This document shows positions 1 to 38,524 of a stretch of DNA of 38,524 bases, in pieces. This DNA is from Chloroflexota bacterium. GTDB lineage: Bacteria; Chloroflexota; Anaerolineae; UBA4142; SHND01. Each line of letters starts with the position of its first letter. The stretch's first letter is position 1. A model generated the notes under the pieces. It searched no databases, was not told the DNA's origin, and worked only from the letters and a program-made list of their open reading frames with translations. The translations under genes were made by a program, and so were the position numbers. The stretch lies in the NCBI GenBank assembly GCA_029778615.1, contig JAKOPZ010000281.1, positions 1 through 38,524 of the forward strand, read 5' to 3'.

Positions 1-174
1 ATCTCCCTTGCGTGCTCAAGTCGTGCAATCGGGCAACAGACTGTGGTGCCGCAGGACACTCGGATCAAACTCCTCTACGGACTCGTGGCACCAATCAAAA
101 ATCCGATCTCGGACGCAGATGGAATCATGCCTTCCCAGTTTCATCCAACTGTTGGTGCGCCGCAAGGCGAATGA
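1..174 (+). CDS. C-terminal fragment of unrecognised protein (5' end outside window)
   Basis: Frame 1 is open from the first base to TGA at 172-174, giving 57 residues with no start inside the window. The peptide contains stretches such as QDTRIKLLYGLVAPIKNP and looks more like ordinary protein than the other frames, which are rich in Arg, Cys and Ser. I do not recognise a family. Downstream lies only repeat-rich spacer. It could equally be non-coding; the call rests on reading-frame openness and composition alone. Confidence 0.35.
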   Translation: MSLACSSRAIGQQTVVPQDTRIKLLYGLVAPIKNPISDADGIMPSQFHPTVGAPQGE

Positions 175-196
175 CGAACTCCCTTGAAAATGTTTT

Positions 197-264
197 GTAG
201 TGACGAATTCATTCGTCCGCCCGGGGAAACGATTGAGGCGATGTCGTTCATCGCACGTTACTAC
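197..264. repeat. 68-bp interspersed repeat R2, copy 1
   Basis: The element starts GTAGTGACGAATTCATTCGT and ends CATCGCACGTTACTAC, so its ends GTAGTgACG and CGTtACTAC are inverted copies of each other. A second 68-bp copy at 9498-9565 shares both ends and the internal GAGGCGAT block. It behaves as a small non-coding palindromic element of REP or MITE type; mobility is not shown. Confidence 0.75.
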
Positions 265-390
265 GAGCTGTTACGACGCGCTGTTACGACGCGGCGCCCA
301 TTTTCATTGGCTGCGGGTGAGCCAACGGCTCATGGACAACTCCTCTAATTTGGCTTGCGATATTTCGTCGGTGAAGGTGTGCAAAGGGGG

Positions 391-424
391 AAAACAAAAA
401 ACCGCACAGAAAGATTCTGTGCGG
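391..424 (-). terminator. Rho-independent terminator for the NnrS-like gene
   Basis: Read on the minus strand there is a perfect 9-bp stem (CCGCACAGA 402-410 with TCTGTGCGG 416-424, 5-nt loop) followed by a T-rich run opposite the A tract 391-401. It lies about 180 bp downstream of the stop of the minus-strand gene at 604, the only gene it can serve. Confidence 0.75.
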
Positions 425-603
425 GACTTGCCCGATGAATTGAATCTAGCTGCGCGCATACTAACACAGATTGCCGCGTTTGCGCGCGGTTGTTGATTTC
501 AAAGACCTGACAGGTTTCTACAACCAACGCTTGATGTATCGCGTGCGCTCTGAACATCGCGGAGGGTGTACCGAAAACGTACGCGCCCCAAATCTGTCAG
601 GTC

Positions 604-2046
604 TCATTGCGCGCGAAACGTTCGACCCAACACAATCGCCAACACCAACACCGCGCACCAGCCGATGAATCCCGACAGTCCCCACAACAGCAATGCAAAT
701 TCCGATTGTGGAAAAAATGTTGGCACCACGCGCAAGAACGCGGCGGCGTTGCCCAAAACAAACAGCCACATCACCAAATCGGGGTCTGCCAACGCGCGTT
801 TGCCACTGAACCCCGGCGCCATACGTACCGCCATCCCAAAAATCAACAGCGTCAAAAATCCCACGAACAACGCGTGCCGCGCCGCATCTTGCGGAATCGA
901 AATCATTTCGTTGATGACCGGCAGCGCGCGCAGTAAATCCAACACACTCGCAATCACGAGCCACGCGAACGCGGAATAAATCAACAGTTCAAAGCGTCCG
1001 TACTCGCCATTGTCGGGAAAATTCGCGCGCGATGGTTTTCGCAACGGGTCATGCACAGGAATCGCTTTGCCCGCAGCATCGCGTTCCGCAAAGCGCGATT
1101 CAAATTTGTTGCGACGCGGCGGCGCATCCGGACGGCGCCGCAAGAGGTCCAGCTGCGTCACAAAAATAAAAACACAGACGTTTAATAAAATGACGCCCAC
1201 CACCGCGAGCGCGTCAAACACAATCAAGTTGATAAAATTCGCGCGCAGGACGCGTCCTGTCAAAAGCAGTACATCGTCAATACTCGCGACGAGGTACGGC
1301 GAAACGCGCAGCGCGAGCCCCAGCACATAAAAAATTGTGAGCGTGCGCCAAATGCCGCGCGGCGGGAGCGCGAGGCGTAGAAAGAGCGGCAGATTGCGAA
1401 GCGCAAACACAAAGGTCATCGGCAGCGCGACGCCGTACAACATCAGATTGATAATCAGCTGGTCATAGCGCGGCGCCAGCACATTCTTGAGCTGCGACAC
1501 GGTATTCCACACGCCGAACAGATTAAACCAGAACGCGAGCAGGAACGAAACGAACGCGAGTTGCGCCAACGGTTCGATGGAATACGCGGGCGCGTCCCGC
1601 GTCAATTTTTTTTCGGCGCGTTCGGTTTGCACGAGCATCGAAACGATGACGAGCATTCCGCCCAGTTCCAACAGCGCGGAAACTAAAAACAGCGCGCGCA
1701 AGATTTCATTCGTGCCGACCATCCCAGCCAACGGCTGAATCACCGTCCGCAACACAATGCCCGTGACGAGCAAACCGAACGCGTACGGCAAACGCGCGGT
1801 TCCTTTCAGATTCGTACCGCGCAGTCTGGGCAAAAAGTACAGACCCATGCCCAACACAAACAACCCCATCCAGCCAAAGAGCTGCGCGTGCCCATGCGCC
1901 TGCACCAGCGCGCTGTACCATGCACCGGGCGTTATGCCCAACGCGAGCGCGGCAACCAGAAAGGCGCCATAACCAAAACCCGCGCTCAGCGCAATTGCCA
2001 GCGCGGCGTACAAGAATGGTTCATGCAAACGACGCGACCAATTCAT
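604..2046 (-). CDS. NnrS-like polytopic membrane protein
   Basis: About 480 residues with roughly twelve hydrophobic segments. The signature near residues 40-60, AHGHAQLFGWMGLFVLG, carries closely spaced His residues and resembles NnrS-family proteins, which are haem- and copper-containing membrane proteins tied to nitric oxide tolerance and also resemble haem-copper oxidase subunit I. A soluble Arg/Pro-rich loop (around 320-365) splits the membrane segments. The start at 2046 is chosen because GGAG lies 9 nt upstream; an in-frame ATG at 2076 has no Shine-Dalgarno sequence. It is divergent from the DoxX-like gene, across a spacer with repeated CAAATG words. Family assignment is from memory of motifs; the ligand role of the His residues is inferred. 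Confidence 0.6.
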   Translation of the reverse strand: MNWSRRLHEPFLYAALAIALSAGFGYGAFLVAALALGITPGAWYSALVQAHGHAQLFGWMGLFVLGMGLYFLPRLRGTNLKGTARLPYAFGLLVTGIVLRTVIQPLAGMVGTNEILRALFLVSALLELGGMLVIVSMLVQTERAEKKLTRDAPAYSIEPLAQLAFVSFLLAFWFNLFGVWNTVSQLKNVLAPRYDQLIINLMLYGVALPMTFVFALRNLPLFLRLALPPRGIWRTLTIFYVLGLALRVSPYLVASIDDVLLLTGRVLRANFINLIVFDALAVVGVILLNVCVFIFVTQLDLLRRRPDAPPRRNKFESRFAERDAAGKAIPVHDPLRKPSRANFPDNGEYGRFELLIYSAFAWLVIASVLDLLRALPVINEMISIPQDAARHALFVGFLTLLIFGMAVRMAPGFSGKRALADPDLVMWLFVLGNAAAFLRVVPTFFPQSEFALLLWGLSGFIGWCAVLVLAIVLGRTFRAQ

Positions 2047-2152
2047 GACCGAATGCTCCGACGAAAAAGTTTGCATCGAATTTCACAAATGAATGCGCGA
2101 AAGAGATGGCAAATGTCCCCCAAAATATGGTATTCTATAGGAGTGGGATGGG

Positions 2153-2192
2153 ACAAATGACAGATGTAACAAATGTATGCAGATGGCATAAT
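2153..2192 (+). promoter_or_regulatory. Possible activator site and -10 box upstream of the DoxX-like gene
   Basis: ACAAATG occurs at 2153-2159 and 2169-2175, and CAGATG at 2161-2166 and 2180-2185, making an imperfect direct repeat of two 13- to 17-nt units. CATAAT at 2187-2192 is a reasonable -10 box, but no -35 box stands at the right distance, as in activator-dependent promoters. The binding protein is unknown. Confidence 0.3.
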
Positions 2193-2252
2193 ACGGGCGT
2201 CAATCGTTAATAGGAAAACCTGAGGAGAGAGACAAGTCACCACCGTAGTGTG

Positions 2253-2879
2253 ATGACAAGTCAAAAACAAACAATCATGGAAAGCATCAAAAATTTCTTG
2301 CGCCCTCGCAACGTCGAAATTCAAGACCCGCCCATCGCCAAATTCATTTTTGGCAACACTGCTTTTGCGTGGGTCTGGCTGGTCGTGCGCGTCTGGCTCG
2401 GCTATCAATGGGTGGACGCTTCGCTTCACAAAATCACGAACCCGGCGTGGGTCGAAACCGGAACGGCGCTCAAAGGTTACTGGACGAATGCAATTGCGGT
2501 TGACCCCAAACCCGTCATCGCGTTTGACTGGTACCGCAACTTTTTGCAATTCATGTTGGACGCTCAAGCATATACCTGGTTCGCCAAAGTGATTGCGTAC
2601 GGTGAATTGCTCGTCGGCATCGGTTTGATTCTCGGTGCATTCGTCGGTATCGCCGCCTTTTTCGGCGCATTCATGAACTGGAACTTTTTGATGGCGGGCA
2701 GTGCCAGCACCAACCCGCTCTTGTTCGTCGTCGCCCTCTTGCTGGTCCTGGCATGGAAAACCGCCGGCTATTACGGACTCGACCGTGTGTTGCTGCCGAT
2801 GCTCGGAACGCCGTGGAAAGTAGGTTACTTGCTGAATCCCGGCGACCGCACACCGCAGCCACAACCTGTCAAGGCATGA
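2253..2879 (+). CDS. DoxX-family membrane protein
   Basis: 208 residues with four hydrophobic helices. The pattern of a first helix ending RVWLGYQWVDASLHKI, a long extracytoplasmic stretch rich in Trp and Tyr, and a second helix with YGELLVGIGLILG matches the DoxX/DoxD family, small quinone-linked membrane subunits (the name comes from archaeal thiosulfate:quinone oxidoreductase). The actual substrate cannot be told. The start is uncertain: AGGAG at 2223-2227 is too far from ATG 2253, and the later ATG at 2277 also lacks a Shine-Dalgarno sequence. It faces the response regulator gene across a shared bidirectional terminator. Confidence 0.75.
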   Translation: MTSQKQTIMESIKNFLRPRNVEIQDPPIAKFIFGNTAFAWVWLVVRVWLGYQWVDASLHKITNPAWVETGTALKGYWTNAIAVDPKPVIAFDWYRNFLQFMLDAQAYTWFAKVIAYGELLVGIGLILGAFVGIAAFFGAFMNWNFLMAGSASTNPLLFVVALLLVLAWKTAGYYGLDRVLLPMLGTPWKVGYLLNPGDRTPQPQPVKA

Positions 2880-2986
2880 CTCTCCAAAACGTCGAGCGCC
2901 TCCGGGAAACGTCAACGACGCCGCCCTCTGCAACGGTTTCGGACGTACCACAAAAGTACAAGACGAAAACAATTGAATACGCAACC

Positions 2987-3021
2987 AAAAATTCTCAAGC
3001 CAAGTGCTTGAGAATTTTTTT
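2987..3021. terminator. Bidirectional terminator between DoxX-like and NarL-type genes
   Basis: A 13-bp stem AAAAATTCTCAAG (2987-2999) / CTTGAGAATTTTT (3007-3019) with a 7-nt loop and flanking A and T runs. It separates two convergent genes and can stop transcripts from both sides; the minus-strand regulator stop codon lies only 2 bp away. Confidence 0.85.
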
Positions 3022-3022
3022 G

Positions 3023-3688
3023 TCAGTCTGTCGGGAGATGGTCTTGGACGCGATGTGTGACCGCGTAGGCGGCGGCTTCGGAACGGGTGGATAGATTCAG
3101 TTTGCTCAGAATCGAACTCACATAATTGCGCACGGTCTTTTCACTCAAAAACACCGCGTCGGCGATTTCCTTGTTGGTCTTGCCTTTGGACACCAGCGCG
3201 AGAATCTTGAGCTCTTGGTCGGATAAATCGGCAAAGGCTTCATCTTCGGCTTTACGCGACGCTTCGCGCACGCGCGCAAACACTTTTTGCATCAAGGTCG
3301 AATCCACCAGCGACTCGCCGCGCCCGATTTTTTCCAATGCCGTCACCAATTCGTTGCTGCCGATTTGTTTCAGCACATAGCCCGACGCGCCCGCCGCGAT
3401 GGCGTCAAACAACAATTCGTCTTCGGCATACGAAGTGAGCATAATAATTTTGATGTGCGGGTGCGCGGCAAGAATTTCGCGCGTCGCTTCGATGCCGTTC
3501 TTGCCCGGCAAGCGAATATCCATCACGACCACGTCGGGCTGATAACGCGCCACGCGGTCCATTGCTTCGCTCGCGTTGCCGGCTTCGGCAACCACCTGAA
3601 ATTGTTTGTTGCGCGATAACAGCGACTTGAGTCCCAAACGAACGACTTCGTGGTCGTCCACCAAAAGAATTTTCAGCGTTTTGCTCAT
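3023..3688 (-). CDS. NarL/FixJ-type response regulator
   Basis: 221 residues. Receiver domain (about 5-120) has the acidic pair D11/D12, phosphoacceptor D57 in [10 protein letters not shown], the Thr/Ser switch in MLTSYAE, and Lys in YVLKQ. The C-terminal half (about 155-215) is a LuxR-type helix-turn-helix with [22 protein letters not shown] and [17 protein letters not shown]. It is a DNA-binding transcription regulator, probably paired with the divergent histidine kinase at 3794. Start at 3688 is preferred over longer in-frame starts because the receiver fold begins at once and AAGGA lies about 10 nt upstream. Confidence 0.92.
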
Positions 3689-3740
3689 GCTTGGTTGATT
3701 CCTTGTCTCGAGAATGTTCTGTGACGGCGCGGCGGTCAAA

Positions 3741-3793
3741 ATGACAAGTGGGTATGACGTGAGTTATAATTTTCGCCGGGCAAAAATTATAAC
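3741..3793. promoter_or_regulatory. Divergent promoter region with 11-bp dyad
   Basis: GTTATAATTTT (3763-3773) and AAAATTATAAC (3783-3793) form a perfect inverted repeat ending right before the kinase ATG. TATAAT (3765-3770) with ATGACA (3741-3746, 18-bp spacer) is a plausible promoter for the kinase. The symmetric copy gives a TATAAT on the other strand, facing the regulator gene. The dyad could be an operator for autoregulation. Confidence 0.5.
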
Positions 3794-5158
3794 ATGACAT
3801 TTCGATTCAAACTTTCTCCGCGCGCGCTGCGGTGGCTCGCCATCGTTTTGCCGGTGGCGTTCTGGGCGATTGTTTTGTTTGTGCGTTCCGCATTCATTAC
3901 CGGCACGTACAACCAAAGCGGCGTGCTTTTTGAACTGTTGACGATGGCTGTCGGCGCGACAGTTTTTTCGTACTGGATTTTTCTGGTGCTCGGCGAACGC
4001 GAAGCAGAAATTCAACGTCGTTCGATGCAGTTGGCGGCGCTCCATGACGCGGCAGTCGCGCTGACGACGGAACTGGAACTTGGGACGGTCCTGCAAAAAG
4101 TGGTTGATTTGGCGCGCGAATTGGTTCATGCCAAGTATGGCGCCCTCGGCGTTCTGGATGCCGACGGACGAGCCATCGAACAATTCATCACGTCCGGCAT
4201 TACCCCCGAACAGCGCGCTCAGATGGGCGCGCTCCCGCGCGGGCACGGACTGCTCGGTGCGTTGATTCGCGAAGGCAAAACGATTCGGATTCCCAATATT
4301 GATAAAGACCGGCGCTCGGTCGGTTTTCCCCCGAACCATCCGCCCATGCACTCGCTGCTCGGCGTACCGATTCGCTTCAAAGGACGCGTGATTGGCGATT
4401 TGTACATGACCGATAAACTTGGGCGCACGGGGGATTTGGCGCTCTTTACAGCGCAAGACCAGGACGTGCTCGAAATGTTTGCCACCCAAGCTGCCATCGC
4501 GATTGAAAACGCGCAGCTCTATCGCCAAAAACAACAGCTTGCCGTGCTGGAGGAACGCGAACGGTTTGGCATGGACTTGCACGACGGCATCATTCAATCC
4601 ATTTACGCCATCGGCTTGCAGCTGGAAGACGCGCAGGAGCGCATTGAACTCGAACCGCGTGAAGCCGCGAACCGCGTCCATGTAGCGATTCTCGGGCTGA
4701 ATGATGTCATCCGCGACATTCGCAACTATATTTTAGATTTGCGTCCACAACGCTTTCAGGGACGCGACCTCAAACGCGGGTTGGAAGAACTCGCGCGCGA
4801 GTTACGCGCCAACACGTTTTTGAACGTAAACCTCACCGCCGACGAATTGGAACCCAATTTGCTTTCCCCCGAGCAAACGGTTGAAATTTTGCACGTCGTC
4901 CAGGAAGCATTGACCAATATTCGTAAACACGCGCGCGCCAGTCAAGTGGAATTGGATTTGGTGCGCGATGCCGACGCGGTGATTCTTTCGATTGAAGACA
5001 ATGGCGTTGGCTTGGAAAACGCGCGGCGCGACAACGGCGGCGGCAATGGCTTGCCCAACATGCACGAACGCGCGCGCGCGGCGCGCGGTGATTTGAGTAT
5101 CGCGCGCGGTGAGCTGAACGGCACCCGCGTCGTACTGCGCGTGCCGGTGCCGATGTAA
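3794..5158 (+). CDS. Membrane sensor histidine kinase with GAF domain (NarX/DesK class)
   Basis: 454 residues. Two transmembrane helices (about 10-35 and 44-68) have almost no loop between them, so sensing is probably cytoplasmic or intramembrane. A GAF domain spans about 80-235. The HisKA_3 dimerisation helix has the phosphoacceptor H263 in GMDLHDGIIQSIYAIGLQLE. The HATPase domain shows an N box (VVQEALTNIRKHA), IEDNGVGLE, and GNGLPNMHERA near the C-terminus. Enzymes of this class autophosphorylate and pass the phosphate to NarL-type regulators; the divergent regulator at 3688 is the obvious partner, and the receiver protein at 5291 a possible second one. What the GAF domain binds is unknown. 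Confidence 0.92.
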   Translation: MTFRFKLSPRALRWLAIVLPVAFWAIVLFVRSAFITGTYNQSGVLFELLTMAVGATVFSYWIFLVLGEREAEIQRRSMQLAALHDAAVALTTELELGTVLQKVVDLARELVHAKYGALGVLDADGRAIEQFITSGITPEQRAQMGALPRGHGLLGALIREGKTIRIPNIDKDRRSVGFPPNHPPMHSLLGVPIRFKGRVIGDLYMTDKLGRTGDLALFTAQDQDVLEMFATQAAIAIENAQLYRQKQQLAVLEERERFGMDLHDGIIQSIYAIGLQLEDAQERIELEPREAANRVHVAILGLNDVIRDIRNYILDLRPQRFQGRDLKRGLEELARELRANTFLNVNLTADELEPNLLSPEQTVEILHVVQEALTNIRKHARASQVELDLVRDADAVILSIEDNGVGLENARRDNGGGNGLPNMHERARAARGDLSIARGELNGTRVVLRVPVPM

Positions 5159-5253
5159 TTTTCCCGCGCGCAGTTCCACGGCGTTTCCCCGTTATTTCCA
5201 CAGCCGGTGCGTTTCGTTCGCACTTGTCCCCACGTTTCTGTGACATCCGTCCC

Positions 5254-5282
5254 TTAACCGACCCCGCACTTTTCTCTATACT
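5254..5282 (+). promoter_or_regulatory. Promoter giving a leaderless transcript for the receiver protein
   Basis: TTAACC (5254-5259), 17-bp spacer, TATACT (5277-5282). The ATG at 5291 lies 8 nt after the -10 box, so transcription would start at or next to the initiation codon. Confidence 0.55.
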
Positions 5283-5290
5283 CGGCACCA

Positions 5291-5677
5291 ATGGAACGCA
5301 TCCCCATTTTGATTGCCGATGAACACCTTCAAGTTCGTACCCAGATTCTGGCGCGTCTCAATCGCGAACAAGACTTTAACATCGTAGGACTCGCGGATAC
5401 CAGCGCGTCGGCAGTCCGTACTGCAAGCGAAACCCATCCGTCAATTGTATTGATAGACCCAATGATGAGCGATGGTTTGGGTTTGGACGCGATTCGCCGT
5501 TTGCGGACGGATATGCCGGAGGTCAGCATTGTTGTCCTGACGGCGTTCACGGACACCGCACAAAAAATCGAACTCGCCAAACTGGGGGTGCGTTTCATTT
5601 TGAACAAAGGCATCGAATCGTACAAACTGATAGAGATGCTCCATCTTGCTGCCGATAGCAAGAATGGAACCCATTCC
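5291..5677 (+). CDS. Single-domain response regulator (receiver only)
   Basis: 129 residues forming one receiver domain and nothing else. It has the acidic residues D10/E11, phosphoacceptor D56 in IVLIDPMMSD, the Thr switch in VVLTAFTD and K106 in FILNKG. It lacks any output domain, so it may relay phosphate, act as a phosphate sink for the upstream kinase, or work by protein contact. No Shine-Dalgarno sequence is present and the -10 box is 8 nt upstream, suggesting leaderless translation. The stop codon TAA (5678-5680) is formed by the first three bases of repeat R1. Confidence 0.88.
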
Positions 5678-5804
5678 TAACTCATGTTACGCAGAATTGT
5701 CATTTCGAGCGGTCTGGCGAGAAATCTCGGTGGAAAAAACTGAGATTTCTCACAGAGTTTACCCCGAAGGATTGAGGGGTTCGAAATGACATGCGTAAGG
5801 TGAA
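5678..5804. repeat. 127-bp palindromic interspersed repeat R1, copy 1
   Basis: Nearly identical to 18534-18660 (inverted) and 30636-30762. The ends are complementary (TTACGCA...TGTCATTTCGA with TCGAAATGACATGCGTAA) and an inner pair GAGAAATCTC / GAGATTTCTC adds a second stem, so the single strand folds into a long hairpin. It has no coding capacity. It supplies the stop codon of the receiver gene. Confidence 0.9.
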
Positions 5805-5835
5805 TTCCTAATTATTCCCCACAGAGGAGCCCTCC

Positions 5836-6882
5836 ATGTCTGACCAGCTTTTGAATCGCCGCAAGTTTTTGACGCTTGCGGGAGCTACCGGTTTGGGTCT
5901 GGGCATTGCCGCGTGCGCGACGCCGCCGGTCCCGGCAGTGACGCAAGCCGCGCCGCCCAACCAAGAACCCGACGCCACGCCCACGCCGGACCAAGCCCAA
6001 GTCGTCGCCGAGATGGACGCGATGCACGAACAGGGCGTGACCGATTTTGTAAAAAATCTTGAAAAGAACAATGAAATTTTTTGGTCCCCGCAGATGCCGT
6101 TTACGATGGACGGTGATACCAAAGTGTTCAATATCACCATGAAACCCGTTTCGTGGGAAATTCAACCGGGTAAAACGGTGGACACATATTCATATAACGG
6201 CATTATCCCCGGTCCCGAAATTCGCGTGACCGAAGGCGACCAGCTGCGTTTCGTCGTGAAAAATGAATTGCCTGAAAGCTCTTCCATTCACTGGCACGGC
6301 GTGCATGTGCCAAACAAAATGGACGGCGTGCCATACGTGACCCAGCCGCCCATTAAACCGGGCGAAACGTTTACGTACGAGTTTCCCGCGAAAAATCCCG
6401 GCAGTCATATGTATCATTCGCACCACAACGCGGCAGACCAGGTGACGCGCGGCTTGCTCGGCGCATTTGTCATCGAACCCAAAGACAAAAGCACAGAGCC
6501 GGCATACGACAGCGATTACACGATGGTGCTGAACGATTACAATGTGGGCTTGACTATCAACGGCAAAAGTTTTCCCGCCACAGGCGCCATCGTTGCGAAA
6601 AAAGGGGAAAAGGTGCGCGTGCGTTTTATGAATGAAGGTCTGCAAATTCATCCGATGCACTTGCACGGTTACTATATGACCGTCTTTTCCAAAGACGGTT
6701 TTGACCTGCCGCAGCCATACCGCGCCGACGTGTTGACGATTGCGCCCGGCGAACGCTACGATGTCATTGTCCAAGCGGACGAACCCGGGGTGTGGGCATT
6801 TCACTGCCACATTCTCACGCACGCGGAATCGCCGCACGGGATGTTCGGGATGGTGACGGCGCTGATTGTAAACGAAACGTGA
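5836..6882 (+). CDS. Exported two-domain multicopper oxidase (laccase-like)
   Basis: 348 residues. The N-terminus has a Tat-type motif RRKFLTLAG followed by a hydrophobic stretch ending GIAAC, a likely lipobox, so the protein is probably exported folded and lipid-anchored. Two cupredoxin domains follow. Copper motifs are SIHWHGVHV, SHMYHSHHN, HPMHLHGYY and FHCHILTHAESPHGM. All four classical oxidase motifs are present, with the type 1 copper set (Cys, His, Met) only in the second domain; this fits two-domain laccase-like oxidases rather than copper nitrite reductases, whose type 1 site is in domain one. Substrate is unknown. GAGGAG lies 6 nt before the ATG. A strong terminator follows. Confidence 0.9.
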   Translation: MSDQLLNRRKFLTLAGATGLGLGIAACATPPVPAVTQAAPPNQEPDATPTPDQAQVVAEMDAMHEQGVTDFVKNLEKNNEIFWSPQMPFTMDGDTKVFNITMKPVSWEIQPGKTVDTYSYNGIIPGPEIRVTEGDQLRFVVKNELPESSSIHWHGVHVPNKMDGVPYVTQPPIKPGETFTYEFPAKNPGSHMYHSHHNAADQVTRGLLGAFVIEPKDKSTEPAYDSDYTMVLNDYNVGLTINGKSFPATGAIVAKKGEKVRVRFMNEGLQIHPMHLHGYYMTVFSKDGFDLPQPYRADVLTIAPGERYDVIVQADEPGVWAFHCHILTHAESPHGMFGMVTALIVNET

Positions 6883-6890
6883 CGATTCTA

Positions 6891-6924
6891 AACCTACGAG
6901 GTCTCGACCTCGTAGGTTTTTTTT
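6891..6924 (+). terminator. Terminator of the multicopper oxidase gene
   Basis: A 13-bp stem AACCTACGAGGTC (6891-6903) / GACCTCGTAGGTT (6906-6918) followed by eight T residues (6917-6924), 8 bp after the stop codon. Confidence 0.92.
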
Positions 6925-6926
6925 GT

Positions 6927-6954
6927 TTGACATGCCCCGCGATTCCCGTACAAT
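6927..6954 (+). promoter_or_regulatory. Sigma-70-type promoter of the P5C dehydrogenase gene
   Basis: Consensus TTGACA (6927-6932), 16-bp spacer, TACAAT (6949-6954). It starts right after the upstream terminator and predicts a leader of about 65 nt before ATG 7028. Confidence 0.75.
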
Positions 6955-7027
6955 CTTTGAGCAACAAAATTCACTGCCAAGCTGTCAAGTGAGCTGGACC
7001 CAGTCAAATTCCAATGGAGGAATTGTC

Positions 7028-8740
7028 ATGCCAACCCGTTTGAAAAAAGCAACCAAGCCCGCCAAGAAATCGGCAATGAAAAAAACGTCCGCGCGCCAAG
7101 CTGCGCCGAAACGCGCGAGCAAACGCGCCATCGCAAACAATGGCGCCTCCAAAAAAACCGCTGCGCGCCAAGTCCCGCGCATTACCTATTCGACTCTTGT
7201 CCTCACCGAACGTGACCACGAAATTTATGATGCCGCCATCGGACATTTCCGCGAAGACCTCGGCACGCATTACAAAAATATCATCAACGGCGTTCAAGTG
7301 GATGCGAGCAGCGGCGCGGAACAAGCGCACGCGAGTCCTGCCGATACACGCCTCGTCGTCAGTTATTTTCCGAAAGGGACCAAAGAAGATACGCTCGAAG
7401 CCATTCGCGCCGCGCGGCTCGCGACCAATGAATGGGGACGCGCGTCATACAAGGAACGCATCGCCGTCATGCGCCGCGCCGCCGACTTGATGGTCGAACG
7501 CGGTTGGAAGGCGGCAGCAATCATGGCGTACGAAGTGGGCAAGCCGCGCGGCGAAAGCATTGCCGAAGTGTACGAAGCGGCGGAAATTATTCGCTACAAC
7601 GCGGATGCGATTGAACGCGCGAAAGGATTCGAGTACGATTTGGAATCGCCGGGCAAAGGACAGCGCACGCGCAGTGTGTTGTTACCATACGGCGTCTTTG
7701 GCGTGATTTCGCCGTGGAACTTTCCGCTCGCGCTGTTGACGGGCATGACCTCTTGTTCGCTCATTGCCGGCAACACCGTCGTCGCGAAACCCGCGTCGGA
7801 ATCACCGGTGAGCGCGTATTTTTTGTGGGAATGTTTGCGCGACGCGGGACTGCCTGCGGGCGCGTTCAATCTCGTCGTCGGTCCCGGTTCGCAAGTGGGC
7901 GAAACAATTCGCCAGAGTGAATCAATTGACGGCATCGCGTTCACGGGTTCGTACGATGTCGGTATGCACTTGTACAAAAATTTCGCGACGACGTATCCCA
8001 AACCCGTGATCGCGGAAATGGGCGGCAAGAATCCGGTCATCATCACGGAAAATGCCGACCTCGACCTCGCGGCGGAAGGTGTGGCGCGCGGCGCGTTCGG
8101 ATTCAGCGGACAAAAATGTTCGGCGACTTCGCGCGTGTATGTGGACAAACGCGTCAAAGGCGATTTTCTCGAACGGCTCGTAGATTTCACCAGCAAGAAA
8201 ATTCTCGTCGGGTTTCCCACCGACCGCGCAACGTTTACTGGACCGGTGATGAATGAAAGCGCTGTCGAGACATGGCAACAAGCCGTTGAGGACGCGGCAG
8301 GCGCAGGCGGACGCGTGGTGTATGGTGGCAATCGCATCAAGGACGGCGAATTGGAACATGGTTATTATGTGCAGCCGACGATTGTGGACAATCTCACGCC
8401 CGACCATCGCGTGTTCAAAGAAGAATTGTTTGTCCCGTTCCTCGCGGTCCAAGAAACCGAATCGCTCGAAGAGGCGATGCGAATGGCGAATGATGTGCAG
8501 TTCGGACTGACGGCGGGCATGTATTCCAATGATGCCCGTGAAGTAAAATATTTTTACGACAACATTCAAGCGGGCGTGACGTACTCGAATCGCCGCGCGG
8601 GCGCGACAACGGGCGCGTGGCCCCAAAACAATACGTTCGGCGGCTGGAAGGGCAGCGGCTCGACGGGACACAACGCGTTCGGTCCGCACTATCTCCAACA
8701 TTTCATGCGCGAACAATCGCGGTGGATTGTGGAAGAATAG
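7028..8740 (+). CDS. pruA: Delta-1-pyrroline-5-carboxylate (L-glutamate gamma-semialdehyde) dehydrogenase with basic N-terminal tail
   Basis: 570 residues; the start at 7028 is set by GGAGG 8 nt upstream. Residues 1-50 are a tail of Lys, Ala, Arg and Ser (for example KKATKPAKKSAMKKTSARQ) that is not part of the enzyme fold. The rest is an aldehyde dehydrogenase: VISPWNFPLA, AGNTVVAKPA, IAFTGSYDVG, the general-base Glu in AEMGGKNPVI, and the catalytic Cys in GQKCSATSRV. FTGSYDVGMHLYK and the C-terminal GGWKGSGSTGHN region resemble the P5C dehydrogenase branch, which oxidises glutamate semialdehyde to glutamate with NAD in proline and arginine breakdown. No proline dehydrogenase is nearby. The subfamily call is less certain than the superfamily. 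Confidence 0.85.
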   Translation: MPTRLKKATKPAKKSAMKKTSARQAAPKRASKRAIANNGASKKTAARQVPRITYSTLVLTERDHEIYDAAIGHFREDLGTHYKNIINGVQVDASSGAEQAHASPADTRLVVSYFPKGTKEDTLEAIRAARLATNEWGRASYKERIAVMRRAADLMVERGWKAAAIMAYEVGKPRGESIAEVYEAAEIIRYNADAIERAKGFEYDLESPGKGQRTRSVLLPYGVFGVISPWNFPLALLTGMTSCSLIAGNTVVAKPASESPVSAYFLWECLRDAGLPAGAFNLVVGPGSQVGETIRQSESIDGIAFTGSYDVGMHLYKNFATTYPKPVIAEMGGKNPVIITENADLDLAAEGVARGAFGFSGQKCSATSRVYVDKRVKGDFLERLVDFTSKKILVGFPTDRATFTGPVMNESAVETWQQAVEDAAGAGGRVVYGGNRIKDGELEHGYYVQPTIVDNLTPDHRVFKEELFVPFLAVQETESLEEAMRMANDVQFGLTAGMYSNDAREVKYFYDNIQAGVTYSNRRAGATTGAWPQNNTFGGWKGSGSTGHNAFGPHYLQHFMREQSRWIVEE

Positions 8741-8765
8741 ACACAGGTAGCATGTAGCAAGTACC

Positions 8766-8802
8766 AGGGAAACACGAATACAATTTCATGTTTCCCTTTT
8801 TT
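8766..8802 (+). terminator. Terminator of the P5C dehydrogenase gene
   Basis: GGGAAACA (8767-8774) pairs with TGTTTCCC (8789-8796) and six T residues follow. It stands 26 bp after the stop codon, beyond a short GTAGCAAGTA-type repeat. Confidence 0.8.
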
Positions 8803-8877
8803 ATTTTCCGGTGCGCGTATGAAATCGAATCACATTCCGTTGTATAAAGCACATTCAACTCGTACAGGGAGGTTGTC

Positions 8878-9030
8878 ATGCGTCTGCCGAAAAATCTCGG
8901 ACTGTTGTTGCTCGGCATCTATTTGATTCTCGTGGGCATCATCGCCTTTGTGCCGGCATTGGGTCAACTGGGACCACTCGTTCCGCTCATTGCCCTCATC
9001 GCGGGAATCTTGATTTTGCTCGGGCGCTAA
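8878..9030 (+). CDS. Small two-helix membrane protein, paralogue 1
   Basis: 50 residues: a short basic start (MRLPKN), then helix LGLLLLGIYLILVGIIAFV, a Pro/Gly turn, and helix VPLIALIAGILILLGR. AGGGAGG lies a few nt before the ATG and an intrinsic terminator follows directly, so this is very likely a real gene although short. The protein at 9325 has the same plan and shares the pattern LIL-x-G-x4-FVPA and the end AGILIL-x-x-R. Function is unknown; it has no catalytic residues and is a membrane peptide of DUF type. Confidence 0.75.
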   Translation: MRLPKNLGLLLLGIYLILVGIIAFVPALGQLGPLVPLIALIAGILILLGR

Positions 9031-9035
9031 AACCG

Positions 9036-9067
9036 AAACCCGTCACATTCTTCGTGACGGGTTTTTT
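9036..9067 (+). terminator. Terminator of small membrane protein 1
   Basis: An 11-bp stem AAACCCGTCAC (9036-9046) / GTGACGGGTTT (9054-9064) with a 7-nt loop, ending in TTTTTT, 5 bp after the stop codon. Confidence 0.9.
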
Positions 9068-9100
9068 CTTGTTCTAAATTAGAACGGATTTTCTGATTCA

Positions 9101-9109
9101 TGCTATACT
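9101..9109 (+). promoter_or_regulatory. Extended -10 promoter upstream of the tandem repeat
   Basis: TGCTATACT is an extended -10 box (TG-N-TATACT) with no clear -35. Transcription from it would begin near 9116, at the first 31-bp repeat unit, so the repeats would be the 5' leader of the gene at 9325. Confidence 0.5.
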
Positions 9110-9118
9110 CGCCCGCAC

Positions 9119-9286
9119 GGAACGAAACAGCGTTCGTTCCCTACTGTGCGGAACGAAACAGCGTTCGTTCCCTACTGTGCGGAACGAAACAGCGTTCGTT
9201 CGCTACTGCGTGGAACGAACGCTGTATGGAACGTTCGCCGTAACGTTCCCCATATGTGCGGAACGAAACAGCGTTCGTTCCCTACC
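9119..9286 (+). repeat. 31-bp tandem palindromic repeat, 4-5 units
   Basis: Units begin at 9119, 9150 and 9181, a degenerate unit at 9212, and another clear unit at 9260. Each unit carries GGAACGAA-N6-TTCGTTCC, an 8-bp hairpin, and the first three are joined by CTACTGTGC or a close variant. The spacing of 31 bp is about three helical turns. It lies between two paralogous small genes, in the probable leader of the second. Confidence 0.85.
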
Positions 9287-9324
9287 ATCGTTATTCTGGG
9301 TTCAATCTACAGGAGGAAAAGAAC

Positions 9325-9495
9325 ATGCGACGTAAATCGTCACTCAGAATCAAAAATGGAATGGGGATGCTCGTTCTCGCGGCATGGCTCATTCTCTCCG
9401 GACTCACTTCATTCGTCCCCGCCGTGCGCGGCTTGTCCGAATTTTTCCCTCTCATGGCGCTTGCGGCTGGCATTCTGATTCTAATGGATAGATAA
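9325..9495 (+). CDS. Small two-helix membrane protein, paralogue 2
   Basis: 56 residues starting at ATG 9325, with AGGAGG 8 nt upstream. After a basic start (MRRKSSLRIK) come helix MGMLVLAAWLILSGLTSFV and helix FPLMALAAGILILMDR. It is a paralogue of the protein at 8878: same length class, FVPA at the end of helix one and AGILIL near the end of helix two. The long leader with tandem hairpins suggests post-transcriptional control, which the first paralogue lacks. Function is unknown. A longer in-frame start at 9256 lies inside the repeat and is rejected. Confidence 0.75.
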   Translation: MRRKSSLRIKNGMGMLVLAAWLILSGLTSFVPAVRGLSEFFPLMALAAGILILMDR

Positions 9496-9497
9496 CC

Positions 9498-9565
9498 GTA
9501 GTAACGAATTCATTCGTGCCTCGCGACGGACGAATGAGGCGATAGAGTGCATCGCACGTCATTAC
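9498..9565. repeat. 68-bp interspersed repeat R2, copy 2
   Basis: Begins GTAGTAACGAATTCATTCGT and ends ATCGCACGTCATTAC, matching copy 1 at 197-264 in length and ends. It contains the hairpin CATTCGT / ACGAATG. The minus-strand TAA stop codon of pyrD (9562-9564) lies inside it. Confidence 0.75.
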
Positions 9566-10569
9566 GCCCCACCTAACAGCGCTTGATTGATTTCTTTCAC
9601 CAAACGCGGACCGCGATAAATCATTCCCGTAAAAATTTGAATCAACGTCGCGCCCGCGCGCAGCTTTTCGAGCGCGCTGTTTGCATCGCCTATACCGCCA
9701 ACGCCGATGATTGGAAATTCGCCGCGCGTGGTTTCGCAAATGTGGTGAATGATTTGGGTTGCGCGGGCGCGTAATGGTTCGCCGCTCATGCCGCCGCCGA
9801 AATGTTTTGCGTACTCGGGAATGTCCTCGCGTGAAACCGTCGTATTCGTCGCAATGATGCCGTCGAAATTTACATCACGCGCCGCGTCCACAATTCCGTC
9901 AATTTCATCAAATGACAAATCGGGCGCGATTTTTACGAGAACGGGAACGCGCGGCGATAACGCATCGCGCGCATCCGCAATTTGTTTCAACAACGGTTCA
10001 ATCAATTCGCGCGTCTGCAAGGCGCGCAAATTGTGCGTGTTCGGACTGCTCACATTGACTGCGACATAATCCGCGCGCGAATGTACTGCGCGCAAGAGTT
10101 CCACATAATCCTCCGCCGCGTTTTCAAGTGGCGTATCTTTGCCTTTGCCGATATTCACACCCACACGCGCATCCACGCGCGGCAACTTTAATTTTTCAAC
10201 GCCCTCATTCGGAAAGCCCATGCGATTCACTAACGCGCGCGCTTCGGGAACGCGCCACACGCGCGGTTTTTCGTTTCCGATTTGCGGCAGACGCGTCACC
10301 GTTCCCACTTCGATATGTCCGAACCCCAATGCCGCGAGTCCGCGCACCGCGATTCCATTTTTATCATACCCCGCCGCAAGTCCCACCGGATTCTTGAATT
10401 CGAGTCCGAACGCGTTCACGTGCAGACGCGCATCATCCACACAAAACATTCCGCGCAACATTTCGCGCGTCGGCGCAGCATCGCCGCCCCATTTCAACAG
10501 CGCGAGGGTGAGATGATGTGCGGTTTCGGGGTCGAGGCGAAAGAGGAGGGGACGGAGGGTTTCGTACAT
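9562..10569 (-). CDS. pyrD: Dihydroorotate dehydrogenase, class 2 (quinone-dependent)
   Basis: 335 residues. It oxidises dihydroorotate to orotate with FMN, passing electrons to quinone at the membrane. Class 2 features are the N-terminal helical extension (MYETLRPLLFRLDPETAHHL), GLAAGYDKNG, the NVSSPNTHNLR segment with the class 2 catalytic Ser region, TNTTVSRE, and the phosphate-binding VGGIGDANSALEKL. Last gene of the minus-strand pyr operon, 58 bp after pyrFE. The spacer is a heptamer array and offers no Shine-Dalgarno sequence. The stop codon is provided by repeat R2. Confidence 0.95.
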   Translation of the reverse strand: MYETLRPLLFRLDPETAHHLTLALLKWGGDAAPTREMLRGMFCVDDARLHVNAFGLEFKNPVGLAAGYDKNGIAVRGLAALGFGHIEVGTVTRLPQIGNEKPRVWRVPEARALVNRMGFPNEGVEKLKLPRVDARVGVNIGKGKDTPLENAAEDYVELLRAVHSRADYVAVNVSSPNTHNLRALQTRELIEPLLKQIADARDALSPRVPVLVKIAPDLSFDEIDGIVDAARDVNFDGIIATNTTVSREDIPEYAKHFGGGMSGEPLRARATQIIHHICETTRGEFPIIGVGGIGDANSALEKLRAGATLIQIFTGMIYRGPRLVKEINQALLGGA

Positions 10570-10627
10570 TGGAGACTGGAGATTGGAGACTACAGATTGG
10601 AGATTGGGTGATTGGGTGATTAGGTGA
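10570..10627. repeat. Heptamer/octamer array in the pyrFE-pyrD spacer
   Basis: The spacer is made of GGAGACT, GGAGATT and GGGTGATT words in tandem. Similar words occur at 11222-11282 (coding), 13906-13924 (coding), 14254-14290, 18690-18733 and 37863-37895. The array fills the whole gap up to the pyrD ATG. Confidence 0.75.
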
Positions 10628-12031
10628 TTATTTTTCGGCGAGGAATTTTTTCACCGCATCGTATTGCTCTTGCGTAATCGCGTTTGAGGCGCGCCAGATG
10701 TCCAACAAATCGGGGAGTGTTGTGACTGCGTGTAAAGCGAATCCCGCGCGCGAGAGCAATTCTTTTGCGCCTTGTCCTCTATCAATTAACACGACAATAT
10801 CGCGCACGCGCAATCCCGCGCTCGTCAATTTTTCAATCGCTTCAAATTTCGTTTCGCCCGTCGTCGTTAAATCGTCCAGCACCACAACGGTTTCATCCGC
10901 GTTGTACTCGCCTTCAATCGCCGCTTTCGTCCCGTACTCTTTTACCTCGCGGCGCGGATAAATCAACGGCTTGTTCAACTCTAACGACGCGGCAGTCGCA
11001 ATCGGTAATGCTGCATAAGGAATTCCCGCGATGCGGTCATATTGCAAACCGCGCAACACATTCGCGTATGCGCGCGCCACGCGTTTGAGAATTTGCGGAT
11101 ACGAAACAAGGCGGCGCAAGTCGAGATAGATGGGTGAAGGTTTTCCCGATTTCAAAGTGAATTCGCCGAAACGAATGCAGTGGGAGGTGAGCAAGTCGCT
11201 GGCAAGTTCCGCTCCATACATTTCAGATTTTTGATTTCTGATTTTTGATTTTTCAATCTCTAATCTCGAATCTCTAATCTCGTTAATTTCATCCCGCAAT
11301 TTTCTCGCCGCGTCTTTTGGATTTGCTGCAGAGGCAATCGAACGCGAGGCGTTGATGAGCAAGCCCATGCCGTCCGCGCGCAAACCTGCGCGTGACGTCG
11401 CTTCCAAATCACCGCCTTGTGCGCCGATGCCGGGGACGAGAAACCACATCTCGCGCGCAATCTCGCGCGCACGCGCAATGCGCGCGACATCTGTTGCGCC
11501 GACGACGAGTCCGATGTTGTTGCGCGTATTCCACACTTGCGCGCGCTGCGCGACGATTTCAAACAACGCGCCGTCATTCGTTTCGAGCGCTTGAAAATCA
11601 TCCGCGCCCGGGTTCGACGTTTTGCACAAGACGAATGCGCCGCGTTCTGCGTTTTCAAAAAACGGTTGCAGTCCATCACTGCCGAGATATGGACTGACCG
11701 TAATCGCCGACGCGCCAAAGGTTTCAAACGCCGCGCGCGCATACGCGATGCTCGTAACCGCAATGTCGCCGCGTTTCGCGTCAAGGATAACAGGAATTTC
11801 GCGCGGCACGCGCGCAATCACCTCGCGTAACGCGTTCATGCCCTCGCCGCCGAACACTTCAAAAAACGCGCTGTTGATTTTGAACGCGGCGGCAAGTTCG
11901 TGCGTTGCATCAACAACGCGCAAACATTGTTCAAGCGCCTCATTCGCATTTTCCGCGCGCGGGTCGAGCCCGACGCACAACAATGAATTAATTTCGCGCG
12001 CGCGGGATTCAAGTCGTTCGATAAAATTCAT
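10628..12031 (-). CDS. pyrFE: Bifunctional orotidine-5'-phosphate decarboxylase / orotate phosphoribosyltransferase
   Basis: 467 residues in one frame. Residues 1 to about 248 are OMP decarboxylase of the PyrF subfamily 2 type, with VGLDPR, FKINSAFFEVFG and the catalytic DAKRGDI (D84, K86, D89), and later VVGATD and PGIGAQGG. Residues about 250-271 are a hydrophilic linker encoded by short-repeat DNA. From about 272 the orotate phosphoribosyltransferase follows, with the PRPP-binding motif VVVLDDLTTTGET and the loop PRREVKEYGTKAAIEG. The product makes OMP from orotate and decarboxylates it to UMP. Start at 12031 has AAGGA just upstream; an ATG at 12055 is inside a repeat. It lies 61 bp after pyrB. 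Confidence 0.95.
   Translation of the reverse strand: MNFIERLESRAREINSLLCVGLDPRAENANEALEQCLRVVDATHELAAAFKINSAFFEVFGGEGMNALREVIARVPREIPVILDAKRGDIAVTSIAYARAAFETFGASAITVSPYLGSDGLQPFFENAERGAFVLCKTSNPGADDFQALETNDGALFEIVAQRAQVWNTRNNIGLVVGATDVARIARAREIAREMWFLVPGIGAQGGDLEATSRAGLRADGMGLLINASRSIASAANPKDAARKLRDEINEIRDSRLEIEKSKIRNQKSEMYGAELASDLLTSHCIRFGEFTLKSGKPSPIYLDLRRLVSYPQILKRVARAYANVLRGLQYDRIAGIPYAALPIATAASLELNKPLIYPRREVKEYGTKAAIEGEYNADETVVVLDDLTTTGETKFEAIEKLTSAGLRVRDIVVLIDRGQGAKELLSRAGFALHAVTTLPDLLDIWRASNAITQEQYDAVKKFLAEK
11222..11282. repeat. Short-repeat array encoding the PyrF-PyrE linker
   Basis: On the coding strand the DNA reads as GAGATTA/GAGATTC heptamers followed by AAATCAAAAATCAGAA words. 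The same heptamers fill non-coding spacers at 10570-10627 and 14254-14290. It stays in frame and encodes a Lys/Glu/Arg/Ser-rich stretch such as IRDSRLEIEKSKIRNQKS. Confidence 0.75.
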
Positions 12032-12092
12032 TCGTCCTTCGTCCTTTGTCATCATTCATTGTGCATTGTGCATTAGGTATTGTGCATTGCTC

Positions 12093-13097
12093 TCACGCTT
12101 TTCCCAACACCATCGCCAACAGCGCCATCCGCACGTACATTCCATATTCCACTTGACGAAAATACGCGGCGCGCGGGTCGCTGTCCACCGCTTCGCTGAT
12201 TTCACCGACGCGCGGGAGTGGGTGCATGAGGACCATGTTTTGTTTTGCGCGCGCCATGATTTCGGGCGTGATGACGTACGAATTTTTTACCGCTTCGTAT
12301 TCGTCCAAATTTGCAAAGCGTTCTTTTTGGACGCGCGTCACATACAACACATCGGTCTCACTCAACACGTCGTCGAGCAAAGTGGTTTCACGTTGTGCGA
12401 TGCCGTGCGCGTTCAATTCGTCAATGAGTTCGCGCGGCATTTGCAAGAGTTCGGGCGAAACGTAATTCAATTTCACGTTGTACATTGAAAGCAAACGCGC
12501 GAGCGAATGAACGGTGCGTCCGTATTTCAAATCGCCAAGCATCGTCACCGTTGCGCCGTCAATTTTGCCGCGCTCTTCGAGAATCGTGAACAAATCGAGC
12601 AGCGCTTGTGTCGGATGCTCTCCAATGCCATCGCCCGCGTTGATGATGGGTTTGCGCGCATATTTCGCGGCGAGCGCGGCGGCGCCCGTTTCGGGATGAC
12701 GCAAAACAATCACATCCGCGTACGCTTCGAGCGTACGAATCGTATCGGGCAGTGATTCACCTTTGGCAACGGATGAATACTTTACTTCGTTGATGGGAAT
12801 GATGCTGCCGCCGAGACGTTGAATCGCCGCGATGAACGAGGACGAGGTGCGCGTGGATGGTTCGTAAAACAAAACCGCGAGAACTTTGCCTTTGAGCAAA
12901 TCGAACGAGCCGACGCGTTGCACCATCATTCGCATTTCATCAGCGACCGCGAAAATGTGTTCGAGGTCGCCGTGCGAAAATTGTTTGACGGAGAGAATGG
13001 ACTGGTTGAACAACGGTCCATCGCGTTTTTCGCCGAATGGCAATTGCATGGCGCGTCCGTTGCGTCCGTTGGTTTGGGTCAAGAGGGTTGGGGTCAT
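12093..13097 (-). CDS. pyrB: Aspartate carbamoyltransferase catalytic chain
   Basis: 334 residues. It joins carbamoyl phosphate and aspartate, the first committed step of pyrimidine synthesis. The carbamoyl-phosphate motif [11 protein letters not shown], the Lys loop [42 protein letters not shown] and [10 protein letters not shown] are all present. A short extension of about 20 residues precedes the usual start; GGAG 9 nt upstream of ATG 13097 supports the longer form. No pyrI regulatory chain is in the window. It is followed by pyrFE and preceded by pyrC across a spacer holding a 19-bp inverted repeat. Confidence 0.95.
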
Positions 13098-13119
13098 TTC
13101 AGCATCTCCATTTTCTGAG

Positions 13120-13188
13120 ACCGCGAATCTACGCGAATTTACGCGAATAAAAAATTATCATTAGCAAAGATTCGCGTAGATTCGCGGT
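13120..13188. repeat. 19-bp perfect inverted repeat in the pyrC-pyrB spacer
   Basis: ACCGCGAATCTACGCGAAT (13120-13138) pairs perfectly with ATTCGCGTAGATTCGCGGT (13170-13188) around a 31-nt A/T-rich spacer. It begins directly after the pyrC stop codon and could form a stable mRNA hairpin. A related half (TTCGCGTAGGTTCGCGGT) lies at 28820-28837, so this is a dispersed repeat family. Confidence 0.85.
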
Positions 13189-14253
13189 TCATAGTGTTGG
13201 TCGGATATTTTTTCCACTGCCGGGTTTCGCCAAGACACAATTGTTTTCAAAAACGGTTTCGCCGCGCAGCATAACGCGCGTCACTCGACCGCGCAGCGTG
13301 CGTCCTTCAAACGGCGTCCATTTTGCACGGGTGAACATGTTCGCGCCGCGCGCAATCCATTCTGCATCCACATCCACTTCAACCCATGTTTCATCTTGAA
13401 CAGGAACGTTAAAGATTTTGCGCGGGTTCTCATGGCAACGCGCAATCACATCGTCGAGCGTAATCATTCCCTCGCGCACGAGTTCCAAATACAACGCGAG
13501 CGCGGTTTCGAGCCCCGGATAACCGGGGGGGGGTGACGCAGATTCTTTTTCAAATAACGTATGCGGCGCGTGGTCGGTGGCGAAACAATCAATGATGTCG
13601 AGATTCGCGCGCAATGCTTCCACATCCGCGCGTGTGGCAATCATCGGACGCACCTCGCATTTTCCCGCGCCGATTTTCTCACGCTCATCGAGTGTGAGAT
13701 AAAGATGATGCGGTGTGACTTCGCAGGTGACGCGCACGCCTTTTTCTTTTGCCGCGCGAATGAGTTCGATTTCGTCCTTGCGACTCACATGACAAATATG
13801 GACGGGATGGTCGTACAGCTGCGCGACAAACAACGCGGCGGCGATGGTGCGTCCTTCGGCGTGACAAAGAATCGGCACGTCTTTGGGAAATGTGCTGAAA
13901 TGAGAGACTAGAGACTGGAGACTGTCGAGGCGCAGTGGTCCGAATGTTTGGTCAAGATACAGTTTGAGTCCACTGCATTGTGACGCGAGCGACGCGGCGA
14001 TTGCGGCATTGTCTGCCCCTGCGCCGAAATGGATGCCGTAATCGCACACGGCTTGTTCGGACGCGGCGCGTTGTTTTGCGCCGAGGGTTTGTGCGTCGGT
14101 AATGGGCGGTGTGTTGTTGGGCATATCCATCACAACGGTGAATCCGCCCGCCAGCGCGGCGCATGTTCCGCTGTGCCAATCTTCTTTGTGTGTTGCGCCC
14201 GGGTCGCGCAAGTGAACATGCGGGTCAATCAGACCGGGAAGTTTGATATTCAT
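13189..14253 (-). CDS. pyrC: Dihydroorotase
   Basis: 354 residues. It cyclises carbamoyl aspartate to dihydroorotate. Metal-binding HVHLRDPG (H12, H14) opens the protein; LKLYLDQTFGPL, ILCHAEG, HICHVS, and DCFATDHAPH follow with the expected His and Asp ligands. The length and the missing N-terminal composite sheet resemble the compact dihydroorotase found in CAD-like enzymes. The bridging position after LYLDQTFG has no obvious carboxylated Lys other than K in GLKLY, so the centre should be checked. First gene of the operon. Its start follows a heptamer array with no Shine-Dalgarno sequence. Confidence 0.93.
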   Translation of the reverse strand: MNIKLPGLIDPHVHLRDPGATHKEDWHSGTCAALAGGFTVVMDMPNNTPPITDAQTLGAKQRAASEQAVCDYGIHFGAGADNAAIAASLASQCSGLKLYLDQTFGPLRLDSLQSLVSHFSTFPKDVPILCHAEGRTIAAALFVAQLYDHPVHICHVSRKDEIELIRAAKEKGVRVTCEVTPHHLYLTLDEREKIGAGKCEVRPMIATRADVEALRANLDIIDCFATDHAPHTLFEKESASPPPGYPGLETALALYLELVREGMITLDDVIARCHENPRKIFNVPVQDETWVEVDVDAEWIARGANMFTRAKWTPFEGRTLRGRVTRVMLRGETVFENNCVLAKPGSGKNIRPTL

Positions 14254-14357
14254 AGAGATTGAAGATTAGAGATTAGAGATTGGGTGATTCGGTGAGGGTG
14301 CGAGAAACGAGAAAACGAGACTGGTTCATGGTTTGCGGTACGCGATGCGCGAAATGC

Positions 14358-14393
14358 AAAAAAAAACGAGTCAATGAAAAATCATTGGCTCGT
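14358..14393 (-). terminator. Second terminator-like hairpin in the pyr leader
   Basis: ACGAGTCAATGA (14366-14377) pairs with TCATTGGCTCGT (14382-14393) with one weak pair, and the minus strand then reads nine T residues (14366-14358). It lies between the promoter at 14521-14548 and pyrC at 14253, so it must be read through or regulated for pyr expression from that promoter. Confidence 0.75.
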
Positions 14394-14498
14394 CCGGGAA
14401 ATCGGAAATGGAAAGTGAATCGAAAAAAAATAGCGCACTCGCCGACGCAGGAGCGTCGCGTTGCGCGCTGGTTGCATATCTTGCAGTGCGTAATTCAT
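14382..14498 (-). CDS. Possible 38-residue leader peptide of the pyr operon
   Basis: An ATG at 14498, about 16 nt after the predicted transcription start, opens a 38-codon frame (MNYALQDMQPARNATLLRRR...) whose TGA at 14382-14384 falls within the second terminator hairpin. The frame spans the first hairpin. No strong Shine-Dalgarno sequence is visible. It may be a leader peptide whose translation couples to termination, or chance. Confidence 0.3.
   Translation of the reverse strand: MNYALQDMQPARNATLLRRRVRYFFSIHFPFPISRTSQ
14423..14469 (-). terminator. First terminator-like hairpin in the pyr leader (possible attenuator)
   Basis: CGACGC (14443-14448) pairs with GCGTCG (14453-14458), extended by an outer pair AGCGC / GCGCT (14432-14436 / 14465-14469). 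On the minus strand eight T residues follow (14430-14423). About 45 nt of transcript precede it, so a short RNA of roughly 90 nt could be released here. Confidence 0.6.
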
Positions 14499-14520
14499 AT
14501 TGCTTGCAAACTTCGGGGCG

Positions 14521-14548
14521 ATTATAGGGAAAATAATTCGTGTGTCAA
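14521..14548 (-). promoter_or_regulatory. Consensus promoter of the pyr operon leader
   Basis: On the minus strand TTGACA (14548-14543) and TATAAT (14526-14521) are both perfect consensus with a 16-bp spacer. It starts just after the stop codon of the SH3b gene and points at pyrC. The predicted start is near 14514, giving a leader of about 260 nt. No PyrR-type binding loop was recognised. Confidence 0.85.
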
Positions 14549-14553
14549 ATTTT

Positions 14554-15399
14554 TTATTGTGAAGGTGGTTGAACGACAGGCAGCGTCGCAAGGTCCACAT
14601 TGGCGTTGATGTATTCCGCCGCCACCCAACCATCTTTGCCAATGCTTGGCACAGTTACTTGCAACCACACGCTGTCGCTCAAACGTCCCGTAATCACCAC
14701 TTCGGTGTCCTCTTGCAGGCGGTCTACGATTTCAAAACTCGTCGCGGGTCCTTGGCGCAAATTCAGAATTTGGGTGTTGACCTTGCCGGTGGCTTGGGCG
14801 ACTTGGGGCGCGGCGGTGGGCGCGTTGTTGGGCGCTGGTGTACTGTTGGACGAATTGCTTGGCGCTGTTGCATTCGCCAATGCGCTCGAGGTTGGGGTGG
14901 CATTGTTGCGCGACACCAATGATGGATTCTGCAAAACAAGCATGATGCCTACGCCGACGACAATCGCAAACGCGATGCCGAGACAACCAATCACGGATGG
15001 CGAAACGAATCCTTCGGGTAAAAGTGAGGTTGGCGCGCGCGGTGTTTTCACTTCGGGCGCCTGACGCGCCATTTCTTCAAATTCGAAACGGCTGGGCAAT
15101 GGGTCCGACGTTCTTTTTTCAAAATCGATCAGCAAAGGCGCCGCGCTGCCGTTATAGACTTGAATGCCATGCCAATCTTGCACATTGCCTTGCGCGTCAA
15201 TCGAACCGACCTGGCGTCCGTAGCGGTCTATTACATCGCCGCGCGCATTGATGCTGCCGACTTGTTCGCGTCGAGTGTCAAACACAAGACCATCGCGATT
15301 GATGTGTCCGATTTTTTTGTTGTGCTTGTCGCGTAGGGTGCCGTCGTCGTCTTGATAGCCGACGAGCAGATTTTCACGGTCGCGAATAGGAGTACTCAT
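14554..15399 (-). CDS. Membrane-anchored protein with beta-flower-like repeats and SH3b domain
   Basis: 281 residues. Residues about 10-85 are three to four copies of a pattern G-x-I-x3-G-x-V-x-D-x2-G-x2-VG, as in small beta-flower/tetrad folds (IGHINRDGLVFDTRREQVGS). A single transmembrane helix (about 140-165, IGCLGIAFAIVVGVGIMLVL) is followed by a Ser/Thr/Pro/Asn-rich spacer and an extracytoplasmic SH3b domain (about 215-270, LNLRQGPATSFEIVDRL ... GWVAAEYI) typical of cell-wall or ligand binding. The start at 15399 is 10 nt after a TATACT -10 box, so the mRNA is nearly leaderless; a longer frame start at 15564 is rejected. Partner and role are unknown. Confidence 0.8.
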   Translation of the reverse strand: MSTPIRDRENLLVGYQDDDGTLRDKHNKKIGHINRDGLVFDTRREQVGSINARGDVIDRYGRQVGSIDAQGNVQDWHGIQVYNGSAAPLLIDFEKRTSDPLPSRFEFEEMARQAPEVKTPRAPTSLLPEGFVSPSVIGCLGIAFAIVVGVGIMLVLQNPSLVSRNNATPTSSALANATAPSNSSNSTPAPNNAPTAAPQVAQATGKVNTQILNLRQGPATSFEIVDRLQEDTEVVITGRLSDSVWLQVTVPSIGKDGWVAAEYINANVDLATLPVVQPPSQ

Positions 15400-15409
15400 T
15401 TCGCGAAAT

Positions 15410-15415
15410 AGTATA
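15410..15415 (-). promoter_or_regulatory. -10 box of the SH3b gene (near-leaderless)
   Basis: TATACT on the minus strand lies 10 nt before the ATG at 15399. No Shine-Dalgarno sequence is present. The -35 region is poor (only TTTACC-like words at wrong spacing). Confidence 0.45.
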
Positions 15416-15499
15416 GCACAATCGAGAAAGGTAAAAAGCTGTAAAATTGAGTGCATTAAGCAAGGGATTGAAATACTGATTGGCTCAAGAGGAGGATTG

Positions 15500-15643
15500 A
15501 TGAATAAATCTGTTAGCGCGACAGAAGCCAAGAAAAAGTTTTCGGCATTGCTAAATCGAGTCATTGCTCAACGCGCGCGCATCACAATCAAGAGACATGG
15601 TAACCGCGAACAAAAGGTCGAGATGTTAGTCTCTGCAATATGA
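15500..15643 (+). CDS. Phd/YefM-like antitoxin, short
   Basis: 47 residues starting MNKSVSATEAKKKFSALLNRV, the typical N-terminal DNA-binding part of Phd/YefM antitoxins, then ITIKRHGN. The usual continuation (PVAVLVS-x-E-x-YERL and the toxin-neutralising tail) is replaced by REQKVEMLVSAI and a stop, so the toxin-binding end is missing or altered. GAGGAGG stands 5 nt before the ATG. The TGA overlaps the ATG of the HicA-like reading frame (ATGA at 15640-15643), a classical toxin-antitoxin arrangement. The partner is of HicA type, which normally goes with HicB, so this is a mixed or decayed module. Confidence 0.65.
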   Translation: MNKSVSATEAKKKFSALLNRVIAQRARITIKRHGNREQKVEMLVSAI

Positions 15644-15850
15644 CCTACAAAGATATCTCGAAACGCTTGCGCGATGGGCTGTCAAGAAATTGCCAATGGC
15701 AAAGGTTCGCATCGCAAGTGGCACAATCCCACGAACAATAAAGTTTCAACCGCCCCCGACTGGGGAAGCAAAGACCGCGCACCCGGCACAGTGCGCGCGA
15801 TCATTCGGGAACTTGGAATCTCACGCAAAGATTTTGGTTCGATCAAATAA
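15640..15850 (+). pseudogene. HicA-like mRNA interferase toxin, frameshifted
   Basis: The frame from ATG 15640 reads MTYKDISKRLR, matching the first helix of HicA, then loses similarity and ends early. One frame over, from about 15674, the sequence reads GCQEIANGKGSHRKWHNP ... GTVRAIIRELGISRKDF and ends at 15850; GSH with the active-site His and the GT-x-R-x-I-x-R-x-L end are HicA hallmarks. A one-base indel around 15670-15674 would join both into about 69 residues, the normal HicA size. So the toxin is probably inactivated, unless the 58-residue downstream frame (ATG 15674) is translated alone without helix one. Confidence 0.7.
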
Positions 15851-15862
15851 TCGTCAAACGAA

Positions 15863-15901
15863 TAAAAAAAACGGCGAGGTGTTTAGAAACACCTCGCCGT
15901 T
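15863..15901 (-). terminator. Terminator of the hrcA-grpE-dnaK operon
   Basis: ACGGCGAGGTGTT (15871-15883) pairs with AACACCTCGCCGT (15888-15900), a 13-bp stem with a 4-nt loop, and the minus strand continues with eight T residues (15870-15863). It lies 36 bp downstream of the dnaK stop codon. Confidence 0.9.
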
Positions 15902-15936
15902 TCCATTTCCGGTATTTCCTTTATTTCTTTCAAGCG

Positions 15937-17859
15937 TTACACTTCGCGATACTCGCCCTCAACCGTATCTTCCGGTTTGCCGCTTCCGCTCGCGCCATTG
16001 TCGCCGCCCATGCCGCCGTCACCGCCGAAACCACCGGCACCCGGAGGTGGCGTACCTGCGCCTGCGTAGGCAGATTCGCCGAGTTTCATCAACGCTTGTT
16101 GCAATTCATCCACGCGGCGTTTAATAGGTTCCACTTCGCGCCCCTTCATCACGTCGCGCAGCGCGTTGATTTTGCCTTCGACATCCATGCGCGCATCGGC
16201 GGGAACTTTGTCGCCCATATCGTTCAACAATTTTTCCGCTTGATAGACTGCCGCGTCCGCGTTGTTGCGAATTTCGACTTCTTCTTTGCGTTTCACATCC
16301 TCCGCCGCATATTGTTCCGCTTGCTTGACCATCTTTTCGACTTCTTCTTTGCTCAAACCCGAAGATGCCGTAATGGTGATGTGCTGCGCGCGATTCGTCG
16401 CCTTGTCCAGCGCGCTCACATTCAAGATCCCGTTCGCGTCAATGTCGAACGTCACTTCGATTTGCGGCACGCCGCGCGGCGCGGGCGGAATGCCGTCGAG
16501 TACGAATTTGCCGAGCGTTTTGTTGTCCGCCGCCATCGGGCGTTCGCCTTGCAGTACGTGCACTTCCACTTGCGATTGCGCGTCCGATGCCGTCGAGAAA
16601 ATTTGCGATTTCTTTGTCGGAATCGTCGTATTGCGTTCGATGAGCGGAGTCATCACGCCGCCAAGCGTTTCGATACCGAGCGTCAACGGCGTCACGTCGA
16701 GCAGCAGCACATCTTTTACTTCGCCGCCCAACACACCGCCTTGAATCGCCGCGCCGAGCGCAACCACTTCGTCGGGATTGATGCTCTTGTCCAAATCTTT
16801 ATTGAAAAAAGATTGGACGGTTTTCTGGACGAGTGGCATACGCGTTTGACCGCCGACCATCACCACTTCGTTAATGTCATTCGTCGAAAGTTTTGCATCG
16901 CCCAACGCCGCGCGCATCGGCGGAATCGTTTTTTCTACGAGGTCGCCCGTGAGCGCTTCCAGTTTCGCGCGTGTGAGTTTCATCACCAAATGTTTTGGTC
17001 CCGATTGGTCTGCCGTGATGAACGGCAAATTGATTTCGGTTTCCATCGCGGACGACAATTCTTTTTTCGCGCGTTCTGCCGCTTCTTTCAAGCGCTGCAG
17101 CGCGAGGCGGTCGCCGCGCAGGTCAATGCCCTCTTGCTTTTTGAATTCATCCGCAAGCCAATTGATGATGCGTTGGTCAAAATCGTCACCACCGAGGAAT
17201 GTGTCGCCGTTGGTGGATTTCACTTCGGTCACGCCCTCGCCCAATTCCAAAATGGAAATATCATACGTGCCGCCGCCCAAGTCATACACTGCAATTTTTT
17301 CGCTGCCCTTTTTATCAATCCCGTACGCGAGCGCGGATGCGGTGGGTTCGTTGATAATGCGTTTCACATCGAGACCCGCGATGCGTCCCGCGTCTTTGGT
17401 CGCCTGACGCTGCGAGTCGTTGAAATACGCGGGAACGGTGATGACCGCTTCGGTCACTTTTTCGCCGAGATACGCTTCCGCGTCCGCTTTGATTTTTTGC
17501 AAAATCATCGCGGAAATTTCAGGCGGGCTATATTGTTTGCCGCCCATTTCGACCCACGCGTCGCCGTTCGCCGCGCGGACGATTTTGTACGGCACAAGTT
17601 TCTTTGTCTTTTCGGTTTCGGGGTCATCAAACTTGCGACCCATCAAACGTTTAATGGAATAAATCGTATTTTCAGGATTCGTCACGGCTTGGCGTTTTGC
17701 TACATCGCCCACGAGCCGTTCTCCACTTTTTGAAATCGCCACGACAGAGGGAATCAAGTGTCCGCCTTCCGCGCTCGGAATGACTGTGGCATCGCCGCCT
17801 TCCATGACTGCGACGACGCTGTTTGTCGTACCGAGGTCAATACCGATAATTTTTGCCAT
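15937..17859 (-). CDS. dnaK: Chaperone DnaK (Hsp70)
   Basis: 640 residues, full length. ATP-dependent folding chaperone of the cytoplasm. The N-terminal ATPase has [49 protein letters not shown] and [16 protein letters not shown]; the substrate domain follows, then the helical lid and a Gly-rich tail ending [18 protein letters not shown] lies about 8 nt before ATG 17859. It follows grpE by 89 bp; that spacer is filled with a GTAGCAAGTAG-type repeat. No dnaJ follows; a terminator closes the operon. Confidence 0.98.
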
Positions 17860-17884
17860 TGTGATTTTCTCCTTTGAGCTTTGC

Positions 17885-17949
17885 GTAGCAAGTAGTAAGT
17901 ACCATGTAGCAGGTTATGACCTGATACCTGCTACCTACTACTTGCTACC
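17885..17949. repeat. GTAGCAAGTA-type repeat in the grpE-dnaK spacer
   Basis: GTAGCAAGTAGTAAGTACC on one side faces GGTAGCAAGTAGTAGGTAGC read on the other strand, separated by a few bases, so the spacer is an imperfect palindrome built of GTAGCAA/GTAGTAA heptamers. Similar words are at 8746-8765. Confidence 0.65.
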
Positions 17950-18467
17950 TATTCGCCTTTTGCCACTTTAACGCGCGTCGGTCGCAGTACGCGGTCTTGC
18001 AACATGTAACCGCGTTGAAGTTCATCCAAAATTTGTCCTTCGCTCGCGCCTTCCGCCGGTTCGTAAAACATTGCCTCATGAAAATTGGGGTCGAACTCTT
18101 TGCCTTGTGCATCAATCGGCGTCACGCCTTCCTGTTCCAAAATTTGCAACAGCTGGCGTTCCACCGCGCGCATTCCTTCGACCCACGGTTCATTTTCAAA
18201 TTGCGCGGGAATCGCTTTAAAGCCCGCGTCGAAACTATCCATCACATCCAACAATCGTTTCAACAAACGCTGATTGGCGTACTGTCCATAATCGGCTTTG
18301 TCTTTATCAGCGCGGCGTTTGTAATTTTGAAATTCCGCCGTCATTCGCAAATACTTGTCCAAATACTCGGCGGACTTTTTTTGCTCTTCTGCCAGCTGCG
18401 CTTCCAATTCGCTGTTGGTTTTTAACTGTTCTTCAAATTCGTTATCCAATCCGTTTCCCTGTCCCAT
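17949..18467 (-). CDS. grpE: Nucleotide exchange factor GrpE
   Basis: 172 residues. It releases ADP from DnaK. The N-terminal half is a long charged coiled coil (ELEAQLAEEQKKSAEYLDKY, with LRMTAEFQNYKRR), and the C-terminal beta domain carries GVTPIDAQGKEFDPNFHEAM and the final RGYMLQDRVLRPTRVKVAKG. GGAGG stands 5 nt before ATG 18467. It is separated from hrcA by about 270 bp that hold one R1 element, so expression from the CIRCE promoter must pass this hairpin. Confidence 0.97.
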   Translation of the reverse strand: MGQGNGLDNEFEEQLKTNSELEAQLAEEQKKSAEYLDKYLRMTAEFQNYKRRADKDKADYGQYANQRLLKRLLDVMDSFDAGFKAIPAQFENEPWVEGMRAVERQLLQILEQEGVTPIDAQGKEFDPNFHEAMFYEPAEGASEGQILDELQRGYMLQDRVLRPTRVKVAKGE

Positions 18468-18511
18468 TCCGCCTCCAAGTGTTCCGCGTGATTTACGATG
18501 TATGTTGCGTC

Positions 18512-18671
18512 AAGTTACTCGCTGAATTAAAGTTTCACCTTACGCATGTCATTTCGAACCCCTCAATCCTTCGGGGTAAACTCTGTGAGAAATCTCAGTT
18601 TTTTCCACCGAGATTTCTCGCCAGACCGCTCGAAATGACAATTCTGCGTAACATGAGTTAAAGTTACTCGC
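18512..18671. repeat. 11-bp direct repeats flanking R1 copy 2
   Basis: AAGTTACTCGC occurs at 18512-18522 and again at 18661-18671, on both sides of the R1 copy. On one side 11 further bases (18523-18533) lie between the direct repeat and the element. This looks like a target-site duplication, though the extra bases leave doubt. Confidence 0.5.
18534..18660. repeat. 127-bp palindromic interspersed repeat R1, copy 2 (inverted)
   Basis: Reverse orientation of the elements at 5678 and 30636, nearly identical over the full 127 bp. It sits between hrcA and grpE, inside the heat-shock operon. Confidence 0.9.
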
Positions 18672-18689
18672 GCGTGAAAAAACTTACGA

Positions 18690-18733
18690 GACGGGAGACT
18701 GGAGCTCTGAGATTGAGCCTTCCGTCTCCCGTC
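18690..18733. other. Hairpin-forming heptamer sequence downstream of hrcA
   Basis: GACGGGAGAC (18690-18699) pairs perfectly with GTCTCCCGTC (18724-18733). The stem directly follows hrcA on the minus strand but no T run follows, so it is more likely an mRNA-processing or repeat hairpin than a terminator. Confidence 0.5.
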
Positions 18734-18741
18734 CCTAGCCT

Positions 18742-19764
18742 CTATCTTCCCGAGTAAAACCGCAGCATCAAATCATCCAACATCTGCGAAACGTATTTCA
18801 CCGCGCTCACCGCGCGCGGGTAGGGCATTCGCAGTGGACCGATGATGCCGACGACGCCGCTCGCTTCGCCTTCGATGCCGTAACGCGCCATCACGAGCGA
18901 GTAATCATTAAATTCTTCGCGTCCGCCTTCGCTGCCAATCACCACTTGAACGCCGTGCGCGGGCGCGAGCCCATTCATCATCTCTTCCAACAAGGTGCGC
19001 TGTTCCAACACCTCCAAGAGCTGCTGCATTTTTTCGACGACGATAAATTCGGGCTGACGCAAAATATCGAGCAAGCCATCGCGATAAATTTCGCGTGAAG
19101 TGCGATGGTCCATTTGCTCGATGACTTGCTGAATGCGTTGGGCGACGCTCAACGCGAAACCATTCAAGCCGCGCGTTTGCTCTTTGATTTCTTTGGCGGT
19201 GCGCCCCGCAAATTTTTCGTTCAAATGATTGGCGATGCGGCGCAGTTCGTCTTGGTCGAGCAAATCCGTCGAATACAACATCTGTTGCTTGACCGTTCCC
19301 GCTTGCAAGACCAACACCATCATCGCCACCGTTTCACTGATGGCAATTAATTCAACGTGTTTGAAACGGGTCTGGTACGCCGAAGGGGCAGTCACAAGCG
19401 CCGCCATCTTGGACGTGTGCGCGAGGACAGCCGCCGAGAGTCGCATCCATTGCTCCACGTCGAGGGTGACTTGATGAAACTGATGCCGAATCATTTGTTG
19501 TTCGTCGGCTGTCAGTTCCATATTGTCCATCAACGTCTCGACGAAATAGCGATAGCCGCGTTCGGTCGGCACGCGCCCCGCTGACGTGTGAGGATGGGTG
19601 AGGTACCCTTCTTCTTCCAACGCGGCAAGTTCATTCCGAATCGTCGCCGCGCTAACGCCCAAGTCCAGTTTCGCAAGCGTTTCCGAACCGACCGGCTGTG
19701 CCTTGCTCACATATTCTTTTATCAGGAGCGCCAACAACATTTGGCGCCGTTCGGTCATTTTCAT
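18742..19764 (-). CDS. hrcA: Heat-inducible transcription repressor HrcA
   Basis: 340 residues. It binds the CIRCE operator and represses the heat-shock operon. The N-terminal winged helix shows MTERRQMLLALLIKEYV, QPVGSETLAKLDLGVSAATIRNELAALEEEGYL and HTSAGRVPTERGYRYFV, the HrcA signature. The C-terminal region has VVIGSEGGREEFNDYSLVMA and VGIIGPLRMPYPRAVSAVKYV. Start at 19764 (MKMTERRQ) is chosen because homology begins there; a longer frame to 19818 adds non-family residues. First gene of hrcA-grpE-dnaK, preceded by CIRCE. Confidence 0.96.
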   Translation of the reverse strand: MKMTERRQMLLALLIKEYVSKAQPVGSETLAKLDLGVSAATIRNELAALEEEGYLTHPHTSAGRVPTERGYRYFVETLMDNMELTADEQQMIRHQFHQVTLDVEQWMRLSAAVLAHTSKMAALVTAPSAYQTRFKHVELIAISETVAMMVLVLQAGTVKQQMLYSTDLLDQDELRRIANHLNEKFAGRTAKEIKEQTRGLNGFALSVAQRIQQVIEQMDHRTSREIYRDGLLDILRQPEFIVVEKMQQLLEVLEQRTLLEEMMNGLAPAHGVQVVIGSEGGREEFNDYSLVMARYGIEGEASGVVGIIGPLRMPYPRAVSAVKYVSQMLDDLMLRFYSGR

Positions 19765-19864
19765 CAGAAATCCCGAAACAAAACAAGACAAGCGGCAAAT
19801 CTGGCGCTTGTCTGTCAAGTTATTCGATTCGAAAAAATAGGCAAATAACTAAATGTCAAGTTAA

Positions 19865-19891
19865 TTAGCACTCGAATATCTAGAGTGCTAG
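19865..19891 (-). promoter_or_regulatory. CIRCE operator
   Basis: TTAGCACTC (19865-19873), 9-nt spacer, GAGTGCTAG (19883-19891): the HrcA-binding inverted repeat with a single departure from consensus in the last base. It lies just downstream of the -10 box, where bound HrcA would block transcription. Confidence 0.97.
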
Positions 19892-19892
19892 G

Positions 19893-19921
19893 AATATAGC
19901 ACGAAAAACCTTGCAAGTCAA
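19893..19921 (-). promoter_or_regulatory. Sigma-70-type promoter of the heat-shock operon
   Basis: On the minus strand TTGACT (19921-19916), 17-bp spacer, TATATT (19898-19893), followed at once by CIRCE. The architecture is that of HrcA-controlled housekeeping-sigma promoters. Confidence 0.88.
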
Positions 19922-19985
19922 GAGAAAATTTGATTAAAATTTCGTGAAATTCTCGCGTGCTCCGCTCACCGTGCCCCATTGCGAA

Positions 19986-19991
19986 TATAAT
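19986..19991 (+). promoter_or_regulatory. -10 box of the lasso peptide operon
   Basis: A perfect TATAAT 17 nt before ATG 20009; the predicted start leaves about 11 nt of leader. The -35 region (CGCTCA) is poor, so an activator or weak expression is likely. Confidence 0.5.
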
Positions 19992-20008
19992 AGCAATTAC
20001 TCGACACT

Positions 20009-21214
20009 ATGCAGCGCGCTATTGTTCTCGCTGAATATTTCTCAAATGCCGACCATCATCTTTTGGCAGGGTTTTTGGTTGGGCAGGGCGATCCGCTCGC
20101 GCCAAGTGATTCTGAAATCAACGAGGTCATTCAAACCGCGCGGGCACACCGCGTTGACCGAATGCTGGAATGGAGCTTGCGGCAGCGCGGCATCAAGGTT
20201 GAAGAGTCCGCGTGGCGCGCGCTGGCGCGCGGCGACCAAGCTGCTGTGCGTCGTTATCTCATTTTCAAATCCGCGTTTCAAGATGTCACGCGCGCGCTCG
20301 GCAAAGCAAACATCCCTGCCGTATGGCTCAAAGGTTGGGCGCTCGCGCATACCATCTACCCAATGCCCACCTTGCGCCCGATGCGCGATTTGGATTTGCT
20401 CGTTCCGCCAACAGAGCGTGAACGCGCCAAGGCATGTTTGGCGCAGCTGGGATATACCCAAGACGAATACCCGCAACTCGACGTGGTCCGAGAGATGCGC
20501 CATCACGATGTTTTGCGCGGACGCGTAACCGTAGAACTTCACACCAAACTAATCGGGCTGCGTTCCAAACTTTTTGGCGAATCACAGCGCGAATGGTTTT
20601 GGGCGCACACGCGCGTCCTGACGGCACAAGATTTCCAGTACAGCGTTTTCGTGCCCGAAGCCGAACTGTTGTATTTGTGCGCGCACGCGCTGCTCCAGCA
20701 CGGCGAAAATGAATTTCTGCTCCAACGCTATTTGGATATTCATTTGCTCATCCGGCAGAATCCACAGTTGGACTGGGGACTTGTGCTGGAGCAAGCAGTA
20801 GAGTTTCGTTGGAGTTTTGCCGTCATGCGCGCGCTGGAAATCACGCGTGACCATTTTGGCACAACGACTCCCAATGCGTTTTTGTCAGAATTAGCATCGC
20901 GGCGTCACGCGGACGAAGACCCGCGCAACACCGTCTGGATTGCTGCTGATTCCACTCGCTTTGAAACGACGCGCGGTCTGTTGCGCGGCATGGGAAAGCG
21001 CGAAAAAATTGTGTGGGCGCTGGCGTCGCTTTTTCCTCCCCCTTCGTTTGTGCAATGGCGCTATCATGTTTCATCCGTTTGGCAGATTCCGTTTTTCTAT
21101 TTCTATCGCTGGTTCTCGATGGCGCGCGACGTGTTGCAAACTATGCTAAAATACCTGAAATCAAAAATTCACGCGCGCACCGCGCGTTCGTCGAGGAGCC
21201 AACATGGACACTGA
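20009..21214 (+). CDS. Lasso-cluster nucleotidyltransferase-family tailoring enzyme
   Basis: 401 residues of the uncharacterised nucleotidyltransferase family seen in RiPP clusters. The region KANIPAVWLKGWALAH followed by LRPMRDLDLLVPPTERERA (D-x-D near residues 127-129) is the nucleotidyltransferase-fold active site; HHDVLRGRVTVELHTKL is the third acidic strand. Family members in paeninodin/pseudomycoidin-type clusters act after the kinase on the C-terminal phosphate of the lasso peptide; in pseudomycoidin the homologue is linked to hexose addition. Here it is the first gene and overlaps the precursor 1 gene by 11 nt, supporting joint expression. There is no Shine-Dalgarno sequence. Its real donor is unknown. 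Confidence 0.85.
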   Translation: MQRAIVLAEYFSNADHHLLAGFLVGQGDPLAPSDSEINEVIQTARAHRVDRMLEWSLRQRGIKVEESAWRALARGDQAAVRRYLIFKSAFQDVTRALGKANIPAVWLKGWALAHTIYPMPTLRPMRDLDLLVPPTERERAKACLAQLGYTQDEYPQLDVVREMRHHDVLRGRVTVELHTKLIGLRSKLFGESQREWFWAHTRVLTAQDFQYSVFVPEAELLYLCAHALLQHGENEFLLQRYLDIHLLIRQNPQLDWGLVLEQAVEFRWSFAVMRALEITRDHFGTTTPNAFLSELASRRHADEDPRNTVWIAADSTRFETTRGLLRGMGKREKIVWALASLFPPPSFVQWRYHVSSVWQIPFFYFYRWFSMARDVLQTMLKYLKSKIHARTARSSRSQHGH

Positions 21215-21389
21215 ATTCGAGACCATTGAACCCCTTTACACACAGGATTTAGCAGTGGCTGACAAACCCAAGCAGACGTGGGAAACTCCAACTGTGCGGA
21301 TTGCCAAGACAGAAGATACTGCCTCTGGCGGCTTTTCTTCGTTTTTTGAGAATACAAACTATTATCCCAATACGGCTGCTATCTCGTAG
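21204..21389 (+). CDS. Lasso peptide precursor 1
   Basis: 61 residues. GAGGAG lies 4 nt before ATG 21204, inside the end of the nucleotidyltransferase gene. Leader features: W26-E-T-P29-T-V31 and T39, the W/Y-x2-P-x-hydrophobic pattern recognised by the B1 protein, with Thr 13 residues after the Trp as in paeninodin-type leaders. Cleavage between A40 and S41 would put Thr at -2 and give a 21-residue core (41-61) with Ser1 and Glu9; cleavage one residue later gives Gly1 and Glu8. Core residues include FFENTNYYP and the C-terminal Ser61, a candidate phosphorylation site. Bulky F and Y residues after the ring could plug the lasso. Confidence 0.88.
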   Translation: MDTEFETIEPLYTQDLAVADKPKQTWETPTVRIAKTEDTASGGFSSFFENTNYYPNTAAIS

Positions 21390-21424
21390 AACAATTCCCT
21401 TGCCCATTCATCCGAGTCACGTCC

Positions 21425-22321
21425 GTGCCATTCTCTTATACCGCGTTTGGTTTGACCATCTCCTCTGAACTTGAACTTGCCGAATTGCTCGCACATGACG
21501 CCGTGTGTGATGTGACGATTCAATTTGGCAATGTCCCCGAAAATTTAGATTCACCGACCGGACGCGGTGTGTTGTATCAAGTCACGCCGCAACAATTTTT
21601 GCTGAACCTGCCTGACACGGCGCGCTATCTCGTCGCGCACGGTGATTCCATCTTGATTGAACGCGCGCCGAACGCGCCGGACAATCAAGTGCGGTTGTAC
21701 CTGCTCGGTTCCGTGTTCGGCGCGCTCTTGCATCAACGCGGCGCATTGCCGATTCACGGCAGCGCGATTGAAACGCCGCGCGGCGCGGTGATTTTTTCGG
21801 GACCGTCGGGACGCGGCAAATCTACGCTGGCGTGGGAATTTCAGCGGCGCGGTTATCGTCATTTGTGCGATGATGTGTCCGTCGTTGGATTCGATGAACA
21901 AGGCAGACCGATTGTCTATCCCGCGTATCCGCAAATGAGCTTGTGGGCGGACGTGTTGGACAAACAAAAATATGCGCGCGCCGACCTCCGCCCCGTTCAT
22001 TCCGAATTGCAAAAATACGCGCTGCCTACGCGCGAATCATTCAACGCCGCGCCCGTGCCGTTGTTTGCCGTGTACGTTCTCTATCCTGTCAACACGGACA
22101 CGCTGGAAATCACCCCGCTGAAAGGTTTGGACAAATTACAGATTCTCACTGCCAACACCTATCGCCCACGTTTCATGGCGGCGATGGGCAAACGCGCGCA
22201 GCATTTTCAATTGGCGACGAACGCGGGAAAATTTATTCATACGCGCAAGGTGGTGCGTCCCGTTACCCCGTTTCGTTTGCAAGAGCTCGCCGATTTGATT
22301 GAAAAGGATTGGGCGACATGA
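21425..22321 (+). CDS. Lasso peptide C-terminal serine kinase (HPr-kinase-like)
   Basis: 298 residues from GTG 21425. The central P-loop GPSGRGKST (about 126-134), preceded by LLHQRGALPIHGSAI, and the acidic HLCDDVSVVGF are those of HPr kinase/phosphorylase-like proteins. In paeninodin and related clusters such kinases phosphorylate the side chain of the C-terminal Ser of the precursor. Both precursors here end in Ser, which fits. The C-terminal part is less conserved (ITPLKGLDKLQIL). It follows precursor 1 by 35 bp and overlaps the sulfotransferase by ATGA. No good Shine-Dalgarno sequence precedes the GTG, so the start is uncertain. Confidence 0.88.
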   Translation: MPFSYTAFGLTISSELELAELLAHDAVCDVTIQFGNVPENLDSPTGRGVLYQVTPQQFLLNLPDTARYLVAHGDSILIERAPNAPDNQVRLYLLGSVFGALLHQRGALPIHGSAIETPRGAVIFSGPSGRGKSTLAWEFQRRGYRHLCDDVSVVGFDEQGRPIVYPAYPQMSLWADVLDKQKYARADLRPVHSELQKYALPTRESFNAAPVPLFAVYVLYPVNTDTLEITPLKGLDKLQILTANTYRPRFMAAMGKRAQHFQLATNAGKFIHTRKVVRPVTPFRLQELADLIEKDWAT

Positions 22322-23172
22322 GCGAAATCGTTTGGCTCGCGTCGTATCCCAAATCGGGCAATACGTGGCTGCGCGTTTTCCTCGCCAATTATTTGAACAA
22401 CGGCGAAAAACCTGCCAATATCAACGAATTGAATGTGGGACATATCGCCAGCGCGCGCAATTCCTTTGAAGAACTCGTCGGCGTCGAAGCATCGGACCTC
22501 ACGCCGACCCAAATTGAAAATTGTCGCCCGATGGTTTATCGCCTCTTTGCGGAGACCAATTCCGAAACGATGTTTCTCAAAGTGCATGACGCCTTTCTCA
22601 ACACCTCCGCAGGCGAGACCATGTTTCCCGCTGCGGTGACGCGCGGCGTCGTCTATCTCATTCGCCATCCGTGCGATGTTGCCATTTCGTACGCGCATCA
22701 CAATTCCCATTCGATTGACCGCGCGATTGAGTGGATGAATGATGAGAGCCATACCTTGGCAGGACGACAAGATGGCGTGAATGTACAATTGGAACAAAAA
22801 TTATTGACGTGGAGCAAGCACGCGCACAGTTGGCTCGGTTCGGGGTTGAATTGTCATGTCATACGTTACGAAGACATGCTCGCACAGCCGCATGAAACAT
22901 TTGGCGCGGTGGTAAAATTTGTGGGACTCGATTATGACACACTGCGTTTGCAGCGCGCGTTGGAATTTTCGCGCTTTGAAGAATTGCAGGCACAAGAACA
23001 GCGCGAAAATTTCCGAGAACGCCCGCCGCGTGCACCCAATTTTTTTCGGCAAGGCAAAGCCGGTGCGTGGCGCGAAACCTTGTCCGTTGACCAAGTTGCG
23101 CGCATCGTTGACGCGCACCGCGACGTGATGCAGCAGTTCGGTTATCTCGACGAAAAAGGAAATGTGCTATGA
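22318..23172 (+). CDS. PAPS-dependent sulfotransferase of the lasso cluster
   Basis: 284 residues. It has the 5'-phosphosulfate-binding loop WLASYPKSGNTWLR near the start, the 3'-phosphate motif VVYLIRHPCDVAISYAHH in the middle and the C-terminal FFRQGKAGAWRETL, all standard for sulfotransferases that use PAPS. The start at 22318 overlaps the kinase stop codon (ATGA), so translation is coupled. Being locked between kinase and B1 genes it should modify the lasso peptide; Tyr53/Tyr54 of precursor 1, core Ser/Thr side chains or the phosphate are candidate acceptors. Precursor 2 has no core Tyr. The acceptor is inference. Confidence 0.9.
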   Translation: MSEIVWLASYPKSGNTWLRVFLANYLNNGEKPANINELNVGHIASARNSFEELVGVEASDLTPTQIENCRPMVYRLFAETNSETMFLKVHDAFLNTSAGETMFPAAVTRGVVYLIRHPCDVAISYAHHNSHSIDRAIEWMNDESHTLAGRQDGVNVQLEQKLLTWSKHAHSWLGSGLNCHVIRYEDMLAQPHETFGAVVKFVGLDYDTLRLQRALEFSRFEELQAQEQRENFRERPPRAPNFFRQGKAGAWRETLSVDQVARIVDAHRDVMQQFGYLDEKGNVL

Positions 23173-23441
23173 CTCTGGATACCACTCTCGTTCGCAACAA
23201 TTCCCTCACCACTGCCGAACTGGACGGTCAAGTAGTGATGCTCAGTCTGGAAACGAATCGCTACTATGGGTTGAATTCTGTCGGCACGCGCATTTGGGAA
23301 CTCCTCGCGCAACCGATGACCCTTGCTGCGGTTTGTGATACATTGCAGAATGAATACGAGGTCACGCGCGAGCAATGTGAAACAGAAGTTCTCGCCGTCG
23401 CGGAAAAAATGTTTCAAGAAAAACTTGTGCATAAAAACTAA
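23169..23441 (+). CDS. Lasso biosynthesis protein B1 (PqqD-like leader-recognition protein)
   Basis: 90 residues. It is a winged-helix RiPP recognition element of PqqD type: a beta hairpin (LDGQVVMLSLETNRYYGLNSVG), then TRIWELLAQPMTLAAVCDTL and a final helix. Such proteins bind the leader peptide and present it to the peptidase B2. The ATG overlaps the sulfotransferase stop codon (ATGA) and the stop abuts the ATG of the cyclase gene. B1 and B2 are separate genes, as usual outside Proteobacteria. Confidence 0.92.
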   Translation: MTLDTTLVRNNSLTTAELDGQVVMLSLETNRYYGLNSVGTRIWELLAQPMTLAAVCDTLQNEYEVTREQCETEVLAVAEKMFQEKLVHKN

Positions 23442-25340
23442 ATGAGCGCGCTCTTTGGCATGTGGCAAAAAAACAACGCGCCCGTTGCGCCCGCGTTCGA
23501 CGCGATGGAAAACGCGTTATCCGAATGGCAATGCGATACGCGCGCGACATGGTGCGATACGCAAATCGGCATGGGCGCGCGTTTGTTGTACACCACACCC
23601 GAATCGCTTCACGAACGCATCCCGTTCACACATCCCGAATATCCACAATTCATTCTTGTCGCCGACGCGTGGCTCGACAATCGCGCGGAATTGTGCGACG
23701 TCTTTCAAATTCCGCACATGGAACGCGCGCACGTCTGCGACAGCGAATTGATATTGCGCGCGTACGAAAAATGGGGCAACGCGTGCGCGGACAAGCTGCG
23801 CGGCGATTTCGCGTTCGCGTTGTGGGACGCGCATCAAGAACGTTGGTACTGCGCGCGTGATTTCACGGGCAGCAAGCCCTTTTTTTATTTCGCTTCGACG
23901 GCGCTCTTTTGCTTTGCGTCCGATGTGCGCGCTGTGTTGGCGTGTCCCGATGTGCCGAACCAACTCGATGAAGTGATGCTCGCCGCGAACTTGGTACAGT
24001 CAACGATTACGGCGGAAAAGCGGCGCACCTTTTATCAAAACGTTTTCAGAATTCCGCCCGCGCATTTCCTCGTCGTCACGCGCGCCCAAGCCGCGTTGAC
24101 GCGCTATTGGTCGCCCGAAAACATTCCGCCCATTCATTTTGCCAATCCCGCCGCGTATGCGGAACACACGCGCGAAATGTTGGAACGCGCGGTGCAGCGC
24201 GCGACGCGCACCGAATATCGCGTTGGCGCACACTTGAGCGGTGGGCTGGATTCGACTACGGTTGCGATTCTCGCCGCGCGCGCGTTGCAGACGCGCGACA
24301 CAAGTTTGAACGGCTATTCGTGGTCGCCGCCGCCATCGCAGACGCAAATTGAGAACGACGCAGATGAACGCGCGTTTATCGAAACCGTTTGCGCGCAAGA
24401 ACATATCACGCCGCGTTATCTGGAATACTCGGTGGACGATGTGGTGCGCTTGTACACGCGTGATTTCACACGCATTCCGCGCGAGATGGCGCTGCGCGAA
24501 GAACAGCTTCAAGACCTCGCGGCGCAAGACCAAGTGCGCGTTCTGCTTTCGGGGTGGGGCGGGGATGAATTGATTTCGTACGGCGGAGAGGGCTATCTCG
24601 GCGACTTGCTGCGGCGCGGCGCGTTCTTGGCATTGCATCGCGCGCTCGTGCAGCGATTGCCGCGCGGCGCACGGTATCCGGCACGCGTGCGCGCGTACGG
24701 CAACCTGCTGTACCGTCACGCACTTTGGATGTTGCTGCCGGATTGGGCGTGGGAAAAATTTTCACCGTATGCCGTTCCGCGTTTCGAGACGCGTTATATC
24801 CATCCCGAATTTTTGGAACGCCAGCGCGCTGCTGTGTATGCCCGGCGCGACCCAGTGCCGCGCGTGCATCCTTCCGTGCGCGGGACGCAGATCGTTCGGC
24901 TGGAGCATGGACATTTGACGCGCCGCATGGAAAGCTGGGCAACGCATGGCGCGAAACGCGGTGTCGTGTATCGTTACCCGTTGTTGGAGCGCGAGCTGGT
25001 GGAAGGAGTGTTGGGACTGCCGCCGATGCTGTATCATCAGCACGGACGTGCGCGCGCCGTGCTGCGCGCTGCGACGCGCGGGGTTTTGCCTGAAGCGATG
25101 CGCGTCGCGCGTTCCAAAGATGAACCGACCGCACTTGGAATTGTCGGCGCAAAAATTTTGGAAGGCACGCGCGCGTTGTACGAACAAACTCGCGCGCAGT
25201 TCGCTCAGCATCCCGCGACGCACTATGTGAATGTTGACGCGATTCAACAGACCATGACGCACGGCACATTGGAATGGAAAGAGGCGCGCCCCGTACAAGT
25301 CGCGCTCTCTTTTTTTTACATTGCGCAGCTCAATTCATAG
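23442..25340 (+). CDS. Lasso cyclase (protein C, asparagine-synthetase-like)
   Basis: 632 residues. The C-terminal synthetase half has the PP-loop HLSGGLDSTTVAILAA (S266-T272) that binds ATP, and LLSGWGGDELISYGGEGY. These enzymes adenylate the ring Asp/Glu and close the macrolactam with the core N-terminus. The N-terminal domain keeps the glutaminase-like fold (CDSELILRAYEKWG, LRGDFAFALWDA) but begins MSALFG without the catalytic Cys2, as expected of lasso cyclases, which use the peptide amine rather than glutamine. It follows B1 without a gap and precedes B2 by 15 bp. Confidence 0.95.
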   Translation: MSALFGMWQKNNAPVAPAFDAMENALSEWQCDTRATWCDTQIGMGARLLYTTPESLHERIPFTHPEYPQFILVADAWLDNRAELCDVFQIPHMERAHVCDSELILRAYEKWGNACADKLRGDFAFALWDAHQERWYCARDFTGSKPFFYFASTALFCFASDVRAVLACPDVPNQLDEVMLAANLVQSTITAEKRRTFYQNVFRIPPAHFLVVTRAQAALTRYWSPENIPPIHFANPAAYAEHTREMLERAVQRATRTEYRVGAHLSGGLDSTTVAILAARALQTRDTSLNGYSWSPPPSQTQIENDADERAFIETVCAQEHITPRYLEYSVDDVVRLYTRDFTRIPREMALREEQLQDLAAQDQVRVLLSGWGGDELISYGGEGYLGDLLRRGAFLALHRALVQRLPRGARYPARVRAYGNLLYRHALWMLLPDWAWEKFSPYAVPRFETRYIHPEFLERQRAAVYARRDPVPRVHPSVRGTQIVRLEHGHLTRRMESWATHGAKRGVVYRYPLLERELVEGVLGLPPMLYHQHGRARAVLRAATRGVLPEAMRVARSKDEPTALGIVGAKILEGTRALYEQTRAQFAQHPATHYVNVDAIQQTMTHGTLEWKEARPVQVALSFFYIAQLNS

Positions 25341-25355
25341 AATCAAAAACCGAAA

Positions 25356-25838
25356 ATGATTTCTGTCGTCCGGCGAGTTACAACTCTGGCTTGGCGCGAG
25401 CGCGCTTTTTTGGGCGAAGCGGTTTTTTATCTCGCACTCGCGCGTTTGGCGCTCTGGCTTTTTCCTTTCAATCGGCTCGCGCCGCGTTTTGGAAAACAGC
25501 ACTGCGAGTCCGCGCCGATGCTTACTTTAGATTCAGAGCGAGCCCAAGTACGCCGCGTGAGTTGGGCGGTTACGACCATGAGTCGTTTCGTGCCGTGGGA
25601 CAGCGCGTGCCTCGCGCAAGCGGTGGCAGGAAAAATGATGCTGCGCGCGCGACATTTATCCAGTACGTTATATCTCGGCGTCGCGTACGCGAACAATAAA
25701 AAAATGCTCGCGCACGCGTGGCTGCGTTGCGGCGACGTGTACGTCACCGGCGCGCCACAGCACAAACGCTTTACGGTGGTGGCAACTTTTGCAGAGATTG
25801 ATACTGCAGCGGATGCAACGACCGCGCACCCAGTTTGA
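25356..25838 (+). CDS. Lasso leader peptidase (protein B2, transglutaminase-like)
   Basis: 160 residues. The Cys-His-Asp triad of the B2 family is visible: Cys in PWDSACLAQAVAGKMML, His in LAHAWLRCG and Asp in the following GDVYVTG. It cuts the leader from the precursor with B1 so that C can cyclise the core. An N-terminal hydrophobic helix (VFYLALARLALWLFPF) is typical. It is the last gene of the continuous block; 190 bp with a promoter and a terminator-like hairpin separate it from precursor 2. Confidence 0.93.
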   Translation: MISVVRRVTTLAWRERAFLGEAVFYLALARLALWLFPFNRLAPRFGKQHCESAPMLTLDSERAQVRRVSWAVTTMSRFVPWDSACLAQAVAGKMMLRARHLSSTLYLGVAYANNKKMLAHAWLRCGDVYVTGAPQHKRFTVVATFAEIDTAADATTAHPV

Positions 25839-25876
25839 AAATTTTCGTCAACGCACGCGCGAAACGAATTGCTTTA

Positions 25877-25885
25877 TGTTATAAT
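25877..25885 (+). promoter_or_regulatory. Extended -10 promoter of lasso precursor 2
   Basis: TGTTATAAT combines a TG extension with a perfect TATAAT (25880-25885). The -35 is poor, as usual for extended -10 promoters. It predicts a start near 25892 and a leader of about 135 nt. Confidence 0.65.
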
Positions 25886-25903
25886 GTTTGACAAGTTTTT
25901 TTT

Positions 25904-25955
25904 GCGGCACCATCCGGCAGTTGCCGCAGCAGAGCTGGGGGGCTTTGCAGTTTTT
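25904..25955 (+). promoter_or_regulatory. Hairpins with terminator/attenuator character before precursor 2
   Basis: GCGGCA (25904-25909) pairs with TGCCGC (25922-25927). Next, GCAGAGC (25929-25935) pairs with GCTTTGC (25942-25948) and five T residues follow at 25951-25955. The second could end transcripts from the upstream operon, or act as an attenuator in the precursor 2 leader. A third weak stem GGGTA / TACCC lies further on. No known riboswitch class was recognised. Confidence 0.45.
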
Positions 25956-26027
25956 GTGGGGTAATTTCTACCCGCAGACAGCTGTAAAGAATGGCAAACA
26001 AATTTATCTCACTCAAAGGAGTTGTTT

Positions 26028-26234
26028 ATGCCCGCCAAATCCGCTTCAACCGCGTCACACCCCGACACACCGGAATCGCACCCATCTGTAGATTCCATGC
26101 CGATGCAAGCCCCGGACAAGCGCAACTGGGAAACCCCCGAACTCAAAATCGTTCCGACTGACGAAACCGAGAGCGGTTTTATTTTTGCTACAAGGGAAGA
26201 GACTACCATCCCCACGCGCCCTCTTGCGTCCTGA
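26028..26234 (+). CDS. Lasso peptide precursor 2
   Basis: 68 residues from ATG 26028 with AAAGGAG 6 nt upstream. The leader is longer and richer in Ser/Pro than that of precursor 1, but the recognition part is the same: W34-E-T-P37-E-L39-K-I then T47-E48-S49-G50. Cleavage before S49 gives Thr at -2 and a 20-residue core (49-68) with Ser1 and Glu9; cleavage before G50 gives Gly1 with Glu8 or Glu9. The core (GFIFATREETTIPTRPLA) has no Tyr and ends in Ser68. Beyond the ring the sequence differs fully from precursor 1, so the two products must differ. A strong terminator follows. Confidence 0.87.
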   Translation: MPAKSASTASHPDTPESHPSVDSMPMQAPDKRNWETPELKIVPTDETESGFIFATREETTIPTRPLAS

Positions 26235-26322
26235 AATCAAACGGCGTGGTTTGCGGCGCAATCTTCGCGCGGAGCGTGATGAGGGTACTTGGCTGCAAGC
26301 GCAATAGCAAATTGTTCATGGC

Positions 26323-26356
26323 GACGTGATGATTTTTCATCACGTCTTTTTTTTTT
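26323..26356 (+). terminator. Terminator of the lasso peptide cluster
   Basis: GACGTGATGA (26323-26332), 4-nt loop, TCATCACGTC (26337-26346), then ten T residues. It closes the cluster about 90 bp after precursor 2. Confidence 0.95.
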
Positions 26357-26384
26357 CTTTCGCGCCTCAACGCGCGCGCGCCTA

Positions 26385-26413
26385 TTGTCAATTGAAAACG
26401 CGCATTGTATAAT
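26385..26413 (+). promoter_or_regulatory. Promoter of the small membrane protein / Vps62-like pair
   Basis: TTGTCA (26385-26390), 17-bp spacer, TATAAT (26408-26413). The start would be about 10 nt before ATG 26430, again a near-leaderless transcript. Confidence 0.7.
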
Positions 26414-26429
26414 TTCGCTCACTCGATTT

Positions 26430-26927
26430 ATGGCACTTGTACCGGCCCCGCCCAAAAAACGTTCTGCCGCCATCGCGATTGTTGGATGGCTTTTATTCTT
26501 GAGCGCAATCCTCAATATCACGTTTGGCGCGCTGGACATTTTTGTTTCGGATGTGTTTTCGCAAACGGGCACATCGCTACCGATTTTGGCAGAACAAGTG
26601 GCGGATGATGAACTCACGGAACAAGAGTTCTTTTTGATTGATGGTGTCGTTTCGATATTCGTCGGTGTCGTGCAGCTCGGACTCACAATCGGTTTTTGGC
26701 GTGAGAAACGTTGGGCGTGGGTGGCTGCCATGTCGTGGCAAGCGTTCAAACTTTTGTTTGGCATCGTTGCCGCGCTCGCGGGTCCGGCGGATTTTGTTTC
26801 GCTTGCGTTTGCCATCTTGCTCGTGTTCACTTTGAACCAAACCGACGTGCGTCGCGTGTTCAATATTCGGCGTCAACCTGATGAATCCTCCTCTGTCACG
26901 CCCCTCCGTATCCTCGACAGCAACTGA
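26430..26927 (+). CDS. Unrecognised membrane protein with four predicted helices
   Basis: 165 residues. Helices at about 12-38 (AIAIVGWLLFLSAILNITFG), 70-90, 95-115 and 118-140 with a short acidic extracytoplasmic loop (ADDELTEQEFF) and a charged tail. No catalytic motif is seen. ATG 26430 is about 10 nt from the predicted transcription start and has no Shine-Dalgarno sequence. It overlaps the next gene by 47 nt, so the two form an operon. Its position just after the lasso terminator raises the possibility of a role in peptide immunity, but it has its own promoter and nothing in the sequence shows this. Confidence 0.7.
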   Translation: MALVPAPPKKRSAAIAIVGWLLFLSAILNITFGALDIFVSDVFSQTGTSLPILAEQVADDELTEQEFFLIDGVVSIFVGVVQLGLTIGFWREKRWAWVAAMSWQAFKLLFGIVAALAGPADFVSLAFAILLVFTLNQTDVRRVFNIRRQPDESSSVTPLRILDSN

Positions 26928-28728
26928 CCTCGAACTGCTGCGCGCGTTCGAGCCGGTCGTTCAGTACACCCAAGGCGAACAATTTTTTCCAATGGATGTG
27001 GAACGCTACATCCGCTTGTGTGCGCTGTGTGTACATTACCCGGATGGGCGCGAAGAAGTTTTGGTCCCGCGCGGCGAATTGACGATTGAAAAATTGGTAC
27101 AGCCGCGCAATCTGCAATTTGATGCGGTCGAGTACTTGCGTTTTGTGGCGCCGCAGACGCTGCAAGAAAGTGTCGGCGCGCTCGCCCAGGGACGCGCGAT
27201 GCACCGCGCGAAAAAGAATGTTTTCAAAGCCGGAGTGGGGCGCTTGGCGCGTGGCGGTTTGCTCCCGCGCCTCGCCGACGCCTTGTTTTCGCTGACGCTG
27301 CTCGCGCGCGGACGCGTGCCCGGCGCGGTAGCCGCGCAAGCAGAAATTCAATACGACGAGTTGCAGCAGGAGCAAGAAAAATATGTCTATCACGGGCGCG
27401 TGGTGCGCCAGAACGGTTGGATTGTTTTACAGTATTGGTTCTTTCTCGCATACAACAGCTGGCGTTCGGGCTTTCATGGCGTGAATGACCACGAGTCGGA
27501 TTGGGAAATGATGATGGTGTATTTGTACCAAGCGGATGGACGCATCATTCCCGAATGGCTCGCGTATGCGTCACACGATTTTCACGGCGACGATTTGCGG
27601 CGGCGTTGGGATGACTTGGCGGAAGTGAATTTCATAAATGGGCATCCGGTTGTGTTTGCCGGTGCGGGTTCGCACGCGTCGTATTTTCGTCCCGGCGAAT
27701 ATCAAGCCGAAGTGAGTTTGCCCTTGCCGCGTCCGCTCGAACGCGCCGCGCGCATGTGGGGACAATTTTGGCGGCAAACGCTCGGCATCGGCGGCGGCTA
27801 TGAAAGCACACCGTTTCGGATTCCCTTTGTAGATTTTGCGCGCGGCGATGGCTTGGTGATTGGTCCGCAGCAAGAAAAGGAATGGACGCCAAATGTGATT
27901 AGCGAAGCAACGCCGTGGGTGAGCGAATATCGCGGCTTGTGGGGTTTGTACGCGCGCGACCCCATCTCTGGCGAAAACGCGCCCGCCGGTCCCATGTACA
28001 ATCGCGACGGTTCACCGCGCGGTTCATGGTACGACGTGCTGGGCTTTGCGGGACTGGACAAAGTTCCACCGCCGCCGCAAGAACTGCCGCGTCTGGAAAC
28101 GCGCATGAACGAATTGAACGCGCGTTTGGCAGAAATCGAAGCCCAGCTCACGCCGCAAGTGAATGCACTGCAAGAGCTGGGGATTCAATTGCGCGCGCTG
28201 CAAGGTAACCCCTTTCTCGCGCTCCCGTATGAAACTTTGCAGCTCCAAGCCAACAAACTCTCCGAGCAAATCAAAACCCTGCGTCGCGAGCAAGCGGAAA
28301 AGGTTGCTCTATTGGAAACGCTTGCGCGGCGCGCGGAAAAATTGCGCGCCAATATTTCGGATGACCCGCGCGCGCATATCACGCATCTGGCAAAGCCGGT
28401 CAGTCTTGCCCAACTGCGCTTTAATCGTCTTGCCGAAGCGTGGGCGGCAGTCAGCATCAGCGCGCTGCTGCTCGGCATCGTTGCGATTCTCCTGCTGCAA
28501 CCGCACTGGTTGTTGGCGGGCGCAATGGTGATGATTGTGTGTTTTATTTTGCTCGAGTCCGTCTTGCGCGGGACCTACATCAACACTATCAATACCCTGG
28601 CTGTCATTCTCGCGGTGATTGCGGCAGTAATTCTCGTCGTGCAGTATTGGATGCAATTACTGATTGCGTCGTTGATTGCGATTGCGGTGTTTCTGTTGGT
28701 GCAAAAAGTGCGCGAGTTGAGAGAGTGA
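26881..28728 (+). CDS. Vps62-like domain protein with coiled coil and C-terminal membrane helices
   Basis: 615 residues. The N-terminal two-thirds contain the Vps62-type pattern: QYWFFLAYNSWRSGFHGVND, HESDWEMMMVYLY, WLAYASHDFHGDDLRRRWDD, NGHPVVFAGAGSHASYFRPG and later GPMYNRDGSPRGSWYD. In eukaryotes Vps62-family proteins are linked to vacuolar sorting; bacterial members have no settled function. Residues about 395-490 form a long coiled coil (LETRMNELNARLAEIEAQL). The tail (about 515-605) holds three to four transmembrane helices. So the Vps62 domain is membrane tethered through a coiled coil. Start at 26881 overlaps the upstream gene, without a clear Shine-Dalgarno sequence. Confidence 0.7.
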   Translation: MNPPLSRPSVSSTATDLELLRAFEPVVQYTQGEQFFPMDVERYIRLCALCVHYPDGREEVLVPRGELTIEKLVQPRNLQFDAVEYLRFVAPQTLQESVGALAQGRAMHRAKKNVFKAGVGRLARGGLLPRLADALFSLTLLARGRVPGAVAAQAEIQYDELQQEQEKYVYHGRVVRQNGWIVLQYWFFLAYNSWRSGFHGVNDHESDWEMMMVYLYQADGRIIPEWLAYASHDFHGDDLRRRWDDLAEVNFINGHPVVFAGAGSHASYFRPGEYQAEVSLPLPRPLERAARMWGQFWRQTLGIGGGYESTPFRIPFVDFARGDGLVIGPQQEKEWTPNVISEATPWVSEYRGLWGLYARDPISGENAPAGPMYNRDGSPRGSWYDVLGFAGLDKVPPPPQELPRLETRMNELNARLAEIEAQLTPQVNALQELGIQLRALQGNPFLALPYETLQLQANKLSEQIKTLRREQAEKVALLETLARRAEKLRANISDDPRAHITHLAKPVSLAQLRFNRLAEAWAAVSISALLLGIVAILLLQPHWLLAGAMVMIVCFILLESVLRGTYINTINTLAVILAVIAAVILVVQYWMQLLIASLIAIAVFLLVQKVRELRE

Positions 28729-28774
28729 TGAAACGGAAAATGTAACAAGAAAAACGTACTTGCAAATTTCATTC

Positions 28775-28837
28775 ACCGCGATTTTGCGCGAACGTACGCG
28801 ATAGGGTGATGCGCGTCGGTTCGCGTAGGTTCGCGGT
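28775..28837. repeat. Degenerate copy of the CGCGAATCTACGCGAA inverted repeat
   Basis: TTCGCGTAGGTTCGCGGT (28820-28837) matches the right arm at 13171-13188 with one change, and a broken left arm starting ACCGCGA lies at 28775. It ends 9 bp before the ATG of the YitT-family gene, leaving no Shine-Dalgarno sequence. Confidence 0.6.
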
Positions 28838-28846
28838 TTCCTGTCC

Positions 28847-29728
28847 ATGACCCCTTTGATACAGCGCGCTCGCGCACTGGATTGGCGCAAAACCCTCGCC
28901 ACGTACGCCGTGTTGACGCTCGGCGGAGTGATTCTCGCGTCGAACGTCGCCGTGTTTCTCGCGCCCTCGAATATCGCGCCGGGCGGCGTTTCCGGCACCG
29001 CAATTATTTTGAGCCGCTTTCTGCCGTTTCCGGTTGGTGTGATGATGCTCGTGATGAATCTGCCATTGCTCGCGCTCGGCTTTCAAAATTTGGGGCGCTT
29101 TCACTTTTTGGCAAAAACGGCGTACGTCGTTTTGATTTACAATTTGGGTGCGGATGTGGTCGCCAACTTTTTGCCGCACGGCGTTTCGGAAAATATTTTG
29201 CTCAATGCAATTTTCGCAGGCGTCGTCGGCGGCATTGGGACGGGGCTCGTGTATCGCGCGGGCGGCACCACCGCGAGCACTGGAATTATCTCGCGCATTT
29301 TGCAATTGAAAACGGGCATTCCGATTTCGCAAGTGTATTTCATCACGGATGGACTCATTATTCTCGCGGCGGGCGTTGTGTTTGGCTGGGAAGCGGCATT
29401 GTACGCGCTCGTGACACTATTCATTTGGGGCATTGCCACCGATTATGTTTTGGAAGGTCCGAGCGTGGTGCGGACGGCGTTTATCGTCACGGACGAACGC
29501 GACGCGGTGGCGCACGCGCTGTTGGAAAAATTGCAAATCGGCGTCACCGCGTGGCAAGGCGAAGGCATGTTCACGGAACAAAAACACAATGTTTTGTTTT
29601 GCACCGTAAGCCGTCCGTTTGTGGACACGCTGCGCGACATTGTCACCACTGCCGACCCCAACGCGTTCATCGTCATTACGCACGGGCATCAGGCGACCGG
29701 TGGAGTGATTGCGAGGAAAAAGCAATAG
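28847..29728 (+). CDS. YitT-family membrane protein with DUF2179 domain
   Basis: 293 residues. Five to six membrane helices (about 18-210) contain the YitT/DUF161 features FLAPSNIAPGGVSGTAIIL, FAGVVGGIGTGLVYRAGGTTAST and GIPISQVYFITDGLIIL. The C-terminal soluble domain (about 215-285: RTAFIVTDERDAVAHALLEKL, KHNVLFCTVSR, ADPNAFIVITHG) is DUF2179. The family is widespread and its transport substrate is not established. The stop codon is followed 1 bp later by the acetyltransferase ATG, so the two are co-transcribed. Confidence 0.9.
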   Translation: MTPLIQRARALDWRKTLATYAVLTLGGVILASNVAVFLAPSNIAPGGVSGTAIILSRFLPFPVGVMMLVMNLPLLALGFQNLGRFHFLAKTAYVVLIYNLGADVVANFLPHGVSENILLNAIFAGVVGGIGTGLVYRAGGTTASTGIISRILQLKTGIPISQVYFITDGLIILAAGVVFGWEAALYALVTLFIWGIATDYVLEGPSVVRTAFIVTDERDAVAHALLEKLQIGVTAWQGEGMFTEQKHNVLFCTVSRPFVDTLRDIVTTADPNAFIVITHGHQATGGVIARKKQ

Positions 29729-29729
29729 G

Positions 29730-30635
29730 ATGATTCACTTTCGACGCGGGACGATTGACGATTCGTTTGCAGTGTGGCAAGTGTTTGCCGATACGCTGTT
29801 GGATTTGTCCAAACGGCAAGGCGCGATGGCAATCACGGGTGCGGACGAAAATGCGGACATTGCGCCGTTTTGGACGCGGCGCAAATCATTGTTCGAGCAT
29901 CTTGCGCGCACGGCACACGAATTTTGGATTGCCGAACAAGACGAACGCATCGTGGGTTACGCGCGTTCGATTTTGCGCGACGATGTTTTGGAACTCACTG
30001 AATTTTTCGTTTTGCCCAACGCGCAGTCAGCAGGCATTGGCAGAGAATTGTTACAGCGCACATTTCCGACGCACGCGGCAAAACATCACATCATCGTGGC
30101 GACCACCGATGTGCGCGCCCAAGTGCGTTATCTCAAAACGGGCGTTGTGCCAAGATTTCCCGAAATGTACTGGACGCGCGCACCCGAAGAGGTACGCGTG
30201 GAAACCGATTTGGACTTTGTGCGCGCAGAAAACACGCCCGAAACAATCGCGCAACTTGCGGAAATAGACCGCGCCGTTTTGGGGCACACGCGGGAGGTTG
30301 ACCACGTGTGGTTGTTGGATACCCGCGCGGGATTTCTGTACAAACGCAACAACCAAGTGGTCGGTTACGGTTATCACAGTTTGGGCGGCGGCAGCGGTCC
30401 GTTTGCTTTGTGCGACGAACGTGAGTATGCGGCAGTGTTGGCGCACGCAGAACGCGAGGCGGTAACGCGCGGCGATGCTCAAGTGGGTTTTGATATTCCG
30501 ATGATTAATCGCGCGGCGATTGATTATTTCTTGGCGCGCCAGTACGAAATGGATTCGTTTGTCGCGTTCCTGATGAGTGATGTGCCCCTGGGGAAAATGG
30601 AAAATTACATACTGACGAGTCCCGCGTTTTTTATT
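29730..30635 (+). CDS. GNAT-family acetyltransferase, two-domain
   Basis: 302 residues. The first half is a GNAT fold (IHFRRGTIDDSFAVWQVF at the start, WIAEQDERIVGYARSILR, ELTEFFVLPNAQSAGIGREL with the acetyl-CoA loop QSAGIG). The second half repeats a degenerate GNAT-like plan (FLYKRNNQVVGYGYHSLGG ... YAAVLAHAEREAV) lacking a clear CoA loop, so only the first domain is likely to bind acetyl-CoA. Substrate unknown. ATG 29730 is preferred over an in-frame start at 29709 inside the upstream gene. Its stop TAA (30636-30638) is formed by repeat R1. Confidence 0.85.
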
Positions 30636-30762
30636 TAACTCATGTTACGCAGAATTGTCATTTCGAGCGGTCTGGCGAGAAATCTCGGTGGAAAAAACTG
30701 AGATTTCTCACAGAGTTTACCCCGAAGGATTGAGGGGTTCGAAATGACTTGCGTAAGGTGAA
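30636..30762. repeat. 127-bp palindromic interspersed repeat R1, copy 3
   Basis: Same orientation as copy 1 and nearly identical to it, with a visible difference late in the element (GACTTGCG for GACATGCG). It starts with the TAA that ends the acetyltransferase gene. Confidence 0.9.
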
Positions 30763-30801
30763 TTATTTAATACTTGCGCATGACACAGGATGGGAACGGT
30801 T

Positions 30802-31911
30802 ATGAAGACAGCCAATTCAAAAGCAGCAACTCAAAAACGCATTTGGTCGCCGGTGCGTCAGCAAGCGGCGGATAGTTTTTTAATTCTCACCATCGCCGCG
30901 TTCGCTGTCACGGTGATAGTCGTCCGCGTCTTTTTGCAGTTGTCGGGCTATCCGCAAATCGGCAACAGCACGTTCCACATCGCGCATCTGTTGTGGGGCG
31001 GACTGTTATTGTTTGTCGCGGTGGTGCTGGTGCTGTTGTGGGCAAATCATTGGGTCTTGTGGGCTGCCGCGTTGGCGGGCGGCATCGGCGTCGGGCTGTT
31101 CATTGACGAAGTGGGAAAATTTATCACCAAGGACAATGATTATTTTTTCCCGCTCGCGTTTCCCATCATTTACGCGTTCTTGCTGGCGTGCGTGTGGTTG
31201 TACCTGCGTGTGCGCCGTTCGCGCCCGCGCGATTCGCGGACGTTGTTGTATCACGCGCTCGAAGATATGAAACAGGTGTTGGACCATGACCTCGACCCGT
31301 TTGAACGCGCGATTTTGGTGGGCGAACTCAATCAAGTCATCGCCGGCACGCCGGGCAGTAACGAACGAAAATTGGCAAAGGCGTTGTTGGATTTTGTGCG
31401 CGCCGAAGATGTGAAACTCGCGCGCGAACCGAACCGCATTGAACGGCTGTGGAGTTGGGTCAAATTCATCGCGGCGCGTTGGCCCTCGCGGCGCGTTTTC
31501 AAATGGCTGTTGGTCGTGTTGTTTGCATGGGCGGGCGTCACTTCGATTTTTGAAGTGGGCGCGCTGTGGGCAATTCTCGGCGGCGTGTTCCAAAATACCC
31601 AACTCCCCGCTTTCGTCATTCAAAACGGCAATTCGCACTATGAACTGAGCGACCCCATTTTGCTGGTCATTCATTCCGCCTCGATTTTGATAACGGGCGC
31701 GATGTGCGCGCTTGCCACATTTTTGTTTTTGGTGCGTCGCGAACGCTTGGGCTTGCGCGTTGGCTCGCTGGCGATGATTCTCTCGCTCACAATTGTCTCG
31801 CTGTTGAATTTTTATTTCTCGCAGTTGTATGCCATCAGCGACGCGCTGTCGCAATTGATTTTGCTGCTCGCCGCGACGATTTATCGCTGGCGGTTTTATC
31901 TGAATCAATAG
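30802..31911 (+). CDS. Unrecognised polytopic membrane protein
   Basis: 369 residues with seven to eight hydrophobic helices: about 25-50, 60-80, 85-100 and 115-132, then a cytoplasmic helical stretch (about 140-215, ALEDMKQVLDHDLDPFERAIL), and about 230-250, 285-310 and 325-365. HIAHLLWGGLLLFVAVVLVLL and GLFIDEVGKFITKDNDYFFP stand out in the first part. I recognise no family. GGGA lies 8 nt before ATG 30802, which is therefore chosen over ATG 30790. It follows the R1 element and has no close partner gene. Confidence 0.75.
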   Translation: MKTANSKAATQKRIWSPVRQQAADSFLILTIAAFAVTVIVVRVFLQLSGYPQIGNSTFHIAHLLWGGLLLFVAVVLVLLWANHWVLWAAALAGGIGVGLFIDEVGKFITKDNDYFFPLAFPIIYAFLLACVWLYLRVRRSRPRDSRTLLYHALEDMKQVLDHDLDPFERAILVGELNQVIAGTPGSNERKLAKALLDFVRAEDVKLAREPNRIERLWSWVKFIAARWPSRRVFKWLLVVLFAWAGVTSIFEVGALWAILGGVFQNTQLPAFVIQNGNSHYELSDPILLVIHSASILITGAMCALATFLFLVRRERLGLRVGSLAMILSLTIVSLLNFYFSQLYAISDALSQLILLLAATIYRWRFYLNQ

Positions 31912-32021
31912 CGCAGACCAATTGCTCATTTACGCCGCGCACGCAATGTGGTACGATAACGTACAAGAATCCGCGAGCTTGGCATGAGCGTAAGAATTGA
32001 AAAAAGGGATTCGGTAGTGTG

Positions 32022-32909
32022 ATGAACCAAGCGCGTACGCCGCAAAGTGATTTTCTGTTAAAACTTGGCAAGAAAATTTTGGAGCCGTACACGCGTTTGC
32101 CCACTGCGCGCGCGGCAATGATTACGGGTTCGGCAGCCGAAGGCGTTTCCGATTTTTACTCTGACCTCGACATGACAGTCTATTACGAAAACGAATTGCC
32201 GGACGAAGCTGCACTCGCGCGCATTCGCAAACAACACGGCGCGCCCGAACGCGCGTGGCTTATGGGCGACCGCGCGGAAGGCGCGATTGCCGAAGCGTAC
32301 GAACTCGGCGGACTTCAAGCGCAAATCGGACACACGACGATTGCCGCATGGGAAAATGAAATCGCGGACGTTGTGGATAAATTTAACGCTGACACACCTT
32401 TGCACAAAGCCATGTCCGGCACGCTCGAAGCGGTTACTGTCTTTGGCGACGCGTACATGAACGCATGGAAAGAAAAAATCGCCGCGTATCCCGACGGTTT
32501 GCGCCGCGCGATGGTCGAGAAACACTTGTCCGTGTTTCCCGTGTGGTACGTACAGGGCGCGCTCGATGGACGCGACGCGCTTTTGTGGCATTATCAAATT
32601 TTGACCAAAGCCGCGTTCAATCTCGTCGCCGTTCTGGCGGGATTGAACCGTTTGTATTTCACAGACTTTCAATTCAAAAAGATGCGGCGCTTTATCGGAC
32701 AAATGAACCTCGCGCCGGAAAATTTCGCCGCGCGTCTCGAAAATTTATTTCAACAAAAACCTTCCGCCGCCGCGTTGGAACTGGAAACCTTGGTGCGCGA
32801 GGTGGTGGAATTGGTCGAACGCGAACTGCCCGAGGTGGATACAAGCGCCGCGAAAAAACGTTTTGGACAACGCCGCGCCCCATGGCAGTATCAAACGTTT
32901 GACGAGTAA
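32022..32909 (+). CDS. Nucleotidyltransferase-fold protein
   Basis: 295 residues. The motif MITGSAAEGVSDFYSDLDMTVYYE (GS-x6-SD-x3-DLD) is the nucleotidyltransferase active site, with the third acidic residue probably in LQAQIGHTTI or nearby. The rest is helical (AYPDGLRRAMVEKHLSVFPVWYV, LFQQKPSAAALELETLVREVV), as in aminoglycoside nucleotidyltransferase-like and DUF4037-type proteins. Substrate unknown; such stand-alone proteins may modify small molecules or tRNA. It is not related in detail to the lasso-cluster nucleotidyltransferase. The start is uncertain (GTG 32019 directly precedes ATG 32022). Confidence 0.8.
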   Translation: MNQARTPQSDFLLKLGKKILEPYTRLPTARAAMITGSAAEGVSDFYSDLDMTVYYENELPDEAALARIRKQHGAPERAWLMGDRAEGAIAEAYELGGLQAQIGHTTIAAWENEIADVVDKFNADTPLHKAMSGTLEAVTVFGDAYMNAWKEKIAAYPDGLRRAMVEKHLSVFPVWYVQGALDGRDALLWHYQILTKAAFNLVAVLAGLNRLYFTDFQFKKMRRFIGQMNLAPENFAARLENLFQQKPSAAALELETLVREVVELVERELPEVDTSAAKKRFGQRRAPWQYQTFDE

Positions 32910-32963
32910 GGAATGAAACGAATCTGCTAACGGCATAGCAGAACGAATGGCAAGGAGCCAATG

Positions 32964-34217
32964 ATGTTCAAGAAAAAATCTCCAAAACCCGCAGAGCAAA
33001 AATCTGCCGCCCCCGCGTCTGCGACCAAACCGGCGAGCGCCGGCGCGCCGCCAAAACCCAAGAAAGGACTTTTGCCGAGCTTTGGCAAGAAAAAAGCCGA
33101 AGCCGCGCCGCCGCCCAAGCCCGCCGCGACTCCCGCACCCGCCGCCGCGTCACCCGCGCCGAAACCGGCAGCCGCGCCCGCCAAAGCCGCGCCCGCGAAA
33201 AAAGCGAAAGGTGGCGGCGGGCTCGTCAAACTGCTTTTGCCGCTTTTGCTCATCGGCGCGCTGGGCGGCGGCGCCTATTTCGCCTACACCAAATTTTTTG
33301 CGGGGGCGGGGGAAACGCCGCGCCCCTCTGCACCCGCGACCGAAAGTGTTGCCACACTTCCCGATGAACCACCCGATTCCGCTAAATCACTGCGCGCCAT
33401 CGCGACGCCGAAAAAAGTAGTGAATTGTGAAGGCAAGCCGAAATTTTTGAGCAAAGTCGGTTTGGCTGGTGATGTTACATTCTCGACCGCCGAGCCCGGC
33501 GTGCGCGGGCTGATTCTCTTGGGCGCGCCCGCCGACAACAGCGACGCGCTCACGCGTTATCAACATCAGTCCTGGAGCGGCGCCGGTTTTCTCGACGCGT
33601 TCGTGATGGACCGCAACGGCAATGTGTATTTTGCGCCCAGTCCGCGCACCGGGCTCGGCGTCAAGCAGCCCAAAAATCAAAATCAAATTTACAAACTCGA
33701 CACCAAAAGCGGAGAGCTCGCCGCGTATGTGACGCTTCCCGCGACCGGCGAACCGTCACCCGAAAATCCGTACGGCGTTTTGGGTTTGGCGTACGATTGC
33801 GAAAGCAACAGCTTGTACGCCGCGACGGTGATGGGTTCGAGCGATGCGAATCAAGTGGGCAGTATTTTTCGAATTGATTTGAACACGAATGAAATTGCGG
33901 GACAGCGCGACAAGGTGGACGCGTACGGACTCGCCGTGCGTTCCACCGCAACAGGCAAACAATTGGTGTTTGGTTCGCCGCATAATGGGGAAATTCGCGC
34001 GTTAAATTTGGACGCGGACGGCAACCTGCAAGGCGACCCGCGCACGCTTGCCAGTTTGGCGGACCCGCTGCGCGCGCGCAAAATCTCTTTTGTCAACGAA
34101 AATGAAATGACCGTGCAAGCAGCACAATTCAATTTCGCCAAAGCAGAAATTCCGCAAGAAATTCCGACGCGCTTTGTGTATGACGCGGCAGGCGATACAT
34201 GGCAGGTCGCGCAGTGA
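32964..34217 (+). CDS. Membrane-anchored protein with Lys/Ala/Pro-rich head and propeller-like extracytoplasmic domain
   Basis: 417 residues. Residues 1 to about 85 are low complexity: Lys, Pro and Ala (KKKSPKPAEQKSAAPASATK and further). One transmembrane helix (about 91-115, VKLLLPLLLIGALGGGAYFA) follows. The rest, about 300 residues, consists of beta-rich segments such as AFVMDRNGNVYFAPSPRTG, GVLGLAYDCESNSLYAAT and ALNLDADGNLQGD, which look like blades of a beta-propeller facing outward. I recognise no specific family. AAGGAG at 32952 fits the ATG at 32964 best (32961 is too close). A 24-bp terminator stem follows. Confidence 0.75.
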   Translation: MFKKKSPKPAEQKSAAPASATKPASAGAPPKPKKGLLPSFGKKKAEAAPPPKPAATPAPAAASPAPKPAAAPAKAAPAKKAKGGGGLVKLLLPLLLIGALGGGAYFAYTKFFAGAGETPRPSAPATESVATLPDEPPDSAKSLRAIATPKKVVNCEGKPKFLSKVGLAGDVTFSTAEPGVRGLILLGAPADNSDALTRYQHQSWSGAGFLDAFVMDRNGNVYFAPSPRTGLGVKQPKNQNQIYKLDTKSGELAAYVTLPATGEPSPENPYGVLGLAYDCESNSLYAATVMGSSDANQVGSIFRIDLNTNEIAGQRDKVDAYGLAVRSTATGKQLVFGSPHNGEIRALNLDADGNLQGDPRTLASLADPLRARKISFVNENEMTVQAAQFNFAKAEIPQEIPTRFVYDAAGDTWQVAQ

Positions 34218-34231
34218 CCTTTAGATTCTTG

Positions 34232-34283
34232 AAATAAAAATTCGTAGCGATGGCTCACGAGCCATCGCTACGAATTTTTATTT
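34232..34283. terminator. 24-bp perfect hairpin, bidirectional terminator
   Basis: The arms 34232-34255 and 34260-34283 are perfectly complementary over 24 bp with a 4-nt CACG loop, A-rich at one base and T-rich at the other. It terminates the upstream gene; its right end is 3 bp before the ATG of the EamA gene. Confidence 0.9.
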
Positions 34284-34286
34284 TCT

Positions 34287-35159
34287 ATGTCACTCTACAC
34301 TCTCGGGCTGGTTCTCCTCTCTGCGACTCTCCACGCGTCGTGGAATTTGTTGGTGCGCGACCAGCGCGACCTCAACATGTTCATCGGCATTTCGATTGTG
34401 GGCACCGTTGTCTTTATGCCGTTCACCCTTGCGTTTGAATTGTTTGCCCCGCCGGTCCTGACCGCCGTGCCGCTGAATTTGTTTTTCGGCGGCGCATTTC
34501 TCGCCCTCTATTATTTTGGCATGACGCACAGTTATCGCGGCGGCGATTTCACCGTCGCGTATCCGCTCGCGCGCGCCCTCCCGGTGCTGATGGTCGCGTG
34601 CGCCGAAGTGGTGATGGGCGACGCGCCAACATGGCTCGGCTGGCTCGGCATCCTGTTGATTGCGGCGGGCTCGATGGTCGTGCCCTTGCAATCGCTGCGC
34701 GAACTCAAACTGGCGCGCTATTGGAATCGAACGACGGTGTGGATTTTGACGGCGGCGTTAGGCATCGCGGGCTATACGGTGGTGGACCAGGCGGGGCTGC
34801 GTCATCTCCCGAACGGTCTGCCGTTCGCAATGCGGTACTCGATACTCGAATCGGTCATCGGCGGCGCCATTTATTTTTTGGCGTTGCAGCTCTTGCGCGA
34901 AAAAATTGTTTTGCCGCGCACGTGGGGCGATTGGAGACTGCCGTTCATCGCGACATTATTGTTGTTTGGCAGCTATTCGCTCATCCTGTGGGCGTTTCAA
35001 TCGGATGACCGCGCGAGCTATGTCATTGGTTTGCGGCAGGTGAGTATTGTATTGGGTGTTGTCGCGGGCGCGTATCTGTTTCACGAACGCGGCGCGCGTT
35101 TGCGAATTCCGGCGGCGCTCGTGATTACCGTCGGAGTGATTTTATTGTCGCTGGCTTAA
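34287..35159 (+). CDS. EamA/DMT-family transporter
   Basis: 290 residues with ten predicted helices in two five-helix halves, as in drug/metabolite transporter proteins. The start YTLGLVLLSATLHASWNLLV and the motif GDFTVAYPLARALPVLMVA are typical of the EamA fold; the second half repeats it (AGYTVVDQAGLRHLP ... SYVIGLRQVSIVLGVVAGAYL). Substrate unknown. ATG 34287 has no Shine-Dalgarno sequence because the terminator palindrome ends 3 bp upstream; it must use a different initiation mode or a promoter inside the palindrome. The 3' end overlaps the convergent gene by 4 bp. Confidence 0.88.
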   Translation: MSLYTLGLVLLSATLHASWNLLVRDQRDLNMFIGISIVGTVVFMPFTLAFELFAPPVLTAVPLNLFFGGAFLALYYFGMTHSYRGGDFTVAYPLARALPVLMVACAEVVMGDAPTWLGWLGILLIAAGSMVVPLQSLRELKLARYWNRTTVWILTAALGIAGYTVVDQAGLRHLPNGLPFAMRYSILESVIGGAIYFLALQLLREKIVLPRTWGDWRLPFIATLLLFGSYSLILWAFQSDDRASYVIGLRQVSIVLGVVAGAYLFHERGARLRIPAALVITVGVILLSLA

Positions 35160-37858
35160 CGCGGCAGCACCCCAAACGCTTGCGCGAGACTGTCAATGGT
35201 CAAAGCGGTGCCGCGCAACAAAATTTCAAAAAGCGAAATGCCGGCGACGGCGATTGCCAACGCGGCGAACGGCAGGAGGAACACGCGCCAGCCGCGCAAG
35301 CGATGCGCTTCGCCGACCGCAATCCACGTCGCGAGGAACGTGACGAACGTCGCCGCGACGCGCGCAAGCAGTGCTAGCGGCGGCACGAACGCAAAAATTT
35401 CGACGAGATAGCCGATTTGGGCAAAGCCCACTGCGCGGAGAGTGGTGGTAAAGTCTGCCGTGCCGCGCAACAAACGCGCCGCGCCAAAGACCACGAGTGT
35501 TCCCACGAACCACGAAATAAAACGCGTGAGCCAATCCGCGAAATCAAATCCCCCATTCGCAACCCACGAAGCCAGCAGCGTCGCCAGCACGGCAATCAAC
35601 AGCGCGGGCGCGGTCAAGTACGCGTTGGTGGCTGCCTGTCGAAATGCCCATACATCCAACAACAGCGCGCGCACCGCAACCTTGAACCACATGCGCGTGC
35701 GGAGCAAGCCCTGCCACAGCACCGAAACATTCCACGCGTCCGGTCCGCGCAGCGCGGGCGCGGCGGGCGTCGGCGGCGCGATGGTTTGGGGGACAATTTC
35801 GCGGCGCGCGTTCAACACGTGAAACACATCTGCCGAGTTGCTCGTCTCGGGAATCGTAAACGTATTGGGATGAAAAATAAACGCGTCGGTCTGTTCGCCG
35901 CCCAAGCCGCCGTGATTGCCGACGAGTTCTTCCATCGCCGCCACGGTGCCGTCTTGAAAGTACGTGCTGATGATGGTGAGGTCGCCGTTGTGTGGAAATT
36001 CCGCGAGACGTTTCAATTGCGCGGCGCGTAAATCCGCATCGCCGTACATTGTCAATGGGTCTTGCCCCGTTACCGCGTTCGTCGCCAAATTGCGCGCGCC
36101 GTTTTTGCCAAACACCAGTGGTTCGTTTTGCGCGTTGTACGCCATGACGATGCCGATGCCTTCATGTTTGACCAAGCCGTCGAGCAAATTCGGATATGCT
36201 TCATTCAATTCGTCGAGCGCAAGGCGCGGCGGAGGCAGCAGCGATGGCGTCAAACCGAGAAAATATACCTGCGCGAGATTGCCGCTCGCGCACACGGCAA
36301 CTTGTTGGTCTTGCATATTCGCGGTGGAATTGTTTGCGCTGTCGCTTTCGCGCATGCCGCGATTCATTGCGCGTTTCGTTCCGCGAATGACGCGCTTGCC
36401 GATACGCCCGCCCATGTTTTGATTTTGCATCTGGTCGAGTTCCATCGTCATCGCGCGCACCGAAACCATGCCGTCGTCGCCGCCGCCCGTTTGTGAGACG
36501 TTGGTCTTGCCCGGCGTCAATTCTTCAATCAATTCGCGCAGGGTTTTGCCGTACCGTTGTTTGAACGTCCAGCCGTACGATTGTCCGTGGTCGGAAAGAA
36601 TAATGAGCTCGTACGGGCGCGGCGCCTTGCGCGCAATCGCATCGCGCACGCGGCGAATCACATGGTCGTACTGCCTCAAGGTGTGAAAGGCATCATGCGT
36701 CCACGGACCCGAATGATGCGCGACTTCATCGTAACCGGGCCACGTGACGTACAGTGCGGGCGTGCCGCGCACAATGTCGAGGATCGTGAGCGACGCGGAA
36801 ATATCGCGCATCAAAACAGTGGTCGCCGCGCGGATGAACGGATAAAAATGCGCGAGGCGGTTCAAGCGCGGCGCTTGACGACGCAGCTGTTGGCGAATGC
36901 CTTCGTACACTTCGCGCACCACATCGCCGAAATACAACACCAGCGTCCGCAAGAAAAAATAAGGGTTCAGAAATAAAATGTAAAAATCTTGCGTGCGGCG
37001 TTTTTGCTGTTCCTCACTCGCTTGAAACAAATCCGCCAGCGTCAAGACCGAAACGAGCGCGTCGCCATTCATCATGTTGTTCACCGACGAACCTGCGCGC
37101 ATCAAGCCGTTGCCGGTCGCCACGCGCGAATTGATGAACGGGGCATCGTGTCCCGAAACAATCAGCCGCCCCAAATCCTTGTCGTACCAGCGGAACGCGG
37201 GAATGTCGAAATTGTTGCCAAACATGATGCCCGCCTGACATGCCGAAGTTTGGGAGGGCAGTCCGCAGTCGAAACGCGAGAGGACATAGTTTTCGTTGTC
37301 CCGCATCGCCTTCAGCGTCGGCATCCAGCCCGTATCAATCGCGCGTTTGATGTGATGGTACGACAGCCCGTCAATTTCCATCATGACGATGCCTTGTGTC
37401 TGCGTATCGAGCGCGAAAAATTCATCGCGCTTTGCCAACCGCTCGGCAATGTTTTGATAAAACGAATCGTCGTCATCCACCGCAATGACGCTCGTGAGAA
37501 GCGTGTTGACAATTGCCAAAATGAGACTGCCGACAATCGCGTCCGCCCAAGTTTGCACAAAAAAACCTTCCACCAAATTCGCCGTCACCCACAGCCCCAA
37601 CGCGTTCAGAGAAAAGCCGACCACAAAAATCGCGATGAAACCGAACGGCAGCGCGAGCAGTAGAATGAGCGGGCGAATCAAAAGATTGACAATGCCCAGC
37701 AAAAACGCGGCGGACGCGGCGACGACAAGCGTGTTTTCGCCCGACGCGAAACCGATGCCCGGCGCGACCGCGGCGGTTAACAGCAGCGAGATACCGTCGA
37801 GGACCCAGACGACGATAAACCGAAACAGTTGGCGCGTCAGCGTGTGGATGAGGTTCAT
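35156..37858 (-). CDS. Holin-like membrane domain fused to an alkaline-phosphatase-superfamily domain and C-terminal membrane domain
   Basis: 900 residues in three parts. Residues 1 to about 125 hold four helices of the phage-holin-like (Mycobact_4TM) type (LLTAAVAPGIGFASGENTL, FVVGFSLNALGLWVTANLVE). About 150-700 is a type I phosphodiesterase/nucleotide pyrophosphatase domain: MMEIDGLSYHHIKRAI, the nucleophile region CGLPSQTSACQAGIMFG, YVTWPGYDEVAHHSGPWTHD, ELIILSDHGQSYG and VGNHGGLGGEQTDAF. About 740-900 has five more helices. Metal ligands (Asp, His) are in place, so hydrolysis of a phosphoester on or near the membrane is likely; the substrate is unknown. A heptamer array precedes the start. 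Confidence 0.85.
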   Translation of the reverse strand: MNLIHTLTRQLFRFIVVWVLDGISLLLTAAVAPGIGFASGENTLVVAASAAFLLGIVNLLIRPLILLLALPFGFIAIFVVGFSLNALGLWVTANLVEGFFVQTWADAIVGSLILAIVNTLLTSVIAVDDDDSFYQNIAERLAKRDEFFALDTQTQGIVMMEIDGLSYHHIKRAIDTGWMPTLKAMRDNENYVLSRFDCGLPSQTSACQAGIMFGNNFDIPAFRWYDKDLGRLIVSGHDAPFINSRVATGNGLMRAGSSVNNMMNGDALVSVLTLADLFQASEEQQKRRTQDFYILFLNPYFFLRTLVLYFGDVVREVYEGIRQQLRRQAPRLNRLAHFYPFIRAATTVLMRDISASLTILDIVRGTPALYVTWPGYDEVAHHSGPWTHDAFHTLRQYDHVIRRVRDAIARKAPRPYELIILSDHGQSYGWTFKQRYGKTLRELIEELTPGKTNVSQTGGGDDGMVSVRAMTMELDQMQNQNMGGRIGKRVIRGTKRAMNRGMRESDSANNSTANMQDQQVAVCASGNLAQVYFLGLTPSLLPPPRLALDELNEAYPNLLDGLVKHEGIGIVMAYNAQNEPLVFGKNGARNLATNAVTGQDPLTMYGDADLRAAQLKRLAEFPHNGDLTIISTYFQDGTVAAMEELVGNHGGLGGEQTDAFIFHPNTFTIPETSNSADVFHVLNARREIVPQTIAPPTPAAPALRGPDAWNVSVLWQGLLRTRMWFKVAVRALLLDVWAFRQAATNAYLTAPALLIAVLATLLASWVANGGFDFADWLTRFISWFVGTLVVFGAARLLRGTADFTTTLRAVGFAQIGYLVEIFAFVPPLALLARVAATFVTFLATWIAVGEAHRLRGWRVFLLPFAALAIAVAGISLFEILLRGTALTIDSLAQAFGVLPR

Positions 37859-37862
37859 AAGC

Positions 37863-37895
37863 GGAGATTAGAGCTTGGACTGGAAATTGGAGAGT
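37863..37895. repeat. Degenerate heptamer array upstream of the phosphatase fusion gene
   Basis: GGAGATTAGAGCTTGGACTGGAAATTGGAGAG is built of the same GGAGATTA-like words as the pyr spacers. It occupies the ribosome-binding region of the minus-strand gene starting at 37858. Confidence 0.5.
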
Positions 37896-37934
37896 TTGGG
37901 ATGCTGGCTTGAATGGACGATACGCGCTCCGCCG

Positions 37935-38408
37935 CTAGCAATTTGCCAATTCGCGTTTTGCCTTTTCGAACACGGCGTCAAACATGGGCGCGGTCAATCT
38001 TCCGGTGTTTGTGTTTTGGCGGCTCGGATGATACGTGGCAATGACAGAATAGTTTTCAATTTTGTATAACGCGTTGTGACCAAATTTCGGACGCGGTCTT
38101 GCAAGGGAAATGTTTCGCGTTTCCAACACTTGAAGAATTGCGTTAAAGCCAATTGCGCCGAGACCAATCAACACGCGCGCGTTTTTCAACAATTCAAATT
38201 CGCGCGCGAGGTACGGGAAACAATTGGCAAATTCGGACGGCAGTGGTTTATTGTCGGGTGGCGCACACCGCGCCGCCGCACCGATATACACATCGCGCAG
38301 TTGCAACCCATCGCCGCGCGCAAGCGAAGTGGGCTGATTCGCAAAGCCCGCGCGATACAACGCGCCAAACAAAAAATCGCCTGAACTGTCGCCTGTCAAA
38401 TACCCCAC
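37935..38408 (-). pseudogene. Uracil-DNA glycosylase (family 5-like), N-terminally truncated
   Basis: 157 residues matching the later part of family 5 (UDGb-type) uracil-DNA glycosylases: TGDSSGDFLFGALYRAGFANQ, VYIGAAARCAPPDNKPLPSE, LIGLGAIGFNAIL and the final ATYHPSRQNTNTGRL. The frame opens only at a GTG (38406-38408), after an in-frame TAA a few codons upstream. The preceding 60-80 residues of the family, including the catalytic GLAPA-x2-G-x-N segment, are absent in all three frames of the remaining 115 bp. So the gene is probably broken, or its first part was displaced by rearrangement. If GTG is used the product would lack part of the active site. Confidence 0.65.
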
Positions 38409-38524
38409 GCAATTACACCATTAAGATACCTGTCGTCAACCTTGTTGCCATCCGCGCCGCGTTGCATTCGCAGTTTGGTACACACCGCGCGCAAGCATGC
38501 ATGATAGCATAATCTATCCGTTTA
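38409..38524. other. Terminal 116 bases without recognisable gene
   Basis: This is where the first part of the uracil-DNA glycosylase should lie, but no matching frame is found on the minus strand. No repeat of the families above is seen here. Confidence 0.5.

Follow-up and report, generated by a model that had tools for sequence, protein, structure and literature searches.

A kinase (K) and a PAPS-dependent sulfotransferase (S) form a widespread two-gene module in lasso-type peptide clusters, inherited as one pair. One copy lies in the stretch of Chloroflexota bacterium DNA analysed here (38,524 nucleotides, hereafter the window), within an intact lasso peptide gene set, and we regard it as nearly certain that positions 20009–26346 are a lasso peptide cluster. 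Phosphorylated lasso peptides and stray sulfotransferase genes were known before; here, kinase and sulfotransferase make up one conserved module. The module predicts that sulfate stands beside phosphate, that the sulfate depends on the kinase, and that the site is the C-terminal Ser.

Organization of the cluster

Eight genes, all on the forward strand, occupy 20009–26234 in the order N, A1, K, S, B1, C, B2, A2, followed by a terminator:

20009–21214, +: N, NTP_transf_5 nucleotidyltransferase-like protein (PsmN-type); Pfam PF14907, 1.8e-44; ~48% identical to a sister-species copy in the same place
21204–21389, +: A1, precursor; leader motif, Thr at −2, Glu9; shares 11 nt with N
21425–22321, +: K, HPr-kinase-like tailoring kinase; His111, Lys132, Asp149, Asp150; ~82% identity to the sister species
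22318–23172, +: S, PAPS-dependent sulfotransferase; Pfam 2.4e-22; start inside the ATGA of K
23169–23441, +: B1, PqqD-like leader-recognition protein (Pfam/NCBIfam); ATGA overlap with S
23442–25340, +: C, asparagine-synthetase-like lasso cyclase; SGGLDST loop, no Cys2
25356–25838, +: B2, transglutaminase-like leader peptidase; Cys85, His120
26028–26234, +: A2, precursor; leader HMM 3.3e-4; homologous sister-species precursor, tblastn 2.8e-10
26323–26346, +: strong terminator-like hairpin, 10 pairs then a T run, closing the cluster

A preliminary description made from the letters alone had placed all eight genes correctly, with B1, C and B2 consecutive, and its family calls agree with Pfam and NCBIfam: lasso B1, B2 and C, HprK-like, nucleotidyltransferase and sulfotransferase families were all matched, K weakly in Pfam. 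The start of S, ATG 22318, corrects that first reading. The description also had the three tailoring enzymes locked together by overlaps, which is the case for K/S and S/B1 (both ATGA) but not for N, which overlaps A1 and is separated from K by A1 and ~35 nt. The start of A2 is most likely ATG 26028, which has AAGGAG upstream. Next to the cluster we found no ABC exporter gene among the ORFs of the window and genome that were scanned.

B1 matched PqqD in Pfam (7.3e-19) and lasso_PqqD_Bac in NCBIfam (1e-22). C matched Asn_synthase and lass_lactam_cya (1.4e-111), with a score under the latter model's full-length cut-off; as had been proposed, it lacks Cys2, carrying Ser at position 2 in place of the glutaminase Cys, and it keeps the SGGLDST loop. 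B2 matched lasso_biosyn_B2 (5.6e-30), and the Cys and His anticipated for it are present as Cys85 and His120, invariant in 55 of 55 relatives. The expected residues of both C and B2 are thus in place.

K is HprK-like, with a weak match to Pfam Hpr_kinase_C (1.3e-3) and one to HprK_rel_A (8.4e-8), and carries the His-Lys-Asp-Asp set (H111, K132, D149, D150) described as essential in lasso kinases (PMC9266682). S belongs to Sulfotransfer_1 (2.4e-22), with the PAPS loop YPKSGNTW, His90, R116/S124 and RxGxxGxW intact; PKSGNT (the PAPS 5'-loop), K88, H90, R116 and S124 were unvaried in 82 of 82 sequences. Its AlphaFold2 model has a mean pLDDT of 94. R47, R70, R183, W165, H168, W172, E227 and E234, conserved in the family, are candidate residues of the acceptor pocket. 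PAPS can be made by the host, whose genome encodes an APS kinase. The proposal of K, N and a PAPS sulfotransferase in a paeninodin/pseudomycoidin-like cluster was therefore borne out, with families matched and catalytic residues in place.

The two precursors, as described earlier, have a common leader motif, WETPxx(V/L)xI...T, and different cores. The A1 leader ends in KQTWETPTVRIAKTEDTA, with a predicted core of SGGFSSFFENTNYYPNTAAIS and the C-terminal end AAIS; the A2 leader ends in KRNWETPELKIVPTDETE, with a predicted core of SGFIFATREETTIPTRPLAS and the C-terminal end PLAS. Both cores have Ser1 and Glu9 (the predicted ring) and a C-terminal Ser, with Thr at −2. The A1 core has the pair Tyr13/Tyr14, and that of A2 has no Tyr. 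The macrolactams would have monoisotopic masses of 2254.981 (A1) and 2175.132 (A2), rising to 2334.947 and 2255.099 with HPO3, to 2334.938 and 2255.089 with SO3, and to 2414.904 and 2335.056 with both; HPO3 and SO3 are 9.5 mDa apart. The cluster is thus predicted to make two lasso peptides.

Conservation in a sister species

In a sister species of the same genus (locus L014, the same as L030), N-K-S-B1-C-B2 occur in the same order. The precursors downstream of them number at least five, and Ser1-Gly2, Glu9 and a C-terminal Ser are present in four. Identity between the two species was ~83% for K, 79% for S, 82% for B1, 65% for C, 66% for B2 and ~47% for N, making K, S and B1 the most conserved of the cluster enzymes. 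The corresponding dN/dS values (K ~0.19, S ~0.16, B1 ~0.17, C ~0.29, B2 ~0.20, N ~0.22), about 0.16–0.30, indicate that all six enzymes are under purifying selection. The combined leader and ring pattern gave 45 matches around related clusters and 3–8 in shuffled sequence. The sister cluster, the dN/dS values and the shuffles together rule out chance or misread ORFs.

Kinase and sulfotransferase are paired across phyla

We collected relatives by S alone from the genomes of 84,980 species and analysed the best 80 of at least 575 loci; these are mostly from MAGs, so the wider S family may differ. The best 80 fall in Chloroflexota, Pseudomonadota, Bacteroidota, Acidobacteriota, Desulfobacterota, Verrucomicrobiota, Actinomycetota, Bacillota, Cyanobacteriota, Armatimonadota, Riflebacteria and Wallbacteria, which, with the window included, amounts to about 12 phyla. 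Cultured strains that have the module include Massilia solisilvae JCM 31607 (predicted core LGSHGGAPDMTTIS, macrolactam mass 1324.608), Sporomusa sp. KB1 and Roseibaca ekhonensis CECT 7235.

K was near S in 79 of 81 loci (the best 80 plus the window), and its motif was nearly always kept among the best 80 of at least 575. Of the two loci without K, one (L071) ends at a contig end and the other (L104) has no K in the whole genome; a further K-less arrangement, S-B1-B2, occurs at L016 in a separate genome. The two genes overlapped or lay at most 20 nt apart in 70 of the 76 loci measured, with an exact 4-nt overlap in 25, and in L052 they are fused in a single reading frame, S first. An apparent second fusion (L075) was rejected, the downstream half of K being in a different frame. 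Counts for the remaining genes in the 81 loci, many of which end at contig ends, were 64 (B1), 60 (C), 53 (B2) and 42 (N); N was present in 25 of the 44 loci with long flanks.

K is also common without S, whereas S without K turned up in rare loci only. Among 400 Chloroflexota genomes, S was found in 4 and K in 17; all four S-bearing genomes have K, and in most of the 13 that have K alone it sits in a lasso-type cluster lacking S. In Sporomusa, all three copies of S have K in the same stretch, and in 299 genomes of its phylum S was found in Sporomusa only. S, almost always found with a K that often lacks it, thus behaves as a dependent partner of K and is inherited with it. In a tree of 77 K proteins from S-bearing loci and 16 K-only ones, the latter from Chloroflexota only, we counted 2 label changes against a shuffled mean of 15, and well-supported branches force just 1; the K proteins of S-bearing clusters appear, from these sequences, to be close to one clade. 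In loci with all five proteins, the distance matrices of S and K agreed more closely than those of any other two (r 0.725); their lead over other pairs is modest and, in a smaller set, not certain (over S–C in 362 of 500 resamples), and the correlation partly reflects shared descent.

APS kinase is encoded inside 8 of the best 80 of at least 575 loci, where our own estimate of the chance expectation, taking one gene per several-Mb genome and ~1 Mb of loci, is well under 1. Desulfosporosinus has the order K-S-N-APS kinase-ABC exporter-C-B1-A-B2, and in Massilia APS kinase lies directly 5' of K. Pairing and fusion show functional coupling of K and S, not a common target residue.

The C-terminal serine as the candidate acceptor

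Leaders around related clusters have a common WxxPxL...T. In a leader-model search, 55 of 68 precursors (53 loci) ended in Ser, a share that may be high because the seeds of the model were chosen with a C-terminal Ser; a pattern search that ignored the last residue gave 36 of 45. Ser occupied the five positions before the C-terminal end in 7–18%. No other hydroxyl was widely common to the 59 assigned cores, of which only 25 contain Tyr; Tyr is thereby ruled out as the general sulfation site, since most cores, and that of A2, lack it. A minority class (L029, L031, L047, L068, L075 and L093) has no C-terminal Ser; its rings carry G4-(S/T)5 and D8. In linear polyphosphorylated peptides (LPP; PMC13381572), internal Ser is the target of a K homologue, and, with ~20% of precursors lacking the C-terminal Ser, the handle can evidently move. 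All five proteins follow precursor type (with or without the C-terminal Ser) about equally, so that this grouping does not single out K or S as the reader of the C-terminus.

Given the precedents, K very probably acts on the C-terminal Ser: PadeK phosphorylates this residue of the linear precursor (PMC8498205), and published work on PadeK and ThcoK describes the same kinase motif together with a specificity for C-terminal Ser (PMC9266682, PMC8498205). That S sulfates the peptide seems likely too, if a little less firmly so. We place S at the K-modified end because K's known target is the sole hydroxyl that most S substrates share, and we lean slightly towards this site. By analogy with PsmN, which decorates the pseudomycoidin phosphoserine with hexoses (PMC8498205, PMC9266682), N may act on the C-terminal phosphate.

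In the pathway that we propose, B1 would bind the WxxPxL leader and K, by analogy with PadeK, would phosphorylate the linear precursor at its C-terminal Ser. S, using PAPS, would work downstream of K and add a sulfuryl group to the same C-terminal handle, its target being either the phosphoserine or a group built by N on that phosphate. Were the sulfuryl group attached to the phosphate itself, a labile anhydride would result, which counts against this pathway. B2 would then cut one residue past Thr(−2), and C would close the nine-residue Ser1–Glu9 ring, giving mature peptides that end in an anionic cap bearing phosphate and sulfate. Cells probably put both groups on these peptides; for the pathway as a whole, two lasso peptides with a phosphate- and sulfate-bearing C-terminal cap, we put the chances as even.

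S could also act on another Ser or Thr of the precursor. More broadly, it may sulfate a different, non-conserved hydroxyl (Ser, Thr or Tyr, for example Tyr13/Tyr14 of A1) independently of K, both enzymes being linked only through the B1-bound linear precursor. The Tyr pair of A1 would suit such a role, S often adjoins B1 as well (as in the S/B1 ATGA overlap here and the K-less S-B1-B2 of L016), and the nearest solved folds, Teg12, Teg14 and StaL, sulfate glycopeptide hydroxyls. We nevertheless judge it rather unlikely: Tyr is absent from A2 and most related cores, the C-terminal hydroxyl is the only one widely common, and S almost never occurs without K although K does occur without S.

Somewhat less probable still, and a sub-case that overlaps the C-terminal-cap pathway, is that S is of the carbohydrate type and sulfates a sugar or other group put on the phosphate by N or by a glycosyltransferase encoded elsewhere. 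The hexoses added by PsmN speak for it; N occurs in this cluster and in 42 of the 81 loci, with the order K-S-N-APS kinase in L055 and L079; and LppN needed an unknown partner (PMC13381572), a role for which S is a concrete candidate in related pathways. Against it, no N was found in roughly half the loci, including 19 of the 44 with long flanks.

The boldest reading, which we think improbable, combines several of these elements. K and S would build an unprecedented mixed phosphate–sulfate C-terminal end, or drive a sulfate-dependent elimination to a decarboxylated enamide; the module would have arisen about once and be spread over some twelve phyla; and S would be the partner missing for N in K-S-N clusters.

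That sulfation or phosphorylation is only transient, activating the beta-hydroxyl of the C-terminal Ser as a leaving group to give, for example, a decarboxylated enamide end in the manner of the CurM sulfotransferase/thioesterase step, seems to us very improbable. Being a beta-hydroxy acid, a C-terminal Ser is the type of group that CurM-type chemistry uses, which counts for this reading, as do a weak sequence match of S to CurM and the presence of retinol dehydratase and LGS1, for which sulfate is a leaving group, among the structural matches of S. Against it, no decarboxylase or thioesterase partner was identified, the sequence demands no such chemistry, and phosphorylated paeninodin has been isolated as such (PMC9266682). 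It is just as improbable that the cluster is decayed or silent and yields no product: the lack of an adjoining ABC exporter gene and the fast divergence of the precursors would fit, but all frames are open with catalytic residues kept, enzyme dN/dS is 0.16–0.30, and the genome has an APS kinase for PAPS.

Comparison with known systems

The preliminary description knew of no characterized product that is both phosphorylated and sulfated. In the open-licence literature we found neither a sulfated lasso peptide nor an account of K–S pairing, an absence that is weak evidence, and the relevant passages of a 2026 review (PMC13352647) have no mention of lasso peptide sulfation; to that extent the claim stands. 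The gene combination itself is not new: HPr kinase with sulfotransferase was mentioned for some anaerobe lasso clusters in 2014 (PMC4289311), and Zhu et al. (2016), as cited in PMC8498205, saw putative genes for a sulfotransferase and a nucleotidyltransferase. Nor is it peculiar to this cluster, K and S being a widespread module. What is new here is the K–S pairing and its spread over about 12 phyla. Like those Firmicutes and anaerobe clusters, the present one joins HPr kinase and sulfotransferase to lasso genes; the co-occurrence was noted there in passing, its role unclear, whereas the present analysis shows that pairing is near-obligate, that the pair shares descent, and that fusion and linkage to APS kinase occur.

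With the paeninodin type (PadeK/ThcoK/SyanK), the cluster has in common separate B1, C and B2, a His-Lys-Asp-Asp kinase and precursors with a C-terminal Ser; it differs in the PAPS sulfotransferase tightly linked to the kinase, in the predicted Ser1–Glu9 ring and in having no adjoining exporter gene. The pseudomycoidin cluster (psm) likewise has a kinase and an NTP_transf nucleotidyltransferase-like N that is thought to act on the phosphate, but psm N lies between B2 and D where ours is upstream of A1, and the reviews consulted describe no sulfotransferase for psm. LPP pathways (PMC13381572), like ours, use K, N and a discrete RRE to modify Ser; they have no cyclase, use a signal-peptidase-like LppS and have no reported core-gene sulfotransferase, and the presence of cyclase C and leader peptidase B2 rules out LPP membership for the cluster described here. 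S, finally, is closest among solved folds to Teg12 (Z 23.9, the highest), StaL (Z 21.9) and Teg14 (Z 21.0), at 25% identity, with the same PAPS site and peptide natural-product acceptors; those enzymes act on hydroxyls of glycopeptides, while S falls in a family of its own, linked to lasso clusters.

Variation among related lasso peptide loci

The loci compared with the window cluster, most of them chosen by similarity to its PAPS-dependent sulfotransferase, differed in how the sulfotransferase and the HPr-kinase-like tailoring kinase are encoded. At L052:7869-10049, a single open reading frame carries the sulfotransferase first and then the kinase, an apparent sulfotransferase-kinase fusion; a near relative, L067, has the sulfotransferase and a broken kinase, in different frames. 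Four sulfotransferase-bearing clusters each have two kinase genes, which are arranged in tandem in three of them (L053, L062 and L075) and separated by a few kb in the fourth, L058. The kinase-sulfotransferase clusters L029, L031, L047, L068, L075 and L093 hold a precursor class that lacks a C-terminal Ser and has the ring pattern G4-(S/T)5-x-x-D8 after 'DTA' or 'RTL'; two kinase genes are present in several of these six loci.

L016:6038-7677, from a genome of the same order, has sulfotransferase-B1-B2 with neither kinase nor cyclase (C) nearby. The Bacteroidales loci L064, L072 and L076 contain kinase, sulfotransferase, B1, B2 and the NTP_transf_5 nucleotidyltransferase-like protein, the cyclase being absent from the available stretch of these short contigs. 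An Acidobacterium kinase-sulfotransferase lasso cluster includes a gene for a JmjC-type putative hydroxylase (L046:9178-10377).

In the window, the 615-aa protein encoded directly after the cluster (26881-28728) had no Pfam match. The window's own genome holds a second B1-B2-C-like set without a sulfotransferase (L002/L022; G000:C103, about 2-5 kb), with an HprK-like ORF on the opposite strand.

In two neighbouring Desulfosporosinus clusters (L055:7060-15535 and L079), genes in the order kinase-sulfotransferase-nucleotidyltransferase-APS kinase-ABC exporter lie 5' of the lasso genes, which follow as C-B1-precursor-B2 in L055 and B2-B1-C in L079. This arrangement places a PAPS-making enzyme within the lasso cluster.
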